Source: Cytobacillus oceanisediminis 2691 (lineage in GTDB: Bacteria > Bacillota > Bacilli > Bacillales > Cytobacillaceae). Taken from it: a DNA stretch of 64,000 nucleotides. Below are positions 1 to 64,000 of the stretch, piece after piece (the stretch's first letter is position 1; every line of letters begins with the position of its first letter). Location of the stretch: positions 105,535 to 169,534 of the forward strand of contig NZ_VEEP01000002.1 in assembly GCF_007678455.1 (NCBI RefSeq), written 5' to 3'. A program made the position numbers and the translations under genes. A model generated the notes under the pieces. That model was not told where the DNA came from. It was given only the letters and a program-made list of their open reading frames with translations, and searched no databases.

Positions 1-2
1 CT

Positions 3-761
3 GATTTGGACCTGGTGTATGTTGCGGTGCCTCCGAAATTTCACCATGCCGTTGCGTCAGATGTAATTCAAAAAGGGATACATATTTTGTGTGAGAAACC
101 GCTGGCCAATTCGGCAGAGGAAGCTGAGAGTCTATTAAAACAGGCACAGGGTGCGGGTATCGTCCATGCAATGAATTTCCCGCTGAATTACAGTGCCGGC
201 AGCAGGACTTTTGAAAAGTTAATCAAGGAAAACTACGTGGGAAAACTGAGAAGAGTTCAACTGAAGATGCACTTTCCTGAATGGCCGCGCCCGTGGCAGC
301 AGAATGCCTGGGTTGCAAGCAAGGAGCAGGGCGGCTATGTACTTGAGGTGGGCGTCCATTTCATCCAGCAAGTGCAGAAGATTTTTGGCGCAGTCGCAGT
401 AAAGAATGTCCAATTACAATTTCCTGAAGACCCAAAGGCTAGTGAGATTGGAATTTTAGCTATCCTGGAATTAGCTGACGGGACTCCAGTGCTGATTGAT
501 GGCATGAGCCAAATCGCCGGCAAGGAGGAAATTACCTTTACGGCTTCCGGCAGTGAAGGAACGTTATCATTGCTGAACTGGGGGCAGCTGGAGGGCGGCA
601 AGCTTGGCGAAGAGATTCTGGCTTTGCAAGCTGATGATTCCCTGACAGATTCATTGATTGATCACCTTATAAAAGCTGTAAAAGGTGATGATGCTACGAT
701 CATTGATTTTGCTGCAGGGTATGATACACAGGTCGTATTGGAGCAACTGCGGAAAGGCTGA
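3..761 (+). CDS. Gfo/Idh/MocA-family oxidoreductase (5' end outside window)
   Basis: The frame is open from the window edge, so the start and the GxGxxG nucleotide-binding motif are missing; 252 residues remain. Visible family marks are the end of the Rossmann domain (VYVAVPPKFHH), the EKP motif (CEKPLANS), which carries the conserved Lys near the nicotinamide, and GGYVLEVGVHF with the conserved His of the C-terminal dehydrogenase domain. These enzymes are NAD(P)-dependent oxidoreductases acting mostly on sugars, inositols or biliverdin-like substrates. The substrate cannot be told from this part. It is followed directly by a strong terminator. Confidence 0.85.
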   Translation, partial: DLDLVYVAVPPKFHHAVASDVIQKGIHILCEKPLANSAEEAESLLKQAQGAGIVHAMNFPLNYSAGSRTFEKLIKENYVGKLRRVQLKMHFPEWPRPWQQNAWVASKEQGGYVLEVGVHFIQQVQKIFGAVAVKNVQLQFPEDPKASEIGILAILELADGTPVLIDGMSQIAGKEEITFTASGSEGTLSLLNWGQLEGGKLGEEILALQADDSLTDSLIDHLIKAVKGDDATIIDFAAGYDTQVVLEQLRKG

Positions 762-791
762 GAGCGCGATTGCCGCGCTCTCTTTTTTTTT
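760..791 (+). terminator. Intrinsic terminator of the oxidoreductase gene
   Basis: A perfect 9-bp stem (gagagcgcg / cgcgctctc) with a 5-nt loop overlaps the stop codon and is followed by nine T. The T run also forms the left boundary of the MITE-like element. Confidence 0.9.
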
Positions 792-976
792 AGGCTCTTT
801 TCTCAAACTTTGTTGCTATTGACTACTAAATTGGATTGAATGACCTAGTTTTCTTTATAAAATTCAGGCTTATTATGAGAAAAGAGCTTGCACACTTAAA
901 AACGAACTGCAAAATTGCTTATAGCACGTTAAAATCGGCTTTAAGATTTTAACAACAATCTTTACGAAAACAGCCT
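792..976. mobile_element. MITE-like non-coding element
   Basis: This 185-bp AT-rich stretch has no usable reading frame. Its ends form an imperfect terminal inverted repeat: the first 27 bases, starting AGGCTCTTTTC, match the reverse complement of the last 27, starting AGGCTGTTTTC, at 21 positions. A second, perfect 12-bp inverted repeat lies inside (794-805 with 876-887). Both ends abut T runs (783-791 and 977-982), as if it had inserted into or duplicated the T tract of a terminator. It fills the gap between two convergent genes. No second copy was found in the window, so mobility is inferred. Confidence 0.5.
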
Positions 977-995
977 TTTTTTATATTCTCCTTCC

Positions 996-1490
996 CTATA
1001 CTTTCCTCCATCCCTCATCCCATTGAAACGCCGTCTTCTCACTACCCGTTCCAGTAAAAATACTCTCTGGATAAGGCAGGGCCAATTCCGGCCTATTTTC
1101 CGCGCTGAAGTAACGAAGTTCGTCCGTCTCACTGTCGATGGGATTGTGTTCACCGCCTCTTACCTTGCAGTCAAACACAAACACCACATACTCGACTTTG
1201 TGGCCGTTAGGGTATTGGTAGCGAAAGTCTTTGCCGCCAAAGACACCCAATATTAATTCAGGGACAACATGGAGACCTGTTTCTTCCCACACTTCTCGGA
1301 CTACAGCCTCCGCAGGTGCTTCGCCTGGTTCAATTGCTCCTGCCGGAAGGCTCCATTTCTCTCCATTGCCTTTATTCTGGAACAGAATCTCTCCTGCTCC
1401 GTTCCTGATGATTCCCGCCACGCTTGGCATGAAGATAAGTTCGCTTCCCACTTTCCTTCTAATCTCTTGATAATACTCTGACATTCCCAT
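996..1490 (-). CDS. Nudix hydrolase
   Basis: A 164-residue protein with a complete Nudix box at about residues 51-73 (G-x5-E-x7-REVWEETGL), which binds the divalent metal and cleaves nucleoside diphosphates linked to another moiety. The YQYPNGHKVEYVVFVF segment after the box resembles ADP-ribose/NADH-type or DUF4916-like Nudix proteins, but substrate is not predictable. The first ATG is preceded by AGGTGGTG at a good distance. It is monocistronic and convergent with the upstream oxidoreductase. Confidence 0.88.
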   Translation of the reverse strand: MGMSEYYQEIRRKVGSELIFMPSVAGIIRNGAGEILFQNKGNGEKWSLPAGAIEPGEAPAEAVVREVWEETGLHVVPELILGVFGGKDFRYQYPNGHKVEYVVFVFDCKVRGGEHNPIDSETDELRYFSAENRPELALPYPESIFTGTGSEKTAFQWDEGWRKV

Positions 1491-1623
1491 TTATATCACC
1501 ACCTGAATATCCATTCGCCACCGCTCCAATTTTTCCTTCTTCTGATAAAACCTTTCACCCACGGCATTCACCTACATACTTTATAGAGAATTTATTATGA
1601 ATAAAAATAAGGAGTGTGCCCGT

Positions 1624-1995
1624 ATGAACCCTTATCAGTATTACAACCCAAAGTATTACGACCCGTATACACACTATGATTTTGGTTATCACGCACAGCA
1701 ACAGAATTTTCACGACTTTGACCGACAGCCTGCCCTTGAACGCCGAGTGAACCAGCTTGAACGGCAGTTCCAGGTTCAGAAGACAGAGCTTGACAGACAA
1801 AATAAAGAAATTGCCCGCCAAAACAGGGAGATTGCCAGAATCAATAAGGAAATCAGCCGTATTAACAATGAAATTGCCCGCTTGAATCAAAATGACGAGC
1901 GCCATACCCGCCGTCTAAACCGGTTGAACCAAAGGCTCCGTGCGGTTGAGAACCGACTAAATATCCCATTCCAGGCTACGGATGGTGAGTTTTAA
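1624..1995 (+). CDS. Tyr-rich, coiled-coil hypothetical protein
   Basis: A 123-residue protein of unknown function. The ATG at 1624 is chosen over an in-frame ATG at 1597 because AAGGAG (1608-1613) lies just upstream of it. The first 30 residues are rich in Tyr, Asn, Pro and His (NPYQYYNPKYYDPYTHYD), a composition common in spore coat proteins. Residues 42-115 form an uninterrupted coiled coil with regular REIARINKEISRIN heptads. Assembly of a fibrous or coat structure is an inference from composition only; no catalytic motif is visible. Confidence 0.7.
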   Translation: MNPYQYYNPKYYDPYTHYDFGYHAQQQNFHDFDRQPALERRVNQLERQFQVQKTELDRQNKEIARQNREIARINKEISRINNEIARLNQNDERHTRRLNRLNQRLRAVENRLNIPFQATDGEF

Positions 1996-2008
1996 TAACA
2001 TATTTTTC

Positions 2009-2063
2009 CCGCGGAAAGAGAAGCGCCTGGAACGTCAAACAACAGCTTGTTCAATAGCGCCTC
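2009..2063. repeat. Possible short intergenic repeat (GAAGCGCCTGGAACG type)
   Basis: The stretch containing gcggaaagagaagcgcctgg aacgtcaaacaacag has the look of a short GC-richer repeat that I recall from intergenic regions of many Bacillus genomes. It has inner symmetry (agcgcctgg with agcgcctca). Only one copy occurs here, so repetition is not shown by this window. Confidence 0.25.
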
Positions 2064-2070
2064 AATAATA

Positions 2071-2120
2071 AAGGGTGCAAAGAAACTGAATCCATATCAG
2101 TCCTTTGCAACCCTTTTCCA
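2071..2120 (+). terminator. Hairpin after the coiled-coil gene
   Basis: Arms aagggt-gcaaag (2071-2082) and ctttgc-a-accctt (2103-2115) form a 12-bp stem with one bulge, followed by a short T-rich stretch. It probably ends the 1624-1995 transcript; the T run is weak. Confidence 0.45.
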
Positions 2121-2239
2121 TTTAATAGAAATACTGATATGGAAATAATACTCATTAAAATAGACAAAATTGTGCTACTATAGATGAGTAACCCATTTTG
2201 AAATCACGTAAGCTTTTCCGCTTACTTTAGGAGTTAGAT

Positions 2240-3901
2240 ATGAAAAAAAAGCAATATGTCCTTATCTTTTTCATTCTGAGCATTGTCTGGATTTTTGGGA
2301 CAAACTATGTGCTGAGTTTATACGCACCTTCAAACTTTGTTGCGGTGATCGAACACTCGAAGGAAGTCCTTTATGTTTTGCTGGCAGGAGGGTTCTTCTA
2401 TTATTTCATCTCTAAAATGGAAGAACTGAGTGCTGCAAAAGAAGAAGAAAAGCGACTCTCCACACTGATCAATTCGATGGTGGATTTCGTCAACTTCAAG
2501 GATGGAGAAGGCCGGTGGATACAGGCCAATGACTTTGGTTTGAAACTATTTGACATTGAGAACGTTGACTATAGAGGAAAAAAAGATACCGAACTGGCAG
2601 AGTATAGCAACTATTTCAGCGATGCGCTGAATTATTGCGAGATTTCTGATGAAGAAGCCTGGAAAGCAGGCGGGATCATTCGTGTCGAGGAAGTTTTGCC
2701 CCAGCCTGATGGATCTGTCAAGACATTTGATACAATCAAAGTCCCCCTTTTCAATGATGATGGCAGCCGCCAGGGTCTTGTGATCATTGGCCGGGATATA
2801 TCGGAAAGAAAAAATGTCGAAAACCTTCTTGAAGAAAGCCGCCAACAATACCGGTCCCTGTTTGAATACAGTCTGGATATTGTTTCAATGCTTGACTTGA
2901 ATGGGACAATCACCAACCTGAATCCACAATTCGAAAAAATAACTGGATTTAGGCGTGATGAATATATCGGAAAAAATCTTGCTGACTTGATTCCCGAATC
3001 CTATAGGCCGAAAGTTTTGGAAAAGGTAGCGAGTGTCGTGGAAAACTGCAGCCCGCAAATGTTCGAGCTGCAGTTAATGCATAAGAACGGGAAACCGCTC
3101 ATTTTCCAAAGCACCACTTTACCGATTATCGTGAACGAAAAAATTGCGGGCATCATCTGTAATTCCCGTGATGTGACAGAGCTCCGCGAGACAGAGGAGC
3201 GCTTGCGCCGAACGGATAAGCTGTCTGTCGTCGGCGAATTATCCGCAAGCGTCGCGCATGAAATCCGGAACCCGCTCACTTCCTTAAAAGGACTCGTCCA
3301 ATTGCTTCAAATGGAGGATGAGAAGCACCAGCTTTACTATCAGATCATGATCGATGAACTGAACCGGATCAATCATATTGTCAGCGAGCTGCTCTTGTTG
3401 GCCAAGCCGCAACAGATCAAATACACGGAAGCAGATTTGCAGATGATCCTGCATGATGTGATTTCCCTGTTAAAGACAGAAGCGAGCCTCCATAATATTC
3501 AAATTGAGTTCGAGGTCAAAGATCATCCAGTCATGATTGAATGTGAACCGAACCAGCTCAAGCAGCTGTTCATCAACATTGTCAAAAATGCGATTGAGGC
3601 TTCTTCTGGTGGGGATTCCGTCTTCATCACTCTGGAGAGTTTTGATAATAATGCCTCAATCAGAGTCAAGGACGAGGGCATCGGAATCTCAAAAGAATTA
3701 CTGGAAAGAATCGGGGAACCTTTTTATTCTTCCAAGGAAAAAGGAACCGGACTTGGAATGACCGTCAGCTTCAAAATAGTCCAATCCCATAACGGCACCA
3801 TCAAGTTCTACAGCGAGCCTGAAATAGGGACAGAGGTCATTGTCCAATTGCCAATCAAACATGAAGAAAAAATGAAAAACCTTGAGAAATCAACCAAGTA
3901 A
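2240..3901 (+). CDS. PAS-domain sensor histidine kinase, KinE/sporulation-kinase type
   Basis: A 553-residue membrane kinase. Two N-terminal membrane helices (about 5-27 and 42-60) enclose a very short outer loop, so sensing is probably through the two cytosolic PAS domains (about 70-190 and 200-318). The HisKA H-box SASVAHEIRNPLTS carries phospho-accepting His340. The ATPase domain shows N (NIVKNAIEAS), G1 (DEGIGIS) and G2 (GTGLGM) boxes. No response regulator gene is adjacent; this orphan layout and the H-box resemble Bacillus KinA-E kinases, which feed the Spo0F/Spo0A phosphorelay. The exact kinase cannot be assigned. Confidence 0.88.
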   Translation: MKKKQYVLIFFILSIVWIFGTNYVLSLYAPSNFVAVIEHSKEVLYVLLAGGFFYYFISKMEELSAAKEEEKRLSTLINSMVDFVNFKDGEGRWIQANDFGLKLFDIENVDYRGKKDTELAEYSNYFSDALNYCEISDEEAWKAGGIIRVEEVLPQPDGSVKTFDTIKVPLFNDDGSRQGLVIIGRDISERKNVENLLEESRQQYRSLFEYSLDIVSMLDLNGTITNLNPQFEKITGFRRDEYIGKNLADLIPESYRPKVLEKVASVVENCSPQMFELQLMHKNGKPLIFQSTTLPIIVNEKIAGIICNSRDVTELRETEERLRRTDKLSVVGELSASVAHEIRNPLTSLKGLVQLLQMEDEKHQLYYQIMIDELNRINHIVSELLLLAKPQQIKYTEADLQMILHDVISLLKTEASLHNIQIEFEVKDHPVMIECEPNQLKQLFINIVKNAIEASSGGDSVFITLESFDNNASIRVKDEGIGISKELLERIGEPFYSSKEKGTGLGMTVSFKIVQSHNGTIKFYSEPEIGTEVIVQLPIKHEEKMKNLEKSTK

Positions 3902-3934
3902 AAACGCGAAAGGACTTGTCCTCTCGCGTTTTTT
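3901..3934. terminator. Bidirectional terminator
   Basis: aaaacgcga (3901-3909) pairs with tcgcgtttt (3924-3932), giving an A/T-flanked hairpin that serves both the kinase gene and the convergent HTH gene. It overlaps the last base of each gene. Confidence 0.85.
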
Positions 3935-4164
3935 CAATCTTCATCTTTAATGTCGATGTCCTCAGGCACTGGTTCATTCATGATTTCTTCTACCAGCTTT
4001 TTGTACTTCTCAACCTGTTTCAGATGGGTATTGAATTGGTCTTTATAAATCAAATATTGCTCACCATCATGAATGGCCCTGATTTTCCGCTGAAGGACAA
4101 GATTCTCGACCTGTGCCGCTGGGATTGACAGATATTCTGCTGCTTCTTTTATTGTCATATACAA
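3934..4164 (-). CDS. Excisionase/MerR-like helix-turn-helix protein
   Basis: A 76-residue protein. Residues 3-50 (MTIKEAAEYLSIPAAQVENL..RKIRAI..GEQYLIYKDQF) match the HTH_17 / excisionase-type winged-helix fold, followed by a short acidic tail (EDIDIKDED). It lies 6 nt after the DUF1836 gene and probably shares its transcript; its AAGGA ribosome site overlaps that gene's stop, and the TTG at 4164 sits at a better distance than the inner ATG. A role as a small DNA-binding partner of the DUF1836 protein is inferred. No integrase is nearby, so a true phage excisionase is unlikely. Confidence 0.75.
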   Translation of the reverse strand: MYMTIKEAAEYLSIPAAQVENLVLQRKIRAIHDGEQYLIYKDQFNTHLKQVEKYKKLVEEIMNEPVPEDIDIKDED

Positions 4165-4170
4165 AATAGT

Positions 4171-4755
4171 TCAGTCCTTTTTTTCTTTTTTGGCCGCAAG
4201 CTGGTCGACAAGCTTCTCGGCTGTCTTTCTGTAAAAATTGCTGATATTGATCAACGATGCAATCAATAACACTGTTTCCAGTTCTTCAGGCTCATCTGCC
4301 TCAAGCGTCTTCACTTCCAGTTTGACATCCTGTTCCGTTTTAAGGACGTCCTCATTAAAAATCTCAATATTCTTCTCGTGGAGTTTTAAATAGCTCTGAT
4401 AAAACTTATTCAATTGAAATTGACCAGACTCTGTCCTCTCGTTGATGCCTTCCAGAGTCTGCTTGATATCCTGGATCGACAAGCCGCCTTTCAGCTGGTA
4501 AATCAAGCTGATCAGGATCAGCTGCTCCTTTGAATACTTTTTATTTTTGACAGGAAAGAATAACTTTCCCTTTGCATAATTGTTGATCATGGTTTTCGTC
4601 AGGACTTTTTCATCTTCATTCCTTGTCGAGCTGCCGAAATTTTTTTCAAACAACTGGATTACCTGATCCATATATAAGTCGATTTCAGGAATGTCCTCAA
4701 GTGCAATATTATTTTCAAGATTAAGCTCGGCAAGCAAGCTCGCTAAATTTTTCAA
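4171..4755 (-). CDS. DUF1836 domain protein
   Basis: A 194-residue protein of the DUF1836 family, whose core has a MerR-like helix-turn-helix (TKTMINNYAKGKLFFPVKNK..YSKEQ, then LKGGLSIQDIK). Function is unknown; a transcription-factor role is likely from the fold. The start is placed at TTG 4755, with GAGGT 8 nt upstream; the longer open frame to 4803 is rejected because it would run through the promoter's -10 box. The C-terminal half is acidic and helical. Confidence 0.75.
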   Translation of the reverse strand: MKNLASLLAELNLENNIALEDIPEIDLYMDQVIQLFEKNFGSSTRNEDEKVLTKTMINNYAKGKLFFPVKNKKYSKEQLILISLIYQLKGGLSIQDIKQTLEGINERTESGQFQLNKFYQSYLKLHEKNIEIFNEDVLKTEQDVKLEVKTLEADEPEELETVLLIASLINISNFYRKTAEKLVDQLAAKKEKKD

Positions 4756-4782
4756 TATGAATACCTCATGTTTTTTATTTTC

Positions 4783-4811
4783 ATTATAAGGTAAAAAAAG
4801 CAAGCCGTAAA
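4783..4811 (-). promoter_or_regulatory. Sigma-A promoter of the DUF1836-HTH operon
   Basis: On the minus strand TTTACG (4806-4811) and TATAAT (4783-4788) are 17 nt apart. The position fixes the start codon of the DUF1836 gene downstream of 4783. Confidence 0.7.
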
Positions 4812-4813
4812 CA

Positions 4814-4842
4814 TTGACTACCTGATGTAACAGTAATATTAT
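4814..4842 (+). promoter_or_regulatory. Sigma-A promoter of the hemolysin III gene
   Basis: TTGACT (4814-4819) and TATTAT (4837-4842) are separated by 17 nt, back to back with the divergent DUF1836 promoter. Confidence 0.75.
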
Positions 4843-4888
4843 TATAAGTAGTTATTAAAACCACATACAAAGACATGGAGGTTATATC

Positions 4889-5536
4889 ATGAATAGCTAC
4901 ATCCGCGAACCCATTAATGGCCTTACTCATCTGGCTGGTGCTTTATTATCCTTTGCAGGGCTGCTCGCGCTCGTCATCAAGGCTTCAATCACAACCGGTT
5001 CACCAATTGTGATCACATCCGTGACCATTTTTGGACTCAGCATGATTTTGCTTTACACGGCATCGGCCACTTACCATATGGTCATCAGCAGGGACAGTAT
5101 CATCGCCTTCCTTCGAAAAATTGACCATTCGATGATTTTTGTACTGATCGCTGGAACTTATGCTCCTTTTTGCCTGATCAGTCTCAATGGCGCAACAGGC
5201 TGGACGCTTTTTGGAATCATCACTTTTGCAGCTGTGTGCGGAATTCTGTTTAAAATGATTTGGTTCAGGAGTCCAAGATGGCTGTCGACTTCCATCTATA
5301 TCATTATGGGCTGGATGGTGATTTTCGTGGTTTCTCCCCTATCCTCCATATTGAATCCTGGAGGGATCTTCTGGCTTGTTTCCGGTGGTATCCTTTACAC
5401 AATCGGAGGTGTCATTTACGCATTAAAACCTGATTTCCTCCGCTCCAAGTATCTCGGTTTCCATGAAATATTTCATATCTTCATCATGCTCGGAAGCCTT
5501 GCCCATTTTTTCAGTGTTTATTTTTACGTCTTATAA
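4889..5536 (+). CDS. Hemolysin III / PAQR-family membrane protein
   Basis: A 215-residue protein with seven predicted membrane helices. Family marks are the N-terminal EPINGLTHLAGA, the SATYHM motif in the second/third helix region, DHSMIFVLIAGTYAPF, and the C-terminal GFHEIFHIFIMLGSLAHFF; the conserved Ser/Asp/His residues bind zinc in this superfamily. Bacterial members (YplQ/TrhA type) affect membrane energetics or fluidity; actual haemolysis is doubtful. GGAGG precedes the ATG. Confidence 0.9.
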   Translation: MNSYIREPINGLTHLAGALLSFAGLLALVIKASITTGSPIVITSVTIFGLSMILLYTASATYHMVISRDSIIAFLRKIDHSMIFVLIAGTYAPFCLISLNGATGWTLFGIITFAAVCGILFKMIWFRSPRWLSTSIYIIMGWMVIFVVSPLSSILNPGGIFWLVSGGILYTIGGVIYALKPDFLRSKYLGFHEIFHIFIMLGSLAHFFSVYFYVL

Positions 5537-5540
5537 TTAA

Positions 5541-5580
5541 AAATGCGCCTGCTCTTCAACAAAGAAGATCAGGCGCATTT
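5541..5580. terminator. Bidirectional terminator
   Basis: aaatgcgcctg (5541-5551) pairs perfectly with caggcgcattt (5570-5580) between the convergent hemolysin III and permease genes. Confidence 0.9.
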
Positions 5581-5583
5581 AAT

Positions 5584-6975
5584 TTACCCTGCATTTGAAA
5601 TGTTCGTTTGATGATCTTTTTTATGGAAACCTTTAGCAAAGTAAAAGCCTGTTAGAAGCGCCAGCCACAGAGGCCCTATGAAAAGTGCGATTCTTGTGTC
5701 AGGGCTGAAGGCCATCAGTACGACTACAAAAGCCAGGAACGCCAATGATAAATAGGAAGTGAACGGAAACAATGGCAGCTTATATTTTAGCTTGTCCACT
5801 TCATTTTTGCGCAGGCTTTTGCGGTAACGAATCTGTGACAGGAGAATGATCGCCCAGGTCCAGATTGCCCCAAACGTCGCAATACTTGTAACCCAGGCAA
5901 ATACTTTTGCCGGGACAATGTAATTCAAGGCGACCCCAATCAGCAATGCGCCAGCCGAGGCGAGAATGGCAAATCCCGGAACCCCGTTCTTGGTCAATTT
6001 GCTGAATTTCTGTGGCGCTTCTCCATGGTTGGCAAGATTGAACAGCATTCGTCCTGTGCTGAAGATTCCGCTATTGCAGGATGATAGTGCAGCAGTCAAT
6101 ACTACGAAATTGATGATGCCCGCTGCAGCAGGAATTCCTAATTGTTCGAAAGTGATAACAAACGGACTTCCCTTTTCCCCAATCTCATTCCATGGGAAGA
6201 TAGACATAATAACAAACAATGCCCCGACATAGAAAATCAGGATGCGCCAGAATACTGAATCAATCGCTCTGGAAAGTGATTTCTCAGGATTCTTGACTTC
6301 ACCAGCAGTAATACCGATCATCTCGATTCCAAGGTAGGCAAACATGACCATTTGCAGCGATAACAGGACGCCTTTAATCCCGTTAGGAAATAAGCCGCCA
6401 TTCTCCCATAGATTTTGGATCCCTGTTGGAATGCCTCCATTGCCGATTCCCCATATGATCATGCCGGCCCCTGAGACAATCATCGCTAAAATCGTGACAA
6501 TTTTAATCAACGCAAACCAGAATTCAAGTTCCCCATACGCTTTTACAGCCAGGAAATTGACTGATGCCATAATCACCAGGGCAGCTAGCGCCCATATCCA
6601 GCGTGGAGTTTCCGGAAACCAGAATTCCATGTAAATCCCGACGGCAGTGATTTCCGCCATGCCAGTTACAATCCATAAAAACCAATAGTTCCAGCCAGTA
6701 ATATACCCTGCCAGCGGACCAAGGTAATCCCTGGCATATTTACTGAATGATCCCGCAACCGGCTTTTGGATTGCCATTTCCCCCAGAGCTCTCATAATGA
6801 AGAACATGATCATTCCGCTGAAAGCATAACCCAGCAGGATTCCCGGACCTGCCAGCTTTATTGCAGATGCAGATCCCAGGAACAGTCCGACCCCGATTGC
6901 TGCCCCTAAAGACATCAGTGTTATGTGCCTCTGCTCCAACCCCCGCTGCAGTTCATTCTCTTGTGTTTTTTTCAT
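5584..6975 (-). CDS. Amino acid permease, APC superfamily (AAT type)
   Basis: A 463-residue, 12-helix transporter. The N terminus (ELQRGLEQRHITLMSLGAAI, then GVGLFLGS) is the classic helix 1 signature of proton-coupled amino acid permeases such as AapA, YtnA, ProY and GabP. ATG 6975 is chosen because GAGGGAAG precedes it; the open frame extends 31 codons further to 7068 but that part is Gly/Tyr-rich and unlike the family. The substrate is not determinable. The leader between 6976 and about 7100 contains small G-rich stems but no recognised riboswitch. Confidence 0.88.
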   Translation of the reverse strand: MKKTQENELQRGLEQRHITLMSLGAAIGVGLFLGSASAIKLAGPGILLGYAFSGMIMFFIMRALGEMAIQKPVAGSFSKYARDYLGPLAGYITGWNYWFLWIVTGMAEITAVGIYMEFWFPETPRWIWALAALVIMASVNFLAVKAYGELEFWFALIKIVTILAMIVSGAGMIIWGIGNGGIPTGIQNLWENGGLFPNGIKGVLLSLQMVMFAYLGIEMIGITAGEVKNPEKSLSRAIDSVFWRILIFYVGALFVIMSIFPWNEIGEKGSPFVITFEQLGIPAAAGIINFVVLTAALSSCNSGIFSTGRMLFNLANHGEAPQKFSKLTKNGVPGFAILASAGALLIGVALNYIVPAKVFAWVTSIATFGAIWTWAIILLSQIRYRKSLRKNEVDKLKYKLPLFPFTSYLSLAFLAFVVVLMAFSPDTRIALFIGPLWLALLTGFYFAKGFHKKDHQTNISNAG

Positions 6976-7195
6976 GGTGTCTTCCCTCGTTTCTAAATCT
7001 CGATTGTAATATTTTGTATAATAATTTCCTCCGTTGCCGCCAACCCCTTCGGTAGTTGAAATCGGCATCTTAACCTACTTGTTATTAACAAATAAAAAGA
7101 AACTCAAACCTCTTTTATTTGAAAATTACTATTCTTAAAAAATTTCCTTGTGCCATTTTACCATGAAAAGGCCTCTATAAAAATATGTAAATTTT

Positions 7196-7242
7196 CTTAA
7201 AATGAAAAATGCCTTTTCAACCAGCACATGGTCAAAAAGGCA
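7196..7242 (-). terminator. Terminator of the exonuclease gene
   Basis: On the minus strand tgccttttt-gacca pairs with tggtt-gaaaaggca (7210-7242), followed by a T-rich run (7196-7209). The rest of the gap between 6976 and 7272 shows nothing else clear. Confidence 0.8.
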
Positions 7243-7272
7243 GATGATCATTATCTTATTTTCAAAAACAAC

Positions 7273-7887
7273 CTAATAAAACATCCGGCGTCTTTGTTTG
7301 GCTGCAGGCTGGTACTTCCGCATCGGGCCGTAATCCAGCACTTCTTTTAAATAATAGTCGCCGTTTGGATTTTGCTGCTTCAAAAGTTCAGTCAAATATG
7401 TAATATCATCCATCGCCCTGTGGGTCTGGAATTTCGAGATGTTATGCGCCTGCAGCAGCGTCAGCAGTTTGCTGTTCGGAAATCCGTGGTTTTTCCATTG
7501 CACATTCTTCATCGTGCAATACCACTGCATCTCATTGACTTCAGGATACATCCTGAAAAGGAAGCTTCTGTCAAAGGAAGCATTATGGGCAAAAATTGCA
7601 TCAGTGCGATTGAAGTATTCCATGATTTTTTCATCGTAAAATGTTTTGCCGCGTACCATATCATAATGAATTCCATGAATCCGATAGGCCCTGTCATAAT
7701 TTCTTTGTGCGGTTGTCGACAGGGGTTCCCTTAAATAAGAATCTTCATCAAGAATATCGATTATTTCTCCTGATTCCTCATCAAAGGAAAAAAGCTTCAA
7801 AGCCAATTCTATGATTTCATCCGAATCCGGGCCCAGTCCGGTTGTCTCTACGTCCACTACCAATCCAAGCTTGTTCTCTTTGTTCAA
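7273..7887 (-). CDS. DEDDh 3'-5' exonuclease (DnaQ-like)
   Basis: A 204-residue single-domain exonuclease. The metal-binding residues are visible: motif I VDVETTG (Asp/Glu), motif II HNASFDRSF (Asp), and motif III HRAMDDITYL (His and Asp). It resembles stand-alone epsilon-like exonucleases rather than a polymerase domain, so a role in DNA repair or RNA trimming is inferred. TTG 7887 (LNKENKLG) has AAGGGTGA at a proper distance; the GTG at 7896 has almost none. It is monocistronic. Confidence 0.85.
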   Translation of the reverse strand: MNKENKLGLVVDVETTGLGPDSDEIIELALKLFSFDEESGEIIDILDEDSYLREPLSTTAQRNYDRAYRIHGIHYDMVRGKTFYDEKIMEYFNRTDAIFAHNASFDRSFLFRMYPEVNEMQWYCTMKNVQWKNHGFPNSKLLTLLQAHNISKFQTHRAMDDITYLTELLKQQNPNGDYYLKEVLDYGPMRKYQPAAKQRRRMFY

Positions 7888-7990
7888 AAATGTCACCCTT
7901 TTCAGCTGGAGTATATGATTCTATTTAACATCATATAGCAGAACTTCCTCCATTTCCAGCTAAAGGCAGCAGGTTGAAATCATTTCCAGA

Positions 7991-8494
7991 CTAGGTTTTA
8001 TTGCTCATCTCCAGACTTCCCGCAGCATTCTTCATGAAAATTTTCAGAATCGCGAAACCGATAGCTGCACCTGCAAGTGAACTCGCGAAAAATGCCGGAA
8101 CCATACCAAACAACGCGGCTTCTTTTCCAAGGAACAATGTGGCAATTGGATAACTGGCAACCGCACCAATGATTCCTGTGCCTACAACTTCACCTGCAAA
8201 AGCAAATTCCATTCTCTTCGTCTTTTTATACAGATATGCAGCCAGAAGTGCTCCGATCATGCTGCCAGGAAACGCAAAGACCGATCCGGTGCCCATTAAA
8301 TTCCTGAGCAAAGAAATGCCAAATGCCTGAGCAACGGCGTAATAGGGTCCCAGCAGCACAGCTGACAAAACATTGATGAAATGCTGCACCGGAAATGCTT
8401 TCACGATTCCAAGCGGGATAAACAGCATTTGGCTCGTCAATGTACCAATCGCCATCATCATAGCGGTGAGGGTAAGTTTTTGTGTGTATCTCAT
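7991..8494 (-). CDS. thiW: ThiW, thiamine-precursor ECF transporter substrate component
   Basis: A 167-residue protein with about five membrane helices, starting MRYTQKLTLTAMMMAIGTLT, the usual start of ECF S-components. ThiW proteins capture a thiazole or related thiamine precursor and need the shared EcfA/A'/T module, which is not in this window. It is the last gene of the TPP-controlled operon; its ATG has a perfect AAGGAGGT and overlaps thiE by 4 nt. Confidence 0.9.
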   Translation of the reverse strand: MRYTQKLTLTAMMMAIGTLTSQMLFIPLGIVKAFPVQHFINVLSAVLLGPYYAVAQAFGISLLRNLMGTGSVFAFPGSMIGALLAAYLYKKTKRMEFAFAGEVVGTGIIGAVASYPIATLFLGKEAALFGMVPAFFASSLAGAAIGFAILKIFMKNAAGSLEMSNKT

Positions 8495-9147
8495 ATTTTA
8501 CCTCCTTGAATCTTATCTCTTAACCTTGCTGCAGCTTCCTTGACGTCTTCTGCCTGGCTGATCGCTGTGATCACAGATACACCGTCAGCCCCGGCAGTCA
8601 TGACAAGCTTTGCATTATCCGCATTGATCCCGCCGATTCCAACAATCGGTACGCCAAAATCTTTTAATTCTTCAATCATGGCTGTTCCCTGGACAGCTCT
8701 TGTATCCGTCTTTGTCGCCGTTGGAAAAACCGGACCGACACCGAAATAATCAGCCCCAGCTTGCTTTGCTTTTTCAGCTTCTTCCAGGTTGTGTACAGAA
8801 ACTCCAAGAATCCTATCGCCAATTTTTCTGCGGACCTGTGCGGCATCCTCATCTTCCTGGCCGATATGGACACCATCTGCATCAAGCTCCAACGCCAATT
8901 CAATATCATCATTCACAATGAACGGGATGTCGTTCTCCTTGCAAATCTTTCGCAGTCTTTTGCCAAGCTTCTGCTCTTCCAAATCACAAAGACTTCCTTC
9001 TCCTTTTTCACGGTATTGAAAAATCGTGATCCCTCCGCGAATCGCTGCTTCAAGCACAGTAACGGGATCCTGTAAACAATTCGTGCTGCCGGCGATAAAA
9101 TATACCTTCAGCAAGCTTCTCATCTTTTCAGGACTGATTCTTGACAT
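8491..9147 (-). CDS. thiE: Thiamine-phosphate synthase ThiE
   Basis: A 218-residue TIM barrel joining HMP-pyrophosphate and thiazole phosphate to give thiamine monophosphate. Motifs seen: FQYREKG (phosphate site), VNDDIELAL, DGVHIGQED, GVGPVFPT.TK.D, and PIVGIGGIN..N. The start at 9147 ([17 protein letters not shown]) matches the usual N terminus, although an inner ATG at 9123 makes an ATGA coupling with the thiD stop. It overlaps thiD by 28 nt. Confidence 0.95.
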   Translation of the reverse strand: MSRISPEKMRSLLKVYFIAGSTNCLQDPVTVLEAAIRGGITIFQYREKGEGSLCDLEEQKLGKRLRKICKENDIPFIVNDDIELALELDADGVHIGQEDEDAAQVRRKIGDRILGVSVHNLEEAEKAKQAGADYFGVGPVFPTATKTDTRAVQGTAMIEELKDFGVPIVGIGGINADNAKLVMTAGADGVSVITAISQAEDVKEAAARLRDKIQGGKI

Positions 9148-9962
9148 GAGGAGGCCCCGCTTTCTCTTTTCATATTGTAGGCCCAGTGATTAGTCGGCCC
9201 ATGTCCATGTCCATTTCCGATCATCAGCGGGTTGGCAATGGCTGCCTGGATGAACTCCTTAGCCACCGAAACCGCTTGATGGACCGAAGAACCTTTTGCA
9301 AGCTGTGCTGTGATAGCTGCAGAAAAAGTACAGCCTGTTCCATGGGTGTTATTCGTCTCAATCCTTGAAGTGGAGAAGTAAGCAAATTCCTTTCCGTCAA
9401 AGAGGACATCAATAGATTCGTTTGTTTCCTCATCATGGCCGCCTTTTATCACTACATTTTTCGCTCCAAGGGCATGGATTCGTTTGGCCGCTTCCTTTTT
9501 TTCATCCGTACCGCGAATCGACATGCCTGTCAGCACTTCGGCTTCGGGGATATTCGGGGTGATGATGTGACAGAGCGGAAGCAAATGTTTTTTCAGGGCC
9601 GATACAGCCTCCTGCTGGAGCAATGAGGCTCCTCCCTTCGCAATCATGACAGGATCGACAACAACCTTATCCCAGCCGAACTGCTTTATTTTTTCCGAGA
9701 CCGCTTGTATGATTTCCGCGTTAAAAAGCATTCCTGTTTTCAGGGCATCCGCTCCAATGTCCTCACCGACTGATTGGATCTGTTCGCCTACCGCCTCAGG
9801 GCTCATCGGAAAAACTCCCTGGACACCAAGCGTATTTTGCGCGGTAACAGCAGTCAGGGCAGATGTGCCAAATACCTTCAGTTCCTGGAATGTCTTCAGG
9901 TCAGCCTGGATTCCGGCTCCGCCGCCGCTGTCAGATCCTGCGATTGTCAGTGCTTTTTTCAT
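9120..9962 (-). CDS. thiD: ThiD, HMP/HMP-P kinase
   Basis: A 280-residue ribokinase-fold enzyme phosphorylating hydroxymethylpyrimidine and its phosphate. Marks: N-terminal [29 protein letters not shown], and [13 protein letters not shown] with the anion hole and catalytic base region; the C terminus ends in the family tail [10 protein letters not shown] plus an extra 20 residues. ATG 9962 is used since GGAGG lies 8 nt upstream. Confidence 0.95.
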
Positions 9963-9967
9963 ATTCA

Positions 9968-10777
9968 TTACCTCCATTTTTCGAAAGAACTTTTATTGTA
10001 GATTTCCTCAGCATCCAAATGGTAGAGCTGGTTCAGGAACTCCACTTGAAAACTCCCTGGTCCCTGCAAGGCACTTTTGTCAGCGGCAACTTCGGCTGCC
10101 ACTCCGTAAATGCTCAATGCAGCAGTTGCTGCTTTCAAAAAATCCTTTTCCACTGCTGTGAATGCCCCGATTACTGAGGTCAGCAGACATCCAGCACCGG
10201 TTACCTTCGTAAGGATTGGGTGTCCATTTCTGACGACAAACGTAGATTTCCCATCTGTAATAACGTCTTCTTTCCCTGTCAGTGCCACAATTGTGTTCAA
10301 TTTTTGGGCAGCGGATTCTGCCAGCTCGATCACATCCCCATCTGAATCCCCTGCGTCAACACCCCGTATGTTCCAGACTTCCCCTGCTACATTGGCAATT
10401 TCCGCGGCATTTCCTCTGATGACCGAAATCTCCAGTTCGTCCATCAGCCTTATTGCAGTTTCCGTGCGATAAGCAGTCGCCCCGGCACCAACCGGATCAA
10501 GAATGACTGGAACTCCATGCTCATTTGCCGCTTTACCGGCAATCGACATGGATTCGACGACTTGTGGCCTCAACGTACCAATATTCAGCACAAGGCTGCC
10601 CGCTATGCTTGCCATTTCGGCAACTTCCTCTTGTGCATAGGCCATCACTGGAGATGCACCAAGAGCCAGCAGCCCATTGGCCGTAAAATTCGTGACCACA
10701 ACATTCGTGATGTTATGTACAAGTGGATTCTCTCTGCGGACCTTCTCCAGCAAACCAGCAATCTCTCGTTTTTCCAT
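9968..10777 (-). CDS. thiM: Hydroxyethylthiazole kinase ThiM
   Basis: A 269-residue kinase that salvages hydroxyethylthiazole to its phosphate. Marks: [19 protein letters not shown] near the N terminus, [10 protein letters not shown], and the catalytic [15 protein letters not shown] near residue 200. ATG 10777 follows AAGGAGG; the in-frame upstream ATG at 10798 lacks a ribosome site. With ThiD, ThiE and ThiW it completes a salvage route in which both thiamine halves are reused; no de novo genes (thiC, thiG) are present here. Confidence 0.95.
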
Positions 10778-10834
10778 TCCAATTCCTCCTTCATCCATCC
10801 TCAGACCGCCATCTGCGACCTCAATTCCTTCTCC

Positions 10835-11596
10835 TTAATCCATCACCAGGCCGCCGTCTACGACCATATTTTGTCCGGTAACTGCACGCGCCCATGGTGA
10901 GGCGAAGAACAAAATTGAGTCTGCAACTTCTGCGGGATCGGTGACTTTTCTAAGAGGTGTGGACGATTCGATTAGCTGGAATACTTCCTCAGAAGTAGCT
11001 GAGCTTGCGTCGGTCATTTTTAGCAGTCCTCCCGAAACCATATTGACGGTAATGCCATACTTTCCAAGATCAATCGCCATATTCCTTGTGAATCCCAGCA
11101 GCGCAGCCTTGCTTGTTGTGTAGTCATGGTAGGCGACAACCGGATTCTGGAAGAGGTTCGTGCCAATATTGATGATTCTGCCAAACTTCTTTTCTTTCAT
11201 ATTTGGCAATCCCGCCTGGATGGTATTCAATGAACCGCGGACAGCTCCTTCAAGCTGCTGTTGGTAATCCTCCCAGCCTACTGCAAAAGCATCCTTATTC
11301 GCCACAGGATCAAACTTGAAATTGACCAGTGCATTATTGACGATGGTCGTAATCGGTGTCCCAAAATGTTCTTTTGCCAACCTGAACATGCTTTTGACCT
11401 GTGCAGGATCACGCACATCCGCCCTGAGAGCAAGGGCATTTTCGCCAATGGTCTCTGTCAGAGCCTTTGCCTTTTCTTCATTCTGAAAATAGTTGATGAC
11501 AACTTTTGCACCTTCCCTTGCAAAAGCTTTGACCGTTTCTGCACCAAGGCCACGGCTTCCTCCAGTTATTAAAACTACTTGATCTTTTAACTCCAT
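10835..11596 (-). CDS. SDR-family oxidoreductase (3-oxoacyl-ACP reductase-like), first gene of the thi operon
   Basis: A 253-residue short-chain dehydrogenase. The NAD(P) site is TGGSRGLGAETV, the catalytic Tyr-Lys pair is YTTSK, and the family NNAL (NNAG equivalent) is present; the usual catalytic Ser position reads Thr (NIGTNLF). The start at 11596 follows AAGGAGG. It lies immediately behind the TPP riboswitch and 57 nt before thiM, so it is co-regulated with thiamine salvage. Its substrate is unknown; an action on a thiamine precursor or breakdown product is inferred from context only. Confidence 0.88.
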   Translation of the reverse strand: MELKDQVVLITGGSRGLGAETVKAFAREGAKVVINYFQNEEKAKALTETIGENALALRADVRDPAQVKSMFRLAKEHFGTPITTIVNNALVNFKFDPVANKDAFAVGWEDYQQQLEGAVRGSLNTIQAGLPNMKEKKFGRIINIGTNLFQNPVVAYHDYTTSKAALLGFTRNMAIDLGKYGITVNMVSGGLLKMTDASSATSEEVFQLIESSTPLRKVTDPAEVADSILFFASPWARAVTGQNMVVDGGLVMD

Positions 11597-11615
11597 TTGT
11601 GTCAACCTCCTTAAA

Positions 11616-11654
11616 ATATAAAAAGCCAGATCCATATATAATGGACCTGGCTTA
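11616..11654 (-). terminator. Terminator arm of the TPP riboswitch
   Basis: On the minus strand aagccaggtccat pairs with atggatctggctt, followed by a TTTTTA run, between the aptamer and the SDR start codon. It is the expression platform: TPP binding would let it form and stop the operon. Confidence 0.9.
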
Positions 11655-11680
11655 AAAGCAAAGTAAGAAAATTTCTCTCA

Positions 11681-11778
11681 CACTACTTTCCTACGCTGGT
11701 ATTACCCAGATCAGGTCCGAAGGGTTAAAAGACTTAGCGTCTTCCTCTCAGCCCGCAGCAGGGCACCCCTAGTAGTAA
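11681..11778 (-). promoter_or_regulatory. TPP riboswitch (THI element)
   Basis: The minus strand shows the conserved GGGGTGCCC, GGCTGAGA, ACCCTT, GGACCTGATCTGG and TAATACCAGCGTAGGAA blocks in order. The closing P1 stem is actact (11772-11777) with agtagt (11683-11688). Binding of thiamine pyrophosphate should repress the five downstream genes by termination. Confidence 0.97.
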
Positions 11779-11800
11779 ATCGAATATTCAATTGTCTTTA

Positions 11801-11828
11801 TCCTAGCCTTATCTCCTATATATGTAAA
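11801..11828 (-). promoter_or_regulatory. Probable sigma-A promoter of the thi operon
   Basis: Minus-strand TTTACA (11823-11828) and TAGGAT (11801-11806) lie 16-17 nt apart just upstream of the riboswitch. Confidence 0.55.
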
Positions 11829-11837
11829 GTAAAAAGT

Positions 11838-11993
11838 TCATATTCTGCTATTTTTCAGTTCTTCTTTGATTTCTTCCAGTAGACTAAGCTGCTGGTCCTG
11901 CTTTTGGATGATACTTGCAGTTAATTTTTGCAGTGTAATCGTTATCGACCAGAGTGACAGCAGCAAAACAATGATGACGCCAAGATCAATCAT
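11838..11993 (-). CDS. 51-residue membrane/coiled-coil small protein
   Basis: The frame reads MIDLGVIIVLLLSLWSITIT followed by LQKLTASIIQKQDQQLSLLE and an EIKEELKNSRI tail: one membrane helix and a short amphipathic coiled coil. The ATG overlaps the end of the preceding 45-residue gene (the two share 8 nt), which points to coupled translation. No family is recognised. It ends about 60 nt upstream of the TPP riboswitch. Confidence 0.6.
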   Translation of the reverse strand: MIDLGVIIVLLLSLWSITITLQKLTASIIQKQDQQLSLLEEIKEELKNSRI

Positions 11994-12123
11994 CTTTCTT
12001 TTTCCCTTCGGTTAAATCGTCAAATGGAGTGTAATGATTGCTTGGCAAATTACCGGAGCGGATTATCTTGAAAATCAGATAAAACACGACAAACAGCACT
12101 ATGAACGTGAAAAAATACCCCAT
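11986..12123 (-). CDS. 45-residue single-span membrane protein
   Basis: The frame starts MGYFFTFIVLFVVFYLIFKI, one hydrophobic helix, then IRSGNLPSNHYTPFDDLTEG and a charged KKKDD end. AAGGAGG lies 9 nt before the ATG and a TATAAT box lies about 20 nt further up, so it is well supported as a gene despite its size. It resembles the short DUF3951-type proteins of Bacillus; this family call is tentative. It forms an overlapping pair with the 51-residue gene. Confidence 0.65.
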   Translation of the reverse strand: MGYFFTFIVLFVVFYLIFKIIRSGNLPSNHYTPFDDLTEGKKKDD

Positions 12124-12256
12124 ACTGTCCAGCCTCCTTTACTTTCATTATACAATAAACATGATACAAAAAATGGAATTTTCATTCTTTTTAAAATGGT
12201 CTTCTTGATCATCTATGCTAATATGAAAATATACATATGAATGGGAGATGAAAGCA

Positions 12257-13489
12257 ATGAAAAACGAGATAATCGAAAGATTCACCTCTTATGTCAAAAT
12301 CGACACACAGTCCAATGAAAACAGCGAGAAAACTCCATCGACCGAAGGCCAGCTCACCCTTGCCAATATGCTTGTCGAGGAACTAAAATCGATTGGCATG
12401 GAGGAAGTCACGATTGATGAAAACGGTTATGTGATGGCAACACTTCCTGCAAATACCGATAAGGAAGTCCCAACGATCGGGTTCCTTGCCCACGTCGATA
12501 CGGCAACTGATTTTACAGGCAAAAATGTCAACCCGCAGGTTGTCGAAGACTTCGATGGCAATCAGATCATCCTGAATAAGGAGCAGAATATCATCCTGTC
12601 GCCAGCGGATTTCCCTGAACTGCCTCAATATAAAGGCCATACATTGATTACGACCGATGGAACGACTCTTCTCGGTGCTGACAACAAAGCAGGGATTGCC
12701 GAAATCATGACGGCGATGGCTTATTTGATCAAGCACCCTGAAATCAGGCATGGTAAAATCCGTGTTGCTTTCACCCCGGATGAAGAGATTGGCAGAGGCC
12801 CTCATAAGTTTGATGTAAAAGCATTCAATGCAAAATTCGCCTACACCGTTGATGGCGGCCCGCTTGGCGAGCTGGAGTATGAAAGCTTTAACGCAGCCGG
12901 CGCCAAGGTGACTTTTAAAGGAAAGAACGTCCACCCCGGAACAGCAAAGGGCAAAATGGTGAACTCCGCCAAAATCGCGATGGAATTTAACAGCAAGCTT
13001 CCTGCCGAAGAAGCGCCTGAGCATACAGAAGGATATGAAGGCTTCTTCCACCTGAGCTCGATTAATGGGGATGTCGAGGAGACGACGCTGAGCTACATCA
13101 TCCGTGATTTTGACCGTGACAGCTTCCAGGCACGCAAGGAATTGATGCAGAAAATCACCAATGAACTAAGGCTTACATACGGCGAAACCCGGGTTGAACT
13201 TGAAATGAACGACCAGTACTACAACATGAAGGATAAAATCGAGCCAGTAAAAGAAATTGTCGACATCGCCTATGAAGCAATGGAAAACCTCGGCATCAAG
13301 CCAATCGTCAAACCAATCCGCGGCGGCACTGACGGCTCTCAGCTAAGCTATATGGGATTGCCGACACCGAATATTTTTACCGGCGGAGAGAATTTCCACG
13401 GAAGATTCGAATATGTCTCTGTGGATAACATGCTTAAATCTGTTGAAACCATCGTAGAAATCGTAAAGCTTTTTGAAGCAAAAGCTTAA
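12257..13489 (+). CDS. pepT: Peptidase T (tripeptidase)
   Basis: A 410-residue M20 metallopeptidase that removes the N-terminal residue of tripeptides in the cytosol. Zinc-site motifs: [11 protein letters not shown] (His, catalytic Asp), LGADNKAG (bridging Asp), [10 protein letters not shown] (catalytic Glu and zinc Glu), YTVDGG, and FTGGENFHG (last His). ATG 12257 is preferred since GGGAG lies 9 nt upstream; the length equals the B. subtilis enzyme. Monocistronic. Confidence 0.95.
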
Positions 13490-13503
13490 TCACTAACATC
13501 ATG

Positions 13504-13543
13504 AAGCCAGATTCCCAAATCAAAAGGAATCTGGCTTTTTTCA
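13504..13543 (+). terminator. pepT terminator
   Basis: aagccagattcc pairs with ggaatctggctt and is followed by TTTT. Confidence 0.9.
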
Positions 13544-13664
13544 TGAACTATCTACACCGAAATCAGTCTCAGGTCCCATCTGGATTTAAATCCGTGGTGC
13601 ATTGGGAAGAGGAATGATTTACCTTATTCTGAATATAGAAAGAGTTGGAAGGGAGATTTTATAA

Positions 13665-14528
13665 ATGAAGCGGATTTTAGTTATTTTCCTTGTGATTACC
13701 GGGGCTTATATCGGGTGGAATTATCTGTTTGACGGGGATGGACTGAACTTTGCCAGAGCAAAAGACTCAGTGAAGGTGAGCAATGGTACGGAAAAGATCT
13801 CGATTGATGTTTCCAGTGTCGCGACGAAGATTGTGCCAGAGGACCGTGATGATGTGCACGCTGAACTTGAAGGCAAAGGCTCGGTAAAAGTCAAGCGCCA
13901 TGGGGATGAAATACAGGTAAGTGTTAAGCGAAGAGGATTCTTCTGGTTCAATTGGTTTGAGATGGACAGGACATCACTCACCGTCTATATCCCGGATCAT
14001 TTTGACAAGGATATGGACATTGAGCTCGGCTCCGGAAAAATCGATTTCATAGGTAAATCAGCCGACCAGCCTGTGAAACTGAGAAACCTGGCAATCAATA
14101 TTGGTTCAGGCAGCATGAACCTGGAAAATTTCGTTGTTGGAAATTTGGAGCATCAGAGTTCATCAGGTGAGGTTAACATGAATTCGATTGATGCCAGTAA
14201 AAGTTCATTTGATGTCAGTTCCGGAAGCGTCCAGGTCAAAAATTTTACCGGCAAGCTTGACGGGAATGTCTCATCGGGAGAGTTGGAAATCCAGATGAAC
14301 AAGTTAATCGATGATGTTGACTTGAACGTCAGTTCTGGTTATATCGAATTGGATTTGCCTGATGAAGCAGATTTTACTCTGAATGGAAAAATAAGCAGCG
14401 GCAACCTATCAAGCGATTTTCCGCTAAAAAATAAAGAGGCATCCAAAAACCGAATTTACGGGAAATACGGAAGCGGGAAATACCAAATCAACGCCGATGT
14501 TTCAAGCGGGAATCTCAAAATAAAGTAA
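13665..14528 (+). CDS. DUF4097 (LiaG-like) membrane-anchored beta-repeat protein
   Basis: A 287-residue protein with an N-terminal membrane anchor (residues 1-20) and an outer domain of repeating short beta strands marked by a recurring SSG tripeptide (SSGEVNM, SSGSVQV, SSGELEI, SSGYIELD, SSGNLSS, SSGNLKIK), the DUF4097 putative-adhesin fold. LiaG, in the LiaRS envelope-stress locus, has the same build and size, but no lia genes are nearby. A role in sensing or coating the envelope is inferred. Array A1 starts 2 nt after the stop. Confidence 0.85.
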   Translation: MKRILVIFLVITGAYIGWNYLFDGDGLNFARAKDSVKVSNGTEKISIDVSSVATKIVPEDRDDVHAELEGKGSVKVKRHGDEIQVSVKRRGFFWFNWFEMDRTSLTVYIPDHFDKDMDIELGSGKIDFIGKSADQPVKLRNLAINIGSGSMNLENFVVGNLEHQSSSGEVNMNSIDASKSSFDVSSGSVQVKNFTGKLDGNVSSGELEIQMNKLIDDVDLNVSSGYIELDLPDEADFTLNGKISSGNLSSDFPLKNKEASKNRIYGKYGSGKYQINADVSSGNLKIK

Positions 14529-14530
14529 CC

Positions 14531-14680
14531 ATTGGCGAACTGGAAAAAAACCTTCAAAATTACCAGTTCGCCAATAAATTTTCATTTTAGCCAATAATTC
14601 AGGTGATTTCGCCAATAAAAATATATTTTCGCCAATAAAATTGTGAACTCCGCCAATAAAATAGCTTTTTCGCCAATAAA
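14531..14680 (+). repeat. Intergenic repeat array A1 (GCCAATAAA family)
   Basis: The 305-nt gap between two co-directional genes is largely this array. It opens with a perfect 13-bp inverted repeat (attggcgaactgg 14531-14543, ccagttcgccaat 14563-14575) spanning 45 nt, then repeats GCCAATAA with G at 14570, 14590, 14611, 14631, 14652 and 14672, that is, steps of 20, 21, 20, 21, 20. A second array of the same family is at 24256-24370. From 14681 to 14833 I see only AT-rich promoter-like sequence. Confidence 0.85.
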
Positions 14681-14833
14681 AATTACCTGCTCTGATAATA
14701 TCCAGATTGATATTGGTTCCTCCCCCGCGACTTTTCAAGTTTTCCCCTAACTATTTACAAAACTCCCATATGGAACATTTTTTGTAATAAAAGGGGCAAT
14801 ATAATCAAAACTACCTATTTTTCAAGGAGTATC

Positions 14834-15520
14834 ATGGAAACCATTTTAACTACCATATTGAGAACCCTTTTAGGCTTTGGTGTATTATTCCTTCTTACTC
14901 GTGTACTTGGCAAAAAGCAGCTCAGCCAAATGACCTTTTTTACTTATATCACCGGAATTGCTCTGGGAAATATAGCTGGTGATATGGTTGTACATAGAGA
15001 CATTAAACTAATTGATGGTGTTACCGGTTTAGCGCTCTGGGCTTTATTAACGCTTACTATCGAATACATCGCCCTAAAATCCCCTAAGGCAAGAATTTTG
15101 CTGGACGGGGAACCGACCATCATTATCAAACAGGGAAAAATAAATGAAAAAGCAATGAAGTCCAATAAGCTAAATATGGATGATCTAACGATGCTGCTAA
15201 GAATTAAAAATGTATTTTCAATAAAAGAAGTCGATTATGCAATCCTTGAACCAAATGGACAAATCAGTGTTTTAAAGAAAGTGGAATATGAAAATGTCAT
15301 AAATAAAGATTCTGGCATCCCCCTTACACCAAGAAAATACCTGCCTTCTGAACTGGTTGTTGATGGCCGTATCGTTAAAAAGAATCTAAAGGAATTAAGC
15401 TTGAGTGAAGACTGGCTGACAAATGAATTAAAAAAGAAAGGGTTCAATCGGCTGGAGGAAGTATTTTATGCTGAGCTCGAGAGTGATGGAACAGTCGTTG
15501 CAGAACAACGCTCTAAATAA
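14834..15520 (+). CDS. YetF-like DUF421 membrane protein
   Basis: A 228-residue protein. Three N-terminal helices (to about residue 78) carry the family motif LTRVLGKKQLSQMTFFTYIT; the soluble part follows with ILLDGEPTIIIKQGKI, MDDLTMLLR and AILEPNGQISVLKK, the paired YetF alpha/beta domains. YetF-type proteins are found throughout Bacilli, in B. subtilis partly linked to spore membrane function; activity is unknown. CAAGGAGT precedes the ATG. Confidence 0.88.
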   Translation: METILTTILRTLLGFGVLFLLTRVLGKKQLSQMTFFTYITGIALGNIAGDMVVHRDIKLIDGVTGLALWALLTLTIEYIALKSPKARILLDGEPTIIIKQGKINEKAMKSNKLNMDDLTMLLRIKNVFSIKEVDYAILEPNGQISVLKKVEYENVINKDSGIPLTPRKYLPSELVVDGRIVKKNLKELSLSEDWLTNELKKKGFNRLEEVFYAELESDGTVVAEQRSK

Positions 15521-15524
15521 CCAT

Positions 15525-15550
15525 CCCATCACGTGATGGGAGTTTTTTTA
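15525..15550 (+). terminator. Terminator after the YetF-like gene
   Basis: The palindrome cccatcacgtgatggg is followed by AG and seven T. Confidence 0.85.
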
Positions 15551-15655
15551 TTTTTACTATGCCTTTGTTCCGCGTAAGCTCATACCCTTTTACTTTACTT
15601 CTCTTTCTATTAAAATGAGTTCAGATATCATATTAACTTTTCAAGGAGAGCGGAT

Positions 15656-17392
15656 ATGTTTGAATTACTCATCACAATGCTCGAGCGTCTGGGCATCATT
15701 GTGACAATTGCCTTCATTTTAACGAGGTTCCGCTTTTTCCGCGGGTTGATTTACCATGATTCGCTGAACCGCCGACAGCAATATTTTGCGATTATCTTCT
15801 TTGGGTTTTTCGGGATCATTGGTACATATTCCGGGATGAGCTTTTCTACTGATAACCTGCAGTTCAACCCATGGGCTTCTGATCTTGCTTCAGATGAGGC
15901 GATTGCCAATTCGCGTGTCATCGGCATTGTCATCGCCGGACTGCTTGGAGGATACAAGGTTGGGATTGGCGCAGGGCTTATTGCAGGACTGCATCGTTTT
16001 ACGCTCGGCGGCTTTACTGCTTTTGCCTGCGGACTTGCGGCAATCGTTGCCGGCGTCATTTCCGGACGTTTTCAAAAAAAGAAAAATAATATCAACCTGA
16101 GAACAGCCTTTCTTGTCGGGGCAATTGCCGAGACGGTGCAAATGATGATCATCCTCTTGATCGCGAAGCCTTATCATCAGGCGCAAACTCTCGTTGAAAT
16201 CATCGGTGTCCCCATGATTCTCGCGAACGGCCTTGGCTCTGCACTATTTTTGATGGTCATAAAAAATGTTGTTTCCGAAGAAGAAAAGACTGGAGCGCTG
16301 CTTGCCCAGAAAACGCTGCGGATTGCCGATCAGACACTTGCATACTTGCGCAAAGGAATCAACGCGGATTCTGCGCAGGCAGTCTGTCAGATATTACATA
16401 ATGAAGTCCAGACAAGCGCGGTTGCGATGACGAATAAGAAGGAAATTCTGGCACATATCGGCCTGGCTGATGACCATCACCGTTCAACCAGCCCGATCCA
16501 GACACAGATTACCAGGGATGTGCTGAAAACCGGCAAACTGGTCGTCGCCAATGATGAGACAATTCATTGCCGGGACAAGAGCTGCCCGCTCGGCGCCGCG
16601 GTGATTGCTCCGTTAAAGCACCGTGATGAAACAATTGGCACCCTTAAGTTCTATTTTAAATCGGAAAAAGAAATCACCAATGTCGTCATTGAATTGATCT
16701 CCGGACTGAGCAACTTGCTCAGCAACCAGCTCGAATCCGCCGAAGCCGAAAAAGCTTATCAGCTTGCCAAGGAAGCCGAGGTAAAGGCCCTTCAGGCCCA
16801 AATCAGCCCCCACTTCCTTTTCAACTCAATGAATGTCATAACCTCGCTGATCAGGATTGACCCAAATAAAGCGAGGACGCTTCTGGTTTCGCTTTCCCAT
16901 TTCCTGCGGCAAAACCTGAATGCCACGACAGTGACGACTACCACACTTGAACAGGAATTGCGTCATGTGAAGGCCTATCTTTCAATCGAAGAGGCTCGTT
17001 TTGTCGAGAAACTGAAGGTTACTTATGATATTGAGGATGACGCCCTGCTTGTCAAAATTCCGCCGCTGACATTGCAGCCGATCGTCGAAAACGCAGTGAA
17101 GCACGGCATCAAGAATATGGACCAGGATTGCCACATCCGTATTTCCATCCAAAAAGAGCAAAATGGCACAATCGTTTCAGTTGAAGATAATGGACAAGGA
17201 ATGAGCAAAGAACGGATGAATCAACTTGGAAAGCAAATGATTGAATCTGAAACGGGAAGCGGGATTGCCCTTTTCAACGTCAATAGGAGGCTTGCGATGA
17301 ACTTCGGCGAAGAATCGTGTCTGAAGATTGACAGCGAACCGGGAAAAGGTACAAAGATTTCTTTTATGATTCCACAATCGGAGGAACTATAG
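15656..17392 (+). CDS. lytS: LytS-type sensor histidine kinase
   Basis: A 578-residue kinase: 5TM-5TMR_LYT membrane domain (about 1-190), GAF domain (about 215-365) with a [12 protein letters not shown] segment, and a HisKA_7TM-type kinase core with [14 protein letters not shown] (phospho-His) and the ATPase motif [10 protein letters not shown]. LytS kinases sense membrane state or external pyruvate. The stop codon abuts the lytT start. It precedes cstA, a pyruvate/carbon-starvation transporter, as in the E. coli BtsSR-BtsT arrangement. Confidence 0.94.
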
Positions 17393-18124
17393 ATGGACAA
17401 TAGTATTCGGGTATTGATAGCAGATGATGAAATGTACAGCCGGGATGAACTGAAACATTTATTGAAAGCTTTCTCTTCCATCCAGGTCGTCGGCGAAGCA
17501 GAGACCGGTGAGGCCGCAATCGTCAAAGCCCTGCAGCTCCATCCAGATGTGGTTTTCCTCGATGTCGAAATGCCAAAGATGAACGGTATGGAAGCTGCTA
17601 AATCACTCATGTCTTTAAAAAAAGCCCCATTGATCGTTTTCGCCACCGCCTATCCGCAATTTGCGGCTGAGGCATTTCGGTATGAAGCGGTTGATTACTT
17701 GCTGAAGCCATATGACGAAAATCAGCTGAGCGAAACCATCCTCAGAATTGAAAAGCATTTCCTCCAGCCGTCCGCGCAAGAGGCAGGAAAACCATCTGGC
17801 AAGCTTGCAGTTGAAGGAGATGGCGAAATCTTTTATCTCGAGCCAAAAGATATCCTTTATATTTCCCGGGAAGAGAAATTTTCAAAAATCGTAACTGAAG
17901 CAAAAGAGTATGAAACAAAAACTCCATTAAAAGAACTTGAAAGCCGGCTCCTTCCTTATTCCTTTTTCCGGATCCATAAAAGCTATCTTGTGAACCTGGA
18001 ATATGTCACCCGGCTCACTCCATGGTTCAACGGTGCTTATCAGCTTGAAATCAAGGGCCGGGATGAAATGCTGTCAGTGAGCCGCAATTATGTAAAGGCA
18101 TTAAGGACCCAGCTTGAACTATAA
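17393..18124 (+). CDS. lytT: LytT-type response regulator (LytTR DNA-binding)
   Basis: A 243-residue regulator. The receiver domain has the acidic pocket ADDE, the phospho-acceptor Asp in [13 protein letters not shown], and the conserved Lys in DYLLKPYD. The C-terminal LytTR domain (about 140-240) shows [30 protein letters not shown] and SRNYVKALR. It starts at the base after the lytS stop. Its likely target is the cstA promoter just downstream. Confidence 0.94.
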
Positions 18125-18140
18125 TCACACACTGTCCTAA

Positions 18141-18168
18141 AAGCATCTGATCAGGTGCTTTTTTTGCA
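18141..18168 (+). terminator. lytST terminator
   Basis: aagcatct pairs with aggtgctt around gatc, followed by TTTTTT. Confidence 0.8.
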
Positions 18169-18269
18169 TTTCAATAGAATCATAATGCATCTAAATCGAC
18201 AAATTCTGCACTTCAAGCCCACATTCGTGCATCTTGTTCACAAAACCGCCACATGTAATCGTTTTCTTT

Positions 18270-18293
18270 TATAATAATTGCAAACGCATACAT
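18270..18293 (+). promoter_or_regulatory. cstA -10 box and consensus cre (CcpA) site
   Basis: TATAAT (18270-18275) has no good -35, as expected if an activator such as LytT is needed. TTGCAAACGCATACAT (18278-18293) matches the cre consensus WTGNNARCGNWWWCAW at every position and overlaps the expected start of transcription, so glucose repression through CcpA is predicted; cstA is a CcpA target in B. subtilis. Confidence 0.75.
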
Positions 18294-18314
18294 TAAAACT
18301 CAAGGAGGTTTCCT

Positions 18315-19766
18315 ATGTATACCTTTCTAGCTGGTATTGCACTTTTAATCGTTGGTTATTTTACTTATGGAAAGTTTGTAGAAAAGGTTTTCGGCGTGAA
18401 CGAGGGTCGTTCCACTCCGGCTTATACACATAAGGATGACGTTGACTATGTGCCAATGTCGACAAGCAAGAACTCACTGATCCAGCTGCTTAACATCGCT
18501 GGTGTCGGCCCGATTTTCGGACCGATCATGGGTGCTTTATATGGACCGGTCGCTTTCCTATGGATCGTTCTTGGCGCTATTTTCGCCGGTGCTGTCCATG
18601 ACTACCTCACAGGGATGATTTCCATCCGCAACCGAGGTGCCCACCTTCCTGAACTTGCAGGAAAATTCCTTGGTAAGGTCATGAAACACGTTGTCAATGC
18701 TTTCGCGGTCCTTCTTTTGCTTTTGGTTGGTACCGTGTTCGTCACTGCTCCGGCTGGTTTGCTTCATACTTTGATGGACGGAAAGGTAACAATGGGTATC
18801 ATCGTTGCCGCAATTTTTGTTTACTATATTTTAGCGACTTTGCTTCCTGTAGATAAAATCATTGGCCGCTTGTATCCAATCTTCGGTGCATTGCTTTTGA
18901 TCAGTGCGGTTGGAGTAGGCGCAATGCTGGTGATTACAGGTGCACCGATTCCTGAATTATCATTAACGAATTTCCATCCTGATAATGCAGCGATTTTCCC
19001 GCTGTTGTTCTTAACAATCTCTTGCGGAGCGCTGTCAGGTTTCCATGCAACACAAACACCAATCATTTCACGTACTACACAAAATGAAAAACAAGGACGC
19101 AAGATTTTCTACGGCATGATGATCGCTGAAGGTGTGATTGCGATGATCTGGGCTGCTGCTGCAATGAGCTTGTTCGATGGCTACAATGGCCTGAACGATA
19201 TGTTGGCAAACGGCGGACCAGCTGCAATCGTAAGCGAAGCTTCCACATTGATGCTTGGCGCAATCGGCGGAACACTTGCTGTACTAGGTGTAATTGTACT
19301 GCCAATCACTTCTGGTGATACTGCATTCCGAAGCGCACGTATGATCATTGCTGACTACTTTAACTTTTCTCAAAAGAAATTCACTAGCCGTCTTTGGATC
19401 GCTGTTCCGTTATTCGTTATCTCTTTCGCACTGACAAAAGTAGATTTCACAATTTTATGGAGATACTTCTCCTGGGCAAACCAGTCAACTGCGGTCATCG
19501 CGCTGTGGGTTGGTGCCATGTACCTGTTCATCGCCAAGAAGAACTACTGGATCGCAATGATTCCTGGCATGTTCATGACAGCTGCCGTCACATCTTATAT
19601 CCTTAATGCACAAATCGGTTTCGGTATGTCTCTGACAGTTTCCAATATTGGAGCGCTAATCGTCACAGCTGTCATCACGGTCATGTTCTTCAACGCTGCT
19701 AAAAAAGCACGTGCTAAAAACATCCCGCTTGATGAAGACATCTCCAACTACAACAAGGTGGCGTAA
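18315..19766 (+). CDS. cstA: CstA-family carbon starvation / pyruvate transporter
   Basis: A 483-residue protein with about 13-14 membrane helices. Family motifs: IAGVGPIFGPIMGALYGP, GAVHDYLTGMISIRNRG, and SGFHATQTPIISRT; GDTAFRSARMIIADYF follows. CstA and BtsT import pyruvate or peptides under carbon limitation. It belongs to the shorter CstA class, lacking the C-terminal extension of the long enterobacterial form. The AAGGAGG site, CcpA box and adjacent lytST fit pyruvate-induced, glucose-repressed expression. Confidence 0.92.
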   Translation: MYTFLAGIALLIVGYFTYGKFVEKVFGVNEGRSTPAYTHKDDVDYVPMSTSKNSLIQLLNIAGVGPIFGPIMGALYGPVAFLWIVLGAIFAGAVHDYLTGMISIRNRGAHLPELAGKFLGKVMKHVVNAFAVLLLLLVGTVFVTAPAGLLHTLMDGKVTMGIIVAAIFVYYILATLLPVDKIIGRLYPIFGALLLISAVGVGAMLVITGAPIPELSLTNFHPDNAAIFPLLFLTISCGALSGFHATQTPIISRTTQNEKQGRKIFYGMMIAEGVIAMIWAAAAMSLFDGYNGLNDMLANGGPAAIVSEASTLMLGAIGGTLAVLGVIVLPITSGDTAFRSARMIIADYFNFSQKKFTSRLWIAVPLFVISFALTKVDFTILWRYFSWANQSTAVIALWVGAMYLFIAKKNYWIAMIPGMFMTAAVTSYILNAQIGFGMSLTVSNIGALIVTAVITVMFFNAAKKARAKNIPLDEDISNYNKVA

Positions 19767-19768
19767 CG

Positions 19769-19924
19769 ATGAGCGGATGCTGCAGTCCTGGATACCGCAA
19801 GACAGTCAATGAGAAGGAAGAACAAGTCAACAAAAAAGGGAAAGAGCAGCTTCCCTTTATTGCCAAAATCATTATTGTCCTTATTACTGCAGGAGGTCTG
19901 CTGGCAGCCATTCTTGCAAATTAA
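19769..19924 (+). CDS. 51-residue membrane protein coupled to cstA
   Basis: It starts 2 nt after the cstA stop, with AAGGTGG inside the end of cstA. It reads MSGCCSPGYRKTVNEKEEQV, a charged linker NKKGKEQLPF, then one membrane helix IAKIIIVLITAGGLLAAILA and a terminal Asn. The paired Cys (residues 4-5) and the single C-terminal helix suggest a tail-anchored accessory protein. Enterobacterial cstA/btsT genes also have a small partner (YbdD/YjiX), but there is no visible sequence likeness; an analogous role is an inference. Confidence 0.7.
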   Translation: MSGCCSPGYRKTVNEKEEQVNKKGKEQLPFIAKIIIVLITAGGLLAAILAN

Positions 19925-19929
19925 GTAAG

Positions 19930-19962
19930 AAAAGTGCACGCTTAATTCAAGCGTGCACTTTT
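19930..19962 (+). terminator. cstA operon terminator
   Basis: aaaagtgcacgctt pairs perfectly with aagcgtgcactttt across a 5-nt loop. Confidence 0.9.
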
Positions 19963-19984
19963 ACATATTTAGGAGGTTAAAAAT

Positions 19985-20908
19985 ATGAAAATATTAATCG
20001 TTGGTGCCGGTGCGATTGGCGGTTATTTCGGCGGAAGGCTTTTGGAAAAAGGAGCGGATGTAACATTTCTTGTGCGTGAGAAACGGCATAAGCAGCTCAA
20101 GGAAAACGGACTGGCTGTTTCCAGCATTCACGGCGATCTGCATTTTCCTGACCCGCAGACAATTGGAGCGGAGTCGCAAGCTGAGCTGTTTGATGTCATT
20201 CTCGTTTCCACCAAATCCTATCATTTGGATGGCGCGATTGAAAGCATTCGTCCATTCGTTGGCGACAGTACGATGATTCTCCCTTTGCTGAACGGAATTG
20301 CTCATCTTGATGCTTTAACCGAAGCTTTCGGGGCGGAAAAGGTGATTGGCGGGCTATGTTTTATCGAAACGACCCTTGATGAAAGCGGAAAGGTGATCCA
20401 AACCAGTCCGATTCAGGATTTGGTATTTGGAGAACTGAACGATAAACGTTCAGAAAGAATCCTAAAACTGCAAGCTGCTTTTGACGATACGAAGGCTAAC
20501 TTCCGTCTTTCAGAGAAAATTGAACAGGAAATGTGGCAAAAATACTTATTCATCACATCATTAAGCGGCATCACCTCACTTTTCAGATCCCCTATCGGTC
20601 CCATTCGGGATCAAACGCAGGGAGCGGAAACGATTAAACGCCTGCTGTATGAGACGGTCGAGATCATGACGGCGATTGGTGCCCCGCTTTCCGAGGGGGC
20701 TAAGGATGCGACATGGAACAGGCTGAACGAAATTGGCCACGGCATGAAGTCCTCCCTCCAGCGTGATATGGAAAAATCACTCCCGACAGAAGGAGACCAC
20801 CTATTTGGCTATTTGCTGAAGAAGGCAGCCGAGCTTAGGATAGACGCACCTACTCTGTCTGCTGTTTATGCGAATGTTGATATTTACGATAGTTTGCTCT
20901 CCTCTTGA
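19985..20908 (+). CDS. 2-dehydropantoate 2-reductase family protein (PanE/ApbA-like)
   Basis: A 307-residue enzyme. The N-terminal NADPH site is ILIVGAGAIGGYFGGRL; downstream are VSTKSYHLDGAIE, LNGIAHLDAL and the C-terminal helical ketopantoate domain with EMWQKYLFITSLSGITSLF (catalytic Lys region) and LPTEGDHLFGYL. It would reduce ketopantoate to pantoate for coenzyme A synthesis. Bacilli often carry paralogues, so the main PanE role is not certain. AGGAGG precedes the ATG. Confidence 0.88.
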   Translation: MKILIVGAGAIGGYFGGRLLEKGADVTFLVREKRHKQLKENGLAVSSIHGDLHFPDPQTIGAESQAELFDVILVSTKSYHLDGAIESIRPFVGDSTMILPLLNGIAHLDALTEAFGAEKVIGGLCFIETTLDESGKVIQTSPIQDLVFGELNDKRSERILKLQAAFDDTKANFRLSEKIEQEMWQKYLFITSLSGITSLFRSPIGPIRDQTQGAETIKRLLYETVEIMTAIGAPLSEGAKDATWNRLNEIGHGMKSSLQRDMEKSLPTEGDHLFGYLLKKAAELRIDAPTLSAVYANVDIYDSLLSS

Positions 20909-20909
20909 A

Positions 20910-20956
20910 AAAAAGCCTGAGTCTATGAGGTTAACTTCATAGACTCAGGCTTTTTT
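20910..20956. terminator. Bidirectional terminator
   Basis: A 19-bp stem (aaaaagcctgagtctatga / tcatagactcaggcttttt) stands between the convergent reductase and buk genes. Confidence 0.93.
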
Positions 20957-20957
20957 G

Positions 20958-22016
20958 CTAATATATTTTTGCTTTTTCGTGCCCTGTCAGCACTCTCAAG
21001 GCACCCAATGCCAGAGCTTCCATTTCTGCTTCACCAGGGATGACAAATACTTCTCCTATGAAACTCACTTTCTCGCGGATCCAATCTGTGATCATTTCTG
21101 ATTGAGAGATGCCCCCCGTAAGAATGATGCCGTCTGCCTTTCCATCCAGAACGGTTGCCATTGCCCCGATTTCTTTTCCTATCTGATGAACCATTGCCTT
21201 CAATATAAGAGATGCTTCAGGGTCCCCAGTCTGAACACGTTGCTCAACTTCAATGACACTTTTTGTACCCAGATAGGAATAAATCCCGCCCTTCTTTGTC
21301 ATCCTCTGGAGCAATTCCTTTTCACTGTATTTCCCTGAAAAACAAAGCTGGACAAGCTGCTTTGCCGGCAGTCCGCCTGCCCTCTCTGGAGAGAATGGAC
21401 CCTCGTTATCGGCATTGTTCACATCGATCATCCTGCCGCCCTTTAACGCCGCAACCGAAATGCCTCCGCCGAGATGCGCGACAACAAAACTTGTTTCAGC
21501 TAATTTCTTCCCAGTCTCAGCTGCAATCTTACGGGATACCGCCTTGATGTTGAGCGCATGGGCATGGCTCTTCCTCTCAATATCCGCTAAACCGGAAATC
21601 CTCGCTTCATCAATCAATTCATCGATACCGACAGGATCGACGATAAAGGCAGGCAGCTGATATTCTTCGGCTATTTCCACAGCGATGATGGAACCGAGAT
21701 TGGATGCATGATTGCCATATTTGCCTGAACGGGCGTCTTCCAGCAGGTAATCATCAACAGTATAGGTCCCGCTGGTCATCGGCTTTAGCATTCCTCCCCG
21801 GCCAACAATAGCGTCCAGTGAAGAAAGCTTGAAATCCCGTATCCTCATGACCCCCATTATGGCATCAAGCCGATATGGAAGCTGGGCTGTCAAATCCCCC
21901 AGCTTCATGAGTTCATCATCATCATGCCGGATTGTCTCTTCAAACAGCAATTTTTCATTTTCGTAAACAGCCAGCTTCGTAGAGGTTGATCCGGGGTTAA
22001 TCGCTAAAATATTCAT
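20958..22016 (-). CDS. buk: Butyrate kinase
   Basis: A 352-residue acetokinase-family enzyme that makes ATP from butyryl- or branched-chain acyl-phosphate. Marks: AINPGSTSTKLAVY at the N terminus (ATP site), GRGGMLKPM, FVVAHLGGGISVAA (phosphate 2 motif), and LTGGISQSE near the C terminus. Last gene of bcd-ptb-buk; 17 nt follow the ptb stop. Confidence 0.95.
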   Translation of the reverse strand: MNILAINPGSTSTKLAVYENEKLLFEETIRHDDDELMKLGDLTAQLPYRLDAIMGVMRIRDFKLSSLDAIVGRGGMLKPMTSGTYTVDDYLLEDARSGKYGNHASNLGSIIAVEIAEEYQLPAFIVDPVGIDELIDEARISGLADIERKSHAHALNIKAVSRKIAAETGKKLAETSFVVAHLGGGISVAALKGGRMIDVNNADNEGPFSPERAGGLPAKQLVQLCFSGKYSEKELLQRMTKKGGIYSYLGTKSVIEVEQRVQTGDPEASLILKAMVHQIGKEIGAMATVLDGKADGIILTGGISQSEMITDWIREKVSFIGEVFVIPGEAEMEALALGALRVLTGHEKAKIY

Positions 22017-22033
22017 TGATCTTCACCTATCCT

Positions 22034-22954
22034 TCATACGCTGACCGTTGAGTTTGAAGCAGAAACGACAGCAAGGGCAATGGAGGCTAATTTTGCCTCA
22101 GCTGAATCTGACCGTGAGTTCAAAATCAATGGCACCCTGGCTCCAAGTACGATTCCCGCCATCGTTCCTCTGGCGAAATATGTTATAGCTTTGCCAAGGA
22201 AATTGCCTGCCTCAATGGTTGGGACAATCAGCAAGTCTGCCATCCCGCCAAGTTCGCTGTCAAGCCCTTTGTGTAAAAGCGATTCCCTGCTGATCGCCAG
22301 GTCTAATGGAAGCGGACCTTCGATCAACAACGGCTGGCTGGATTCCTTTTTTACCTGGATAGCCAGTTCGTCTGCTTCGACAGTTACAGGCATTTTCTCG
22401 CTGACACGTTCATTTGCTGCCAGAATCGCAACCCGCGGCTGGTCCACTCCAATCCCAATGAGAAACTCGACTGCATTCAGAATGATCTGCTTTTTCCCCT
22501 GAAAATCCGGTGCTATATTGAGGCCACCATCTGTCATGCAAATAAGCTGCTCACTTCCTGGTATATCGAATACGGAAAGGTGGCTGATCACGCGGCCTGT
22601 TTTTAAATAAAGGTCCTTATCCAGCACCCCTTTTAAAAATGGCGTGCTGTTCACAAATCCTTTCATGATTGCCTGAACATGTCCATCACTTGCCAGCTTG
22701 GCAGCGATGTGGGCATTCTCCTTCTCTGTATAGGCAGGATAGACAGGAAATCCCTCTATTGAAAAACCCAGTTCATTTGCCAGCTCAAAGATTCTTTGCA
22801 GATCCCCGACGAGGCATGGTTCAATGATTCCCAGCTCGAAAGCCGCCTTTACAGCGACGAGCACATCGAGGTCATGGGCAGCCGCGATGCTCATTTTTAC
22901 CGGCGGCCTTGTCTGTGCTTCTGCAATGACCTCCCTAAAGTTTCGATAGCGCAT
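22034..22954 (-). CDS. ptb: Phosphate butyryltransferase
   Basis: A 306-residue enzyme exchanging acyl-CoA for acyl-phosphate. The phosphotransacetylase-family fold is visible in PVKMSIAAAHDLDVLVAVKA, AIMKGFVNS, SHLSVFDIPG and the C-terminal ADLLIVPTIEAGNFLGKAIT. The start at 22954 follows GGGGGTGA; the longer frame to 23014 would run into bcd. With Buk it converts branched-chain acyl-CoA into acid plus ATP. Confidence 0.94.
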   Translation of the reverse strand: MRYRNFREVIAEAQTRPPVKMSIAAAHDLDVLVAVKAAFELGIIEPCLVGDLQRIFELANELGFSIEGFPVYPAYTEKENAHIAAKLASDGHVQAIMKGFVNSTPFLKGVLDKDLYLKTGRVISHLSVFDIPGSEQLICMTDGGLNIAPDFQGKKQIILNAVEFLIGIGVDQPRVAILAANERVSEKMPVTVEADELAIQVKKESSQPLLIEGPLPLDLAISRESLLHKGLDSELGGMADLLIVPTIEAGNFLGKAITYFARGTMAGIVLGARVPLILNSRSDSAEAKLASIALAVVSASNSTVSV

Positions 22955-22976
22955 CTTCTCACCCCCTGTTGCTTTA

Positions 22977-24050
22977 TCATCTGTACTTGCTCTGGATCCT
23001 GCTGATTTTTTCAATCTTCTCTTCTACTAATATATTTGCAGCTTTATACGTTGGTATATCGTGATTTTTGGCGATTTTGTAGATTTTTCCGAGGATGTCA
23101 TAGATCATGTTTGCATTCTTGAATGCCCGTTCCTTGCTGTACTCATGCAATTCATCCGCTACCTGGATCAGCCCGCCTGCATTGGCGACATAGTCAGGTG
23201 CGTAAAGGATTCCTTTCTGATGCAGCATGTCGCCGTGGCGTTCTTCTGCCAGAACATTGTTGGCAGCACCGGCCACCGCCAGGCATTTCAGTTTTGGAAC
23301 CGTGATGTCATTGATTACAGCGCCAAGAGCATTCGGTGAAAAAATATCGCATTCTAAGGTGTATATGTCCAAAGGTTCAACTGTCTCAATATCCGGATAT
23401 TGTTCTAGAACTTCTTTAACATTTTCCTCAAAAATATCTGTGACGACCAGGTTTGCTCCTTCATCATGAAGATGTCCCACCAGGAAGCGACCAACTTTGC
23501 CAAGCCCCTGCACAGCAATTTTGCGCCCCGCCAGTGAATCCGTACCGAATATCTCTTTTGCTGTCGCTTTAATCGCTTTCCACACGCCATAGGCCGTGAT
23601 GATTGCAGAGTTGCCGCTGCCTCCATATTCTTCCGGCAGCCCGACCAGATAGGAGGTTTGCTTTGCTGCGGACACGAAATCCATGCCGACAGTTCCTACA
23701 TCTGTCCCTGTGTAAAAGCGCCCTTTCAATGTTTCGATAAAAGAGCCAAAAGCCTGGAAAAGTTCATCCGATTTTTCAGACTTGGGATCGCCGATGATGA
23801 CAGCCTTACCGCCCCCGTATGTCACTCCTGAAACTCCGCATTTATAGGTCATCCCTTTGGAAAGGCGCAATACATCCCGCAGTGCTTCACCGGTCGACTC
23901 ATAATCCCACATCCGGCAGCCGCCCAGTGCAGGACCAAGAGTTGTATCGTGGATCGCAACAATCGATTTCAGACCGGTGGCTTTGTCATAATTGAAAATC
24001 ACCTGTTCATGGCCGTGTTCCTTCATTTCTTCAAAAAGATCGAGCATCAT
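22977..24050 (-). CDS. bcd: Leucine (branched-chain amino acid) dehydrogenase
   Basis: A 357-residue NAD-dependent dehydrogenase deaminating Leu, Ile and Val. Marks: TTLGPALGGCRMW, GMTYKCGVSGVTYGGGKAVI with the catalytic Lys residues, TGTDVGTVGMDF, and the NAD site VQGLGKVGRFLVGHL. ATG 24050 matches the usual N terminus; a longer start near 24080 (GGGAGGGG just ahead) is possible. It opens bcd-ptb-buk; the lpd and bkdAB genes that follow in B. subtilis are absent here. Confidence 0.94.
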   Translation of the reverse strand: MMLDLFEEMKEHGHEQVIFNYDKATGLKSIVAIHDTTLGPALGGCRMWDYESTGEALRDVLRLSKGMTYKCGVSGVTYGGGKAVIIGDPKSEKSDELFQAFGSFIETLKGRFYTGTDVGTVGMDFVSAAKQTSYLVGLPEEYGGSGNSAIITAYGVWKAIKATAKEIFGTDSLAGRKIAVQGLGKVGRFLVGHLHDEGANLVVTDIFEENVKEVLEQYPDIETVEPLDIYTLECDIFSPNALGAVINDITVPKLKCLAVAGAANNVLAEERHGDMLHQKGILYAPDYVANAGGLIQVADELHEYSKERAFKNANMIYDILGKIYKIAKNHDIPTYKAANILVEEKIEKISRIQSKYR

Positions 24051-24144
24051 TTTCTGTTCTTCCGTTAGCAACACAAACATCCCCTCCCGTAATCGGACCT
24101 GGCAAAGCTCTGCCTATCTGCTGGATGTATCCAGATCATTAAAA

Positions 24145-24171
24145 TGTAAGCCCTTACACTGATACATTATA
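24145..24171 (-). promoter_or_regulatory. Promoter with cre-like operator before bcd
   Basis: A minus-strand TATAAT (24166-24171) has no clear -35. TGTAAGCCCTTACA (24145-24158) beside the expected start site has 6-bp inverted arms and differs from a cre box at the central CG (here CC). CcpA or another palindrome-binding regulator is possible. No -12/-24 SigL promoter was seen. Confidence 0.4.
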
Positions 24172-24255
24172 AAGAGTTTCGCTGCCGCCAACGGTGATAT
24201 ATCTTACACTTTTATGGCAAAGCAACTGAAAAAAATCATTGGAAATTTCCAGTTC

Positions 24256-24370
24256 GCCAATAAAGTTGTGAACATCGCCAATAAAATGTTTTTTTCGCCA
24301 AAATACTTGTTGAAATCGCCAATAAACCTAAATTTTCGCCAATAAAATTGTGAACTCCGCCAATAAAACA
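24256..24370 (+). repeat. Intergenic repeat array A2 (GCCAATAAA family)
   Basis: The second array of the family found at 14.5 kb. GCCAATAA (one copy decayed to GCCAAAAT) occurs with G at 24256, 24277, 24297, 24318, 24338 and 24359, steps of 21, 20, 21, 20, 21. The leader 24219-24255 still aligns with the A1 inverted repeat (ctgaaaaaaatcattgg..ccagttcgccaataaa), though its left arm has decayed. It lies between two minus-strand genes, beyond the terminator of the downstream-facing OYE gene. The remainder of the 379-nt gap is the bcd promoter region. Confidence 0.85.
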
Positions 24371-24380
24371 AAATTCACTC

Positions 24381-24415
24381 AAAAAAAGAACCAAAGCACA
24401 GCAGCTTTGGTTCTT
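24381..24415 (-). terminator. Terminator of the OYE-type reductase gene
   Basis: aagaaccaaagc (24386-24397) pairs with gctttggttctt (24404-24415), with seven T on the minus strand. Confidence 0.9.
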
Positions 24416-24429
24416 TTAAGAGCAATTTA

Positions 24430-25554
24430 TTATTGTACACCTGGAAACCAGCCTGGTGTATTGACGATTGCCTGCCATAATGGATCCGGTACGACGAGGC
24501 GTGACTGCGCACCTGTATCAAGCTTCGTTTCAATTTCATTTTCACGGCCGGTTTCGACCTTCTCTACCCAATCCGGATCAATGATCAGTTCACGGCCAAG
24601 CGCGAGCAGCGGTACTCCTGTTTCGAATGCCTTAATCACATCCTCAGCACTGTATAGTGATCCCACACCAATGACAGGTACTTTATTACCGACTCGTTCG
24701 TGAATGATTTCCATCCGTGAACGGTCATCATCCACACCTCTCCTCGGTTTGGACCAGAAATCATTCAATGATACGTGCAGGTAATCGAGATTTTTTGCTG
24801 CGAGTGCATCGATCAACTCAAGGGTGTCTGCCATTGTGATACCAGGCTCCTCCGGCTCTTCCGGCGAGAATCTGTATCCGACGATGAACGGTTCCCTGGC
24901 ATGCTCAGCTGTTACTTTTTTCACCTCATCAATAACCGCCAGCGGAAAGGCCATCCTTTTTTCCAGTGAGCCACCCCATTGATCTTCACGCCTGTTCGAA
25001 TGGGGAGAGAAGAATTGCTGGATCAAATACCCATTGGCTCCATGGATTTCGACTCCATCAAAGCCTGCCTCGATTGCCCGGCGGGTGGTCTCTCCGAAGG
25101 CAGAAATGATCTTCTCAACTTCTTCTCCTGTCAACTCACGCGGTGCTTTCGCGCTGTTCCGCTCTGACTGAACGGCACTTGCGCTGACGATATCTCCATC
25201 CGGCACCAGTTCTGGCGGACATTCGCGGCCACCATGGAAAATTTGCAGAACCGCTTTTGCGCCTTCCGCCTTTATGGCTGAAGCCAGCTTGCGCAGACTT
25301 GGAATCATCTCATCTGTATCTGCGCCAAACTCACCTTTGAAGCCTTTCCCATCCCTGGTCACGTATGTACATGCCGTCACGACCATGCTGACTCCTTTTG
25401 AGCGTCGGGCATAATACTTTACCTCTGCGTCTGTCACGGTTCCATCCTCATTGGATGAGAAATTTGTCATCGGCGCCATGACAAGTCTATTCTTCAAGCT
25501 GACTCCATTTGGAAATGAAAACGAATCGAATAACGGTTTATAATTTTCATCCAT
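24430..25554 (-). CDS. NADH:flavin oxidoreductase, old yellow enzyme family (YqiG-like)
   Basis: A 374-residue FMN-dependent TIM barrel. Marks: LKNRLVMAPMTNFSSNEDG, VLQIFHGGRE (His of the substrate site), VEIHGANGYLIQQFFSPHSN (FMN site), RREDQWGGSLEKR, and the phosphate-binding VIGVGSLYS and LALGRELIID. Such enzymes reduce activated C=C bonds of enones and quinones. The layout next to bcd/ptb/buk resembles B. subtilis yqiG near yqiS-T. AAGGAGGT precedes the ATG. Confidence 0.9.
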   Translation of the reverse strand: MDENYKPLFDSFSFPNGVSLKNRLVMAPMTNFSSNEDGTVTDAEVKYYARRSKGVSMVVTACTYVTRDGKGFKGEFGADTDEMIPSLRKLASAIKAEGAKAVLQIFHGGRECPPELVPDGDIVSASAVQSERNSAKAPRELTGEEVEKIISAFGETTRRAIEAGFDGVEIHGANGYLIQQFFSPHSNRREDQWGGSLEKRMAFPLAVIDEVKKVTAEHAREPFIVGYRFSPEEPEEPGITMADTLELIDALAAKNLDYLHVSLNDFWSKPRRGVDDDRSRMEIIHERVGNKVPVIGVGSLYSAEDVIKAFETGVPLLALGRELIIDPDWVEKVETGRENEIETKLDTGAQSRLVVPDPLWQAIVNTPGWFPGVQ

Positions 25555-25642
25555 GTATTATGTACCTCCTTTTTCGATATACGAAAGATTTTACCTAATA
25601 TGCTAATTGCTAAACATCCTAGTTATTATTTGTATCTTCCCG

Positions 25643-25675
25643 AAAAAAAACAGCGGAAAATTACTTTTCCGCTGT
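25643..25675 (-). terminator. Terminator of the DUF1259 gene
   Basis: acagcggaaaa pairs with ttttccgctgt across 4 nt; a run of eight T follows on the minus strand. Confidence 0.9.
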
Positions 25676-25681
25676 CATCTA

Positions 25682-26143
25682 TTACCTGCTTGTTTTTTCG
25701 ATTGCTGCCTTGATGGCCGCCGCCTGCTGGTCCATATCGCCCATTCCCTGAAAATGAAGATACATGATTCTCGGTTTCTCAAAGAGCATATGGTTGTGCA
25801 AAGCTGAGATTTCAAGCTTGCCATTTGTCAATTCATCGAGAACCGGGTTTACTTCATCCTGGAGCAAAGCAAGTTCTCCCATCACGGCTGTTTGCCCATC
25901 AACATTTTCAAAACTGAAATGGAAGGCAAGTTCCATCATTTCCATAGACAATTTTTTATCCATAAACGTCGCTTTTTTAATATTTTTACGGATGATTTCC
26001 ACCTTGCAAACGCCATCTACTGTTTCAACGTCTGTATTGAAAACTTTTTTCAGCTTTTCACAATCTGCACTTCCCTGGGCTTGTGCTGCAGCGGGTAAAA
26101 ATAATGAAAAAACCAACACGGCTGCCATCGTCATTCTATTCAC
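25682..26143 (-). CDS. Secreted DUF1259 (LppY/LpqO-like) protein
   Basis: A 153-residue protein with signal peptide MNRMTMAAVLVFSLFLPAAA ending near AQA-QG. The body matches DUF1259, best seen in the segment EISALHNHMLFEKPRIMYLH. Function is unknown; actinobacterial members are lipoproteins, and this one lacks a lipobox Cys. Many DUF1259 proteins hold two copies of the domain, here there is one. The GTG at 26143 has GGAG 8 nt upstream and gives a proper signal peptide; the upstream ATG does not. Confidence 0.75.
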   Translation of the reverse strand: MNRMTMAAVLVFSLFLPAAAQAQGSADCEKLKKVFNTDVETVDGVCKVEIIRKNIKKATFMDKKLSMEMMELAFHFSFENVDGQTAVMGELALLQDEVNPVLDELTNGKLEISALHNHMLFEKPRIMYLHFQGMGDMDQQAAAIKAAIEKTSR

Positions 26144-26267
26144 TTCAGGCACTCCTTTTTTCATTAGCATCCCTGTTTAAAGCTTCGTTATTCCTGGCCT
26201 TTTATAAAAAGACACACTGCCGCAACAGAAATTCTTGCTGTTCCATTTGAAAAAGCCTGCTTCCATC

Positions 26268-27572
26268 CTAAAGCGCTATACCCAATACAGTTGAAAGTTC
26301 TTGTTTCTTCTCATTCAAATAAAGTTGGTCCAATCCCTTGAGTTCGTCTTTATTGAATTTTTCCATATTGTAAATATAAAGCTCCCAGATGCTTTTCTTC
26401 AATGAATCATCAGCTGATCTTCCGATTAACAGATAAGCTTCGATCAGAGCTATTAGAATTGAAAAATCCTCGCTGCCATAATGGATGATTTGATAAAAGG
26501 ATAAATATAAGATGTCCATCGTCCTTTTTTGTTTGCCAATGATTCTTGGCTGCATCTCTTCGTCATAATAGGCGATATAACGGCCATTCGAACGAATCCG
26601 GCAAAGATGGGACAACGCCATTCCCAGATACGAGATACAGACTCTTGCTGTATTAGGGTCATTGACCGCAGGTGATATAGCCCTTAATGCCACCTCGACA
26701 ATTTTCTGCAGGGCGAATTCCGGGTCCTGAATCGATGAACGTTCCTTCCCAAGCTTCAAGTACTGATTCAGCACTCCATTTATATCCTCATCCAGTTCAC
26801 CACTATGATGGACCCGGAACGCAATACTGTCATCGGTAAGAAAATCCCCATTCAAAAAATTTGCCTCAACCCCGATCTTATGCTGGGATGCATATTTCAA
26901 AAGCCCGTTATAGTCTGTCAGCTGTACATAGCCATATCCCCTGCACTTTACATCCCTGACGCATTCATAGGTGAAATTCGCATCTTTCCTGTCATCAATC
27001 ACGTTCGTAAACTTGCTTTCTAAAATCTCTTCCTGCCTTTTGATGACCTTCATACTTCCCTCGGTGATTTCACGGATCAGTGTACTTACCTGGATGGACG
27101 TAGCCACATTATGAATGAAATAGGCGAAAACACCAAGGCAGATAAATGCGATTACCACTCCAATCGATGCGGAAATTACTTCACTTTCATACCAGTTTTC
27201 ACTCATGAAGAGCAAAGATAGGACCGAGTACACAAATCCTCCCATGAAGATTCCAAGTACCCGCATTGTCAACGGATCCTCAACGAAATTATTCAGCGTT
27301 CGCGGAGAAAATTGTGATGAGTATGTAGTCAATACAACCATGATTGTTGAAAACGTAATCGTCGTCATCGTTAAAAGTGCCCCGGAAAGCGTACCCAAAA
27401 TCGTTTGGGCAAGGTCGACACTAGTAAGCATGAATGATGGAACAACTTCCTGAGACAGTCCGTTGTGGTCAACATAGATCACAATCAATGCGAGCAGAAA
27501 TGCGAGCACACTATAAATGACTGGTCTCAGCCACATACTTTCCCTTATCCTTAAAGCCATTTTTCTCAACAA
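26268..27572 (-). CDS. DUF2254 membrane protein
   Basis: A 434-residue protein of the DUF2254 family. Four membrane helices (about 15-170) include SGALLTMTTITFSTIMVVLT and QFSPRTLNNFVEDPLT, both family marks; a large soluble region follows with RDVKCRGYGYVQLTDYNGLL and ALRAISPAVNDPNTA, the latter a hallmark. It resembles a channel- or sensor-like membrane protein, but no activity is known. TTG 27572 is preferred because AAGGAG sits 9 nt upstream; TTG 27581 abuts it. Confidence 0.85.
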   Translation of the reverse strand: MLRKMALRIRESMWLRPVIYSVLAFLLALIVIYVDHNGLSQEVVPSFMLTSVDLAQTILGTLSGALLTMTTITFSTIMVVLTTYSSQFSPRTLNNFVEDPLTMRVLGIFMGGFVYSVLSLLFMSENWYESEVISASIGVVIAFICLGVFAYFIHNVATSIQVSTLIREITEGSMKVIKRQEEILESKFTNVIDDRKDANFTYECVRDVKCRGYGYVQLTDYNGLLKYASQHKIGVEANFLNGDFLTDDSIAFRVHHSGELDEDINGVLNQYLKLGKERSSIQDPEFALQKIVEVALRAISPAVNDPNTARVCISYLGMALSHLCRIRSNGRYIAYYDEEMQPRIIGKQKRTMDILYLSFYQIIHYGSEDFSILIALIEAYLLIGRSADDSLKKSIWELYIYNMEKFNKDELKGLDQLYLNEKKQELSTVLGIAL

Positions 27573-27693
27573 ACTCTCCAACTCCTTAGCTGCCGACTTC
27601 TTCCTTACTTATTTAGACCAATTAAGTCGTGTTTAATCAATTACCTTTACAGTTAGGTAGTAACATATTTAAAATGCCAGGGCTAGACAAGGC

Positions 27694-27722
27694 TTGAAAT
27701 TAAACACACAGTGGCATATTCT
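27694..27722 (+). promoter_or_regulatory. Sigma-A promoter of the pseudouridine synthase gene
   Basis: TTGAAA (27694-27699) and TATTCT (27717-27722) are 17 nt apart. The TTG that begins the longest open frame is this -35 box, so it cannot be the translation start. Confidence 0.7.
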
Positions 27723-27759
27723 TAATTGTATACTTCAAATATTTAAGGGTGGGATTAAC

Positions 27760-28467
27760 CTGCGTATCAATAAATTCATCAGCGAATCAGGAAAAACGTC
27801 AAGACGCGGCGCTGACCGCCTCATTGAGGAAGGACGCGTGACAATCAACGGCAAGGTTGCAAAAATCGGCAGCCAGGTTGAGCCTGGCGATGTCATCAAG
27901 CTCAATGGCGAAGAAATCAGGATGTCGCAGAACTATGTTTATATTGCCTTGAATAAACCAGTCGGCATCACAAGTACGACGGAAAAACAAGTAAAGGGGA
28001 ATATCATCGATCTTGTCAATCATCCGCTAAGGATTTTTAACATCGGGCGGCTTGATAAGGATTCAGAAGGCCTGATCCTGCTCACGAACGACGGAGATAT
28101 CGTCAATGAAATTCTCAGGGCTGAGAACAAGCATGAGAAAGAGTATATCGTATCCGTGGACAAGCCAATCACTCCCGAATTTATCAAGGCGATGTCTGAA
28201 GGCGTCAGGATTCTTGGGACGAAAACATTGCCTGCAAAGGTCGTCCAGCTTTCGAAATACGAATTCAATATCATCCTTACACAAGGATTGAACAGGCAGA
28301 TTCGCCGCATGTGTGAAACTCTTGGCTACGAAGTCCTCAGACTCCAGCGCATCCGGATCATGAATATCCATCTCGGCAGCCTGCAGATCGGGCAATGGCG
28401 CGACTTGACCAAAAAGGAGAAACAGCAGCTTTTCAGCGATTTGAATTACGAACCAAAGCAATGGTAA
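27760..28467 (+). CDS. rluF: RluF-type 23S rRNA pseudouridine synthase, apparent CTG start
   Basis: A 235-residue RsuA-family enzyme: S4 RNA-binding domain (residues 1-50, [20 protein letters not shown]) then the catalytic domain with the Asp motif [20 protein letters not shown] and [20 protein letters not shown]. RluF acts near position 2604 of 23S rRNA. No ATG, GTG or usable TTG precedes the S4 domain; CTG 27760 sits 6 nt after AAGGGTGGG and gives the usual N terminus (M)RINKF. The upstream TTG is inside the promoter. Confidence 0.85.
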
Positions 28468-28469
28468 AA

Positions 28470-28500
28470 GGATGAGCTCATATCGCTCATCCTATTTTTT
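28470..28500 (+). terminator. Terminator of the pseudouridine synthase gene
   Basis: ggatgagc pairs with gctcatcc, followed by TATTTTTTAT. Confidence 0.85.
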
Positions 28501-28511
28501 ATCGGCTGTTA

Positions 28512-29780
28512 TTAAATAGATGCTGTACCTGCCTTGTCTTCTTCCCTCAGAAGCTTGAGGAACATTTTTTCACGGTAAAGGTAAAAGACCACTGCAAACA
28601 GGCTGAATCCACACACGGCCAGCAGCAGCCATACGGGCAATTTTTCTAGCAGGAACCCAAACAGGATAAATCCTGCAGGAGTCATCGCGCTTGAACCAGT
28701 TTCCAGAAGGGCCATGACCCTCCCGCGGTACTCGTCTGGTGTGTTCTTTTGCAGAAGGACGCTTACTGGCGTATTGATGAACATAATCGACGCGGACAGG
28801 ACAAGGACCATGCTTACAAGATATCCGAAGATCAATGGATTTGACAGTCCCACGAAGCCCGGAACTGCCGGAAGACCAATCAGTATCAATACAGCTGATA
28901 AAATAAGCATGCCTCCTATGATGGAGAATTCCTTTTTTCTGATTTCTTTTCGTCCCGACAGGATGAGCGCCATGATCATCATCCCGACTGAAAATGCACC
29001 TTCAATGAAGCCAAGTTGGACCGATGACATTCCTCTGACTGTTAAAACCAAATACGGCATGGCCACCGGAAAGATGGCGAACCAAAAATTCAGCCAAACA
29101 CTCAGGATCACCAGGTGGAGCAGAAACGGCTGGGCTTTAATATAAGAAATCCCCTGTTTCAGGTCTTCTGCCATGCGGGTTGTTTTTTTATCCTGTGTTT
29201 TCTTTGAAAATAGATTGTATTCTATGAGGATGCTAGCGAAAGCTGCGATGAGATAGGTAAGTATATTCAATGCCATGAAGAGGTGAATTTGGATGATGCC
29301 AAAGAATACTCCGCCAAGGACCGGTCCCAAAATAGCAGAAAGGGAAATGGCTGCCTGGTTCAGAGACATTGCTTTCTGCAGGTGGTCAGGTCCCACCATG
29401 TTGTAGATCGAAGAAGTAACGGCTATGGAATAAAAGGTGCTGATGATGCTCAATCCAGTGGTTGCCACATATAAAATCCAAATTTCCTGACTGAAAAACA
29501 GGAAGGACATCAATATGATGGCAAGCCAGAAAGAACTCGCAAAGTTCGAGAAAATGATGATTTTCTTTCGGTCCATGCGGTCGCTTAATGTACCCGCAAC
29601 CGGGGCGAGCAGGATTCGCGGCAGCATGCTGAGCACGAGCGTGACAGCAAAATTGAGGCTGGAACCTGTTTCAGCAAGGATATACAATCCAATGGCAAAA
29701 GCATAGATTGATGATCCAAGCACAGAGGTCACCTTCCCGATCAGAAATAGCACAAGATTTTTCTTGATTGCACCTTCCAA
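28512..29780 (-). CDS. MFS transporter (drug/siderophore exporter class)
   Basis: A 422-residue, 12-helix major facilitator. The cytoplasmic loop motif is GTLSDRMDRKKIIIFSN; PDEYRGRVMALLETGS in the second half is typical of the MFS_3 (EntS/MefA-like) group of exporters. It starts with TTG one base after the regulator's stop, with GAGGAG in the regulator end. Likely an efflux pump controlled by the upstream HTH protein. Confidence 0.88.
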   Translation of the reverse strand: MEGAIKKNLVLFLIGKVTSVLGSSIYAFAIGLYILAETGSSLNFAVTLVLSMLPRILLAPVAGTLSDRMDRKKIIIFSNFASSFWLAIILMSFLFFSQEIWILYVATTGLSIISTFYSIAVTSSIYNMVGPDHLQKAMSLNQAAISLSAILGPVLGGVFFGIIQIHLFMALNILTYLIAAFASILIEYNLFSKKTQDKKTTRMAEDLKQGISYIKAQPFLLHLVILSVWLNFWFAIFPVAMPYLVLTVRGMSSVQLGFIEGAFSVGMMIMALILSGRKEIRKKEFSIIGGMLILSAVLILIGLPAVPGFVGLSNPLIFGYLVSMVLVLSASIMFINTPVSVLLQKNTPDEYRGRVMALLETGSSAMTPAGFILFGFLLEKLPVWLLLAVCGFSLFAVVFYLYREKMFLKLLREEDKAGTASI

Positions 29781-30257
29781 TTAATTCTCCTCCTCAAGCG
29801 TCCTTTTTAAAGAGATATTGATTTCATACGAAATTTTATTCTGCTCACTTTTCTTTGCTGATTTTTTCACGTATTTTAAAAATAATTGATCGATATCAGC
29901 CTGAAGCTCCTTCATGTCTTCCTCCGTTAAAGAGATATATGTCCCTTGTCTTACAACCTTTTCAGTTTCCGGCTGGCCTTGATCGTCGTTCAGGTTGAAA
30001 TGGGTTGCTTTTGACCGGTAGTATTTCTCTATGATCCCTCTGTTTTCTTTCGTCTCTTCCAGTTCTAAAATGCCGCCATTGTATAGCTGCTGGATATGGT
30101 AATGTATACTGCCTGCAGTTTTACCAAGTTCATCGGCAACCTGCTTTGCCGTCATTGCCTTCGTCGCAAGCAAATAAATGATTTTAACTCGTAACGGACT
30201 CGAGATTAATTTTTGCTGTTCTAAATTCACATCCATCGTTTTCTTAATATAATCCAT
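29781..30257 (-). CDS. ArsR-like winged-helix regulator
   Basis: A 158-residue protein with an N-terminal winged helix-turn-helix (ISSPLRVKIIYLLATKAMTA then KQVADELGKTAGSIHYHIQQ) and a helical C-terminal half probably for dimerisation. The build matches helix-turn-helix proteins that sit before MFS_3 exporters in Bacillus. No metal-binding Cys cluster is present. ATG 30257 follows GGAAGGTG; the GTG at 30266 has no spacing. It is translationally coupled to the exporter. Confidence 0.85.
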   Translation of the reverse strand: MDYIKKTMDVNLEQQKLISSPLRVKIIYLLATKAMTAKQVADELGKTAGSIHYHIQQLYNGGILELEETKENRGIIEKYYRSKATHFNLNDDQGQPETEKVVRQGTYISLTEEDMKELQADIDQLFLKYVKKSAKKSEQNKISYEINISLKRTLEEEN

Positions 30258-30375
30258 TCGATTCACCTTCCATAATATTCATATGTTCTAACTTTATTTT
30301 ACGTTCTAAAATTTTAGAATGCAATAAATAATTAGAATGATGCGTACTGGCGTGGATTCCTTATGTGTGTTGTAA

Positions 30376-30402
30376 TAACTTATATCAACGTTTTATAAGT
30401 TA
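30376..30402. promoter_or_regulatory. Inverted repeat before the RQC-type gene
   Basis: taacttata (30376-30384) and tataagtta (30394-30402) form a perfect 9-bp inverted repeat ending at the ribosome site (AGGAG 30402-30406). It could be an operator or an RNA hairpin controlling translation. Confidence 0.45.
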
Positions 30403-30418
30403 GGAGCTATTTATAGTC

Positions 30419-31180
30419 ATGAATACGACAAACCCGGTAAGCCAGGACGAACTGAAGATTATTTTGCTCGCTGCAAACGAAATTATTATGTACGGAGGGA
30501 AAGGCCTGCTGGGCAAGATCCTCGCAGGATCAAAAGATAGAAGGATCTATACAGCAGACCTCCATCTCTCGACTTTTTACGGAGCCTTTGCAGACATAAA
30601 ACAAAAGCAGATCATGGAAAAGGTAGAATGGGTGATGTCAAACGGCTACCTTTCAGCTGATGAAAAGCTCTCCCTTCTTATTTACACAGACAAAGGCTGG
30701 GGCCTTATTAAGGATGAACTTACGGAAGTTCTTTATACGGATCTTGCCCTCGCTGCTGAGTACGGAAAATATGAGTATGTTCAGGTCATCCTCAATCAGG
30801 ATCCAGAACTGAAGATGGACCTACTCGATCTCATTTTGGAGAGAAAGGACAAGGAATTGATCGAAATTCTGATTGAATGGCTGGAGCTGGAGACCTATAA
30901 ACCGGTACCTGAAAGAATCCAGGAGGTGATCCAGGGACTGGTTAAAGGAGATGCCAGCAGTCCACAGCCAACAAACGGGACACTCTCTTTTTCAGCCAAT
31001 AAAAAATGGCTGGCTATCCCTCAGGAAAGCCGGCAGATGCTTGTCAGGAATGTTTTTTGCGGAAATTGCCGGGGTCCTGTTCAAATCGAGAAATATGTGA
31101 TCAAGGATTTCAACAATACAGTTATACTCGAAGGAAAATGCAAAAACTGCGGCAATGATGTGGCAAGAGTTATTGATTGA
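30419..31180 (+). CDS. RQC-type winged-helix protein with C-terminal zinc ribbon
   Basis: A 253-residue protein. Residues about 10-105 resemble the RecQ C-terminal (RQC) winged helix (GGKGLLGKILAGSKDRRIYT, STFYGAF, NGYLSADEKL..LIYTDKGW), matching the class annotated as RQC-minor-1. A middle helical region follows, and the C terminus has a zinc ribbon (CGNCRG, CKNCGN). No helicase domain is present. DNA or RNA binding is likely, cellular role unknown. AGGAG is 12 nt before the ATG, a rather wide gap. Confidence 0.75.
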   Translation: MNTTNPVSQDELKIILLAANEIIMYGGKGLLGKILAGSKDRRIYTADLHLSTFYGAFADIKQKQIMEKVEWVMSNGYLSADEKLSLLIYTDKGWGLIKDELTEVLYTDLALAAEYGKYEYVQVILNQDPELKMDLLDLILERKDKELIEILIEWLELETYKPVPERIQEVIQGLVKGDASSPQPTNGTLSFSANKKWLAIPQESRQMLVRNVFCGNCRGPVQIEKYVIKDFNNTVILEGKCKNCGNDVARVID

Positions 31181-31188
31181 ATCAAGGC

Positions 31189-31215
31189 ACCTGGCTTAAT
31201 TGCCAGGTTTTTTTT
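31189..31215 (+). terminator. Terminator of the RQC-type gene
   Basis: acctggc pairs with gccaggt, followed by eight T. Confidence 0.88.
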
Positions 31216-31222
31216 ACACAAA

Positions 31223-31244
31223 TATAGTTTGTATACAAATTATA
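31223..31244. promoter_or_regulatory. MarR-type operator palindrome
   Basis: The perfect 12-bp palindrome TTTGTATACAAA (31228-31239) extends with one mismatch to a 22-bp dyad (TATAG / TTATA flanks) directly before the -35 box of the marR-MFS operon. Autoregulation by the MarR protein is expected. Confidence 0.65.
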
Positions 31245-31273
31245 TTTACACAAAATATTTATCGTGCTAAAAT
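31245..31273 (+). promoter_or_regulatory. Sigma-A promoter of the marR-MFS operon
   Basis: TTTACA (31245-31250) and TAAAAT (31268-31273), 17 nt apart. Confidence 0.8.
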
Positions 31274-31302
31274 GATATAAGGTAATTGAGGAGGTCACGC
31301 TC

Positions 31303-31764
31303 ATGAACATGACTTTGGATAAAGCAATCGGCTCAGCTTCGGTTCGGTTAAGCAAGAAGCTGACACGAATCATCAATCATCATCTGAAGGCTTACCATAT
31401 TACGACTGAACAGTGGAGTGTCCTGCGCACACTGAATGAGTCTGATAAGATTTCACAAAAAGAATTATCGATCAGGTCAGACAAGGACCAGGCAACCCTG
31501 ACGAAAATCCTTGATCTCCTTGTAAAACAGGAAAATGTTGAAAGGGTCCCTAATCCCCAGGACCGGCGTTCGTTTCTGGTGGAAATCACTCCAAAGGGCA
31601 CAAAGCTTGTGGAGGAAGTGACTCCTTATATTGAGGAAATCTACGTGAAAATCACCCATGGTATTGATGCAGCCAATCTTGATATTTTCAAGGAAGTTTT
31701 ATCCGAACTGGAAGACAATATTGCGGGACTTCTGGAGGAAAACAATCAGAAAGAAGGAATATGA
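31303..31764 (+). CDS. MarR-family transcriptional regulator
   Basis: A 153-residue winged-helix regulator. The DNA-binding part is EQWSVLRTLNESDKISQKEL followed by SIRSDKDQATLTKILDLLVK and the wing RVPNPQDRRSFLVEITPKG. No Cys is available for OhrR-type oxidation sensing. It overlaps the downstream exporter by 4 nt (ATGA), so both are made together, and a matching palindrome lies at its promoter. GAGGAGGT precedes the ATG. Confidence 0.93.
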   Translation: MNMTLDKAIGSASVRLSKKLTRIINHHLKAYHITTEQWSVLRTLNESDKISQKELSIRSDKDQATLTKILDLLVKQENVERVPNPQDRRSFLVEITPKGTKLVEEVTPYIEEIYVKITHGIDAANLDIFKEVLSELEDNIAGLLEENNQKEGI

Positions 31765-32966
31765 TGAACACTACATCCAAGTTGTGGACAGCACAGTTTA
31801 TGGCCATTCTTTTGATGGCTTTTTTATTTTTTATATGCCTGCAGCTTTTGACTGCGGGCTTCCCTGCTTTCATTACCGACATTAAAAACAATCCGGCGCA
31901 GGGTGGTTTGATGACAACGGTATTCATGGTCGCCGCCATCGTCACCCGTTTTTTTGTCGCTTCCTTGATGCAGAAGATGGATTATAAGAAGTTGAGCCTT
32001 ATTTCCCTCGGGCTGACAGCCGTTACTGTTGCCCTGAGCTTCGGCCAGGATTCAGTCGCATTATTGCTTCTTTTAAGAGTTTTCCATGGAGTTGGTTTTG
32101 GGATCATTACGACGATCTTTTCGACTATGGCAACCAATATCATCCCTGCCCACCGGCTCGGTGAAGGAATCGGCTATTACGGGATGGCAACAAGTGTAGG
32201 GACAAGCCTTGGGCCTATGTTGGCACTTGCCCTTCTCCAGGTATTTTCTTTTAATATGCTGATTGCGATTTCAGTCGGATTGACACTGCTGATCATGTTC
32301 TTGAATATCTTTGTAAAAAGCCCTCGAAAACCTGTACCAGCTAAGCCACAGAAAATCAATTTCCGTGAGCATGCCTTTGACAAAGACGCCTTTACGCCGG
32401 CGATCCTGACAGCTTTCTTCTCGATTACGCTTGGCGGAGTCGTAAGCTTCCTGCGGGAATTAGGAAAAGAGGCTAACCTCGGGGCAACCATCTCCCTGTT
32501 CTTCCTTGTCCTGACGATTGTGATGGTTATCATCAGGCCGGTATCAGGAAGAATGTACGATAAATACGGGCATAAATTCATCATCTTCCCTGCAGTCGCT
32601 TCAGGGATCATCGGATTGACACTTTTAGCGGTCACTCAAAATACTTTTACCTTTTTAGTCGCGGCCGTTTTTTACGGTACTGCATACGGGACGGTAGCAC
32701 CTACACTTCAGGCAATTGCGGTAAGCGCAGTAACAAAGGAGAAACAGGGCACCGCAAATGCGATGTACTTTTCCTCGATGGATCTGGGAATGGCTCTCGG
32801 GTCGGCCGGGCTTGGCCTGCTTGCTTCCTACACGAGCTACCACTTCATATACGGATTCTCGGTTATCTTTCTCGTTGGGCTCATGCTTGCCTATACCTTG
32901 ATTTTCGTTAAGAAAAAGAAACCTAAGGAACAATTTGTTGAAACGACAGAAGAAATTGGAATCTAA
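31761..32966 (+). CDS. MFS transporter controlled by MarR
   Basis: A 401-residue, 12-helix transporter of the MFS_1 type (YfkF/YwoG-like). A loop motif after helix 2 reads MQKMDYKKLS; IIRPVSGRMYDKYGHKFI is the matching signature in the second half. Translation is coupled to the MarR gene. Likely a drug or metabolite exporter; substrate unknown. Confidence 0.9.
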   Translation: MMNTTSKLWTAQFMAILLMAFLFFICLQLLTAGFPAFITDIKNNPAQGGLMTTVFMVAAIVTRFFVASLMQKMDYKKLSLISLGLTAVTVALSFGQDSVALLLLLRVFHGVGFGIITTIFSTMATNIIPAHRLGEGIGYYGMATSVGTSLGPMLALALLQVFSFNMLIAISVGLTLLIMFLNIFVKSPRKPVPAKPQKINFREHAFDKDAFTPAILTAFFSITLGGVVSFLRELGKEANLGATISLFFLVLTIVMVIIRPVSGRMYDKYGHKFIIFPAVASGIIGLTLLAVTQNTFTFLVAAVFYGTAYGTVAPTLQAIAVSAVTKEKQGTANAMYFSSMDLGMALGSAGLGLLASYTSYHFIYGFSVIFLVGLMLAYTLIFVKKKKPKEQFVETTEEIGI

Positions 32967-32998
32967 AAACACGGTGGATCCTTTCCACCGTGTTTTTG
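32966..32998 (+). terminator. marR-MFS terminator
   Basis: aaaacacggtgga pairs perfectly with tccaccgtgtttt. Confidence 0.9.
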
Positions 32999-33050
32999 TC
33001 TACCTGATTTCCTTTTTGCGGGCTTTGGGCAATCACTTTATTCATGCTGT

Positions 33051-33173
33051 TTATTCCCTATCCCCATTCCTGACCTCATGCCTGCGGATATAAATCCACA
33101 TGGAGATATAGGTCAAAAAGAGTAAAAGGAGAAATACCGGTACAGACAATACATTCTGGATCAACAAACTCAT
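33051..33173 (-). CDS. 40-residue single-span membrane protein
   Basis: Reads MSLLIQNVLSVPVFLLLLFL then TYISMWIYIRRHEVRNGDRE: one membrane helix with a charged cytosolic tail. AAGAGGTG overlaps the ATG closely, so initiation may depend on coupling to the CBO0543-type gene, whose stop is 9 nt upstream. No family recognised. Confidence 0.55.
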   Translation of the reverse strand: MSLLIQNVLSVPVFLLLLFLTYISMWIYIRRHEVRNGDRE

Positions 33174-33182
33174 CCACCTCTT

Positions 33183-33698
33183 TTACTTTAGGCTGTCCAG
33201 CGGGAACGGAAATAATAAGTAGAAGATCACGGCAATTGGTATGGAAAGAATCCATGCGATTACTGGTTTTCGGTAATGAACCCATATGAAAACAAATAAA
33301 ATCAGGTTGAGCCAAATATTATGCCAGCTGTTCCAGCCATTGTCGTACACGAACATCCCTTTATGGGCGAATAATGCTTCTATAATGGAGTAAAAGACCA
33401 CCCAGGTTCCCAAATAGATGAACTGGTTTCTTCTTGTTGACGGAAATCTCTGAAGATAGATCATCAATCCGACCGGACAGATGAAAAACGTGAAAGCCAT
33501 ATTGATAATCGAATGGTTCAGCCACTCAGCGGTGATTCCGCGGAAAGCCCATAAAGTGTGATTATAATAAAGTGTATTGTAGAGCAGATTGATCATCATG
33601 AAAAAAAGAATGGTCGAATACTGCTTCTTCCATTGGGACCAATCAATAAATTTATAAGCGAAAAAAATCCAGACTGCTATGACCAATAATAGATACAT
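33183..33698 (-). CDS. CBO0543-family membrane protein
   Basis: A 171-residue protein with five to six membrane helices. The arrangement DWSQWKKQYSTILFFMMINL and MFVYDNGWNSWHNIWLN matches the small CBO0543-type integral membrane family common in Bacillus and Clostridium, function unknown. It precedes the 40-residue membrane protein on the same strand. Confidence 0.75.
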   Translation of the reverse strand: MYLLLVIAVWIFFAYKFIDWSQWKKQYSTILFFMMINLLYNTLYYNHTLWAFRGITAEWLNHSIINMAFTFFICPVGLMIYLQRFPSTRRNQFIYLGTWVVFYSIIEALFAHKGMFVYDNGWNSWHNIWLNLILFVFIWVHYRKPVIAWILSIPIAVIFYLLFPFPLDSLK

Positions 33699-33762
33699 AT
33701 TGCTTCTCTCCCCGTGAATCCTGATTTTATCAGTTATTTCCGGTGGAGAATTTTTTTATACT

Positions 33763-33794
33763 AAAAAAGACCTGCGTCCAAAAGGAGCAAGGTC
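33763..33794 (-). terminator. Terminator of the pcp-pxpBAC operon
   Basis: On the minus strand gacct-tgc-tcc pairs with gga-cgc-aggtc, then TTTTTT. Confidence 0.75.
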
Positions 33795-33808
33795 ATGCGA
33801 TTGGATAT

Positions 33809-34744
33809 TCAATTAGTAAATAAAAACTTAAACAGTCTTTTCTGCTTCTGGTATTCTTTTTGCGCTTCTTCAATCGTGATTTCTTTGAAGCGGATTTTTG
33901 TCCTCGGCAATGACTGGGCGAGAAGCGGAATATCAACAGAAATAACAGTGGCAATCCGGGCATAGCCCCCGGTCGTCTGCCGTTCTGATAGAAGGATAAT
34001 TGGCTGTCCGTTAGACGGCACCTGTATGCCTCCGAGCGGGATGGCATCGGAAATAATATCGGAGCCGGCCATTGTCTCCAGCCTCGCCCCCTCAAGCCGG
34101 TATCCCATCCTATTGGATTGGCTTGAAATTGTATACTCGCTGTCTAAAAATTGATTCAGGGTTTTTTGAGGAAATTTATCAAGATGGGGCCCAAGAATCA
34201 CTCGTATTTCCAGTTGTTTTCGATATGAAGGAATTAAATCTTTATGTAAAAACCGATTTCGCCTGACAAATGGAGTTCCATATAATAGATCTCCTGCTTC
34301 CAGGGCGCGGCCTTGAAATCCGCCGAGCCGGCCATTGATAAAAGTTGACTTGCTGCCCAGCACGAGCGGTACATCTATTCCTCCAGCTACACCAATATAT
34401 GCCCTCGCACCGCTCTTCACATTTCCAAATGTCAACGTTTCTCCTTTTTTAAGAACGAAATTTTTCCACATCGGTACTTCTTTGTTTTCCACCTTAGGCT
34501 GCAAGTCACCGCCACAAATGGCGATCGACACATCACCCAGAGCTTCAAGACCGGGACCGAGCATCGTTGCCTCCAGCCCTGCCTCACCTGGCGGGTTCCC
34601 GACAAGCAAATTGGCCATTCTTAAAGAGTAAGTGTCCATCGCTCCTGATGGACTGATGCCATATTGTTGATAACCTGTCCTTCCCAGGTCCTGGACTGTT
34701 GTCTGCAAACCTGGTTTGATTATTTTAAAAAGAGGTACTGTCAT
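33809..34744 (-). CDS. pxpC: 5-oxoprolinase subunit PxpC (KipA-type)
   Basis: A 311-residue allophanate-hydrolase subunit-2-like protein (AHS2 domain): FKIIKPGLQTTVQDLGRTGY at the N terminus, GVPPSGAMD-type motif (GISPSGAMDTYSLRMANLL), GIDVPLVLGSKSTF, and SNRMGYRLEG. With PxpA and PxpB it hydrolyses 5-oxoproline to glutamate using ATP. It overlaps pxpA by 4 nt. In B. subtilis this subunit is also called KipA. Confidence 0.93.
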   Translation of the reverse strand: MTVPLFKIIKPGLQTTVQDLGRTGYQQYGISPSGAMDTYSLRMANLLVGNPPGEAGLEATMLGPGLEALGDVSIAICGGDLQPKVENKEVPMWKNFVLKKGETLTFGNVKSGARAYIGVAGGIDVPLVLGSKSTFINGRLGGFQGRALEAGDLLYGTPFVRRNRFLHKDLIPSYRKQLEIRVILGPHLDKFPQKTLNQFLDSEYTISSQSNRMGYRLEGARLETMAGSDIISDAIPLGGIQVPSNGQPIILLSERQTTGGYARIATVISVDIPLLAQSLPRTKIRFKEITIEEAQKEYQKQKRLFKFLFTN

Positions 34745-35508
34745 TTTGCATCCCAGCTCCTGCCGACTTCGATGCCTTCGGATAACAATGTTTCTCTCAA
34801 TTTCACTGCAAAGTCAAGGGCCTGCGGCTCGTCTCCATGGATGCAGATGGTGTCGGCCTGGATGTCAATGTCTGAACCATCAACTGCCGCGACTTTACCT
34901 TCCTTCACCATTCGAATGACCCTTTCCATCACCAGCCTAGCGTCATCAATCATGGCATTAGCCTGCGAACGCGGTGTCAACTTCCCATCAGGCTGATATG
35001 TACGGTCCGCAAACACCTCTTGGGCCACCTGCAGTCCTGTCTCCTTGCCCGCCTTAACAAGGAAGCTCCCGGCAAGACCGAATAATACCAAATTGGAATC
35101 AACATCTGCCACAGCACGGGCAATCGCTTCGGCAGCTGCAAGATCCTTTGCAGCCAGATTGTAAAGGGCTCCATGCGGTTTCACATGGACGATGCTTGTA
35201 TCGCAAGCCTTTGCAGCGGCTGTGAGCGCGCCAATTTGATAGATGGTCAGATTGTATATTTCCCTGGCGCTCATCTTGATTTCTCTTCGGCCGAACCCAT
35301 GCAGGTCCGGAAAGCCAGGATGGGCACCGATTTTCACTCCGTGTGCTTTTGCCATTTTTACCGTATCCATCATGACATTATGGTCTCCTGCATGGTAGCC
35401 GCAGGCGATGTTCGCCGAAGTGATATGCTTCAGCACTTCGCTGTCATTGCCAATTTTAAATACACCGTAGCTTTCCCCTAAGTCACAATTAAGGTCAACC
35501 GATACCAC
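34741..35508 (-). CDS. pxpA: 5-oxoprolinase subunit PxpA (LamB/YcsF family)
   Basis: A 255-residue protein: SVDLNCDLGESYG at the start, TSANIACGYHAGDHNVM, VKIGAHPGFPDLHGFGRREI, and HVKPHGALYN, all marks of LamB/YcsF. The start may be GTG 35508, with GAGG 8 nt upstream, or GTG 35517, which overlaps the pxpB stop. PxpA is thought to act in the ring-opening step. Confidence 0.94.
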   Translation of the reverse strand: MVSVDLNCDLGESYGVFKIGNDSEVLKHITSANIACGYHAGDHNVMMDTVKMAKAHGVKIGAHPGFPDLHGFGRREIKMSAREIYNLTIYQIGALTAAAKACDTSIVHVKPHGALYNLAAKDLAAAEAIARAVADVDSNLVLFGLAGSFLVKAGKETGLQVAQEVFADRTYQPDGKLTPRSQANAMIDDARLVMERVIRMVKEGKVAAVDGSDIDIQADTICIHGDEPQALDFAVKLRETLLSEGIEVGRSWDAK

Positions 35509-35513
35509 TTTCC

Positions 35514-36230
35514 TCACCTCTTTTCATACGTCTTGACCCGGTAGCCGTCACCCATTCTTTTTATACTTATAAATTGCTCCACATTAATTGGCACAAATTT
35601 TATGTAATGTCCTGAACTCAACAAGAACGGCTCTTTCTTTTTCGGCGAAAATAAATTAACAGGTGTTGTGCCGATAATCCTCCAACCGGAAGGAACGTTT
35701 GCAGGGTAAATCCCCGTCTGGTTCCCGCCAATTCCGACAGCTCCCGGTTTCACACTTTGCCTCGGCTTTTCCAGTCTCGGGACAGCCAGGTTTTCCGGAA
35801 GCCCTCCAAGATAAGGGAACCCAGGCATGAACCCCATCATATAGATGAGATATTCTCTATTAGCATGAAGATCGATGACTTCCTGCTCCCCTAAACCATG
35901 ATACTCTGCGACATATCCTAAATCCTCACCATATTCTCCCCCGTAAAAGACCGGTATTTCATAGACCAGCTGCTTGTTTTGCCGGGATGTTCCCGGAATA
36001 TGATTGAGGGTTTTAAGTTGATTGATTAGAGTCTCGTAGGGAATGACATCGGGTTCATAATAAATCGTTAATGTCGTGTAGGCAGGAACGCATTCAATAA
36101 TGCCCTTGACCCTCGCCTGTTCCAGCTTGTTTAAAAAAACAGTTATCTCTTTGTTTATCTTTTCATCTATTGTATCTCCAAAAGAAATACGGACCGCCGA
36201 GTCACCCAGCGGCGAGATCTCAAAACGCAT
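35514..36230 (-). CDS. pxpB: 5-oxoprolinase subunit PxpB (KipI-type)
   Basis: A 238-residue AHS1-domain protein: ISPLGDSAVRISFGD, YMMGFMPGFPYLGGLPENLA, RQSVKPGAVGIGGNQTGIYP and GWRIIGTTP. It pairs with PxpC to form the ATP-dependent half of 5-oxoprolinase. In B. subtilis the same protein also inhibits the sporulation kinase KinA (KipI). ATG 36230 follows AAGGAGG; the ATG at 36251 lies before it. Confidence 0.94.
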   Translation of the reverse strand: MRFEISPLGDSAVRISFGDTIDEKINKEITVFLNKLEQARVKGIIECVPAYTTLTIYYEPDVIPYETLINQLKTLNHIPGTSRQNKQLVYEIPVFYGGEYGEDLGYVAEYHGLGEQEVIDLHANREYLIYMMGFMPGFPYLGGLPENLAVPRLEKPRQSVKPGAVGIGGNQTGIYPANVPSGWRIIGTTPVNLFSPKKKEPFLLSSGHYIKFVPINVEQFISIKRMGDGYRVKTYEKR

Positions 36231-36257
36231 CTTTTCCTCCTTAAAATTCATGATTTG

Positions 36258-36878
36258 TTATGATGAAGCACATGTATCGATAATCACCTTCAATGCCTGA
36301 GTCATCACTTCCTGGGGCAAGGAGGGCAAAGAAGGATTGCGGGCAGACATTTCTGTCGATGCAGGAAAATGGATAAAACCTGCCTTGATAGCCAGGTTAT
36401 TTTTACGGATATGGTTCAAAACCGCATACAATGTGTTATTGCAGATGAATGTACCCGCACTGTTTGAAATTGACGCCGGGATATGCAGCTCCTTCAGGTT
36501 CTTTTCGATTAAACGGTTAGGCAATGTAGAGAATAAGCCATCCGGCCCTTGCTCATCAATCGCCTCGTCCGTTGGGATATTGCCTCTATTATCCGGATAA
36601 GGATCTCCTGAACCGGTATCCTTAATATTGATTCCAATCCGCTCAGGAGTTATTGCCGTCCTGCCTGCAGCCAGTCCGCAGGAAATTACTACATCCGGCT
36701 GGATTTCTTCAATTTTATTGATCAGTTCTTCCGCACACTCGTCATAATTGACCGGCAGCAAAATCGTTTCGATTTCCACATTCCCTATCGAAAACTTCTC
36801 AGCTTCCGAAAGTAATTTTTCAGTAGGATTGATATTCATCTTTCCAAAAGGCTCAAAGCCCGAGATTAAAATTTTCAT
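36258..36878 (-). CDS. pcp: Pyrrolidone-carboxylate peptidase
   Basis: A 206-residue C15 cysteine peptidase that removes N-terminal pyroglutamate from peptides. Catalytic triad regions are visible: Glu in TPERIGINI, Cys in SNSAGTFICNNTLY, His in AGFIHFPAS. As first gene before pxpBAC it supplies 5-oxoproline, which the other three convert to glutamate. Confidence 0.95.
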   Translation of the reverse strand: MKILISGFEPFGKMNINPTEKLLSEAEKFSIGNVEIETILLPVNYDECAEELINKIEEIQPDVVISCGLAAGRTAITPERIGINIKDTGSGDPYPDNRGNIPTDEAIDEQGPDGLFSTLPNRLIEKNLKELHIPASISNSAGTFICNNTLYAVLNHIRKNNLAIKAGFIHFPASTEMSARNPSLPSLPQEVMTQALKVIIDTCASS

Positions 36879-37079
36879 GAATGGTCACTACCTTCTTTAG
36901 GAATTTTCGATTTTAACAAACACTTTTATATTATTCTACCAGAATATTAAGACTTTAACGGAATCTTAAATATTTATATAAGTGTAGGCTACAATAAATT
37001 CACAGTATTTTACAAAAATATATGATAACATTAAAATATTAAGTAAGCGCTTTCTTTATTATATTAAGGAGGATAATGT

Positions 37080-38147
37080 ATGGATAATTTCATTGAACAA
37101 ATTAAGACTCTATCTAATCGGGTAACAAAATTACAAACCACTGTAGTAACTGAAGAAGCTACTAAAACTTCAATTATCATGCCCTTTTTTCAAATATTAG
37201 GGTACGATATCTTTAATCCAGAAGAATTTACGCCTGAGTTCGTTGCGGACGTAGGAATAAAAAAAGGGGAAAAAGTGGATTATGCCATCATGAATGAAGG
37301 CAAGCCTGTAATTTTAATAGAAGCCAAGTCGATAAATGAAAAACTCCAAAAACACGATTCTCAATTATTTAGGTATTTCGGTACTACTTCTGCAAAATTT
37401 GCTATTTTAACAAATGGAATTATTTATAGATTCTATACAGATTTAGAAGAACAGAATAAAATGGACACTTCCCCATTTTTCGAATTCAATATTTTGGATT
37501 TAAAAGATAGTGCACTTATAGAATTAGCTAAATTTAAGAAAAACAGCTTTGACCTAGAAAATATTTTTACAACAGCTTCTGAATTAAAATATCTCAATAA
37601 ACTTAAAGGTTACTTAAACGACCAAGTAGAAACTCCAACTGAAGAATTTGTTAAATTTATGATCAGTCAAATTTATGAGGGGGTTAAAACCAAAAATACT
37701 CTTGAGAAATTTGAACCAATCATTAAAAAGGCATTTAAACAATTTATAAATGAACTTGTTAACGACAAGCTGAATGCAGCATTAAAAACGACTAATTCAG
37801 AAGTGGATGCTCAAAAGGAAGCATCAGCGACCTCTGAAACGATAAAAATTAAGGATGAGCCCCAAGTAGCCACTACTGAAGAAGAAATTGAAGGTTTTGC
37901 TATTGTAAAGATACTAATTAAAGATACAATAGCTGAAGAAAGGATATCATATAGAGATAATCTGAGCTATTTTAATATTTTACTGGATAACAGTATAAGA
38001 AAATGGGTATGTAGGCTGGGATTTAATTCTGCTAACAAATATATTCAATTCAATGATGATGAAAGAACTACTGTTAATATTGATAAAGTTTCTGACATCA
38101 CAAAATATAAGGATAAGCTTATAGAAATATCAAGCAAATATAATTAA
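37080..38147 (+). CDS. Orphan PD-(D/E)XK nuclease of the HsdR N-terminal type
   Basis: A 355-residue protein. The N-terminal half is a type I restriction HsdR_N fold: TSIIMPFFQILGYDIFNPEE, then KVDYAIMNEGKPVILIEAKS with the catalytic Asp and Glu-x-Lys, and LFRYFGTTSAKFAILTNGI. The C-terminal part (about 260-355) is a separate small domain of unknown type. No helicase, HsdM or HsdS is adjacent. The gene is clearly more AT-rich than its neighbours, which suggests transfer. A phage-defence role is possible but unproven. Confidence 0.8.
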   Translation: MDNFIEQIKTLSNRVTKLQTTVVTEEATKTSIIMPFFQILGYDIFNPEEFTPEFVADVGIKKGEKVDYAIMNEGKPVILIEAKSINEKLQKHDSQLFRYFGTTSAKFAILTNGIIYRFYTDLEEQNKMDTSPFFEFNILDLKDSALIELAKFKKNSFDLENIFTTASELKYLNKLKGYLNDQVETPTEEFVKFMISQIYEGVKTKNTLEKFEPIIKKAFKQFINELVNDKLNAALKTTNSEVDAQKEASATSETIKIKDEPQVATTEEEIEGFAIVKILIKDTIAEERISYRDNLSYFNILLDNSIRKWVCRLGFNSANKYIQFNDDERTTVNIDKVSDITKYKDKLIEISSKYN

Positions 38148-38151
38148 AGCG

Positions 38152-38190
38152 AACAGCCAATATTCACATTTAAAGTGAATATTGGCTGTT
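38152..38190 (+). terminator. Perfect hairpin after the HsdR-N gene
   Basis: A 16-bp perfect stem (aacagccaatattcac / gtgaatattggctgtt) with a 7-nt loop. The T run is short, so it may also be a transcript-stabilising structure. The rest of 38148-38379 shows nothing recognisable. Confidence 0.7.
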
Positions 38191-38379
38191 GCACATCTCC
38201 TATTCCTATAAAAGATATGTTTAATCCTTCTGCAAATAACGATTGTAAACAAACCTGAGAAAATGTTCCTAAAAATTTTCATAATTCCATTACTCTCTTT
38301 AAACAGTCTTGAAATAGGGTCTTAATACTTCTCCGTTAATCTGACATTGTTACATAAAACATGCTGAGGAGATGGAGAA

Positions 38380-39207
38380 ATGAAGAAAACATTAATCGGA
38401 ACCGGATTTGCCTTAACCCTCATGCTGAGTCCTTTTCAACAGGCCTTTGCTGCGGAACCTACCACAGGAGAGCTCAGACAGTTTGATACTGTCGCCCACC
38501 GCGGGGCTGCAGGTTATGCCCCCGAGAATACAATCGCTGCATTTGACAAAGGGCTTGAAATGAAAGCAGATTACATCGAACTTGATGTCCAGCGCAGTAA
38601 GGATGGGGAATTGGTCGTGATCCACGACACCACTGTTGATCGGACAACAGATGGTTCTGGGAAAGTTGGTCAACTAACTTTAGAAGAGCTGCGCAGCCTT
38701 GATGCAGGAAGCTTCAAAGGCGAGCAATTCGCCGGTGAAAAAATCCCTACCTTTGAAGAAGTGCTTGACCGCTATCATGGGAAAATCGGTATTTTGATAG
38801 AGTTGAAGTCACCTGAGCTATATCCGGAAATCGAAGAGGCTGTAGCACAGGAATTGAAGGAAAGAAATTTGGACAAGCCGCAGAATGACAAAATCATTGT
38901 CCAATCCTTCAACTTTGAATCAATGAAAAAGATGGACGCACTGCTTCCAAAAGTTCCGATTGGTGTCTTAACCTCTTCAAAACTTCATGCAACTGACGCT
39001 GCCCTTGAGGAATTCGCAACTTACGCTGATTTCTTCAATCCAAGCTATGGCCTGGTTTCTAAAGAGCTTGTCGAAAAGGTGCATAGTCTCGGGATGGAAA
39101 TTCAATCCTGGACGGTACGAAGCCCTGAAGCGGCACAGTTCCTGATTGATATGAAGGTAGATGGCATTATTACTGATTATCCAGATTATATAGATCCGCG
39201 AAACTAA
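38380..39207 (+). CDS. glpQ: Secreted glycerophosphodiester phosphodiesterase
   Basis: A 275-residue enzyme with a signal peptide (1-24, ending AFA-AEP). Catalytic motifs are AHRGAAGYAPENTIAAF (His), ELDVQRSKDGELVVIHD (Glu, Asp, His) and GILIELKSP. The C terminus holds the family end VDGIITDYPDYI. It cleaves glycerophosphodiesters such as those from membrane lipids or teichoic acid, releasing glycerol-3-phosphate outside the cell. Confidence 0.93.
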   Translation: MKKTLIGTGFALTLMLSPFQQAFAAEPTTGELRQFDTVAHRGAAGYAPENTIAAFDKGLEMKADYIELDVQRSKDGELVVIHDTTVDRTTDGSGKVGQLTLEELRSLDAGSFKGEQFAGEKIPTFEEVLDRYHGKIGILIELKSPELYPEIEEAVAQELKERNLDKPQNDKIIVQSFNFESMKKMDALLPKVPIGVLTSSKLHATDAALEEFATYADFFNPSYGLVSKELVEKVHSLGMEIQSWTVRSPEAAQFLIDMKVDGIITDYPDYIDPRN

Positions 39208-39209
39208 CC

Positions 39210-39245
39210 TAAAAAACCTGTCCTACATGGATGGGTTTTTTGTTT
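39210..39245 (+). terminator. glpQ terminator
   Basis: aaaaaacc..tcc pairs with gga..ggtttttt with internal mismatches; long T run. Confidence 0.7.
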
Positions 39246-39300
39246 TTCTTTAAATTTTTAATTTTTAACTTAAAATATTTAATTATTTTTTAAATAAATA

Positions 39301-39329
39301 TTTACATTTTTAATTTCAATACATAAAAT
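39301..39329 (+). promoter_or_regulatory. Sigma-A promoter of the DUF2089 operon
   Basis: TTTACA (39301-39306) and TAAAAT (39324-39329) are 17 nt apart in a very AT-rich region. Confidence 0.75.
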
Positions 39330-39359
39330 ATACTTAAATACCGATGGAAGGAGGCAGTC

Positions 39360-39725
39360 ATGGCATATCCTGTCTTAACAAATTGTCCGGTTTGCAGCCA
39401 AACTCTTAAAATTACCAAGCTGCAATGCAATCATTGTGATACGACGATTGAAAATGAATTCGAACTTTCGAAGCTTGCTTCTTTAACAAAGGAACAGCTT
39501 CAGTTCATCGAGATCTTCCTTGTATCCCGCGGAAATATTAAAGAAGTGGAAAAAGAACTTGGAATCTCTTATCCGACTGTCCGGGGAAAGCTTAACGATA
39601 TTATCACTGCCCTTGGACATGACACGCAAAAGAAAAATGAGCTGGATGAAAAGAAAATTGTAGCAATGCTGGAGAAGGGTGAAATTTCACCTGAGGATGC
39701 AATCAAACTTTTAAAAGGTGAATAG
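39360..39725 (+). CDS. DUF2089 protein (zinc finger plus sigma-like HTH)
   Basis: A 121-residue protein. N-terminal zinc ribbon CPVCSQ and CNHCD (residues 9-29), then a helix-turn-helix (SRGNIKEVEKELGISYPTVR) and a C-terminal helical piece ISPEDAIKLLKG that resembles the SHOCT-like end found in the next protein. DUF2089 proteins are probable transcriptional regulators of small envelope-related operons. GGAAGGAGG precedes the ATG. Confidence 0.85.
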   Translation: MAYPVLTNCPVCSQTLKITKLQCNHCDTTIENEFELSKLASLTKEQLQFIEIFLVSRGNIKEVEKELGISYPTVRGKLNDIITALGHDTQKKNELDEKKIVAMLEKGEISPEDAIKLLKGE

Positions 39726-39737
39726 GGGGAATTTTTG

Positions 39738-40121
39738 ATGAGTGAAGAAATTTCAAAAATTTTAACGATGGTCCAAGATGGAAAAATTGATTCAGAAAAA
39801 GGTGCCCAGCTGATTGCCGTACTAAAGGAGAAGGAAACTTCTGTCTTACCTCAGAAACAAAGTAAATACTTAGACAAAACGCTAAAAATCCGTATTGTGT
39901 CCAAGGAGAATGACAATGTGAACGTCAATGTACCGATCAAGTTGGTAAAGGCGCTTCTCAAAACCGGGTACAGCATCGCTGCGGGAATCCCTCAATCCCA
40001 GCAATACGTGAAAGACCTTGACATCAATATGCTGATCGATGCCATTGAAAATGAACTGGATGGGAACATCGTCGACATCCAATCGGCAAATGGCGATACA
40101 GTTAAAGTCGTCATTGAGTAA
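39738..40121 (+). CDS. SHOCT-like domain protein linked to DUF2089
   Basis: A 127-residue protein. The first 35 residues (SEEISKILTMVQDGKIDSEK) form the short helical SHOCT-like domain seen also at the N terminus of YvlB-type DUF4097 proteins; the rest (KTLKIRIVSKENDNVNVNVP) is a beta-rich domain matching the DUF2089-associated family. Start ATG 39738 follows AGGGGGA. Function unknown; it is made with the DUF2089 regulator and may report on it. Confidence 0.75.
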   Translation: MSEEISKILTMVQDGKIDSEKGAQLIAVLKEKETSVLPQKQSKYLDKTLKIRIVSKENDNVNVNVPIKLVKALLKTGYSIAAGIPQSQQYVKDLDINMLIDAIENELDGNIVDIQSANGDTVKVVIE

Positions 40122-40126
40122 AACAT

Positions 40127-40414
40127 ATGATGAAAATCAAAATCAAAACAGATAAAATCGCATTTTCCCTCCCTGTCCCGTACACAATCTTAAAAGCTGC
40201 CAGTTCGATTCTTGCATCTAAAAGATTCCAAAGCCAGATGCATAAATGGGCAAATCAGGATCTTCAACATAACCAAGTTCCCGCCGTACTATTCACTACT
40301 TTACTAAACAGACAGCTGATGAATGAACTTATCCGCGAACTGGGCAAGCATAAAGGAACTTTGCTAGTTGATGCAAGGTTGCATGATGGCACTGAGGTCA
40401 TGGTAAAATTATAA
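40127..40414 (+). CDS. Hypothetical protein of the DUF2089 operon
   Basis: A 95-residue protein with no recognised family. It begins 5 nt after the SHOCT-like gene without a good ribosome site, so translation is probably coupled. Its N terminus (KIKIKTDKIAFSLPVPYTIL) echoes the middle of the preceding protein (KIRIVSK..VPIKLVKALL), suggesting a shared beta-strand unit; the end (GTLLVDARLHDGTEVMVKL) echoes VDIQSANGDTVKVVIE. It may be a diverged duplicate of that protein's beta domain. Confidence 0.6.
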   Translation: MMKIKIKTDKIAFSLPVPYTILKAASSILASKRFQSQMHKWANQDLQHNQVPAVLFTTLLNRQLMNELIRELGKHKGTLLVDARLHDGTEVMVKL

Positions 40415-40421
40415 AAAAGAA

Positions 40422-40458
40422 AGAAACCCAGGCTTCTTTTTTCCCAAGGCAGGGTTTC
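40422..40458. terminator. Terminator between convergent genes
   Basis: gaaaccc pairs with gggtttc with a long loop containing a T run; serves the DUF2089 operon and possibly the GNAT gene. Confidence 0.55.
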
Positions 40459-40466
40459 TATTATTA

Positions 40467-40985
40467 TCAAAACAGCTTTTCAAAACAAACATATAGTTCA
40501 TGCCCCTCCGGCTTGCCTTCCATCTTGACGGTACCAGTCTGCTTATAGTTTCTTTTATCATAAAATCCGATTGCCCCCTTGTTACCGGAGTACGTATCCA
40601 GCCGGAGTGCAGCATATCCATGGTCTCTGGCAAAATCCTCGGCAAATTGGAGCATCCTGCTTCCAAATCCTCCGCCCTGTGCGGCAGGGTCGATACAAAA
40701 CGAATGTATAACAAGAGGCTTCCCATCTGTATCTGTCCAGTCGGCGTTCTCCCATTCAGGAGCCTGCCACTCGTCGAGCACCATCACTCCAATGGTGGCC
40801 TCCCCTTTTTTCATAACGAACAGCTCTTCCCCCTCCATCGCATTCTCAAAATACTCATGGTTTGGGTATTTCTCATCCCATTGCAAAATGCCTCTTGATT
40901 CAAGATATTCCTTGCAATCGGCAAACATTTCGCCAATTACATGCAAATCTTCTTCTGTAGCGGTTTCGATCTGTTCTTCTTCCAT
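40467..40985 (-). CDS. GNAT-family N-acetyltransferase
   Basis: A 172-residue acetyltransferase. The acetyl-CoA loop is FCIDPAAQGGGFGSRMLQFA (Q/R-x-x-G-x-G/A type), followed by ALRLDTYSGNKGAIGFYDKR. The N-terminal half (CKEYLESRGILQWDEKYPN) resembles YjaB/YtmI-like GNATs, substrate unknown. AAAGGAGC precedes the ATG. Confidence 0.88.
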   Translation of the reverse strand: MEEEQIETATEEDLHVIGEMFADCKEYLESRGILQWDEKYPNHEYFENAMEGEELFVMKKGEATIGVMVLDEWQAPEWENADWTDTDGKPLVIHSFCIDPAAQGGGFGSRMLQFAEDFARDHGYAALRLDTYSGNKGAIGFYDKRNYKQTGTVKMEGKPEGHELYVCFEKLF

Positions 40986-41005
40986 CTCACTGCTCCTTTT
41001 GACTT

Positions 41006-41134
41006 CTATTCGCTGTCTGGTGTTACGTTAAAGAAGTTGGCACTCTTGTCATTTTTCTTTGCTTCATTTTTCTTTTTTTCCATTTTCCCGTCTGATTCAT
41101 AGCTTTGTTTGAACTGAACTTCCTTTTTGGTCAT
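41006..41134 (-). CDS. 42-residue Lys-rich small protein
   Basis: ATG 41134 lies 7 nt after AGGAGGT and gives MTKKEVQFKQSYESDGKMEK, a Lys/Asn-rich middle and NFFNVTPDSE. Highly charged, no helix of membrane type. Size and composition recall small spore or stress proteins, but no family is recognised. It lies between the GNAT gene and the YkvT-like gene on the same strand. Confidence 0.6.
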   Translation of the reverse strand: MTKKEVQFKQSYESDGKMEKKKNEAKKNDKSANFFNVTPDSE

Positions 41135-41237
41135 GGCGGTACCTCCTAGTTTGATACTAGAACAGCACGATTTGCTGTCCATTCCTAACATAGTTTCTCA
41201 GAAGCTAGTTTGTGCCTTTTTTTACCGCTAGATGCAT

Positions 41238-41270
41238 AAAAGCACCGGTTTTTCAATAAACCGGTGCTTT
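41238..41270 (-). terminator. Terminator of the YkvT-like gene
   Basis: aaagcaccggttt pairs with aaaccggtgcttt; T-rich on the minus side. Confidence 0.85.
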
Positions 41271-41274
41271 CAGT

Positions 41275-41904
41275 TCAGTATGCGAAGTTGTGATTGCCAA
41301 TCTGTTTTGTGACTGTTCTTGTAAAAATCCATTGATCTGTGGCCAAGCTTGGATTGTAGTAATATACAGAGCCATAGGAAGGGTCCCAGCCAAGCAATGC
41401 GTCCTTTACGGCATGGTAAGCTATGTAATTCGGCTGAAGCTGATACTGTCCATCATACACTGCGGTAAACGCATTCCTCTGGAAGATGACGTCATAAACT
41501 GTATTCGGGAAATCCTTCGATTCCACCCTGTTTAAAATGACTGCTGCAACTGCTACCTGCCCCTGGTAGCTCTCTCCTCTTGACTCACCGTTCACGACAT
41601 GTGCCATCATATCAATATCATTGATCAATTGGGTTGTCCGCGGTCCCATCCCTCCGGTTGCTTCCAGCCCAAAATCCCTCTGAAACGCCTTGACTGCTTC
41701 AGTAGTAATGGGACCAAAATAACCGGTTGTTTGGTCATTAAAATATCCTAGCTTCTTTAAAACGGATTGAACATATGTAACCTCTGATCCTGCCGATCCC
41801 ATTTTGATTCCAGCAGCCTTTGTTTCAGGCTGTCCGAAAACCAGGACCGCTAAAATGACTGCTGCCGCTGCCAAGCTCTTTATGTACTTCTTCAAATTCT
41901 CCAC
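41275..41904 (-). CDS. SleB/CwlJ-type cell wall hydrolase (YkvT-like)
   Basis: A 209-residue exported hydrolase: signal peptide (1-30), peptidoglycan-binding domain (35-92, SEVTYVQSVLKKLGYFND and TTEAVKAFQRDFGL), then a Hydrolase_2 catalytic domain (95-205, MMAHVVNGESRGESYQGQVA with the catalytic Glu). It is about 100 residues shorter than SleB, lacking the linker, and equals YkvT in length. Probably acts on spore cortex or germinant wall. Confidence 0.9.
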   Translation of the reverse strand: MENLKKYIKSLAAAAVILAVLVFGQPETKAAGIKMGSAGSEVTYVQSVLKKLGYFNDQTTGYFGPITTEAVKAFQRDFGLEATGGMGPRTTQLINDIDMMAHVVNGESRGESYQGQVAVAAVILNRVESKDFPNTVYDVIFQRNAFTAVYDGQYQLQPNYIAYHAVKDALLGWDPSYGSVYYYNPSLATDQWIFTRTVTKQIGNHNFAY

Positions 41905-42111
41905 TCCCGTTCTGTATTATAGGCAATATGCCTGCCGATGCAGTTTCCCACTCACCTCCCCATTTTCTATTCCTTATAAAAGTTCCCTATTTCCGGAATG
42001 GAAAACTCGTCCAAAAGAATGGAAAACATTAAATGAGGTGGTATAAATTTCTTATTTCCGTATCTTTTTGGTCCAGTCAATCGTTTAAAAGCATATATAA
42101 AAATATTTAGC

Positions 42112-42147
42112 TTTACGAAGTTTTACAAATACCCGATAATTGGGTAT
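42112..42147 (+). promoter_or_regulatory. Promoter and candidate operator of the 42-kb MFS gene
   Basis: TTTACG (42112-42117) and GATAAT (42135-42140) are 17 nt apart. A perfect 6-bp inverted repeat (ataccc 42129-42134, gggtat 42142-42147) encloses the -10 box, the position of a repressor site. The remainder of 41905-42111 is AT-rich without other clear features. Confidence 0.5.
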
Positions 42148-42183
42148 ATAAAAATTCCTGAGAAACCGAGAGGCACAAAGTAT

Positions 42184-43386
42184 ATGTGGAGAAATAAGAA
42201 TGTTTGGATTTTATTGACTGGTGAGTTTATTGCCGGATTAGGGCTGTGGCTTGGCATTATTGGAAATCTTGAGTTTATGCAGGAAAGGATTCCTTCTGAC
42301 TTTTTAAAATCGCTGCTGCTGGCAGCCGGTTTGCTTGCAGGCATTGCTGTAGGTCCCCTGGCCGGAAGGTTTACGGATCAATACAGCAAAAAGACAGTCA
42401 TGCTGATTTCAGGGTTCGTTCGGGTGATCAGCGTCGCTTTCATGCTGATAGCCATTCAAACTGGATCAGTATGGTGGATGCTCGTCTTCCTTGTATTGCT
42501 GCAAGTATCCGCTGCATTTTACTTTCCTGCACTCCAGGCGGCGATTCCCCTTGTTGTCGATGAAAAGGACTTACTTCAGTTGAACGGTGTCCATATGAAT
42601 GTTTCTACATTATCACGCATCATCGGGACTGCAGCGGCTGGAATCCTGCTGGTGGCCATTCCATTGAATGCCGTTTATCTCCTGTCGATGGCTGCCTATC
42701 TTGTCCTGTTTGGTCTCACATGGTTTTTACAATTCGAAGAAAAGAAGACAATCATTGCTGCTACAGGTAACCATAAACAGGGATTCAAGGATGTCTTCCC
42801 TGTTATCTTAAAATTGCCGATCGTCATGATGACCTTGATCCTTACCTTGATTCCGCTCATATTTCTCGGAGGCTTCAACCTGGTCGTCATCAATATTAGT
42901 GAACTTCAGGAGAGCTCGGCAATCAAAGGCTGGATCTATACGGCAGAAGGTCTCGCCTTCATGACCGGAGCATTTCTGATCAAACGGATCAGCCACAAGT
43001 TCTCACCTTATAAAATCCTGTTTTCCAGCTCGATGCTGATAGGCTTATCCCAGTTGATGCTGTATTTTGCTTATCAGCCAGTACTGACGATCGTCGCCTT
43101 CCTGATGTTTGGTTTTTCCGTTGGCTGCTTCTTCCCGACTGCAGCGACGATCTTCCAGACAAGGGTACCGAAAGATTTCCATGGCCGCTTCTTCTCGTTC
43201 CGGAACATGATGGACCGGGTCTTCTTCCAGGTCGTCCTGCTCTTAACAGGATTCCTGCTTGACGCAGTCGGGCTTCAAAAAATGAGCGTGATTTTTGGCA
43301 TATTAGCCATATTCATGACGGCAGCCTTCTTCATAAGGTCACGTAATTTAAGAGCCGTCGCCGATCATGAACAGAGTATACGCTAG
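42184..43386 (+). CDS. MFS transporter
   Basis: A 400-residue, 12-helix transporter. The loop after helix 2 reads AGRFTDQYSKKTVMLISGFV, and TRVPKDFHGRFFSFRNMMDR in the second half is typical of the MFS_3 group (macrolide or siderophore exporters). No regulator is adjacent, but its promoter has a palindrome over the -10 box. Ribosome site is weak (GAGAGG). Confidence 0.87.
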   Translation: MWRNKNVWILLTGEFIAGLGLWLGIIGNLEFMQERIPSDFLKSLLLAAGLLAGIAVGPLAGRFTDQYSKKTVMLISGFVRVISVAFMLIAIQTGSVWWMLVFLVLLQVSAAFYFPALQAAIPLVVDEKDLLQLNGVHMNVSTLSRIIGTAAAGILLVAIPLNAVYLLSMAAYLVLFGLTWFLQFEEKKTIIAATGNHKQGFKDVFPVILKLPIVMMTLILTLIPLIFLGGFNLVVINISELQESSAIKGWIYTAEGLAFMTGAFLIKRISHKFSPYKILFSSSMLIGLSQLMLYFAYQPVLTIVAFLMFGFSVGCFFPTAATIFQTRVPKDFHGRFFSFRNMMDRVFFQVVLLLTGFLLDAVGLQKMSVIFGILAIFMTAAFFIRSRNLRAVADHEQSIR

Positions 43387-43400
43387 TCAACTTTTATCCA

Positions 43401-43436
43401 AAGCTGCCTGCAGAAGTCAGGCAGCTTCCTTTTCAT
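43401..43436 (+). terminator. Terminator of the MFS gene
   Basis: aagctgcctg pairs with caggcagctt, followed by CCTTTTCATTTT. It lies before the repeat array. Confidence 0.8.
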
Positions 43437-43484
43437 TTTGGATTCTTTTAATATATTAGGAAGTTTTAATTTGTCATTTTTATT

Positions 43485-43796
43485 ATGATGGACAATTTTC
43501 TCTTCCAAAACCGCATTTCTGTCCATCAGCGGGGTTATGATGGACAATTTTCTCTTCCAAAACCGCATTTCTGTCCGTCATCGGGGTTATGACGGACAAT
43601 TTTCTCTTTCAAAATCGCATTTCTGTCCGTCATCGAGGGTATGACGGACAATTTTCTCTTTCAGAACCGTGTTTCTGTCCGTCATCGAGCCTATGACGGA
43701 CAATTTTCACCTCTGACCTCGCTTTTCTGTCCATCATCGGGATGATGATGGACAATTCCCACTTCCAATCTCGTATTTCTGTCCGTCATGACCACA
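43485..43796. repeat. Intergenic repeat array B: six units of exactly 52 nt
   Basis: Units start at 43485, 43537, 43589, 43641, 43693 and 43745. Each is ATGAYGGACA, a 25-nt pyrimidine-rich spacer (core ATTTTCTCTT), TGTCCRTCAT, and a 7-nt link such as CGGGGTT. The right arm of each unit pairs perfectly with the left arm of the next across the 7-nt link. The variable base pair switches together (A-T, G-C, G-C, G-C, A-T). The array fills the 468-nt gap between convergent genes and is bounded by a terminator on each side. Confidence 0.95.
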
Positions 43797-43838
43797 ATAA
43801 AAAAACAGGCATCAACCGTGCGAGGTTGATGCCTGTTT
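43797..43838 (-). terminator. Terminator of the pnuC-nadR operon
   Basis: aacaggcatcaacc pairs perfectly with ggttgatgcctgtt, with a T-rich tail on the minus strand. Confidence 0.9.
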
Positions 43839-43854
43839 ATGAACTATTATGCCT

Positions 43855-44892
43855 TCACGAATTTGATAAAAGCTGATCCACGAGCTTAATCGCTTTTCGC
43901 AATCTTTTTTCATAGCTCCCTCTGATTGTCTCATAAGCTACCCCACGCTCATCCAGCATCTTTTTCAAAGCTTCGTTATTGGCTTCCCTGACAGCTTGTT
44001 CACCGAAGCTTCTGGTTCCATCATCAACCCACTCAACATCAGGTTCGAGGAACAGCCATAAATCATAGTTTTGGATGCTGGCAAGCGTGTCCAATACAGG
44101 CTGATGCTCGTTTACATACAGCAGGGAAAAATATTGGGTGACCACGGCTTCTGTATCAATAAATAATACTTTATTCGCACTTTCCAGCTGCTGCTTTTCA
44201 TGGTATTTATGTTCAATGGCGATTTCGGGAAAATCTGCTGGCTGGGTAATTGTTTCGCAATCTCCAAGTCTTTCGTAGTACGTACGGCCTGTTTCCTCAA
44301 CAAACGCTGTATTGTACAGGGCAGCAAGATTCCGGACAAGTGTGGATTTTCCACAGCTCTCTGTTCCGACAATGACTACCTTTTTTACAAAGAAAGTCCT
44401 GACCGGCTGAGGAAGCAACTCCCAGTGCTTCAGGGCCCCATCCTGTCTGATCGCTGTCGCCGAAACCGGATACTTCTCGCGGGCGGCATCAATCACAATA
44501 TGCTCTGCTTTTGGATATAGAACATCAAAGTATTCGCTATAACGAGGTTCGGAACTGAAAACAACATCAATTTCTTTTCCAATCGCTTGCTTGATTGCAT
44601 CCGCTCCTTTTTCCCAATCAGAAAATTGTCCTGTCTGTATTTCTTCAATGGCATGGACATGGACATGCGCCAGGTCCTTCGTCAACTGCTTCCACCATCT
44701 GATACGTTGTCTAAAAGGAATATAAGGAATTCTGGCATCCTTAAAAAGGACATTTTTCTCATACTCAGTATCATAGGAAACAATGACATGAAGTTCATCA
44801 ACCATTGTACTTGCTTTAATCATTGCGTAGACGTGCCCAAGATGTACTGGGACAAATTTGCCCCCATACATCCCTACTTTGCCAATCATCAT
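43855..44892 (-). CDS. nadR: NadR-type NMN adenylyltransferase / ribosylnicotinamide kinase
   Basis: A 345-residue two-domain enzyme. N-terminal nucleotidyltransferase with GMYGGKFVPVHLGHVYAMI (HxGH) and PVSATAIRQDG; C-terminal kinase with Walker A VGTESCGKSTLVRNL and LFIDTEAVVTQYF. The N-terminal repressor domain of enteric NadR is absent. It phosphorylates imported nicotinamide riboside and adenylates NMN to NAD. Overlaps pnuC by 4 nt. Confidence 0.92.
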   Translation of the reverse strand: MMIGKVGMYGGKFVPVHLGHVYAMIKASTMVDELHVIVSYDTEYEKNVLFKDARIPYIPFRQRIRWWKQLTKDLAHVHVHAIEEIQTGQFSDWEKGADAIKQAIGKEIDVVFSSEPRYSEYFDVLYPKAEHIVIDAAREKYPVSATAIRQDGALKHWELLPQPVRTFFVKKVVIVGTESCGKSTLVRNLAALYNTAFVEETGRTYYERLGDCETITQPADFPEIAIEHKYHEKQQLESANKVLFIDTEAVVTQYFSLLYVNEHQPVLDTLASIQNYDLWLFLEPDVEWVDDGTRSFGEQAVREANNEALKKMLDERGVAYETIRGSYEKRLRKAIKLVDQLLSNS

Positions 44893-45593
44893 GCTGCAGC
44901 CCTCAAATTCTGATCCTTAGACATTTTCGTCCAGTTAATATAACCATAGATAGAGTTCACCAGGAATGCGGACCACATGACGAGCATTGAAATGTCATTG
45001 CCCCCTGTTGATACTAATGCCCCAATCCAGAGGATGATGGACAGGACATTGACGGAAATCCACAGGGCCCACTGCTCAGCAAAACGCTTCAGCATCAAAA
45101 TTTGTGCGGAGACCGACAGTATATTTGTGGCCGAGTCGATCCAGACGCTCTTGCCTCCAAGGTATTTCAGGAAGAAGCCATAAGCGACTATTGAAACTGC
45201 GATGACGGCAATAAGCTTGATCCATCCCTCCTTTGTAAGGCGTTGGACAGGGATATCCTCCCCTTTGACGCTCTCAATGTCTTTGATTTGATTCTTTTTC
45301 CACATATAGATTCCAATAAACTGTACCGGGAAATAGAACAGGCCGTTCAGCATTGCCTCTCCATATAGGCCATATGTATAGGAAATATAAGCATATGTAG
45401 AAGTCTGGATAATACCGAAATAATAGTTTGTTATCTTCCCTTTCGCCACAAGCACAACGCACAGCATCCCCGTAATCGAAGAAATCAGCCCCAGAAGCGA
45501 ATCCTTCCAGGCGAAAAACAGATAGATGTTGACCGCTGTAAAGATCAACAGCCAGCTTTTTTCAAATGCTGTCCAATCCTTTAATATCTTCAT
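44889..45593 (-). CDS. pnuC: PnuC nicotinamide riboside transporter
   Basis: A 234-residue membrane protein with seven helices, matching the PnuC fold: GLISSITGMLCVVLVAKGKI, NYYFGIIQTSTYAYISYTYG, and WIDSATNILSVSAQILMLKR, followed by WALWISVNVLSIILW. ATG 45593 follows GGGGAGTG. With NadR it traps nicotinamide riboside by phosphorylation, an NAD salvage pair. Confidence 0.93.
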   Translation of the reverse strand: MKILKDWTAFEKSWLLIFTAVNIYLFFAWKDSLLGLISSITGMLCVVLVAKGKITNYYFGIIQTSTYAYISYTYGLYGEAMLNGLFYFPVQFIGIYMWKKNQIKDIESVKGEDIPVQRLTKEGWIKLIAVIAVSIVAYGFFLKYLGGKSVWIDSATNILSVSAQILMLKRFAEQWALWISVNVLSIILWIGALVSTGGNDISMLVMWSAFLVNSIYGYINWTKMSKDQNLRAAA

Positions 45594-45739
45594 TTCATAC
45601 ACTCCCCACAAGCTTATGTTTTGTTTTTCCACTTTTAATTCAACAAAACTGATACTTTTTCCTTTTTAATGATATATATGAAACTTGTTATTCATGTAAT
45701 CCGTAAAATTGTCAAAGAGCTTCATGGGGAGGGATTGGT

Positions 45740-46459
45740 TTGTTTTTAATAGGGATCCAGCTTTTTTTGATTCTTTTATTCCTTTTTTTCGGCTGGGCGA
45801 TCGTGAAAAAAGAGTGGTATTGGCTGATATCAAACTTTAATGGCAAGCAGAAGGATGAGCAGCAGCAATTAATCAGCAATGGGTATCCACAAAGAGTCGG
45901 CAAGCTTATGCTAATGACTGCCGCTGGAATGACGATGTTGCTTCCTTTGAGTTTTACATCTTTCAACTACTCTATCGATGTTCAGTTCGGTTTCATGCTT
46001 ATCTTTCTGCTTGGCGGTCTGATTTATCTATCCAGGTATGAAATCCAGGAAAAAAGAAAACGAAGCTATATCATCAGCTCTGCTATTACAGTTGCCACAC
46101 TCGGTCTTTTGACAGGACTGTTTTATGTTGGATATCAGGATTTCGAGCTGACGGAGCATACCGACTCTTTTGAAATCACAGGGATGTACGGCGGAAAGTG
46201 GAACTTCTCTGAAGTACAGAAAGTTGAACTTTTAGATCAAATGCCTGAAGTGACATGGAAACAAAATGGCTTCGGACTGGCGACTTTAGCAAAGGGCCAA
46301 TTCAAAGTAAAACATTACGGCAGCAGTCTGTTATTTATCCACAAAGATTCACCGCCATATCTATACATTGAAGCAGATGAAGAAAAGATATTCATCAACA
46401 GCAAGGATCCGAGGCAAACAAAAGAATGGCACGACCTGGTATTAGAAAGAATGAAATAA
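45740..46459 (+). CDS. DUF3784-type membrane protein with PH-like domain
   Basis: A 239-residue protein. N-terminal helix pair and linker (FFGWAIVKKEWYWLISNFNG) match DUF3784; two more helices follow (about 60-135), then a beta-rich bacterial PH-like domain (SFEITGMYGGKWNFSEVQKV, KDPRQTKEWHDLV). TTG start with GGAGGG 7 nt upstream. Function unknown. Confidence 0.75.
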   Translation: MFLIGIQLFLILLFLFFGWAIVKKEWYWLISNFNGKQKDEQQQLISNGYPQRVGKLMLMTAAGMTMLLPLSFTSFNYSIDVQFGFMLIFLLGGLIYLSRYEIQEKRKRSYIISSAITVATLGLLTGLFYVGYQDFELTEHTDSFEITGMYGGKWNFSEVQKVELLDQMPEVTWKQNGFGLATLAKGQFKVKHYGSSLLFIHKDSPPYLYIEADEEKIFINSKDPRQTKEWHDLVLERMK

Positions 46460-46615
46460 GTTATTCGTTATCCGGTCAGTTCAGCTGCTCGATTCACCCA
46501 AAAGATCAGTTTTTGATACTCAAATTGAAACAGTATATTTGACGTCTACTCATTCCAGGAGTAATCTATATACTGCTTACAAATAGTAACCTACTACATC
46601 TTTGGAGGAATCAAT

Positions 46616-47242
46616 ATGAACTCAACCGAGACAAGCCTATCCACGGTAATCCGTGAACGCCGGTCAGTCAGAAAATATGATCCGAATTTTAAAATTTCCC
46701 GCGAAGAGTTATTAGACATTTTAAAAGAAGCTGCTCTAGCTCCTTCTTCAAGTAATCTGCAGCCATGGAAGTTCCTCGTAATCCAGGACGAGGCTGTCAA
46801 AAAGGAATTAAGGGCAATCGCCAATAATCAGGAACAGGTGGAAACTGCATCGGCAGTCATTGCTGTTCTTGGTGACAGGGAAATGTATCGTAATAGTGAA
46901 CAAGTGTACCGCAGTTCTTTCGAAGCTGGTTATATGGACGAAGCAACAATGGGCATAATGATTGAGAACTCTAACAAATTATACCCTTCTGTTCCTGTTG
47001 ACATGAGAGAAAACATCGCATCCTTTGATGCCGGTCTTGTATCAATGCAGCTTATGCTGATTGCAAAAGCCCGTGGATATGATACTGTTCCAATGGGCGG
47101 CTTCAACAGGCAGCAATTCATCGAAAAGTTCAACATTGAAGATCGTTATATGCCATCCCTGCTGATCGCCCTGGGCAAGGCAGCAGCACCTGGACATAAG
47201 ACGACTAGACTGCCAATCGAAGAAATTGTCGAATTTATTTAG
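46616..47242 (+). CDS. Nitroreductase family protein
   Basis: A 208-residue FMN enzyme (YdgI/YodC-like). Marks: IRERRSVRKYDPNFKISREE, AALAPSSSNLQPWKFLVIQD (FMN site), DAGLVSMQLMLIAKARGYD and GGFNRQQFIEKF. Likely reduces nitro compounds or quinones with NAD(P)H. TTGGAGGA precedes the ATG. Confidence 0.92.
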   Translation: MNSTETSLSTVIRERRSVRKYDPNFKISREELLDILKEAALAPSSSNLQPWKFLVIQDEAVKKELRAIANNQEQVETASAVIAVLGDREMYRNSEQVYRSSFEAGYMDEATMGIMIENSNKLYPSVPVDMRENIASFDAGLVSMQLMLIAKARGYDTVPMGGFNRQQFIEKFNIEDRYMPSLLIALGKAAAPGHKTTRLPIEEIVEFI

Positions 47243-47246
47243 GAAC

Positions 47247-47282
47247 AAAAAAGAACTAGCCATCTGAGACTAGTTCTTTTTT
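47247..47282. terminator. Bidirectional terminator
   Basis: aaaaaagaactag pairs with ctagttctttttt between convergent nitroreductase and FrnE-like genes. Confidence 0.93.
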
Positions 47283-47284
47283 GA

Positions 47285-47983
47285 CTATTTCTTTGGAATT
47301 TCACAACCATCGTCGTCGCAAATCATTCCATCATCATTGTTCAAGACAGTGATTTCACTCTCAGCAATGACTTTTTTCAATGACTGGACGATGACCTCAG
47401 TAGGTTGAGCGCCAGTGATTGCATATTTCTTGTTGATCAGGAAGAATGGCACACCTGTGATTCCATACTGCTGGCCAGTACTTTCATCAGCACGTACTTC
47501 TTCGGCCATTTCATTGCTTGCGAGCATTTTCTCTACAGCTTCGCGATTCAGTCCGACCTCCACTGCTAAGTCCGCCAATGTTTCATGGTCACCAATATGC
47601 TTAGAATCCGTAAAGTAGGCACGCAACAGCCTTTCCGTCATCTCAGCCATTAATCCATGCTTTTTCGCGAACATCGTCAAACGATGGGCATCGAATGTAT
47701 TGGTCAAAATCAGTGTATCGATATTATATTCAAGGCCTGATTCTTTGGCCATCTGCACCATATTCTGCGTGCTCGCTTTTGCCTGGGCAATGCTCATTCC
47801 ATATTTTTTTGCGAGCGCCTCATACATGTTATAATCTATATCCCGCTCCATGTTCGGATCAAGCTCGAAGCAGCGGTACGTTACTTCAATCGGGTGGTCA
47901 ATCTGTTTAATAGCGTCATCCAGACGCCTTTTGCCAATATAGCAGAATGGTCAAGCAAAGTCAGTCCACATTTCAATTTGCAA
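47285..47983 (-). CDS. DsbA/FrnE-family oxidoreductase with in-frame UGA (candidate selenoprotein)
   Basis: Read through one TGA (47951-47953) the frame gives 232 residues, the usual FrnE length. It starts with TTG 47983 behind AGGAGGG and begins MQIEMWTDFA-(TGA)-PFCYIGKRRLDDAIKQ, so TGA replaces the first Cys of the CPFC redox motif; the second Cys is kept. The thioredoxin fold with helical insert continues: RCFELDPN, GVPFFLINKKYAITGAQPTE. If UGA is read as selenocysteine, this is a Sec-x-x-Cys thiol oxidoreductase; otherwise a pseudogene whose ATG at 47851 would leave a 188-residue piece without the active site. Confidence 0.75.
47912..47928 (-). promoter_or_regulatory. Candidate bacterial SECIS hairpin
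   Basis: On the minus strand GGCGTC-TGGAT-GACGCT forms a 6-bp stem with a 5-nt loop whose second base is G. The loop begins 28 nt after the UGA, inside the 16-37 nt window used to define bacterial SECIS elements. A weak lower stem (CTG with CAG) could extend it. The bases also encode conserved residues, so chance is possible. Confidence 0.4.
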
Positions 47984-48088
47984 CCTGAATCCCTCCTGTT
48001 GATTATTTCACACTATAGTATAGGTGTTAATCTAGTAAAATACACGAAATACGACTCGGAAAAGCATGTCTTGCTCAACAGCTATTTC

Positions 48089-48541
48089 TTATTCTATTTC
48101 ATAAACAAGCCAGTCAGACTGCTTCCCGCCCATTTTATTGTACAGCCCCTGGGCAGCAACGTTATCTTTAGCCGTTTCCCATGTCATATAGGCAAAGTCA
48201 TTTTCCCTTATAAAGGACAGGCATTTTTTAAAAAGCTGCTCTCCCACTTTCTCTCCTCTGGCAGATCCTTTGATAAACAAGTCATTCAGGATGGCTGCGC
48301 GTTTAACTTGCAAAGTGCTGAAGGTAAAATACAAAGTGGCAAACCCCAGCAGCTGCCCTTCTTTTTCAGCCACAAACTGCAAACCAGCTTCAGGATGCTC
48401 CAAAAGGTGTTGGATCAGGTTTTTCAGTTCTTTTTCATCGGGAGACGGCTTCTTGTAAAAATCAACTATGTATTGAGTCATAAGGTCGAATAACTCTGGT
48501 ATATCTCTTTCTTCCACATCACGATAAATAATCTCTGCCAT
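48089..48541 (-). CDS. GNAT-family N-acetyltransferase
   Basis: A 150-residue acetyltransferase: VEERDIPELFDLM at the N terminus, AILNDLFIKGSARGEKVGEQ (acetyl-CoA loop R-G-x-x-V-G) and AQGLYNKMGGKQSDWLVYEI at the end. Likely acts on small amines or peptides. GGGGA precedes the ATG. Confidence 0.88.
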   Translation of the reverse strand: MAEIIYRDVEERDIPELFDLMTQYIVDFYKKPSPDEKELKNLIQHLLEHPEAGLQFVAEKEGQLLGFATLYFTFSTLQVKRAAILNDLFIKGSARGEKVGEQLFKKCLSFIRENDFAYMTWETAKDNVAAQGLYNKMGGKQSDWLVYEIE

Positions 48542-48626
48542 ATTCTGTTCCCCCAGTCACACTTTTTCTCCAGGCTACTTTCATTTTCTCTTTTTGATGA
48601 GGATAATCCTTCTTATCTGATCAAAC

Positions 48627-48652
48627 AAAAAAAGCTGCTGAGGCAGCTTTTC
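48627..48652 (-). terminator. Terminator of the RsbR paralogue gene
   Basis: aaaagctgc pairs with gcagctttt, T run on the minus strand. Confidence 0.85.
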
Positions 48653-48657
48653 ATTCA

Positions 48658-49506
48658 TTATGCATTCTGTAAGTGCTGGATTTCCTTGAAAGCCTGATGA
48701 AGATTTGACTTCACCATGATTCCTTCCAGGTTCAGTCCAAGCGTCACCATTGTATGGGCAACCTCTGGACGAATGCCGGTCATGATGGTTTTTACGCCAA
48801 CAAGTGAAAGGGCACTGATGACTTTAAACAGCTGATCGGCAACCATGGTGTCTACAATCATGACGCCGGAGACATCAAAGATTAGGTGGGTCAGCTTTAA
48901 TTTTACTGCCTGATCCAGTGTCTCTTCCATCAATAGCTGAGCTCTTTCTGTATCAACATTACCTACAAGAGGCAGGACACCGACTCCAGGCATTAAAGGA
49001 ACAACTGGTACTGAAAGCTCAAGCAAAGCCGTTTTGGCATTTTCAAGACTCTGTTGATGTGCTTCAACAAATGTCAGGCTGAAGCTGTAAATCGCATGAT
49101 CCATCAATGGGTCAATAACATCCAATACATCAAAGAAGACAGAAGCAGGCATATCCTTTGCTTCTTCCCTAATTACTTTCCAAATATGTTCACGATAATA
49201 GGTGGTATCTTTTAATGCTTCATCAAGAGAGGCACCTAGCTTATAAATATATTCACCGGTTTCTTTTCCCCAGTTTGTAAGTTTTTCGAACACGATCTTC
49301 GGTTCTTCATGCTCAATTAAAGCTTCCCCGAACAGTCCAACAAAATTTGCCCTGACTTCAAGAATTTGCTGTTCAATTTTACCAAAGTCATATTTCTGTG
49401 CTTCAGTTAAGACCCTGTCAGAATATCTGTCTTCATGTACAGACTTTGCGATTTGATTCTTCCTGCTAATAATGGCTTCTCCTAAGGCTTGCAGTTCCTT
49501 GGTCAT
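48658..49506 (-). CDS. RsbR-type stressosome protein (RsbRD-like)
   Basis: A 282-residue protein: N-terminal non-haem globin-like RsbR domain (to about 155), then a STAS domain (165-275) with LIFDVSGVMIVDTMVADQLF and MTGIRPEVAHTMVTLGLN, holding the segments phosphorylated by RsbT (here Ser and Thr). It would join stressosomes that release RsbT to activate the general stress sigma-B. Stands alone, like the RsbR paralogues of B. subtilis. Confidence 0.9.
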   Translation of the reverse strand: MTKELQALGEAIISRKNQIAKSVHEDRYSDRVLTEAQKYDFGKIEQQILEVRANFVGLFGEALIEHEEPKIVFEKLTNWGKETGEYIYKLGASLDEALKDTTYYREHIWKVIREEAKDMPASVFFDVLDVIDPLMDHAIYSFSLTFVEAHQQSLENAKTALLELSVPVVPLMPGVGVLPLVGNVDTERAQLLMEETLDQAVKLKLTHLIFDVSGVMIVDTMVADQLFKVISALSLVGVKTIMTGIRPEVAHTMVTLGLNLEGIMVKSNLHQAFKEIQHLQNA

Positions 49507-49666
49507 AACGATTCCTCCATGTGTTCTATGACAATAATCATCTATATATCCAAATTCAAATATTCCAAATTACACTGTTATAAACCATCATAACGCAGGA
49601 TAGGAATACAGGACAAGTTTTTGAACCTGGTGCTGTTCTCACTATAGTTATTTTATGTAGTTTTAT

Positions 49667-49715
49667 AAAAAGGATTGCTGCCATTATTAGTTAATAGTTG
49701 GAAGCAATCCTTTTT
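49667..49715 (-). terminator. Terminator overlapping the end of the YrzF-like gene
   Basis: aaaaaggattgct (49667-49679) pairs with agcaatccttttt (49703-49715); the stop codon lies in the loop. Confidence 0.8.
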
Positions 49716-50301
49716 TATAGAAAAATGCAATTAAATCCATTGCTGGTTCAGGCAACTTTTTAGGAAATCGCTCATGGCGATAAAATTTATAAAAGGCCGT
49801 CTTTAAGTCCTTCCATTGAGAGCATTCCTTCGTCTGCCGAAATCTTGCCACGTCAATAAGCTTGATGTCATTTTCAGGTGTGATGAGGATGTTCCTCAGA
49901 TGGATGTCGGACGGGTTGAGACCTTTTCCCCTGGCCAGATTAAGGGCATGATCGACTTCCTCAATATGACCCGGAGAAATCGGTATTCCATTTACCAGAC
50001 ATTGATAGAGCGTCAACCCACGGACAAAGTCGATAACCAGATAATTACTTCCTGATTCATGAAGCTTAGGGAAAAACCTGCTTCCTGCAAGCTGCTGATA
50101 TACTGCTGCCTCTTCTGCGGCAATCTTGCAAAACTGTGGAAAGAAAACTTTCAAAACCAAATCCGTGCCTTTAATCAGGAACGCGAAAGCACTTCTGCCC
50201 TCTCCAATCAGCTTAAGTCTTGGGTCTTTATGAACCAAAACCATTTTTGATCCCCGTACTGAATAAACAACACTTTTTGCCAGATGTTCGTATTGGTTCA
50301 T
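49687..50301 (-). CDS. YrzF-like protein kinase (RIO/Ser-Thr kinase fold)
   Basis: A 204-residue small kinase. Gly-rich loop LIGEGRSAFAF, Lys in LVLKVFFP, hinge VIDFVRG, catalytic loop GLNPSDIHLRNILI (Asp and Asn kept, His of HRD replaced by Pro-Ser) and metal motif LIDVARF in place of DFG. These changes are usual for the YrzF/RIO-like group. Substrate unknown; sporulation-linked expression is likely by analogy. AGGGAG precedes the ATG. Confidence 0.8.
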   Translation of the reverse strand: MNQYEHLAKSVVYSVRGSKMVLVHKDPRLKLIGEGRSAFAFLIKGTDLVLKVFFPQFCKIAAEEAAVYQQLAGSRFFPKLHESGSNYLVIDFVRGLTLYQCLVNGIPISPGHIEEVDHALNLARGKGLNPSDIHLRNILITPENDIKLIDVARFRQTKECSQWKDLKTAFYKFYRHERFPKKLPEPAMDLIAFFYKKGLLPTIN

Positions 50302-50364
50302 GCTCCCTGCCCCTTTCTTAATATACTTAATATACTTAATCCCACTTAATCTCCGCGTCTCAGT

Positions 50365-50757
50365 TCATTTTTTCACGACCTTAATCATGTCTTCATCCCA
50401 GCTTTCTATTCCCTGCTTGAATACAAGCTTTGTTTTAAAGTGATAAGAAATATGCTTGTTGGAGGGGGGAACATCAGTCGGAAGCTGGAAAGTAAATGGA
50501 ACCACATCATCCCCGTCAGGCTGAATCCTTGTCTCTACATCGATTAAGACCTTATCCAGTGTCTCTTCCTGTTCTGTCTTTAAATCAACCATGACAAGAA
50601 TACATTCAATTTGCTGCAGTTCCTGTGCAACCGTCCCGCCCTTGATCAAAAACTTCCCATGCACAGAATCTCCTGGGGTCAGAACATCCTTCTTTAAAAT
50701 AAGGTCGATCTGGGCGGAGCCTACTCCTAGCAGTGACATATACTTTCTTAATAACAT
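50365..50757 (-). CDS. Half-length Spo0M-type protein
   Basis: A 130-residue protein matching only the N-terminal arrestin-like half of Spo0M (MLLRKYMSLLGVGSAQIDLI, then GDSVHGKFLIKGGTVAQELQ and VDLKTEQEE). Full Spo0M is about twice as long; here the frame ends cleanly after the first beta-sandwich with a charged tail DMIKVVKK, so it is either a short paralogue or a truncation. ATG 50757 follows TGGAGGA. Spo0M is a sporulation-control protein; this form's role is unknown. Confidence 0.8.
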   Translation of the reverse strand: MLLRKYMSLLGVGSAQIDLILKKDVLTPGDSVHGKFLIKGGTVAQELQQIECILVMVDLKTEQEETLDKVLIDVETRIQPDGDDVVPFTFQLPTDVPPSNKHISYHFKTKLVFKQGIESWDEDMIKVVKK

Positions 50758-50944
50758 GCTGTTCCTCCATAACGTTAACTTTTTTAGATTCATCGTGCGT
50801 GGACCCTATTATGGTCAATTCACTTTTATTACCATTCATCTGTATAAGATGTTCACTTCAATAGCGTTACACTCCGATATTTCAATTTATGTTAACAGTT
50901 CGCAAATGCTTCTGTGTCGTTTCTAAAAAGGTGCCATTATCAAA

Positions 50945-51352
50945 TATTTTTCCCCTAATTCTTCCTGGGCACTTTTTCAGACACATATTCTCTCTTTATG
51001 TGACCCAAATCTTCCTGTGGGCACTTTTCCGGGAACATATTCCCTTTTTATGTGACCCAAATCTTCCTGCCGGCGCTTTTTTGGGCACATATTCCCTTTT
51101 TATGTGACCCAAATCTTCCTGTGGGCACTTTTTCGGGCACATATACCCTTTTTATGTGACCCAAATCTTCCTGTGGGCGCTTTTCCGGGAACATATTCCC
51201 TTTTTATGTGACCCAAATCTTCCTACCGGCGCTTTTTCGGGCACATATTTCCTTTTTATGTGACCTAAATCCTCACGTTCGCACTTTTCCGGGCACATAT
51301 TCCCTTTTTATGTGACTCAAATCTTCCTATGGGAGCTTTTTCGGGCTATATA
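50945..51352. repeat. Intergenic repeat array C: 52-nt units, GTGACCC family
   Basis: TATGTGACCC starts at 50997, 51049, 51101, 51153, 51205, 51257 and 51309, every step exactly 52 nt; a partial unit precedes (50945-50996) and a decayed one follows. Each unit has a hairpin gggcacata-(9 nt)-tatgtgAccc with one bulge, then a 24-nt spacer starting AAATCTTCCT. It sits in the 882-nt gap between the half-Spo0M and DUF5667 genes, downstream of the gene-less Mn riboswitch. 50758-50944 shows only AT-rich sequence. Confidence 0.95.
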
Positions 51353-51386
51353 CTACGGAACGGCTTTAGCGCAACCGAAAATATAA

Positions 51387-51417
51387 TAAAAAAACCTTCA
51401 CCTGCCCTGGTGAAGGT
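51387..51417 (-). terminator. Second terminator after the Mn riboswitch
   Basis: accttcacc pairs with ggtgaaggt, followed by TTTTTTTA on the minus strand. Confidence 0.88.
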
Positions 51418-51423
51418 AAGAAA

Positions 51424-51460
51424 ACAATAAAAGACCTTCACCATATTTGGCAAAGGTCTT
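51424..51460 (-). terminator. Expression-platform terminator of the Mn riboswitch
   Basis: Minus-strand aagacctt pairs with aaggtctt, followed by TTATTGTTTT. Its left arm shares bases with the closing stem of the aptamer, the normal switching geometry. Confidence 0.85.
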
Positions 51461-51541
51461 GCTAACAACGATTGTTGCCAACAAAGCCGGGAGTGACCTC
51501 CGGAATGACGACTCTGTTGTAAAAGCTACTCCCCTTTAGGA
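51451..51541 (-). promoter_or_regulatory. yybP-ykoY (manganese) riboswitch without a gene
   Basis: The minus strand contains the conserved pieces AAAGGGGAGTAGC, ACAGAGTCGTCA, ACTCCCGGCTTTGTTGGCAA and GCAAGACCTTT, closed by AAAGG/CCTTT. These RNAs switch on Mn2+ efflux or related genes. Here two terminators and repeat array C follow; the next gene is the half-Spo0M about 700 nt away, so no regulated gene is visible. Confidence 0.9.
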
Positions 51542-51564
51542 GAACTATTCATTTTGATACTATC

Positions 51565-51593
51565 ATCGTACATAAAAACTTGAATACAGTCAA
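51565..51593 (-). promoter_or_regulatory. Sigma-A promoter of the Mn riboswitch
   Basis: Minus-strand TTGACT (51588-51593) and TACGAT (51565-51570), 17 nt apart, place the transcript start just before the aptamer. Confidence 0.7.
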
Positions 51594-51639
51594 ATATTCT
51601 AAGCGGATCGGTTTCCTCTATCGAATAGTACCTGTAAAC

Positions 51640-52902
51640 TTACTTTCCGTTTTTCTTCTCTTTTTCATTGTTTGGATTACCGTGGCTGTCATCATCTTCC
51701 TGCTCGTCGTCTTCCACTTCGTCATCTTCTTGCTTTTCTTTATTCTTCTTTGTTTCTTTTACTGCCTCTTTACGCTTCTCTTCAGCTTTTTTCGCTTCTT
51801 CTTTACGCTTCTCTTCAGCTTTTTTCATTTCTTCCTTACGCTTCTCTTCAGCTTTTGCTGATTCTTCTTTTTGCTTTTCTTCAGCCTTCTTTTCTGCTTC
51901 GCGCTTTTGTTCTTCCGCTTTCTTTTTAGCTTCAGCTTTCTTCTCAGCAGCCTTCACAGCGGCTTCTTCCGCCTTCTTTTCTGCATTTACTTTCTTTTCT
52001 TCTACTTTTGAAGCAGTCGTTTTCGATACCGTGCCGGCAACTGTAGCGGCTGCAATATTAACTTGCTGGTCAGCCGATTCAGTCTCCACATTTCCTTCCT
52101 CAGTTTCCATTTCTTCTTCAGGCTGTTCTGCTTCTAAGGAGCCTTCATCTTCTGAAATTTCACCACTATCATCTGCATCAGTCTCTTCATCGACTGAAGA
52201 TTCTTTTTTACCTGCTGCCAGTCCTTTCAACTGTGAAGGATGGACACCCAGCTGCTTGGCTGCCTTTCCAAAACCAACCTTTTCCTCTGTATATAAAACG
52301 GCAATCTCTTCCACTGTCTTGCCAGCTGCCTCTGCAAGCCAGAAGATTTGTGCGATTTGTCCATAACCCAACTCCTGCTCACGCAGCTGGGCTACCCTAT
52401 CCTGATCAAGATCCTTTACCACGTTAGCAACGATCTTTGCTTGTTCTGTTGCTTCTTCAACTTCTTCCTTCAATTCATCTTCGAGTTCTTCGGTAAGCCC
52501 TTCCTCAAGATCAGCTGCATTTTCCAACTCTTCTGTCAGCCGGTCTTCTCCATCGGAATCGGTCCCGTCTTCAACAATGACCTCCGTGACCTTCTCTTGC
52601 GCTTCCTCAAGCGTTTCTAAATAATCTTTTAACGCCTCTTGTACGAATTCTGTCTTTTCCTCCTCTGACATAGCTGCCGCCTCAGCCAGCCTCTCGTTCG
52701 CAAACTCTAAAAGCAGCTCGGCTTCCTTTTCATCATCAAAGGTAATTAAAAGCTTCAATTCTTCAAATAATTGATCAAACGTAAATAAAAACTCGTCTGG
52801 TGTCGTTCCGGGATCTGCAGTTTCAATAACTTCCTCTGCGGATACTCCCGTACCAAAAGCAAGCAACCCGATCAAAATTGTTGATGCGAAAAACTTTTTC
52901 AT
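51640..52902 (-). CDS. DUF5667 surface protein with long Lys/Glu-rich tail
   Basis: A 420-residue exported protein: signal peptide (1-22, MKKFFASTILIGLLAFGTGV), DUF5667-like helical domain (about 35-120, ELLLEFANERLAEAAAMSEE), an acidic linker, a helical piece (QLREQELGYGQIAQIFWLAE and GFGKAAKQLGVHPSQLKGLA), then about 110 residues of (A/K)EEKRKEE repeats and a DDEVEDDEQEDDD end. ATG 52902 has GGGGG 8 nt upstream. Control by c-di-GMP suggests a role in sessile growth or wall attachment. Confidence 0.82.
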   Translation of the reverse strand: MKKFFASTILIGLLAFGTGVSAEEVIETADPGTTPDEFLFTFDQLFEELKLLITFDDEKEAELLLEFANERLAEAAAMSEEEKTEFVQEALKDYLETLEEAQEKVTEVIVEDGTDSDGEDRLTEELENAADLEEGLTEELEDELKEEVEEATEQAKIVANVVKDLDQDRVAQLREQELGYGQIAQIFWLAEAAGKTVEEIAVLYTEEKVGFGKAAKQLGVHPSQLKGLAAGKKESSVDEETDADDSGEISEDEGSLEAEQPEEEMETEEGNVETESADQQVNIAAATVAGTVSKTTASKVEEKKVNAEKKAEEAAVKAAEKKAEAKKKAEEQKREAEKKAEEKQKEESAKAEEKRKEEMKKAEEKRKEEAKKAEEKRKEAVKETKKNKEKQEDDEVEDDEQEDDDSHGNPNNEKEKKNGK

Positions 52903-52937
52903 TCCAATTTCCCCCACTAATATATTGGAATTAAAAT

Positions 52938-52965
52938 CAAAAAAGTGCTGTCCGAAGAGCAGCAC
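52938..52965 (-). terminator. Terminator of the c-di-GMP riboswitch
   Basis: Minus-strand gtgctg-(9 nt)-cagcac followed by TTTTTT lies between aptamer and DUF5667 start. Confidence 0.85.
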
Positions 52966-52984
52966 ACATAAATCGACTATGTGA

Positions 52985-53068
52985 ACCTTCGGCAACTGGC
53001 TGGCATGGTCATGACTTTAGCCCCTGTAGTTTTGCGTCCCCAGGTTTCCCTGGATTTGCCTTTATCGG
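52985..53068 (-). promoter_or_regulatory. c-di-GMP-I riboswitch (GEMM-I)
   Basis: The minus strand reads GGCAAATCCAGG-GAAA-CCTGGGGACGCAAA, then ACTACAGGGGCTAAA, AUGCCAGCC-type block and TTGCCGA. The GNRA tetraloop helix (ccagg/cctgg), the GGGACGCAAA strand and the closing GGCAA/TTGCC stem match class I c-di-GMP riboswitches. The terminator downstream makes it a transcription switch for the DUF5667 gene. Confidence 0.93.
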
Positions 53069-53141
53069 ATTTTAATTCTACTTTTATCATACTTATTCGA
53101 CACGAAAAAATAAATAAAAATTTTTAAAGTTTGCACCACAG

Positions 53142-53987
53142 CTACTTCGCTTCCCCGCCAAATTTCCCTTCCTGGTAATCCCGGTATGCCTGGCGGATTT
53201 CTTCCATTGAATTCATGACGAATGGACCGTATGCAACGACTTCCTCTTTGATTGGCTGGCCAGAGTAAACCAAAACTCTTGAGCGCTTATTCGCTTTCAA
53301 AGATAGGGCGCTTAAGCCTTTGCCAACATCATTGTAAGTTAAAGTTGCTGCTGAAGATTTCTTTAGGTTGGTCTTGCTTTCACCAGCTTCAAGTTCACCT
53401 GAAAGTACATAAAGGAACGCATTATGTGTCTCTGGAAGCTCATATGTGAATTCAGCACCTTCTGACAGGCGAATTTCAGATAAAGCAAATGGCACCAATG
53501 GTTCCAACGGTCCCTTTACACCCGCGGTTTCTCCTGAGTAGACCTTCAGTGTGCCGCCATCGAATGGGACAACAGGCGCCTCTTCGTTATATACATTCTG
53601 ATAAGAAGTGGTTGTGCCTTTCAGCTCTCCAGGCAAATTCAGCCATAATTGCAGCGTATGGGCAATGTCGTTTTCCACCGCCTCCTCGGCATGCCTCGCT
53701 CCGCTGCCGGCGTTCATGTACTGGATATCCCCTGCCTCCAGGATGCTGTGGCCTCCATGATTATCGATATGTTCCAGTCTGCCGTCAATGACAAACGTAA
53801 TCGTTTGGAAGCCGCGATGTGGATGGTCGGAAAAGGTTCCGCGCTTGAACCAGTCCTCCGCCATTAGAATGAACGGGTCCAGTTCCCTCCAGTCTTGCGG
53901 GTTCAGTACCATTCCTGCCTGCACATGCGGCATGACCCTCTCTTCATATTGAACGGTCCAATGCTTTTTTATATCTCTTTTAAACAT
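53142..53987 (-). CDS. Pirin family protein
   Basis: A 281-residue bicupin. Metal-site motif: FKRGTFSDHPHRGFQTITFV and HIDNHGGHSILEAGDIQYMN, with His residues as in pirins; MNAGSGARHAEE follows. Pirins act as quercetinases or redox-sensing cofactors; activity is unknown here. No usual AGGAGG is seen before the ATG (aagtacctggaaagggg upstream: GGAAAGGGG). Confidence 0.9.
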   Translation of the reverse strand: MFKRDIKKHWTVQYEERVMPHVQAGMVLNPQDWRELDPFILMAEDWFKRGTFSDHPHRGFQTITFVIDGRLEHIDNHGGHSILEAGDIQYMNAGSGARHAEEAVENDIAHTLQLWLNLPGELKGTTTSYQNVYNEEAPVVPFDGGTLKVYSGETAGVKGPLEPLVPFALSEIRLSEGAEFTYELPETHNAFLYVLSGELEAGESKTNLKKSSAATLTYNDVGKGLSALSLKANKRSRVLVYSGQPIKEEVVAYGPFVMNSMEEIRQAYRDYQEGKFGGEAK

Positions 53988-54158
53988 TTTTATATCCCCT
54001 TTCCAGGTACTTCAATTTTTACAGGTCATTTTACCTTCCCAGTTGCATTAAATTATACCAATCGCAGGTATTATTTTAAATCAAAGATACTTTAAGCTGA
54101 GATAAACCCTATCTTAATCAGAGTCCAAGTCCCAAACTGCTATTCTAGAAAAATGCCA

Positions 54159-54187
54159 TTGTGAGAAGGTCTTTCATCCTATATAAT
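54159..54187 (+). promoter_or_regulatory. Sigma-A promoter of queT
   Basis: TTGTGA (54159-54164) and TATAAT (54182-54187), 17 nt apart, place the transcript start just before the preQ1 aptamer. Confidence 0.75.
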
Positions 54188-54208
54188 ATAAATTTGGCTT
54201 TTAAATAT

Positions 54209-54246
54209 CGTGGTTCGTAACCATCCCACGTAAAAAAACTAGGAGA
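54209..54246 (+). promoter_or_regulatory. preQ1-I riboswitch
   Basis: cgtgg-ttcgtaacCATCccacg forms the P1 hairpin, and the A-rich tail TAAAAAAACTAGGAG docks as in preQ1 class I aptamers. The tail includes the AGGAG ribosome site of queT, so binding of preQ1 should block translation. Confidence 0.92.
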
Positions 54247-54253
54247 GATGAAA

Positions 54254-54739
54254 ATGAATACGAGAATGATTGTCCGAAACGGGATTCTTGCTGCATTGTA
54301 TATTGCCGTTTCCGCAGTTATCCAGCCATTCGGCTTTACCAATGTACAGTTCCGCGTATCGGAAATGTTCAACCACCTGATTGTTTTTAACAAAAAATTT
54401 TTCTTCGGAATTGTATTAGGTGTGTTTTTAACAAACCTGCTCTTTTCCCCGATGATCGCTTATGACCTTGTTTTTGGGGTTGGCCAGTCAGTGATTTCTT
54501 TATGGATTACGATTTTCACTGCAAAATATATCAAGAATATCATCGGCCGGATGTTTGTGAATACTCTGGTGTTCACCTTCACGATGTTCCTGATTGCGCT
54601 TGAATTGAATCTAGCATTCCAGCTGCCGTTCTGGTTCACATGGCTGACAACAGCCGCAGGTGAATTCATCGTAATGGCTGTCGGCATCCCAGTGATGCTT
54701 GCGATCCATAAACGAGTGAATCTTGAGAAGTTGGTATAA
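54254..54739 (+). CDS. queT: QueT, queuosine-precursor ECF transporter component
   Basis: A 161-residue membrane protein of the QueT family: MIVRNGILAALYIAVSAVI, FRVSEMFNHLIVFNKKFFFG, GVFLTNLLFSPMIAYDLVFG. It is an S-component that brings in preQ1 or its precursor for queuosine tRNA modification. ATG 54254 lies 8 nt after AGGAG; the ATG at 54248 is too close. The preQ1 riboswitch upstream confirms the role. Confidence 0.93.
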   Translation: MNTRMIVRNGILAALYIAVSAVIQPFGFTNVQFRVSEMFNHLIVFNKKFFFGIVLGVFLTNLLFSPMIAYDLVFGVGQSVISLWITIFTAKYIKNIIGRMFVNTLVFTFTMFLIALELNLAFQLPFWFTWLTTAAGEFIVMAVGIPVMLAIHKRVNLEKLV

Positions 54740-54816
54740 TTTTAAATAAACGGTTCAGCAGAAAAGTCAGGAAAAGCAAATGTCCATCACCCCTGCTCCA
54801 CAGGCAGTGAAATAAA

Positions 54817-54852
54817 AAGAAGGCAAAACGTTTTCACTCGTTTTGCCTTCTT
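54817..54852. terminator. Bidirectional terminator
   Basis: aagaaggcaaaacg pairs perfectly with cgttttgccttctt between queT and the phospholipase D gene. Confidence 0.9.
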
Positions 54853-54890
54853 GTATGATGTAACTCTTCCTTGCTCATGCTGTACTCAAA

Positions 54891-56909
54891 CTACTGCAAT
54901 ACTCCGCCAGCCTGGACGTAACGGGCATTGAATTCCTGAAGAAATTGGTTCGTAACTGCTGCATCGTGAATGATCAGCATGTTTTCGTCATTAACATTGT
55001 TTCCATTGTTGCTCCAGTTCGTCGATCCGACGATGACAGTAGGGTCACTGTTTGTATCGGCGTCAATCAGCATGGTTTTACTGTGAAGTTTGCGTATTTC
55101 TGCATCCGCATAGACTGGTGCGGGATTGTTCCAGCGTGTGTTAGGATTGTTCACACTGGTTTGCGAAGCAGTCCTCCCAGTCATATCCACACTCGCGGAC
55201 CACCACTGGTTCCAGAAATCCGAATCGAACAAACCTTTCACATCAAATCCAGTCAAGGTTCCTTCCATATCATTATAGGAACCCTCCCACTTATTCTTCA
55301 ATTCATCCGCTAACGCCTGGTCGCTCCATGCAAAAATCGAGAAGTATGTATTAAAGTCAGCTTCATTCCGAATCACATCAGCCATTTTGCCAACAGCGTT
55401 ATCCCCAGCTGAAAAATAGATTTCAACCTTCTTACCATTGATATCTAAAACATGTGTGGTGTTATCTGTTTTGCGCGTGCTGAAGTTTGAAGCAACTGGA
55501 TCTGGATTCAATGCATTGCTTCCCCACATCTCATTGAATTCTGTTTCATAGATGCCGGCAAGCTGTGGCCAGTTAATTTCAACAATCTGGTTTTGGTTGC
55601 CGTCAAGGATGCCCTGCTGCATGTTTTCATCAGTACCATAAAGGCCTGTCACGGTAAAATTCCAGGTTCCTGTGAATACCCAGCGATCATCCACTATTGC
55701 GAATTTGTTATGCATCTGGTTTCCTGGCCCATAGTAGCTTCCTGCCGATTTTTCCTCTGCTTCAACAAAAAGCCGACCAGTAGTATCACTGTTTCCAACT
55801 GTCACAGTTACTTGCTCAATATCTGTAACGCCGGCAGGCAATCCCTTTTCTGTTCTTTTGGCACTGTCTTCAACGGCAAACATAGGTGAGTCTGAAAAAA
55901 TGACAATATCATCCTCAGTTCCAATGACCGCATCCTGCCCGCGCTTCATTTTTTCAAGATAGAGCCGCATTGTTTCAAATCGTTCTGCGTAATGCGGGTC
56001 TGCTGCATCCTTGGAATCCGCAATCACTCGCACATCCACACCCTGTGCCGCCTTCTGGATCAATGTATCAACCACTCGCGGCAGGTTGATTTCATAGGTG
56101 GCAAAGTCAATGCTCGTTGTTGCAGAATTTAATCTTTTGATTAAGATATCTTCAAAGTTTACATTATAGTTCGCTTCGTTCCCCGCAGAAGCATATTGCG
56201 GAAAAGCACATTTATTAAAATAGACATTCATCGCGCCTTCTGCCTCAGAAACATTATTCAGGCGCTGCGTCCTGTCATCACAAACGCTTGGCGTTTCAGG
56301 AGGAGTTGTATTTCCGCCGGCATCACCACCCGAACCGCTGCCATCAGTGGCCGTTGAATTCAGGGCCTTTGGAGTCCCAAGGCCATCGGCATAACTTGCA
56401 TTGGCTGTCGCCCAGTTTGTCGAATCAAGTCCGGCAACAGCTGGATCAATCCGTTCCATTGTCGCTTTTGCCGTATTATCACCTGCATACCATGAGTCGA
56501 CCTCATCTATAACAGCACCTGCGGCATTCAATAATTTCAGATATTCAGCTGTATTGCCAAGCGAGCCGCTGTAAATCTGATCAGCCTGGATCCCTGTTAC
56601 GGATTGGTCATCTGTCTTTTCCAGCAAAAAATAGCCATATGCCGGAATCGTCCCGCTCAGCTTGATTGCCGGGGCACCATCCGTGGCATTGAGCTGCCAG
56701 CCATCGAGCACCACATCAGAACCTGAATTGTTGTAAAGCTCAATCCACTCATCGCTATAACTGTTGTTCGTGCCCATCCAGGCGATTTCATTGATGACGA
56801 CATTCCCAGTCCCTGCTGCTTCCACCTTTGATACAGCGGGCAGGAATGATGGGTAAAGCGTGAAAAAAAATAAAATAATTGCAGGAAAAACAGAAATCAA
56901 CTTCTTCAA
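54891..56909 (-). CDS. Secreted LTD-phospholipase D protein
   Basis: A 672-residue exported protein: signal peptide (1-31), lamin tail domain (about 36-140, VVINEIAWMGTNNSYSDEWI), Gly/Pro linker (about 185-210), then a PLD domain pair with two HKD motifs, HNKFAIVD at His400 and HSKTMLID at His609, each followed by GTWNF or GSTNW. The pair forms one active site for phosphodiesters, either lipids or nucleic acid; LTD-linked members are often secreted nucleases. Monocistronic. Confidence 0.9.
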   Translation of the reverse strand: MKKLISVFPAIILFFFTLYPSFLPAVSKVEAAGTGNVVINEIAWMGTNNSYSDEWIELYNNSGSDVVLDGWQLNATDGAPAIKLSGTIPAYGYFLLEKTDDQSVTGIQADQIYSGSLGNTAEYLKLLNAAGAVIDEVDSWYAGDNTAKATMERIDPAVAGLDSTNWATANASYADGLGTPKALNSTATDGSGSGGDAGGNTTPPETPSVCDDRTQRLNNVSEAEGAMNVYFNKCAFPQYASAGNEANYNVNFEDILIKRLNSATTSIDFATYEINLPRVVDTLIQKAAQGVDVRVIADSKDAADPHYAERFETMRLYLEKMKRGQDAVIGTEDDIVIFSDSPMFAVEDSAKRTEKGLPAGVTDIEQVTVTVGNSDTTGRLFVEAEEKSAGSYYGPGNQMHNKFAIVDDRWVFTGTWNFTVTGLYGTDENMQQGILDGNQNQIVEINWPQLAGIYETEFNEMWGSNALNPDPVASNFSTRKTDNTTHVLDINGKKVEIYFSAGDNAVGKMADVIRNEADFNTYFSIFAWSDQALADELKNKWEGSYNDMEGTLTGFDVKGLFDSDFWNQWWSASVDMTGRTASQTSVNNPNTRWNNPAPVYADAEIRKLHSKTMLIDADTNSDPTVIVGSTNWSNNGNNVNDENMLIIHDAAVTNQFLQEFNARYVQAGGVLQ

Positions 56910-57200
56910 CTTTGACTACCTCCTCAAATATAAATCCAAGATAATCATAATGTAAAAAAGTTGTCGAAATATGATGAAAATGTAATTTTTTCAAAAAATG
57001 AGTCTTTTTAAGGAGTTTAAATTTGTGTAGAATATCACAACAGAAACGAATGACCCAGGCAGCTTCCAATCCCGTGCCATTTACCGATAAAAAAAACCAT
57101 TCAGCATGGAATGGGATCAAATTATTTTTCCTTCACTGCCTTTTTGTTTCAAAAACCTTTAGAATCGGAAATAATATCCCTCTAGGTTTGGCTAATGCGA

Positions 57201-57355
57201 CTCTTTCGGACAGTTTTACTACCATTCTCGGAAAATGTGTCCATTAGAACCTCTCTATCGGACACTCTTACAACCTTTCTATGAAAAAGTGTCCGTTAGA
57301 ACCCCTCTATCGGACAGTTTTACAGCCATTCTCGCGAAAAGTGTCCGTTAGAGAT
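57201..57355. repeat. Intergenic repeat array D: three 52-nt units, TCGGACA family
   Basis: CGGACA starts at 57207, 57259 and 57311, steps of exactly 52 nt. Each unit is CTATCGGACA, a 25-nt spacer, TGTCCRTTAG and a 7-nt link (aacctct, aacccct). The right arm pairs with the next left arm (TGTCC/GGACA and TAG/CTA, with one or two inner mismatches). It lies in the 558-nt gap between two minus-strand genes; 56910-57200 holds no recognisable feature. Confidence 0.9.
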
Positions 57356-57430
57356 ATCTATCACAAAAGCAATACTGAAATAGTTGCGAGTCATCTAAGA
57401 GCTGCCATACATTAAGCAACAATCCCCAGC

Positions 57431-57457
57431 AAAAAAAGCCATGTTATCACTAACATG
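57431..57457 (-). terminator. Terminator of the NAPE-PLD-like gene
   Basis: catgtta pairs with taacatg, followed by TTTTTTT on the minus strand. Confidence 0.88.
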
Positions 57458-57467
57458 ACTTTTAAAA

Positions 57468-58589
57468 TCAATATGAATCTGTCAGCTTCCACCAGGCAGT
57501 CTCTGGAATCTGGTCTTCGCCTAAACAGATGGTTTCTCCGATTCTTGGCGTTGCAATAACGACCCCGGATTCTTTTGCCGCCTGAAGCGCCCTCTCAACT
57601 GGATCATGCCAGGCATGAAGCGACAGGGTGAATGCTCCCCAATGGACAGGGATGAGCAGCTTTCCTTTGACATCCTGATGTGCCTGGACCGTTTCTTCTG
57701 GAAGCATATGAATCGCTGCCCAGCGTGCGTCATACTGGCCGCATTCCATCAAGGTCAGGTCAAACGGTCCATACTTTTCGCCAATCTCTTTAAAATGCGG
57801 ACCGTAGCCGCCATCACCACTGAAATATACCTTTGATTCAGGACCAATTATTACCCACGAACACCAAAGCGTTGAGTTACGGTCGGTGAGTCCGCGGCCA
57901 GAAAAATGGCGGGCCGGGGTGCACGCCAGCTTAAGACCTTCGAAGGTAAATTCACTCCACCAATCGTGTTCACTGATCTTCCCTTCAGGAATTCCCCATC
58001 TTCCCAAATGGCTCCCGACTCCGAGGGGAGTTATGAACTGTTTTACCTTCCCCTTCAACTTCATGATCGAACCATAATCAAGGTGATCATAATGGTCATG
58101 AGACAGGACAACAGCATCAATCACAGGCAGCTCATCAATCGCGAAAGGGAGCTTTCCACTGTATCGCTGGTTCCTGACCGGAAAAGGTGTTGGGGCCTTC
58201 CCGAACATCGGGTCGAATAAAATCGTTTTCCCTTCTATCTCTAACAGGAAAGCGGAGTGTCCGAACCAGGTGACTTTCACTGAGGAACCTTGATTTATTC
58301 CAGGTGTGTAGGCTGCCATCGGAATAGGAATCCTTGGCCTTCTTTCGGAATTGCCTTTTAAAAAGTCCCTCATCATGGAAAGCATCGAACCAAAACTCGT
58401 ATCCCAGTGGGTTGGGGTCTGGTTGACGAATTCCCCCTTTAGATATTGCGGAGATTGTGCGAATAACTCTTTCTTCTCTTTGGATTGCTTTCCCCCAAAA
58501 GCCGGATGAATCTTCAGGACCGCATATCCAAGTACAATAATTCCTGCTATAACCAATATAAGATCGATGATCATGTTAATGTTCAGCAC
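57468..58589 (-). CDS. MBL-fold hydrolase, NAPE-PLD-like
   Basis: A 373-residue protein: one N-terminal membrane helix (5-24), then a metallo-beta-lactamase fold with SHDHYDHLDYGSI (zinc HxHxDH), GDGGYGPHF and IPVHWGAFTLSLHAW. The set matches N-acylphosphatidylethanolamine phospholipase D-like hydrolases. The GTG start overlaps the upstream NAD-binding gene by 7 nt, so they are one transcript. Confidence 0.88.
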   Translation of the reverse strand: MLNINMIIDLILVIAGIIVLGYAVLKIHPAFGGKQSKEKKELFAQSPQYLKGEFVNQTPTHWDTSFGSMLSMMRDFLKGNSERRPRIPIPMAAYTPGINQGSSVKVTWFGHSAFLLEIEGKTILFDPMFGKAPTPFPVRNQRYSGKLPFAIDELPVIDAVVLSHDHYDHLDYGSIMKLKGKVKQFITPLGVGSHLGRWGIPEGKISEHDWWSEFTFEGLKLACTPARHFSGRGLTDRNSTLWCSWVIIGPESKVYFSGDGGYGPHFKEIGEKYGPFDLTLMECGQYDARWAAIHMLPEETVQAHQDVKGKLLIPVHWGAFTLSLHAWHDPVERALQAAKESGVVIATPRIGETICLGEDQIPETAWWKLTDSY

Positions 58590-59245
58590 CCTATCTCTTG
58601 TATGAGTTCAGAAGGATACACAGTCAGTCCTTTATCATTTTTCTGGGCAACACGATACATTGCAGAAGCCACTGTCCTTCCTTCAATCGCTTTATATTTC
58701 CTTAACGGCCCGGTAAAAAGAAAAGGCAGTTTCGAAAAAATGGCCGCTGCCGTCCTTTCGCCAAACCTGAATTCTTCACGTTCCCCCAGCAGGAGAGACG
58801 GACGGAAGATGGCAGTTGTTTCAAATGGGATCTGTTTGATTTCCTCTTCGAGCTTCCCTTTCATCCTTGGATAAAAAAAAGCAGATTCAGGGTCCGCGTT
58901 CATTGAGCTGACAAGCAAGAACTTCTTTGCTCCCTCCGAACTCGCCAGCGTGGCAATGGAAATTGGATATTCAACGTCTATTTTCCACATCGCTTCCTTC
59001 GTTTTAGCCTTTTTGATTGTTGTTCCAAGACAGCAAAACACATCGTCCGCTGTAAATAGCTGTTTTCTTTGTTCGAGCTGATTGAAATCGACGATTCTTT
59101 CATCAAGTTTTGGATGATCAATCCCAACCGGCCTTCTTACAATCGCAATGACTTTATCATACTCATTCCCATTCAATAGAAACTGCAGCAGTTCCTTCCC
59201 AATCAAACCGGTCGCACCGGCAATCAATGCTGTTTTACCCGCCAA
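58583..59245 (-). CDS. NAD(P)H-binding (HTATIP2/atypical SDR-like) protein
   Basis: A 220-residue Rossmann protein with ALIAGATGLIGKELLQFLL, DDVFCCLGTTIKKAK, FLLVSSMNADPES, FFYPRMKGKLEEEI and TTAIFRPSLLLGERE. The Tyr-x-x-x-Lys (YPRMK) is present. Close to human HTATIP2-like atypical SDRs; substrate unknown. Translationally coupled to the NAPE-PLD-like gene. Confidence 0.85.
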   Translation of the reverse strand: MAGKTALIAGATGLIGKELLQFLLNGNEYDKVIAIVRRPVGIDHPKLDERIVDFNQLEQRKQLFTADDVFCCLGTTIKKAKTKEAMWKIDVEYPISIATLASSEGAKKFLLVSSMNADPESAFFYPRMKGKLEEEIKQIPFETTAIFRPSLLLGEREEFRFGERTAAAIFSKLPFLFTGPLRKYKAIEGRTVASAMYRVAQKNDKGLTVYPSELIQEIGC

Positions 59246-59325
59246 GCAAGCAACCCCCTAATGAAAAGCTTAATACCCTTTATTATTCCACAATTTGTTT
59301 GATAAGAAAATTTTAAAAGCAAAAC

Positions 59326-59349
59326 AGCCAGCCCGCGAATGGACTGGCT
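59326..59349 (-). terminator. Terminator of the glutamate-synthase-like gene
   Basis: agccagtcc pairs with gggctggct (one G-T), with a T-containing tail on the minus strand. Confidence 0.7.
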
Positions 59350-59357
59350 TTCTATCA

Positions 59358-60974
59358 TTAATCTATCTTTCGTTCTTTTTGCAATTGTGCTCTTCTTGCC
59401 GCGATAATCAGGTCTTCAACCGGCGATACGCGCCCAAGTTTATCTTTATGGACAATATGTTTCCGTTCAAATTGTGTGGGACTATCCAACCCGGCAGCCG
59501 CTGCCAGATTGTACAGGCCTTCCCGCAGCGAAATGATATAGTTGGCGACACGGTACATCTTCTCATCGACAACCAGGCCATCCTGAAGCTTCTTGTCTGT
59601 GGTCGCTACCCCCGCAGGACATGTATTCGTGTGGCATACCTGGGCCATGATGCAGCCAACACTGATCATCATTCCGCGGGCGATATTCACCATATCAGCT
59701 CCCATTGCCAGAGCGATGGCGACTTTATCAGGGGTGATCAGTTTACCAGAAGCGATCAGCTTCACACGGTCTCTTATCCCATACTGACGGAGCATTTCAT
59801 CCACAACCGGCAACGCCGAATGAATAGGGAGCCCCACCGTATCGGCCAGCTCTTGATAGGTTGCGCCTGTCCCGCCTTCACCGCCGTCCACCGTAATGAA
59901 ATCCGGGCCTTTCCCGCTTTCTTTCATGTAAGAAATCATGTTTTCAAGTGCGTCCATGTCCCCGACGACAATCTTCATACCTACAGGCTTGCCTCCAACC
60001 GAGCGCAATTCCTCGATCCAGTCGAACATGGATGGGACATCACTGAATTCATAAAATCTGTTCGGACTGTTAATGGTCTTTCCGACTTCAACCAGACGGA
60101 TTTTGGCGATCTCCTCGGTAACCTTTGCACCTTCAACATGGCCGCCGCGTGTCTTAGCCCCCTGCGCCAGCTTGATCTCAAATGCTTTTATCTGTGGCAT
60201 CTCGCTTTTCTTCTTGAATTCTTCCCAGGAAAACTCCCCGTTTGGCTTGCGGACACCAAATAAATCGGGACCGATTTGCATGATGATATCCGGATTCCCT
60301 GCGAGGTGGTGGTCGGACAATCCGCCTTCACCTGTATTCATCCACGTTCCGCCTGCAATTCCGAGACCTTTTGACAACGCCTGGATCGCTTTCTCACCAA
60401 GTGCTCCATAGCTCATAGCTGACTGGCCTACCTGGCCTTTTACCCTGAATGGATAGCGGCAAGTACTTTCACCAACAACGACAGCGTCTTCATCCTGCAA
60501 GTAATAAGGGTCAACCAGCTTTTCCTCGTTGTGTTCCTTCCGTGTGAACAGCCCCTCGCCATCAATCTTGTAAACTCTTGTTTTGACTTTTTCTGCGTTA
60601 TCGATCTTCATTTCTTCAGCCAACTTCGGAAAAAGCGTATTTCGAATATAAAAGCCTTCTGCATCAAAGTCTTTTAAAGAGCCGAAACCAATCAATCTTT
60701 CCTTATACTTCCCTGCCTTAACGACATCCTGGTATTCTTTGCGCGAAAAAGGCTTTCCTTCATTATCAGCATTAAATAAATACTGCCTAAGTTCAGGGCC
60801 GATGTGTTCGGTAAAATAACGCACCTTCCCGATGACAGGGAAATTCCTCAAAATCGAATGCTGTTTTTGCTTGTCGTCTTTTAAATATAAATAAATGAAT
60901 AACAGAATCGGCACGAGTATGATCAAGGCGATGAAAATAAACAAGCCGATCACAAGGTAATCCGTCAAACCCAT
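59358..60974 (-). CDS. FMN-binding glutamate-synthase-family protein (YerD-like)
   Basis: A 538-residue protein: one N-terminal membrane helix (6-31), then the glutamate synthase central FMN/iron-sulfur type TIM barrel: NTGEGGLSDHHL, KLAQGAKTRGGHV, FITVDGGEGGTGATYQ, and ACHTNTCPAGVATTD-like CHTNTCPAGVATT. No glutaminase domain. YerD in B. subtilis is similar in build; true activity unknown. AAAGGAGGA precedes the ATG. Confidence 0.9.
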   Translation of the reverse strand: MGLTDYLVIGLFIFIALIILVPILLFIYLYLKDDKQKQHSILRNFPVIGKVRYFTEHIGPELRQYLFNADNEGKPFSRKEYQDVVKAGKYKERLIGFGSLKDFDAEGFYIRNTLFPKLAEEMKIDNAEKVKTRVYKIDGEGLFTRKEHNEEKLVDPYYLQDEDAVVVGESTCRYPFRVKGQVGQSAMSYGALGEKAIQALSKGLGIAGGTWMNTGEGGLSDHHLAGNPDIIMQIGPDLFGVRKPNGEFSWEEFKKKSEMPQIKAFEIKLAQGAKTRGGHVEGAKVTEEIAKIRLVEVGKTINSPNRFYEFSDVPSMFDWIEELRSVGGKPVGMKIVVGDMDALENMISYMKESGKGPDFITVDGGEGGTGATYQELADTVGLPIHSALPVVDEMLRQYGIRDRVKLIASGKLITPDKVAIALAMGADMVNIARGMMISVGCIMAQVCHTNTCPAGVATTDKKLQDGLVVDEKMYRVANYIISLREGLYNLAAAAGLDSPTQFERKHIVHKDKLGRVSPVEDLIIAARRAQLQKERKID

Positions 60975-60989
60975 TTGGATCCTCCTTTC

Positions 60990-61619
60990 CTATAATGAAG
61001 ATAATGCTTTTGTTATCATTGTATCCCCGTCTGCTACCTCGAATGTCTTATTAAAAGTTCTCTCCGCCTCAAGCGACTTGACGAGCACCTCAGCCAAGTC
61101 CTCGCGTGATATTTCAGCATCATTTTCCTCAAGTGTGACAGCCGCCGATATTTTTCCATCCCCAGGTTTATCTGTAACCGCTCCAGGCTGTATTACAGTA
61201 TATGTCAGATTTGATTGACGCAGTAATTCATCCGGCATCTCTTTGGCCCCGATGTCACGGCTTTCATCACCTTCCGCTTCATTGGCTGTGATGGCACTCA
61301 TCATTACAAAGCGCTGAACTCCCTGCTTTTCGGCCTCCTTTACCGTCTCTATGACCGACTCATGGTCCACCATTACTGTTCTGCCCGCTTTGGCTCTTGG
61401 ATTGATGCCCGTTAGATAAATGGCCGCATCATAGCCCTGGAATAAGCTTGGCAGCAACTTCTCCTCATATATCACCAGTTCATTCGCTCCAAGCTTTTTC
61501 AATGTCTCGATTTGATTTTCATTGATGATCACTGCGCATGACGGATATCCGTTTTTCATAAGCTTACTGACAACCAATTCGCCAACACTGCTATGCGCAC
61601 CGAAGACAATCACCTTCAT
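60990..61619 (-). CDS. NAD(P)-binding atypical SDR (YhfK/YwnB-like)
   Basis: A 209-residue protein: VIVFGAHSSVGELVVSKLM, DAAIYLTGINPR, RFVMMSAITANEAEGDESRD, LTYTVIQPGAVTD and ISREDLAEVLVKSL. It belongs to the atypical SDR-a5 group with NAD(P) binding but no fixed catalytic Tyr-Lys pair. Stress induction is common in relatives. Probably co-transcribed with the YerD-like gene, 15 nt downstream. Confidence 0.87.
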   Translation of the reverse strand: MKVIVFGAHSSVGELVVSKLMKNGYPSCAVIINENQIETLKKLGANELVIYEEKLLPSLFQGYDAAIYLTGINPRAKAGRTVMVDHESVIETVKEAEKQGVQRFVMMSAITANEAEGDESRDIGAKEMPDELLRQSNLTYTVIQPGAVTDKPGDGKISAAVTLEENDAEISREDLAEVLVKSLEAERTFNKTFEVADGDTMITKALSSL

Positions 61620-61681
61620 TTATGTCCCCTCCTTTGGTAAGCTTTTCCGTTTACTTTGTTGCTTCCATAAGCCGGTTTTGT

Positions 61682-61715
61682 AAAAAAGAGAAACAGATAT
61701 GATCCGTTTCTCTTT
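61682..61715 (-). terminator. Catalase terminator
   Basis: aaagagaaac-a-gat pairs with atc-c-gtttctcttt across 2-3 nt, T run on the minus strand. Confidence 0.85.
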
Positions 61716-61721
61716 CTTAAA

Positions 61722-63797
61722 TTAAATCATTCGATTCCAGTGGCGGTGTTCTGCTACTGCCTTGATGAATTTCTGGGCTTCACCTGTCACTTCTTTGCTG
61801 TTTTCAAAAACGACGACACCTGGGGCTTCTTCATGGCCGATTCCTGCAGCAGCCAGGAGTTCTGCACCTTCTTTTCCTGCACCAACTGCCTTTAAGTGGC
61901 TGAACGACTCATCCACAAAATAAACGGCTTCCTTTTTCTGCTTCAGGCTGTCGACACTCTGCTGGCCGCCTGCGATATACAAAGCGTCAAAAAGAACAGA
62001 GCTTCCTGTTAAAAGTGTATGCTGGGCTTCAATCTCACTCCCGTCATCGCCCTTGATCATGCCGAGCTGTTTGCTGACAATTTCCGCTGTAATGCCGCTC
62101 TTTTTCAAAATCTCCATCACACCGGAAACTTCTGCTCCGTTAAATCCATGATCTGCAAGGATCGCAACCTTTCTGGTATTCGGGAGCTTCGCTGTATTCA
62201 TTTGGCTTAATGCTGGAGAAGACATAGTCACTTCTGCTGGTTTGCTTTCTGGCTTTTTTGCCCCCAGACTTTCTGCTACCTGCTCAGCCAGTAAGGTATC
62301 GATATTGCCGAGCATCTCGACCACCTGCTGCTGTACATCCTTGCTTTTTACCTTACCTAGCTCAAAGCTGAATGCCTGGATCATATGCTCCTTTTCAACA
62401 TCGGACATGCTGTTCCAGAAAAGGATTGCCTGTGAATAGTGGTCCTTGAAGCTGTCGCTGCGTGCCTGGACTTTTCGGCCATCCACTTTTTCCTGATAAT
62501 GTTGATATCCACCCTCGCTCGCGGATGAAGTTTTTGGATGATTGCTTTGGAGCGAGTTTTTATGGTAGGCTACCTGGCCGCGGTCAATCGTCATCCTGTG
62601 CATTCCATCGCGCTGATTGTTATGGAACGGGCATACGGGCCTGTTTATCGGGATTTCATGGAAGTTCGGACCGCCGAGACGGGAAAGCTGCGTGTCGGTA
62701 TAGGAGAACAAACGCCCTTGAAGAAGCGGGTCATTTGAAAAATCGATCCCTGGCACGACATGTCCCGGATGGAATGCGACCTGTTCTGTTTCCGCAAAGT
62801 AATTGGTCACATTCTGATTCAGCGTCATTTTTCCGATGATCTTGACTGGCACCAGTTCCTCTGGCCAGATTTTAGTCGGGTCCAGAACATCGAAATCAAA
62901 TTTGAATTCGTCTTCCTCATCAATCATCTGGACGCCAAGCTCGTATTCTGGATAATTCCCCATCTCGATCGCATCAAAAAGATCACGGCGATGGAAATCA
63001 GGGTCTTTGCCGGCAAGCTTCTGCGCTTCATCCCAAACCAGTGAATGGACTCCCAACACCGGTTTCCAGTGGAATTTTATAAAACGGGCCTTGCCCTGTT
63101 CATTGACAAACCTGAATGTATGGACACCAAAGCCCTCCATCATCCGGAAGCTGCGCGGAATTGCACGGTCTGAAATATGCCACATGATCATGTGTGCGGA
63201 CTCCGTATTATTCGCGATAAAATCCCAGAACGTGTCGTGCGCTGACTGAGCCTGCGGGATTTCATTATGCGGTTCCGGCTTGACTGCGTGAATCAAATCA
63301 GGGAACTTGATCGCATCCTGGATGAAAAATACAGGGATGTTGTTGCCGACAAGGTCGTAATTCCCCTCTTCCGTATAAAATTTAGTCGAAAAACCGCGGA
63401 CATCACGGACAGTATCGCCTGACCCGCGTGAACCGGCAACCGTCGAGAAGCGCACAAAGACCGGAGTCTTTTTTGACGGATCCTGCAGGAACCCTGCTTT
63501 CGTATATTCAGCCATTGGCTCGTACACCTGGAAGTACCCATGAGCCGCAAATCCCCTTGCATGGACAATACGCTCAGGAATGCGCTCATGGTCAAAATGA
63601 GTCATTTTCTCACGGAAATGGAAATCCTCCATCAAAGTCGGACCACGCTCGCCCGCCTTCAGGGAATGTTCATCTTCAGAAACACGCAGTCCCTGGTTCG
63701 TTGTCAATGCTTCTCCGTCATGACCGGATCTGAACTGTTCCAGCTGCTGATCCTTTGAATTCTCGTTCATAGATTGATGATTCTCATTTCTCTTCAC
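61722..63797 (-). CDS. katE: Large-subunit catalase (KatE/HPII type)
   Basis: A 691-residue clade-2 catalase. Core: ERIVHARGFAAHGYFQ with catalytic His, FVRFSTVAGSRGSGDTVRD, NNIPVFFIQDAIKFPDLIHA (catalytic Asn region), and RLFSYTDTQLSRLGGPNFHE with the haem Tyr. The C-terminal 150 residues are a class I amidotransferase-like domain (KVAILADHGFNGAEVSGVME), as in large catalases. GTG 63797 has GGAGG 9 nt upstream and makes MKRNENHQSMNENSK. Expected to be a stress or stationary-phase catalase. Confidence 0.94.
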   Translation of the reverse strand: MKRNENHQSMNENSKDQQLEQFRSGHDGEALTTNQGLRVSEDEHSLKAGERGPTLMEDFHFREKMTHFDHERIPERIVHARGFAAHGYFQVYEPMAEYTKAGFLQDPSKKTPVFVRFSTVAGSRGSGDTVRDVRGFSTKFYTEEGNYDLVGNNIPVFFIQDAIKFPDLIHAVKPEPHNEIPQAQSAHDTFWDFIANNTESAHMIMWHISDRAIPRSFRMMEGFGVHTFRFVNEQGKARFIKFHWKPVLGVHSLVWDEAQKLAGKDPDFHRRDLFDAIEMGNYPEYELGVQMIDEEDEFKFDFDVLDPTKIWPEELVPVKIIGKMTLNQNVTNYFAETEQVAFHPGHVVPGIDFSNDPLLQGRLFSYTDTQLSRLGGPNFHEIPINRPVCPFHNNQRDGMHRMTIDRGQVAYHKNSLQSNHPKTSSASEGGYQHYQEKVDGRKVQARSDSFKDHYSQAILFWNSMSDVEKEHMIQAFSFELGKVKSKDVQQQVVEMLGNIDTLLAEQVAESLGAKKPESKPAEVTMSSPALSQMNTAKLPNTRKVAILADHGFNGAEVSGVMEILKKSGITAEIVSKQLGMIKGDDGSEIEAQHTLLTGSSVLFDALYIAGGQQSVDSLKQKKEAVYFVDESFSHLKAVGAGKEGAELLAAAGIGHEEAPGVVVFENSKEVTGEAQKFIKAVAEHRHWNRMI

Positions 63798-63919
63798 TGA
63801 TTCATTCCTCCATTTACGATCTGGGAGCATATTATGTAATCGTTCACAAGATGAATGAACAGACCGTTTCACGGTCCTTTCTGTCCATGCCCCTCTATGG
63901 ACGTATACCACAAGGAAAT

Positions 63920-63956
63920 GCCCGCTAAACGATTAGTTAGCGGGCTGCGTTTTTTA
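63920..63956. terminator. Hairpin between katE and the right-edge gene
   Basis: gcccgctaa pairs with ttagcgggc, followed on the plus strand by TTTTTT; it lies just after the stop of the minus-strand edge gene. Confidence 0.65.
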
Positions 63957-64000
63957 TAGATTATTCTTCAAGTATTCTTTTGCATCCTCAGGAGAGGCGA
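63954..64000 (-). CDS. C-terminal end of a gene cut by the window edge
   Basis: Fourteen codons are readable on the minus strand (ASPEDAKEYLKNNL, stop TAA at 63954-63956), with a hairpin right after the stop. The sequence looks like a genuine protein end, but it is too short to name. Confidence 0.45.
   Translation of the reverse strand, partial: ASPEDAKEYLKNNL

Follow-up and report, generated by a model that had tools for sequence, protein, structure and literature searches.

A six-unit palindromic array in Cytobacillus oceanisediminis belongs to the Bacillus 52-nt tandem repeats, which share a common geometry and an orientation along replication

What is a tandem array of palindromic units doing between the ends of two converging genes, and does it act as DNA or as RNA? 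The array (43485..43789, no strand assigned) has six units and lies in a window of 64,000 nt, the whole stretch of Cytobacillus oceanisediminis 2691 DNA that was analysed. It is noncoding and intergenic, sitting between the stops of an MFS transporter gene (PF07690, 42184..43386, + strand) and a NadR-like gene (43855..44892, − strand), a name which is our reading of its paired PF01467 and PF13521 domains. The NadR-like gene adjoins an NMN transporter gene (PF04973, 44892-45632, − strand), together a NAD salvage pair. A first-pass annotation of the sequence had described six units repeating at exactly 52 nt, and our reading of the sequence and TRF (43483-43789, period 52, 5.9 copies, score 376) agree with it. 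Each unit reads ATGAYGGACA, 25 nt, TGTCCRTCAT, with 7-nt links between units, and each junction is a single 27-nt dyad, TGTCC-N17-GGACA. The arms pair over the links at all five junctions as had been described (9/10 at the first), the variable pair runs A-T, G-C, G-C, G-C, A-T, and the misfits of the alternative pairing (one C-A, two wobbles) are present by eye. Terminators had been placed on both sides facing the array, and terminator-like hairpins indeed point at it from 3′ of the MFS gene (43401..43427, + strand) and from 3′ of the NadR-like gene (43803..43838, − strand). The terminator scan around the array found four such hairpins against a shuffle mean of 0.5, and scored two hairpins of the array itself as terminator-like on the + strand, with the tail ATTTTC. 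The array folds strongly both as DNA (z −7.15) and as − strand RNA (z −5.73), neither value being equalled in 100 dinucleotide shuffles. Rfam at gathering score returned three riboswitches in the window, TPP (11671-11780, −), c-di-GMP-I (52988-53070, −) and PreQ1 (54204-54248, +), and no match at any array. A CRISPR array was rejected, as here the whole 52-nt unit including its spacer recurs, whereas CRISPR arrays have unique spacers between identical repeats.

The form of the array is not new to Bacillus, contrary to the first-pass annotation, which knew of no such element. Tandem repeats of 52 nt, constant in length and variable in sequence, were reported in about 30 percent of the Bacillus species studied by Subirana and Messeguer (2021, PMC8161180), as noncoding DNA with several families per genome, species-specific sequences and differences between strains; B. 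selenatarsenatis had 82 tandem repeats, common to boroniphilus and subterraneus. The present array belongs to this class: its period falls within 51-53 nt with at least four copies (52 nt, 5.9 copies), it is likewise noncoding and intergenic, its genome carries several families of equal period and differing sequence, and the arrays studied here are only partly conserved across strains and species. The window itself holds a second 52-nt array of a different family (GGGCACATA / TATGTGACC, 50966..51346) and a third of a different family again (TGTCCGTTAGA / TCTATCGGACA, 57201..57352), both found by TRF and dyad alignment, without assigned strand, and both keeping a layout of 27 + 25 nt. A BLAST search with the six-unit array returned 21 matches in its own genome, itself included, and in 844 kb sampled from that genome (40 stretches plus the window) TRF found 31 arrays of period 52 or 53 in several arm families. 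Shorter tandem repeats of ~20-21 and 41 nt also occur in the window (TRF, 14607-14683 and 24253-24375), a second size class published for Bacillus (PMC8161180).

These 52-nt satellites have so far been a puzzle, with a constant length, no shared sequence and no known function. The available part of the original report found no function, proposed small RNAs or a nucleoid protein, and described sequence conservation between families as absent; the words palindrome, hairpin and terminator do not occur in that part. Transcription of 52-nt repeats has been seen by RNA-seq in B. coagulans (PMC8625621). New here are a geometry common to the families, arm pairing across families and orientation along replication. 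Neither the 27 + 25 layout nor the orientation appears in the available text of PMC8161180, and searches of the open-licence PMC literature turned up no earlier report of any of the three features. A paper on triplex repeats (PMC4666352) was considered as an earlier treatment and set aside, its available text having a different subject from the 52-nt element.

To describe the geometry, 63 arrays from five genomes (1.64 Mb) were aligned on their dyads. The layout common to the families is KGTC-N19-GACM, a 27-nt dyad, followed by a 25-nt spacer, with the tetramers occupying offsets 10 to 13, counted from the centre of the dyad; it is exact in 39 of the 63 arrays. A or T predominates at offsets 16 to 18, and the spacer, of 25 or 26 nt, mostly carries AAA immediately ahead of the next site. 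The commonest families have the dyad KGTCM-N17-KGACM, and the GGGTA family has a period of 53 instead of 52. A relaxed template fits 54 of 63, including the GGGTA / TACCC and GGGCAC families, and nine fall outside even this, several of them by one letter. As a dimer geometry, spacings of 19 and 25 gave 177 matches in the 1.64 Mb, none of the 1035 other spacing pairs giving more than four. G006, a complete chromosome sampled at 50 places, was left out of one template, which was then applied to it (34 rows representing 33 arrays, one split in two), and 25 of 34 rows beat 200/200 shuffles. Without the stretch orthologous to the template arrays, 16 of 22 rows beat all 200, although arrays new to the template may still belong to families of template arrays; for the other six rows between 1 and 18 of the 200 shuffles did as well, and for one row within the orthologous stretch 76/200 did. 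Among the published consensus repeats, KGTC and GACM stand exactly 27 apart in 5 of 27 (at most two in 2000 shuffled sets), and the stem was unreached by 100 shuffles in 15 of 27. Two further loci, L182 (G032) and L186 (G034), carry 52-nt arrays with TGAAC / GTTCA-like arms, ~27 nt across by eye and without the KGTC tetramer.

The arms of the dyad pair beyond the shared tetramers. The search pattern sets no pairing requirement between its tetramers, and the inner arms (offsets 4 to 9) nonetheless pair at 0.682 over 67 sites, compared with 0.351 when re-paired across sites (highest of 2000 re-pairing nulls, 0.435), and at 0.707 compared with 0.333 over 25 sites in other genera. The inner arms differ from family to family within one genome, and because their pairing exceeds the re-paired null, complementarity has been retained between families while the sequence changed. 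Inside arrays the picture differs. The first-pass annotation took the co-varying pair as selection or copying acting on the short-loop hairpin, a conclusion that does not generalise: in the variable stem columns of 63 arrays, agreement is 1157/1354 for short-loop pairs (0.855), 1134/1336 across the spacer (0.849) and 10818/12755 for distant pairs, and arrays prefer the short loop in 31 cases, the across-spacer pairing in 21 and neither in 7 (sign test p 0.21). In the six-unit array alone the figures are 9/10 and 8/12, so its compensatory series is real, yet no proof of a short-loop hairpin, and covariation within arrays was dropped as such a proof. Because the two arms of a hairpin resemble each other no better than they do other arms of the same array, selection on single hairpins is invisible at that scale; arrays seem to homogenise as wholes. 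Stem misfits comprise 82 G-T, 62 A-C and 299 others (19 vs. 17 by array), roughly balanced between the first two; with no clear wobble asymmetry there is no sign of wobble selection on one RNA strand, and the balance argues weakly against it.

The arrays are oriented along replication. The leading strand was set by the majority gene strand and checked by GC skew, the two agreeing in 8/8 segments and 83/83 pieces of 20 kb, and purine content was taken outside the arms. Purines prevail on the leading strand in 60 of 63 arrays (mean 0.611), compared with 346 of 514 gaps without an array (mean 0.521), and for the spacer alone leading-strand purines were above, below and equal in 53, 6 and 4 arrays, respectively. 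The three exceptions are G000:C332 306922-307192, G000:C422 119912-120820 and G012:C9 150678-150945. Where the nearby genes are co-directional on the lagging strand, 12/12 arrays still follow replication (mean 0.643), compared with 40/69 array-free gaps (mean 0.510), from which we conclude that the neighbouring gene does not set the orientation. Arrays between divergent genes showed no purine bias (5/7, mean 0.504). In G006 the sign of the GC skew switches between the samples at 2.52 and 2.64 Mb, and arrays follow it in 24/24 cases before the switch and 8/9 after (32/33). Over the whole G006 chromosome, the first 100 of 122 + strand matches to the A-tract form of the oriented pattern (apparently ordered by position) all lie below 2.33 Mb, and among the matches listed for the T-tract form (149 in all) 24 lie below 2.58 Mb, representing five arrays, one of them also A-tract. 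In other genera the local skew is followed by 18 of 22 pattern-bearing arrays and opposed by 4, or followed by 20 of 25 when three rows without the pattern are included. No probability is attached to these counts because related arrays are not independent.

How widely the element occurs was assessed with a fixed pattern of two adjacent units, using the backward pattern as a control, which provides a low-noise counter for the element in any genome. The pattern has 525 matches in G000 and 0 to 621 per genome across the genus. Within the family it is found in 150 of the 193 genomes and in 18 of 25 genera, compared with 11 of 193 genomes for the control (1 to 3 matches each), and is absent from 43 of the 193, including G011 and 13/13 of genus g20; with so many relatives lacking it, the element is dispensable. 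In the order sample it occurs in 47 of 199 genomes (five from the own genus) and 27 of 97 genera, against four genomes for the control, one with 13 matches, and in the phylum sample in 4 of 398, two of which are of the own genus and two have a single match each that looks like chance. An array of 50-54 nt was present in 6 of 80 named loci with the MFS gene, counting the retrieved stretch only. Two loci with the MFS gene, L189 and L205, bear the titles Chryseobacterium sp. ISL-80 and Pseudomonas sp. ISL-84 and have the gene at 96 and 74 percent identity; these genomes are probably mislabelled.

Copy number and family turn over at individual sites, a comparison which the first-pass annotation had proposed. 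At the site orthologous to the six-unit array in 20 genus loci (that of G007 ending at a contig edge), TRF found the same family in 2.3 to 6.8 copies in ten and none in the others, and by eye one unit is present in G018 and G015 and two in G002. The G016 site carries another 52-nt family in 11.2 copies together with remnants of the original, and in G008 the 53-nt family lies next to the original one. Between G000 and G006, genomes of one species, an array is present at 11/11 sites, three differing in length by about one or two units, and other species retain fewer than the 11/11 kept within the species. One site holds a 53-nt family in G000 and another family in G008; at 89337 G012 lacks an array, and at 6290 G010 has a remnant only, not an empty site. 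Array-free sites were too diverged to reveal any target duplications.

In gene contexts taken from a simple gene caller, all 62 arrays with calls on both sides lie in gaps between called genes, one gap having an additional called ORF; 12 are convergent, 43 co-directional and 7 divergent. The 54 trusted contexts (11, 38 and 5) compared with gaps of 150-1400 nt (82, 381 and 127) allow at most a shortage in divergent gaps, and a preference for convergent gaps was rejected. Terminator-like hairpins were found at 42 of 59 three-prime flanks of arrays vs. 306 of 587 array-free flanks (window lengths unmatched), a modest excess.

We favour action of the arrays at the DNA level, because their orientation tracks replication and not the neighbouring gene and their misfits are roughly balanced. 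To this extent the interpretation of the first-pass annotation stands, without its short-loop covariation and its undescribed form. The best explanation, which we hold tentatively and at somewhat less than an even chance, is a hairpin element acting as DNA: replication sets its orientation, its arrays gain or lose whole units, and it turns over among intergenic sites. Its unit is a 27-nt dyad able to fold into a hairpin, and the 25-nt spacer behind the dyad is rich in purines on the leading strand. We propose that the hairpins would arise in DNA, the likeliest place being the template of the lagging strand, whose sense is that of the purine-rich strand; this is the simplest arrangement in which pairing and an orientation along replication would both be needed. 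The foot of the hairpin may be recognised by a host factor linked to replication or by a copying process. Such recognition would expand arrays and allow them to spread, and may also mark or slow the fork; no candidate binding factor was found in this analysis. A wider claim, possible though on balance doubtful, is that an order-wide class of DNA hairpin arrays exists with one geometry and many sequences, oriented by replication and read by a dedicated host factor. If true, this would be a new type of chromosome element, one that couples DNA hairpins to the passage of the fork or to the segregation of chromosomes. With the 27 + 25 layout and the orientation, the puzzle of the 52-nt satellites becomes experimentally addressable.

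Unlikely, if far from negligible, is that the units, spaced by about five helical turns, are bound as duplex by a single oligomerising protein, which would organise the nucleoid or give a DNA translocase its direction, as the SRS do for SpoIIIE. The constant period, the fixed tetramer spacing and the orientation would all suit such a protein, a nucleoid protein was also proposed by Subirana and Messeguer (PMC8161180), and the SRS octamer of SpoIIIE (PMC5869595), GAGAAGGG, has 11 matches in 34.9 kb of arrays, all on the leading strand, vs. 49 in 2.40 Mb outside. Although denser than background, the octamer is present in just 6 of 85 arrays and was rejected as the shared signal. A reader of the tetramers alone needs no complementary inner arms, yet these pair and vary by family within a genome, and the GGGTA family stays at 53, not 52. 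A lower probability still, and a rather small one, goes to a functionless by-product, in which palindromic units grew by replication slippage and were homogenised in register, the purine bias being amplified strand composition. Copy number does shift by whole units within a species, arms are homogenised across arrays, many relatives lack arrays, and even ordinary intergenic DNA has a slight purine excess on the leading strand; against this, the same geometry is retained in many genera despite differing sequences, and the bias of the arrays is well above that of array-free gaps. We consider improbable an RNA-level role, in which a transcribed string of hairpins serves as a small RNA, a sponge or weak terminators, the pyrimidine-strand stem being followed by CTTTTC. 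The transcription published in B. coagulans speaks for such a role, as do the strong RNA fold and the two terminator-like hairpins of the six-unit array, but arrays beside co-directional lagging-strand genes still follow replication, G-T misfits are not in excess, no Rfam family matches the six-unit array and both of its neighbours have terminator-like hairpins of their own before it. That a HUH (Y1) transposase of the IS200/IS605 or RAYT kind builds and spreads the arrays is highly improbable, since PF01797, matched in 18 of 21 genus genomes, is absent from G016, G019 and G020 despite 516, 74 and 523 pattern matches (a lost or highly divergent enzyme could still account for this), even though the hairpins, the spread between genes and the orientation along replication are reminiscent of such systems, two of which, IS608 and ISDra2, target the template of the lagging strand (PMC6006769). 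Six near-equal PF01797 matches on G006:C1 (983832 to 3864313), missing in the same-species G000 assembly, are perhaps a recently active IS200-type element.

The DNA-level hairpin element that we favour has partial counterparts among known systems. Like the REP/BIME palindromes associated with RAYT, the arrays are intergenic, dispersed and made of grouped palindromes, and they differ in being long and homogeneous with a fixed 52-nt period, three array-bearing genomes having no Y1 transposase. With the SRS of SpoIIIE and the KOPS of FtsK they share purine richness and replication orientation, yet they are arrays of dyads, not single octamers. The CIRCE element bound by HrcA is also a 27-nt inverted repeat, although one that occurs as single operators of conserved sequence, and we know of no CIRCE arrays of this kind, whereas the present units form arrays. 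The attC sites of integrons are hairpins with conserved ends and a variable inner sequence, as are the dyads here, but unlike attC sites these have no gene cassettes between them.
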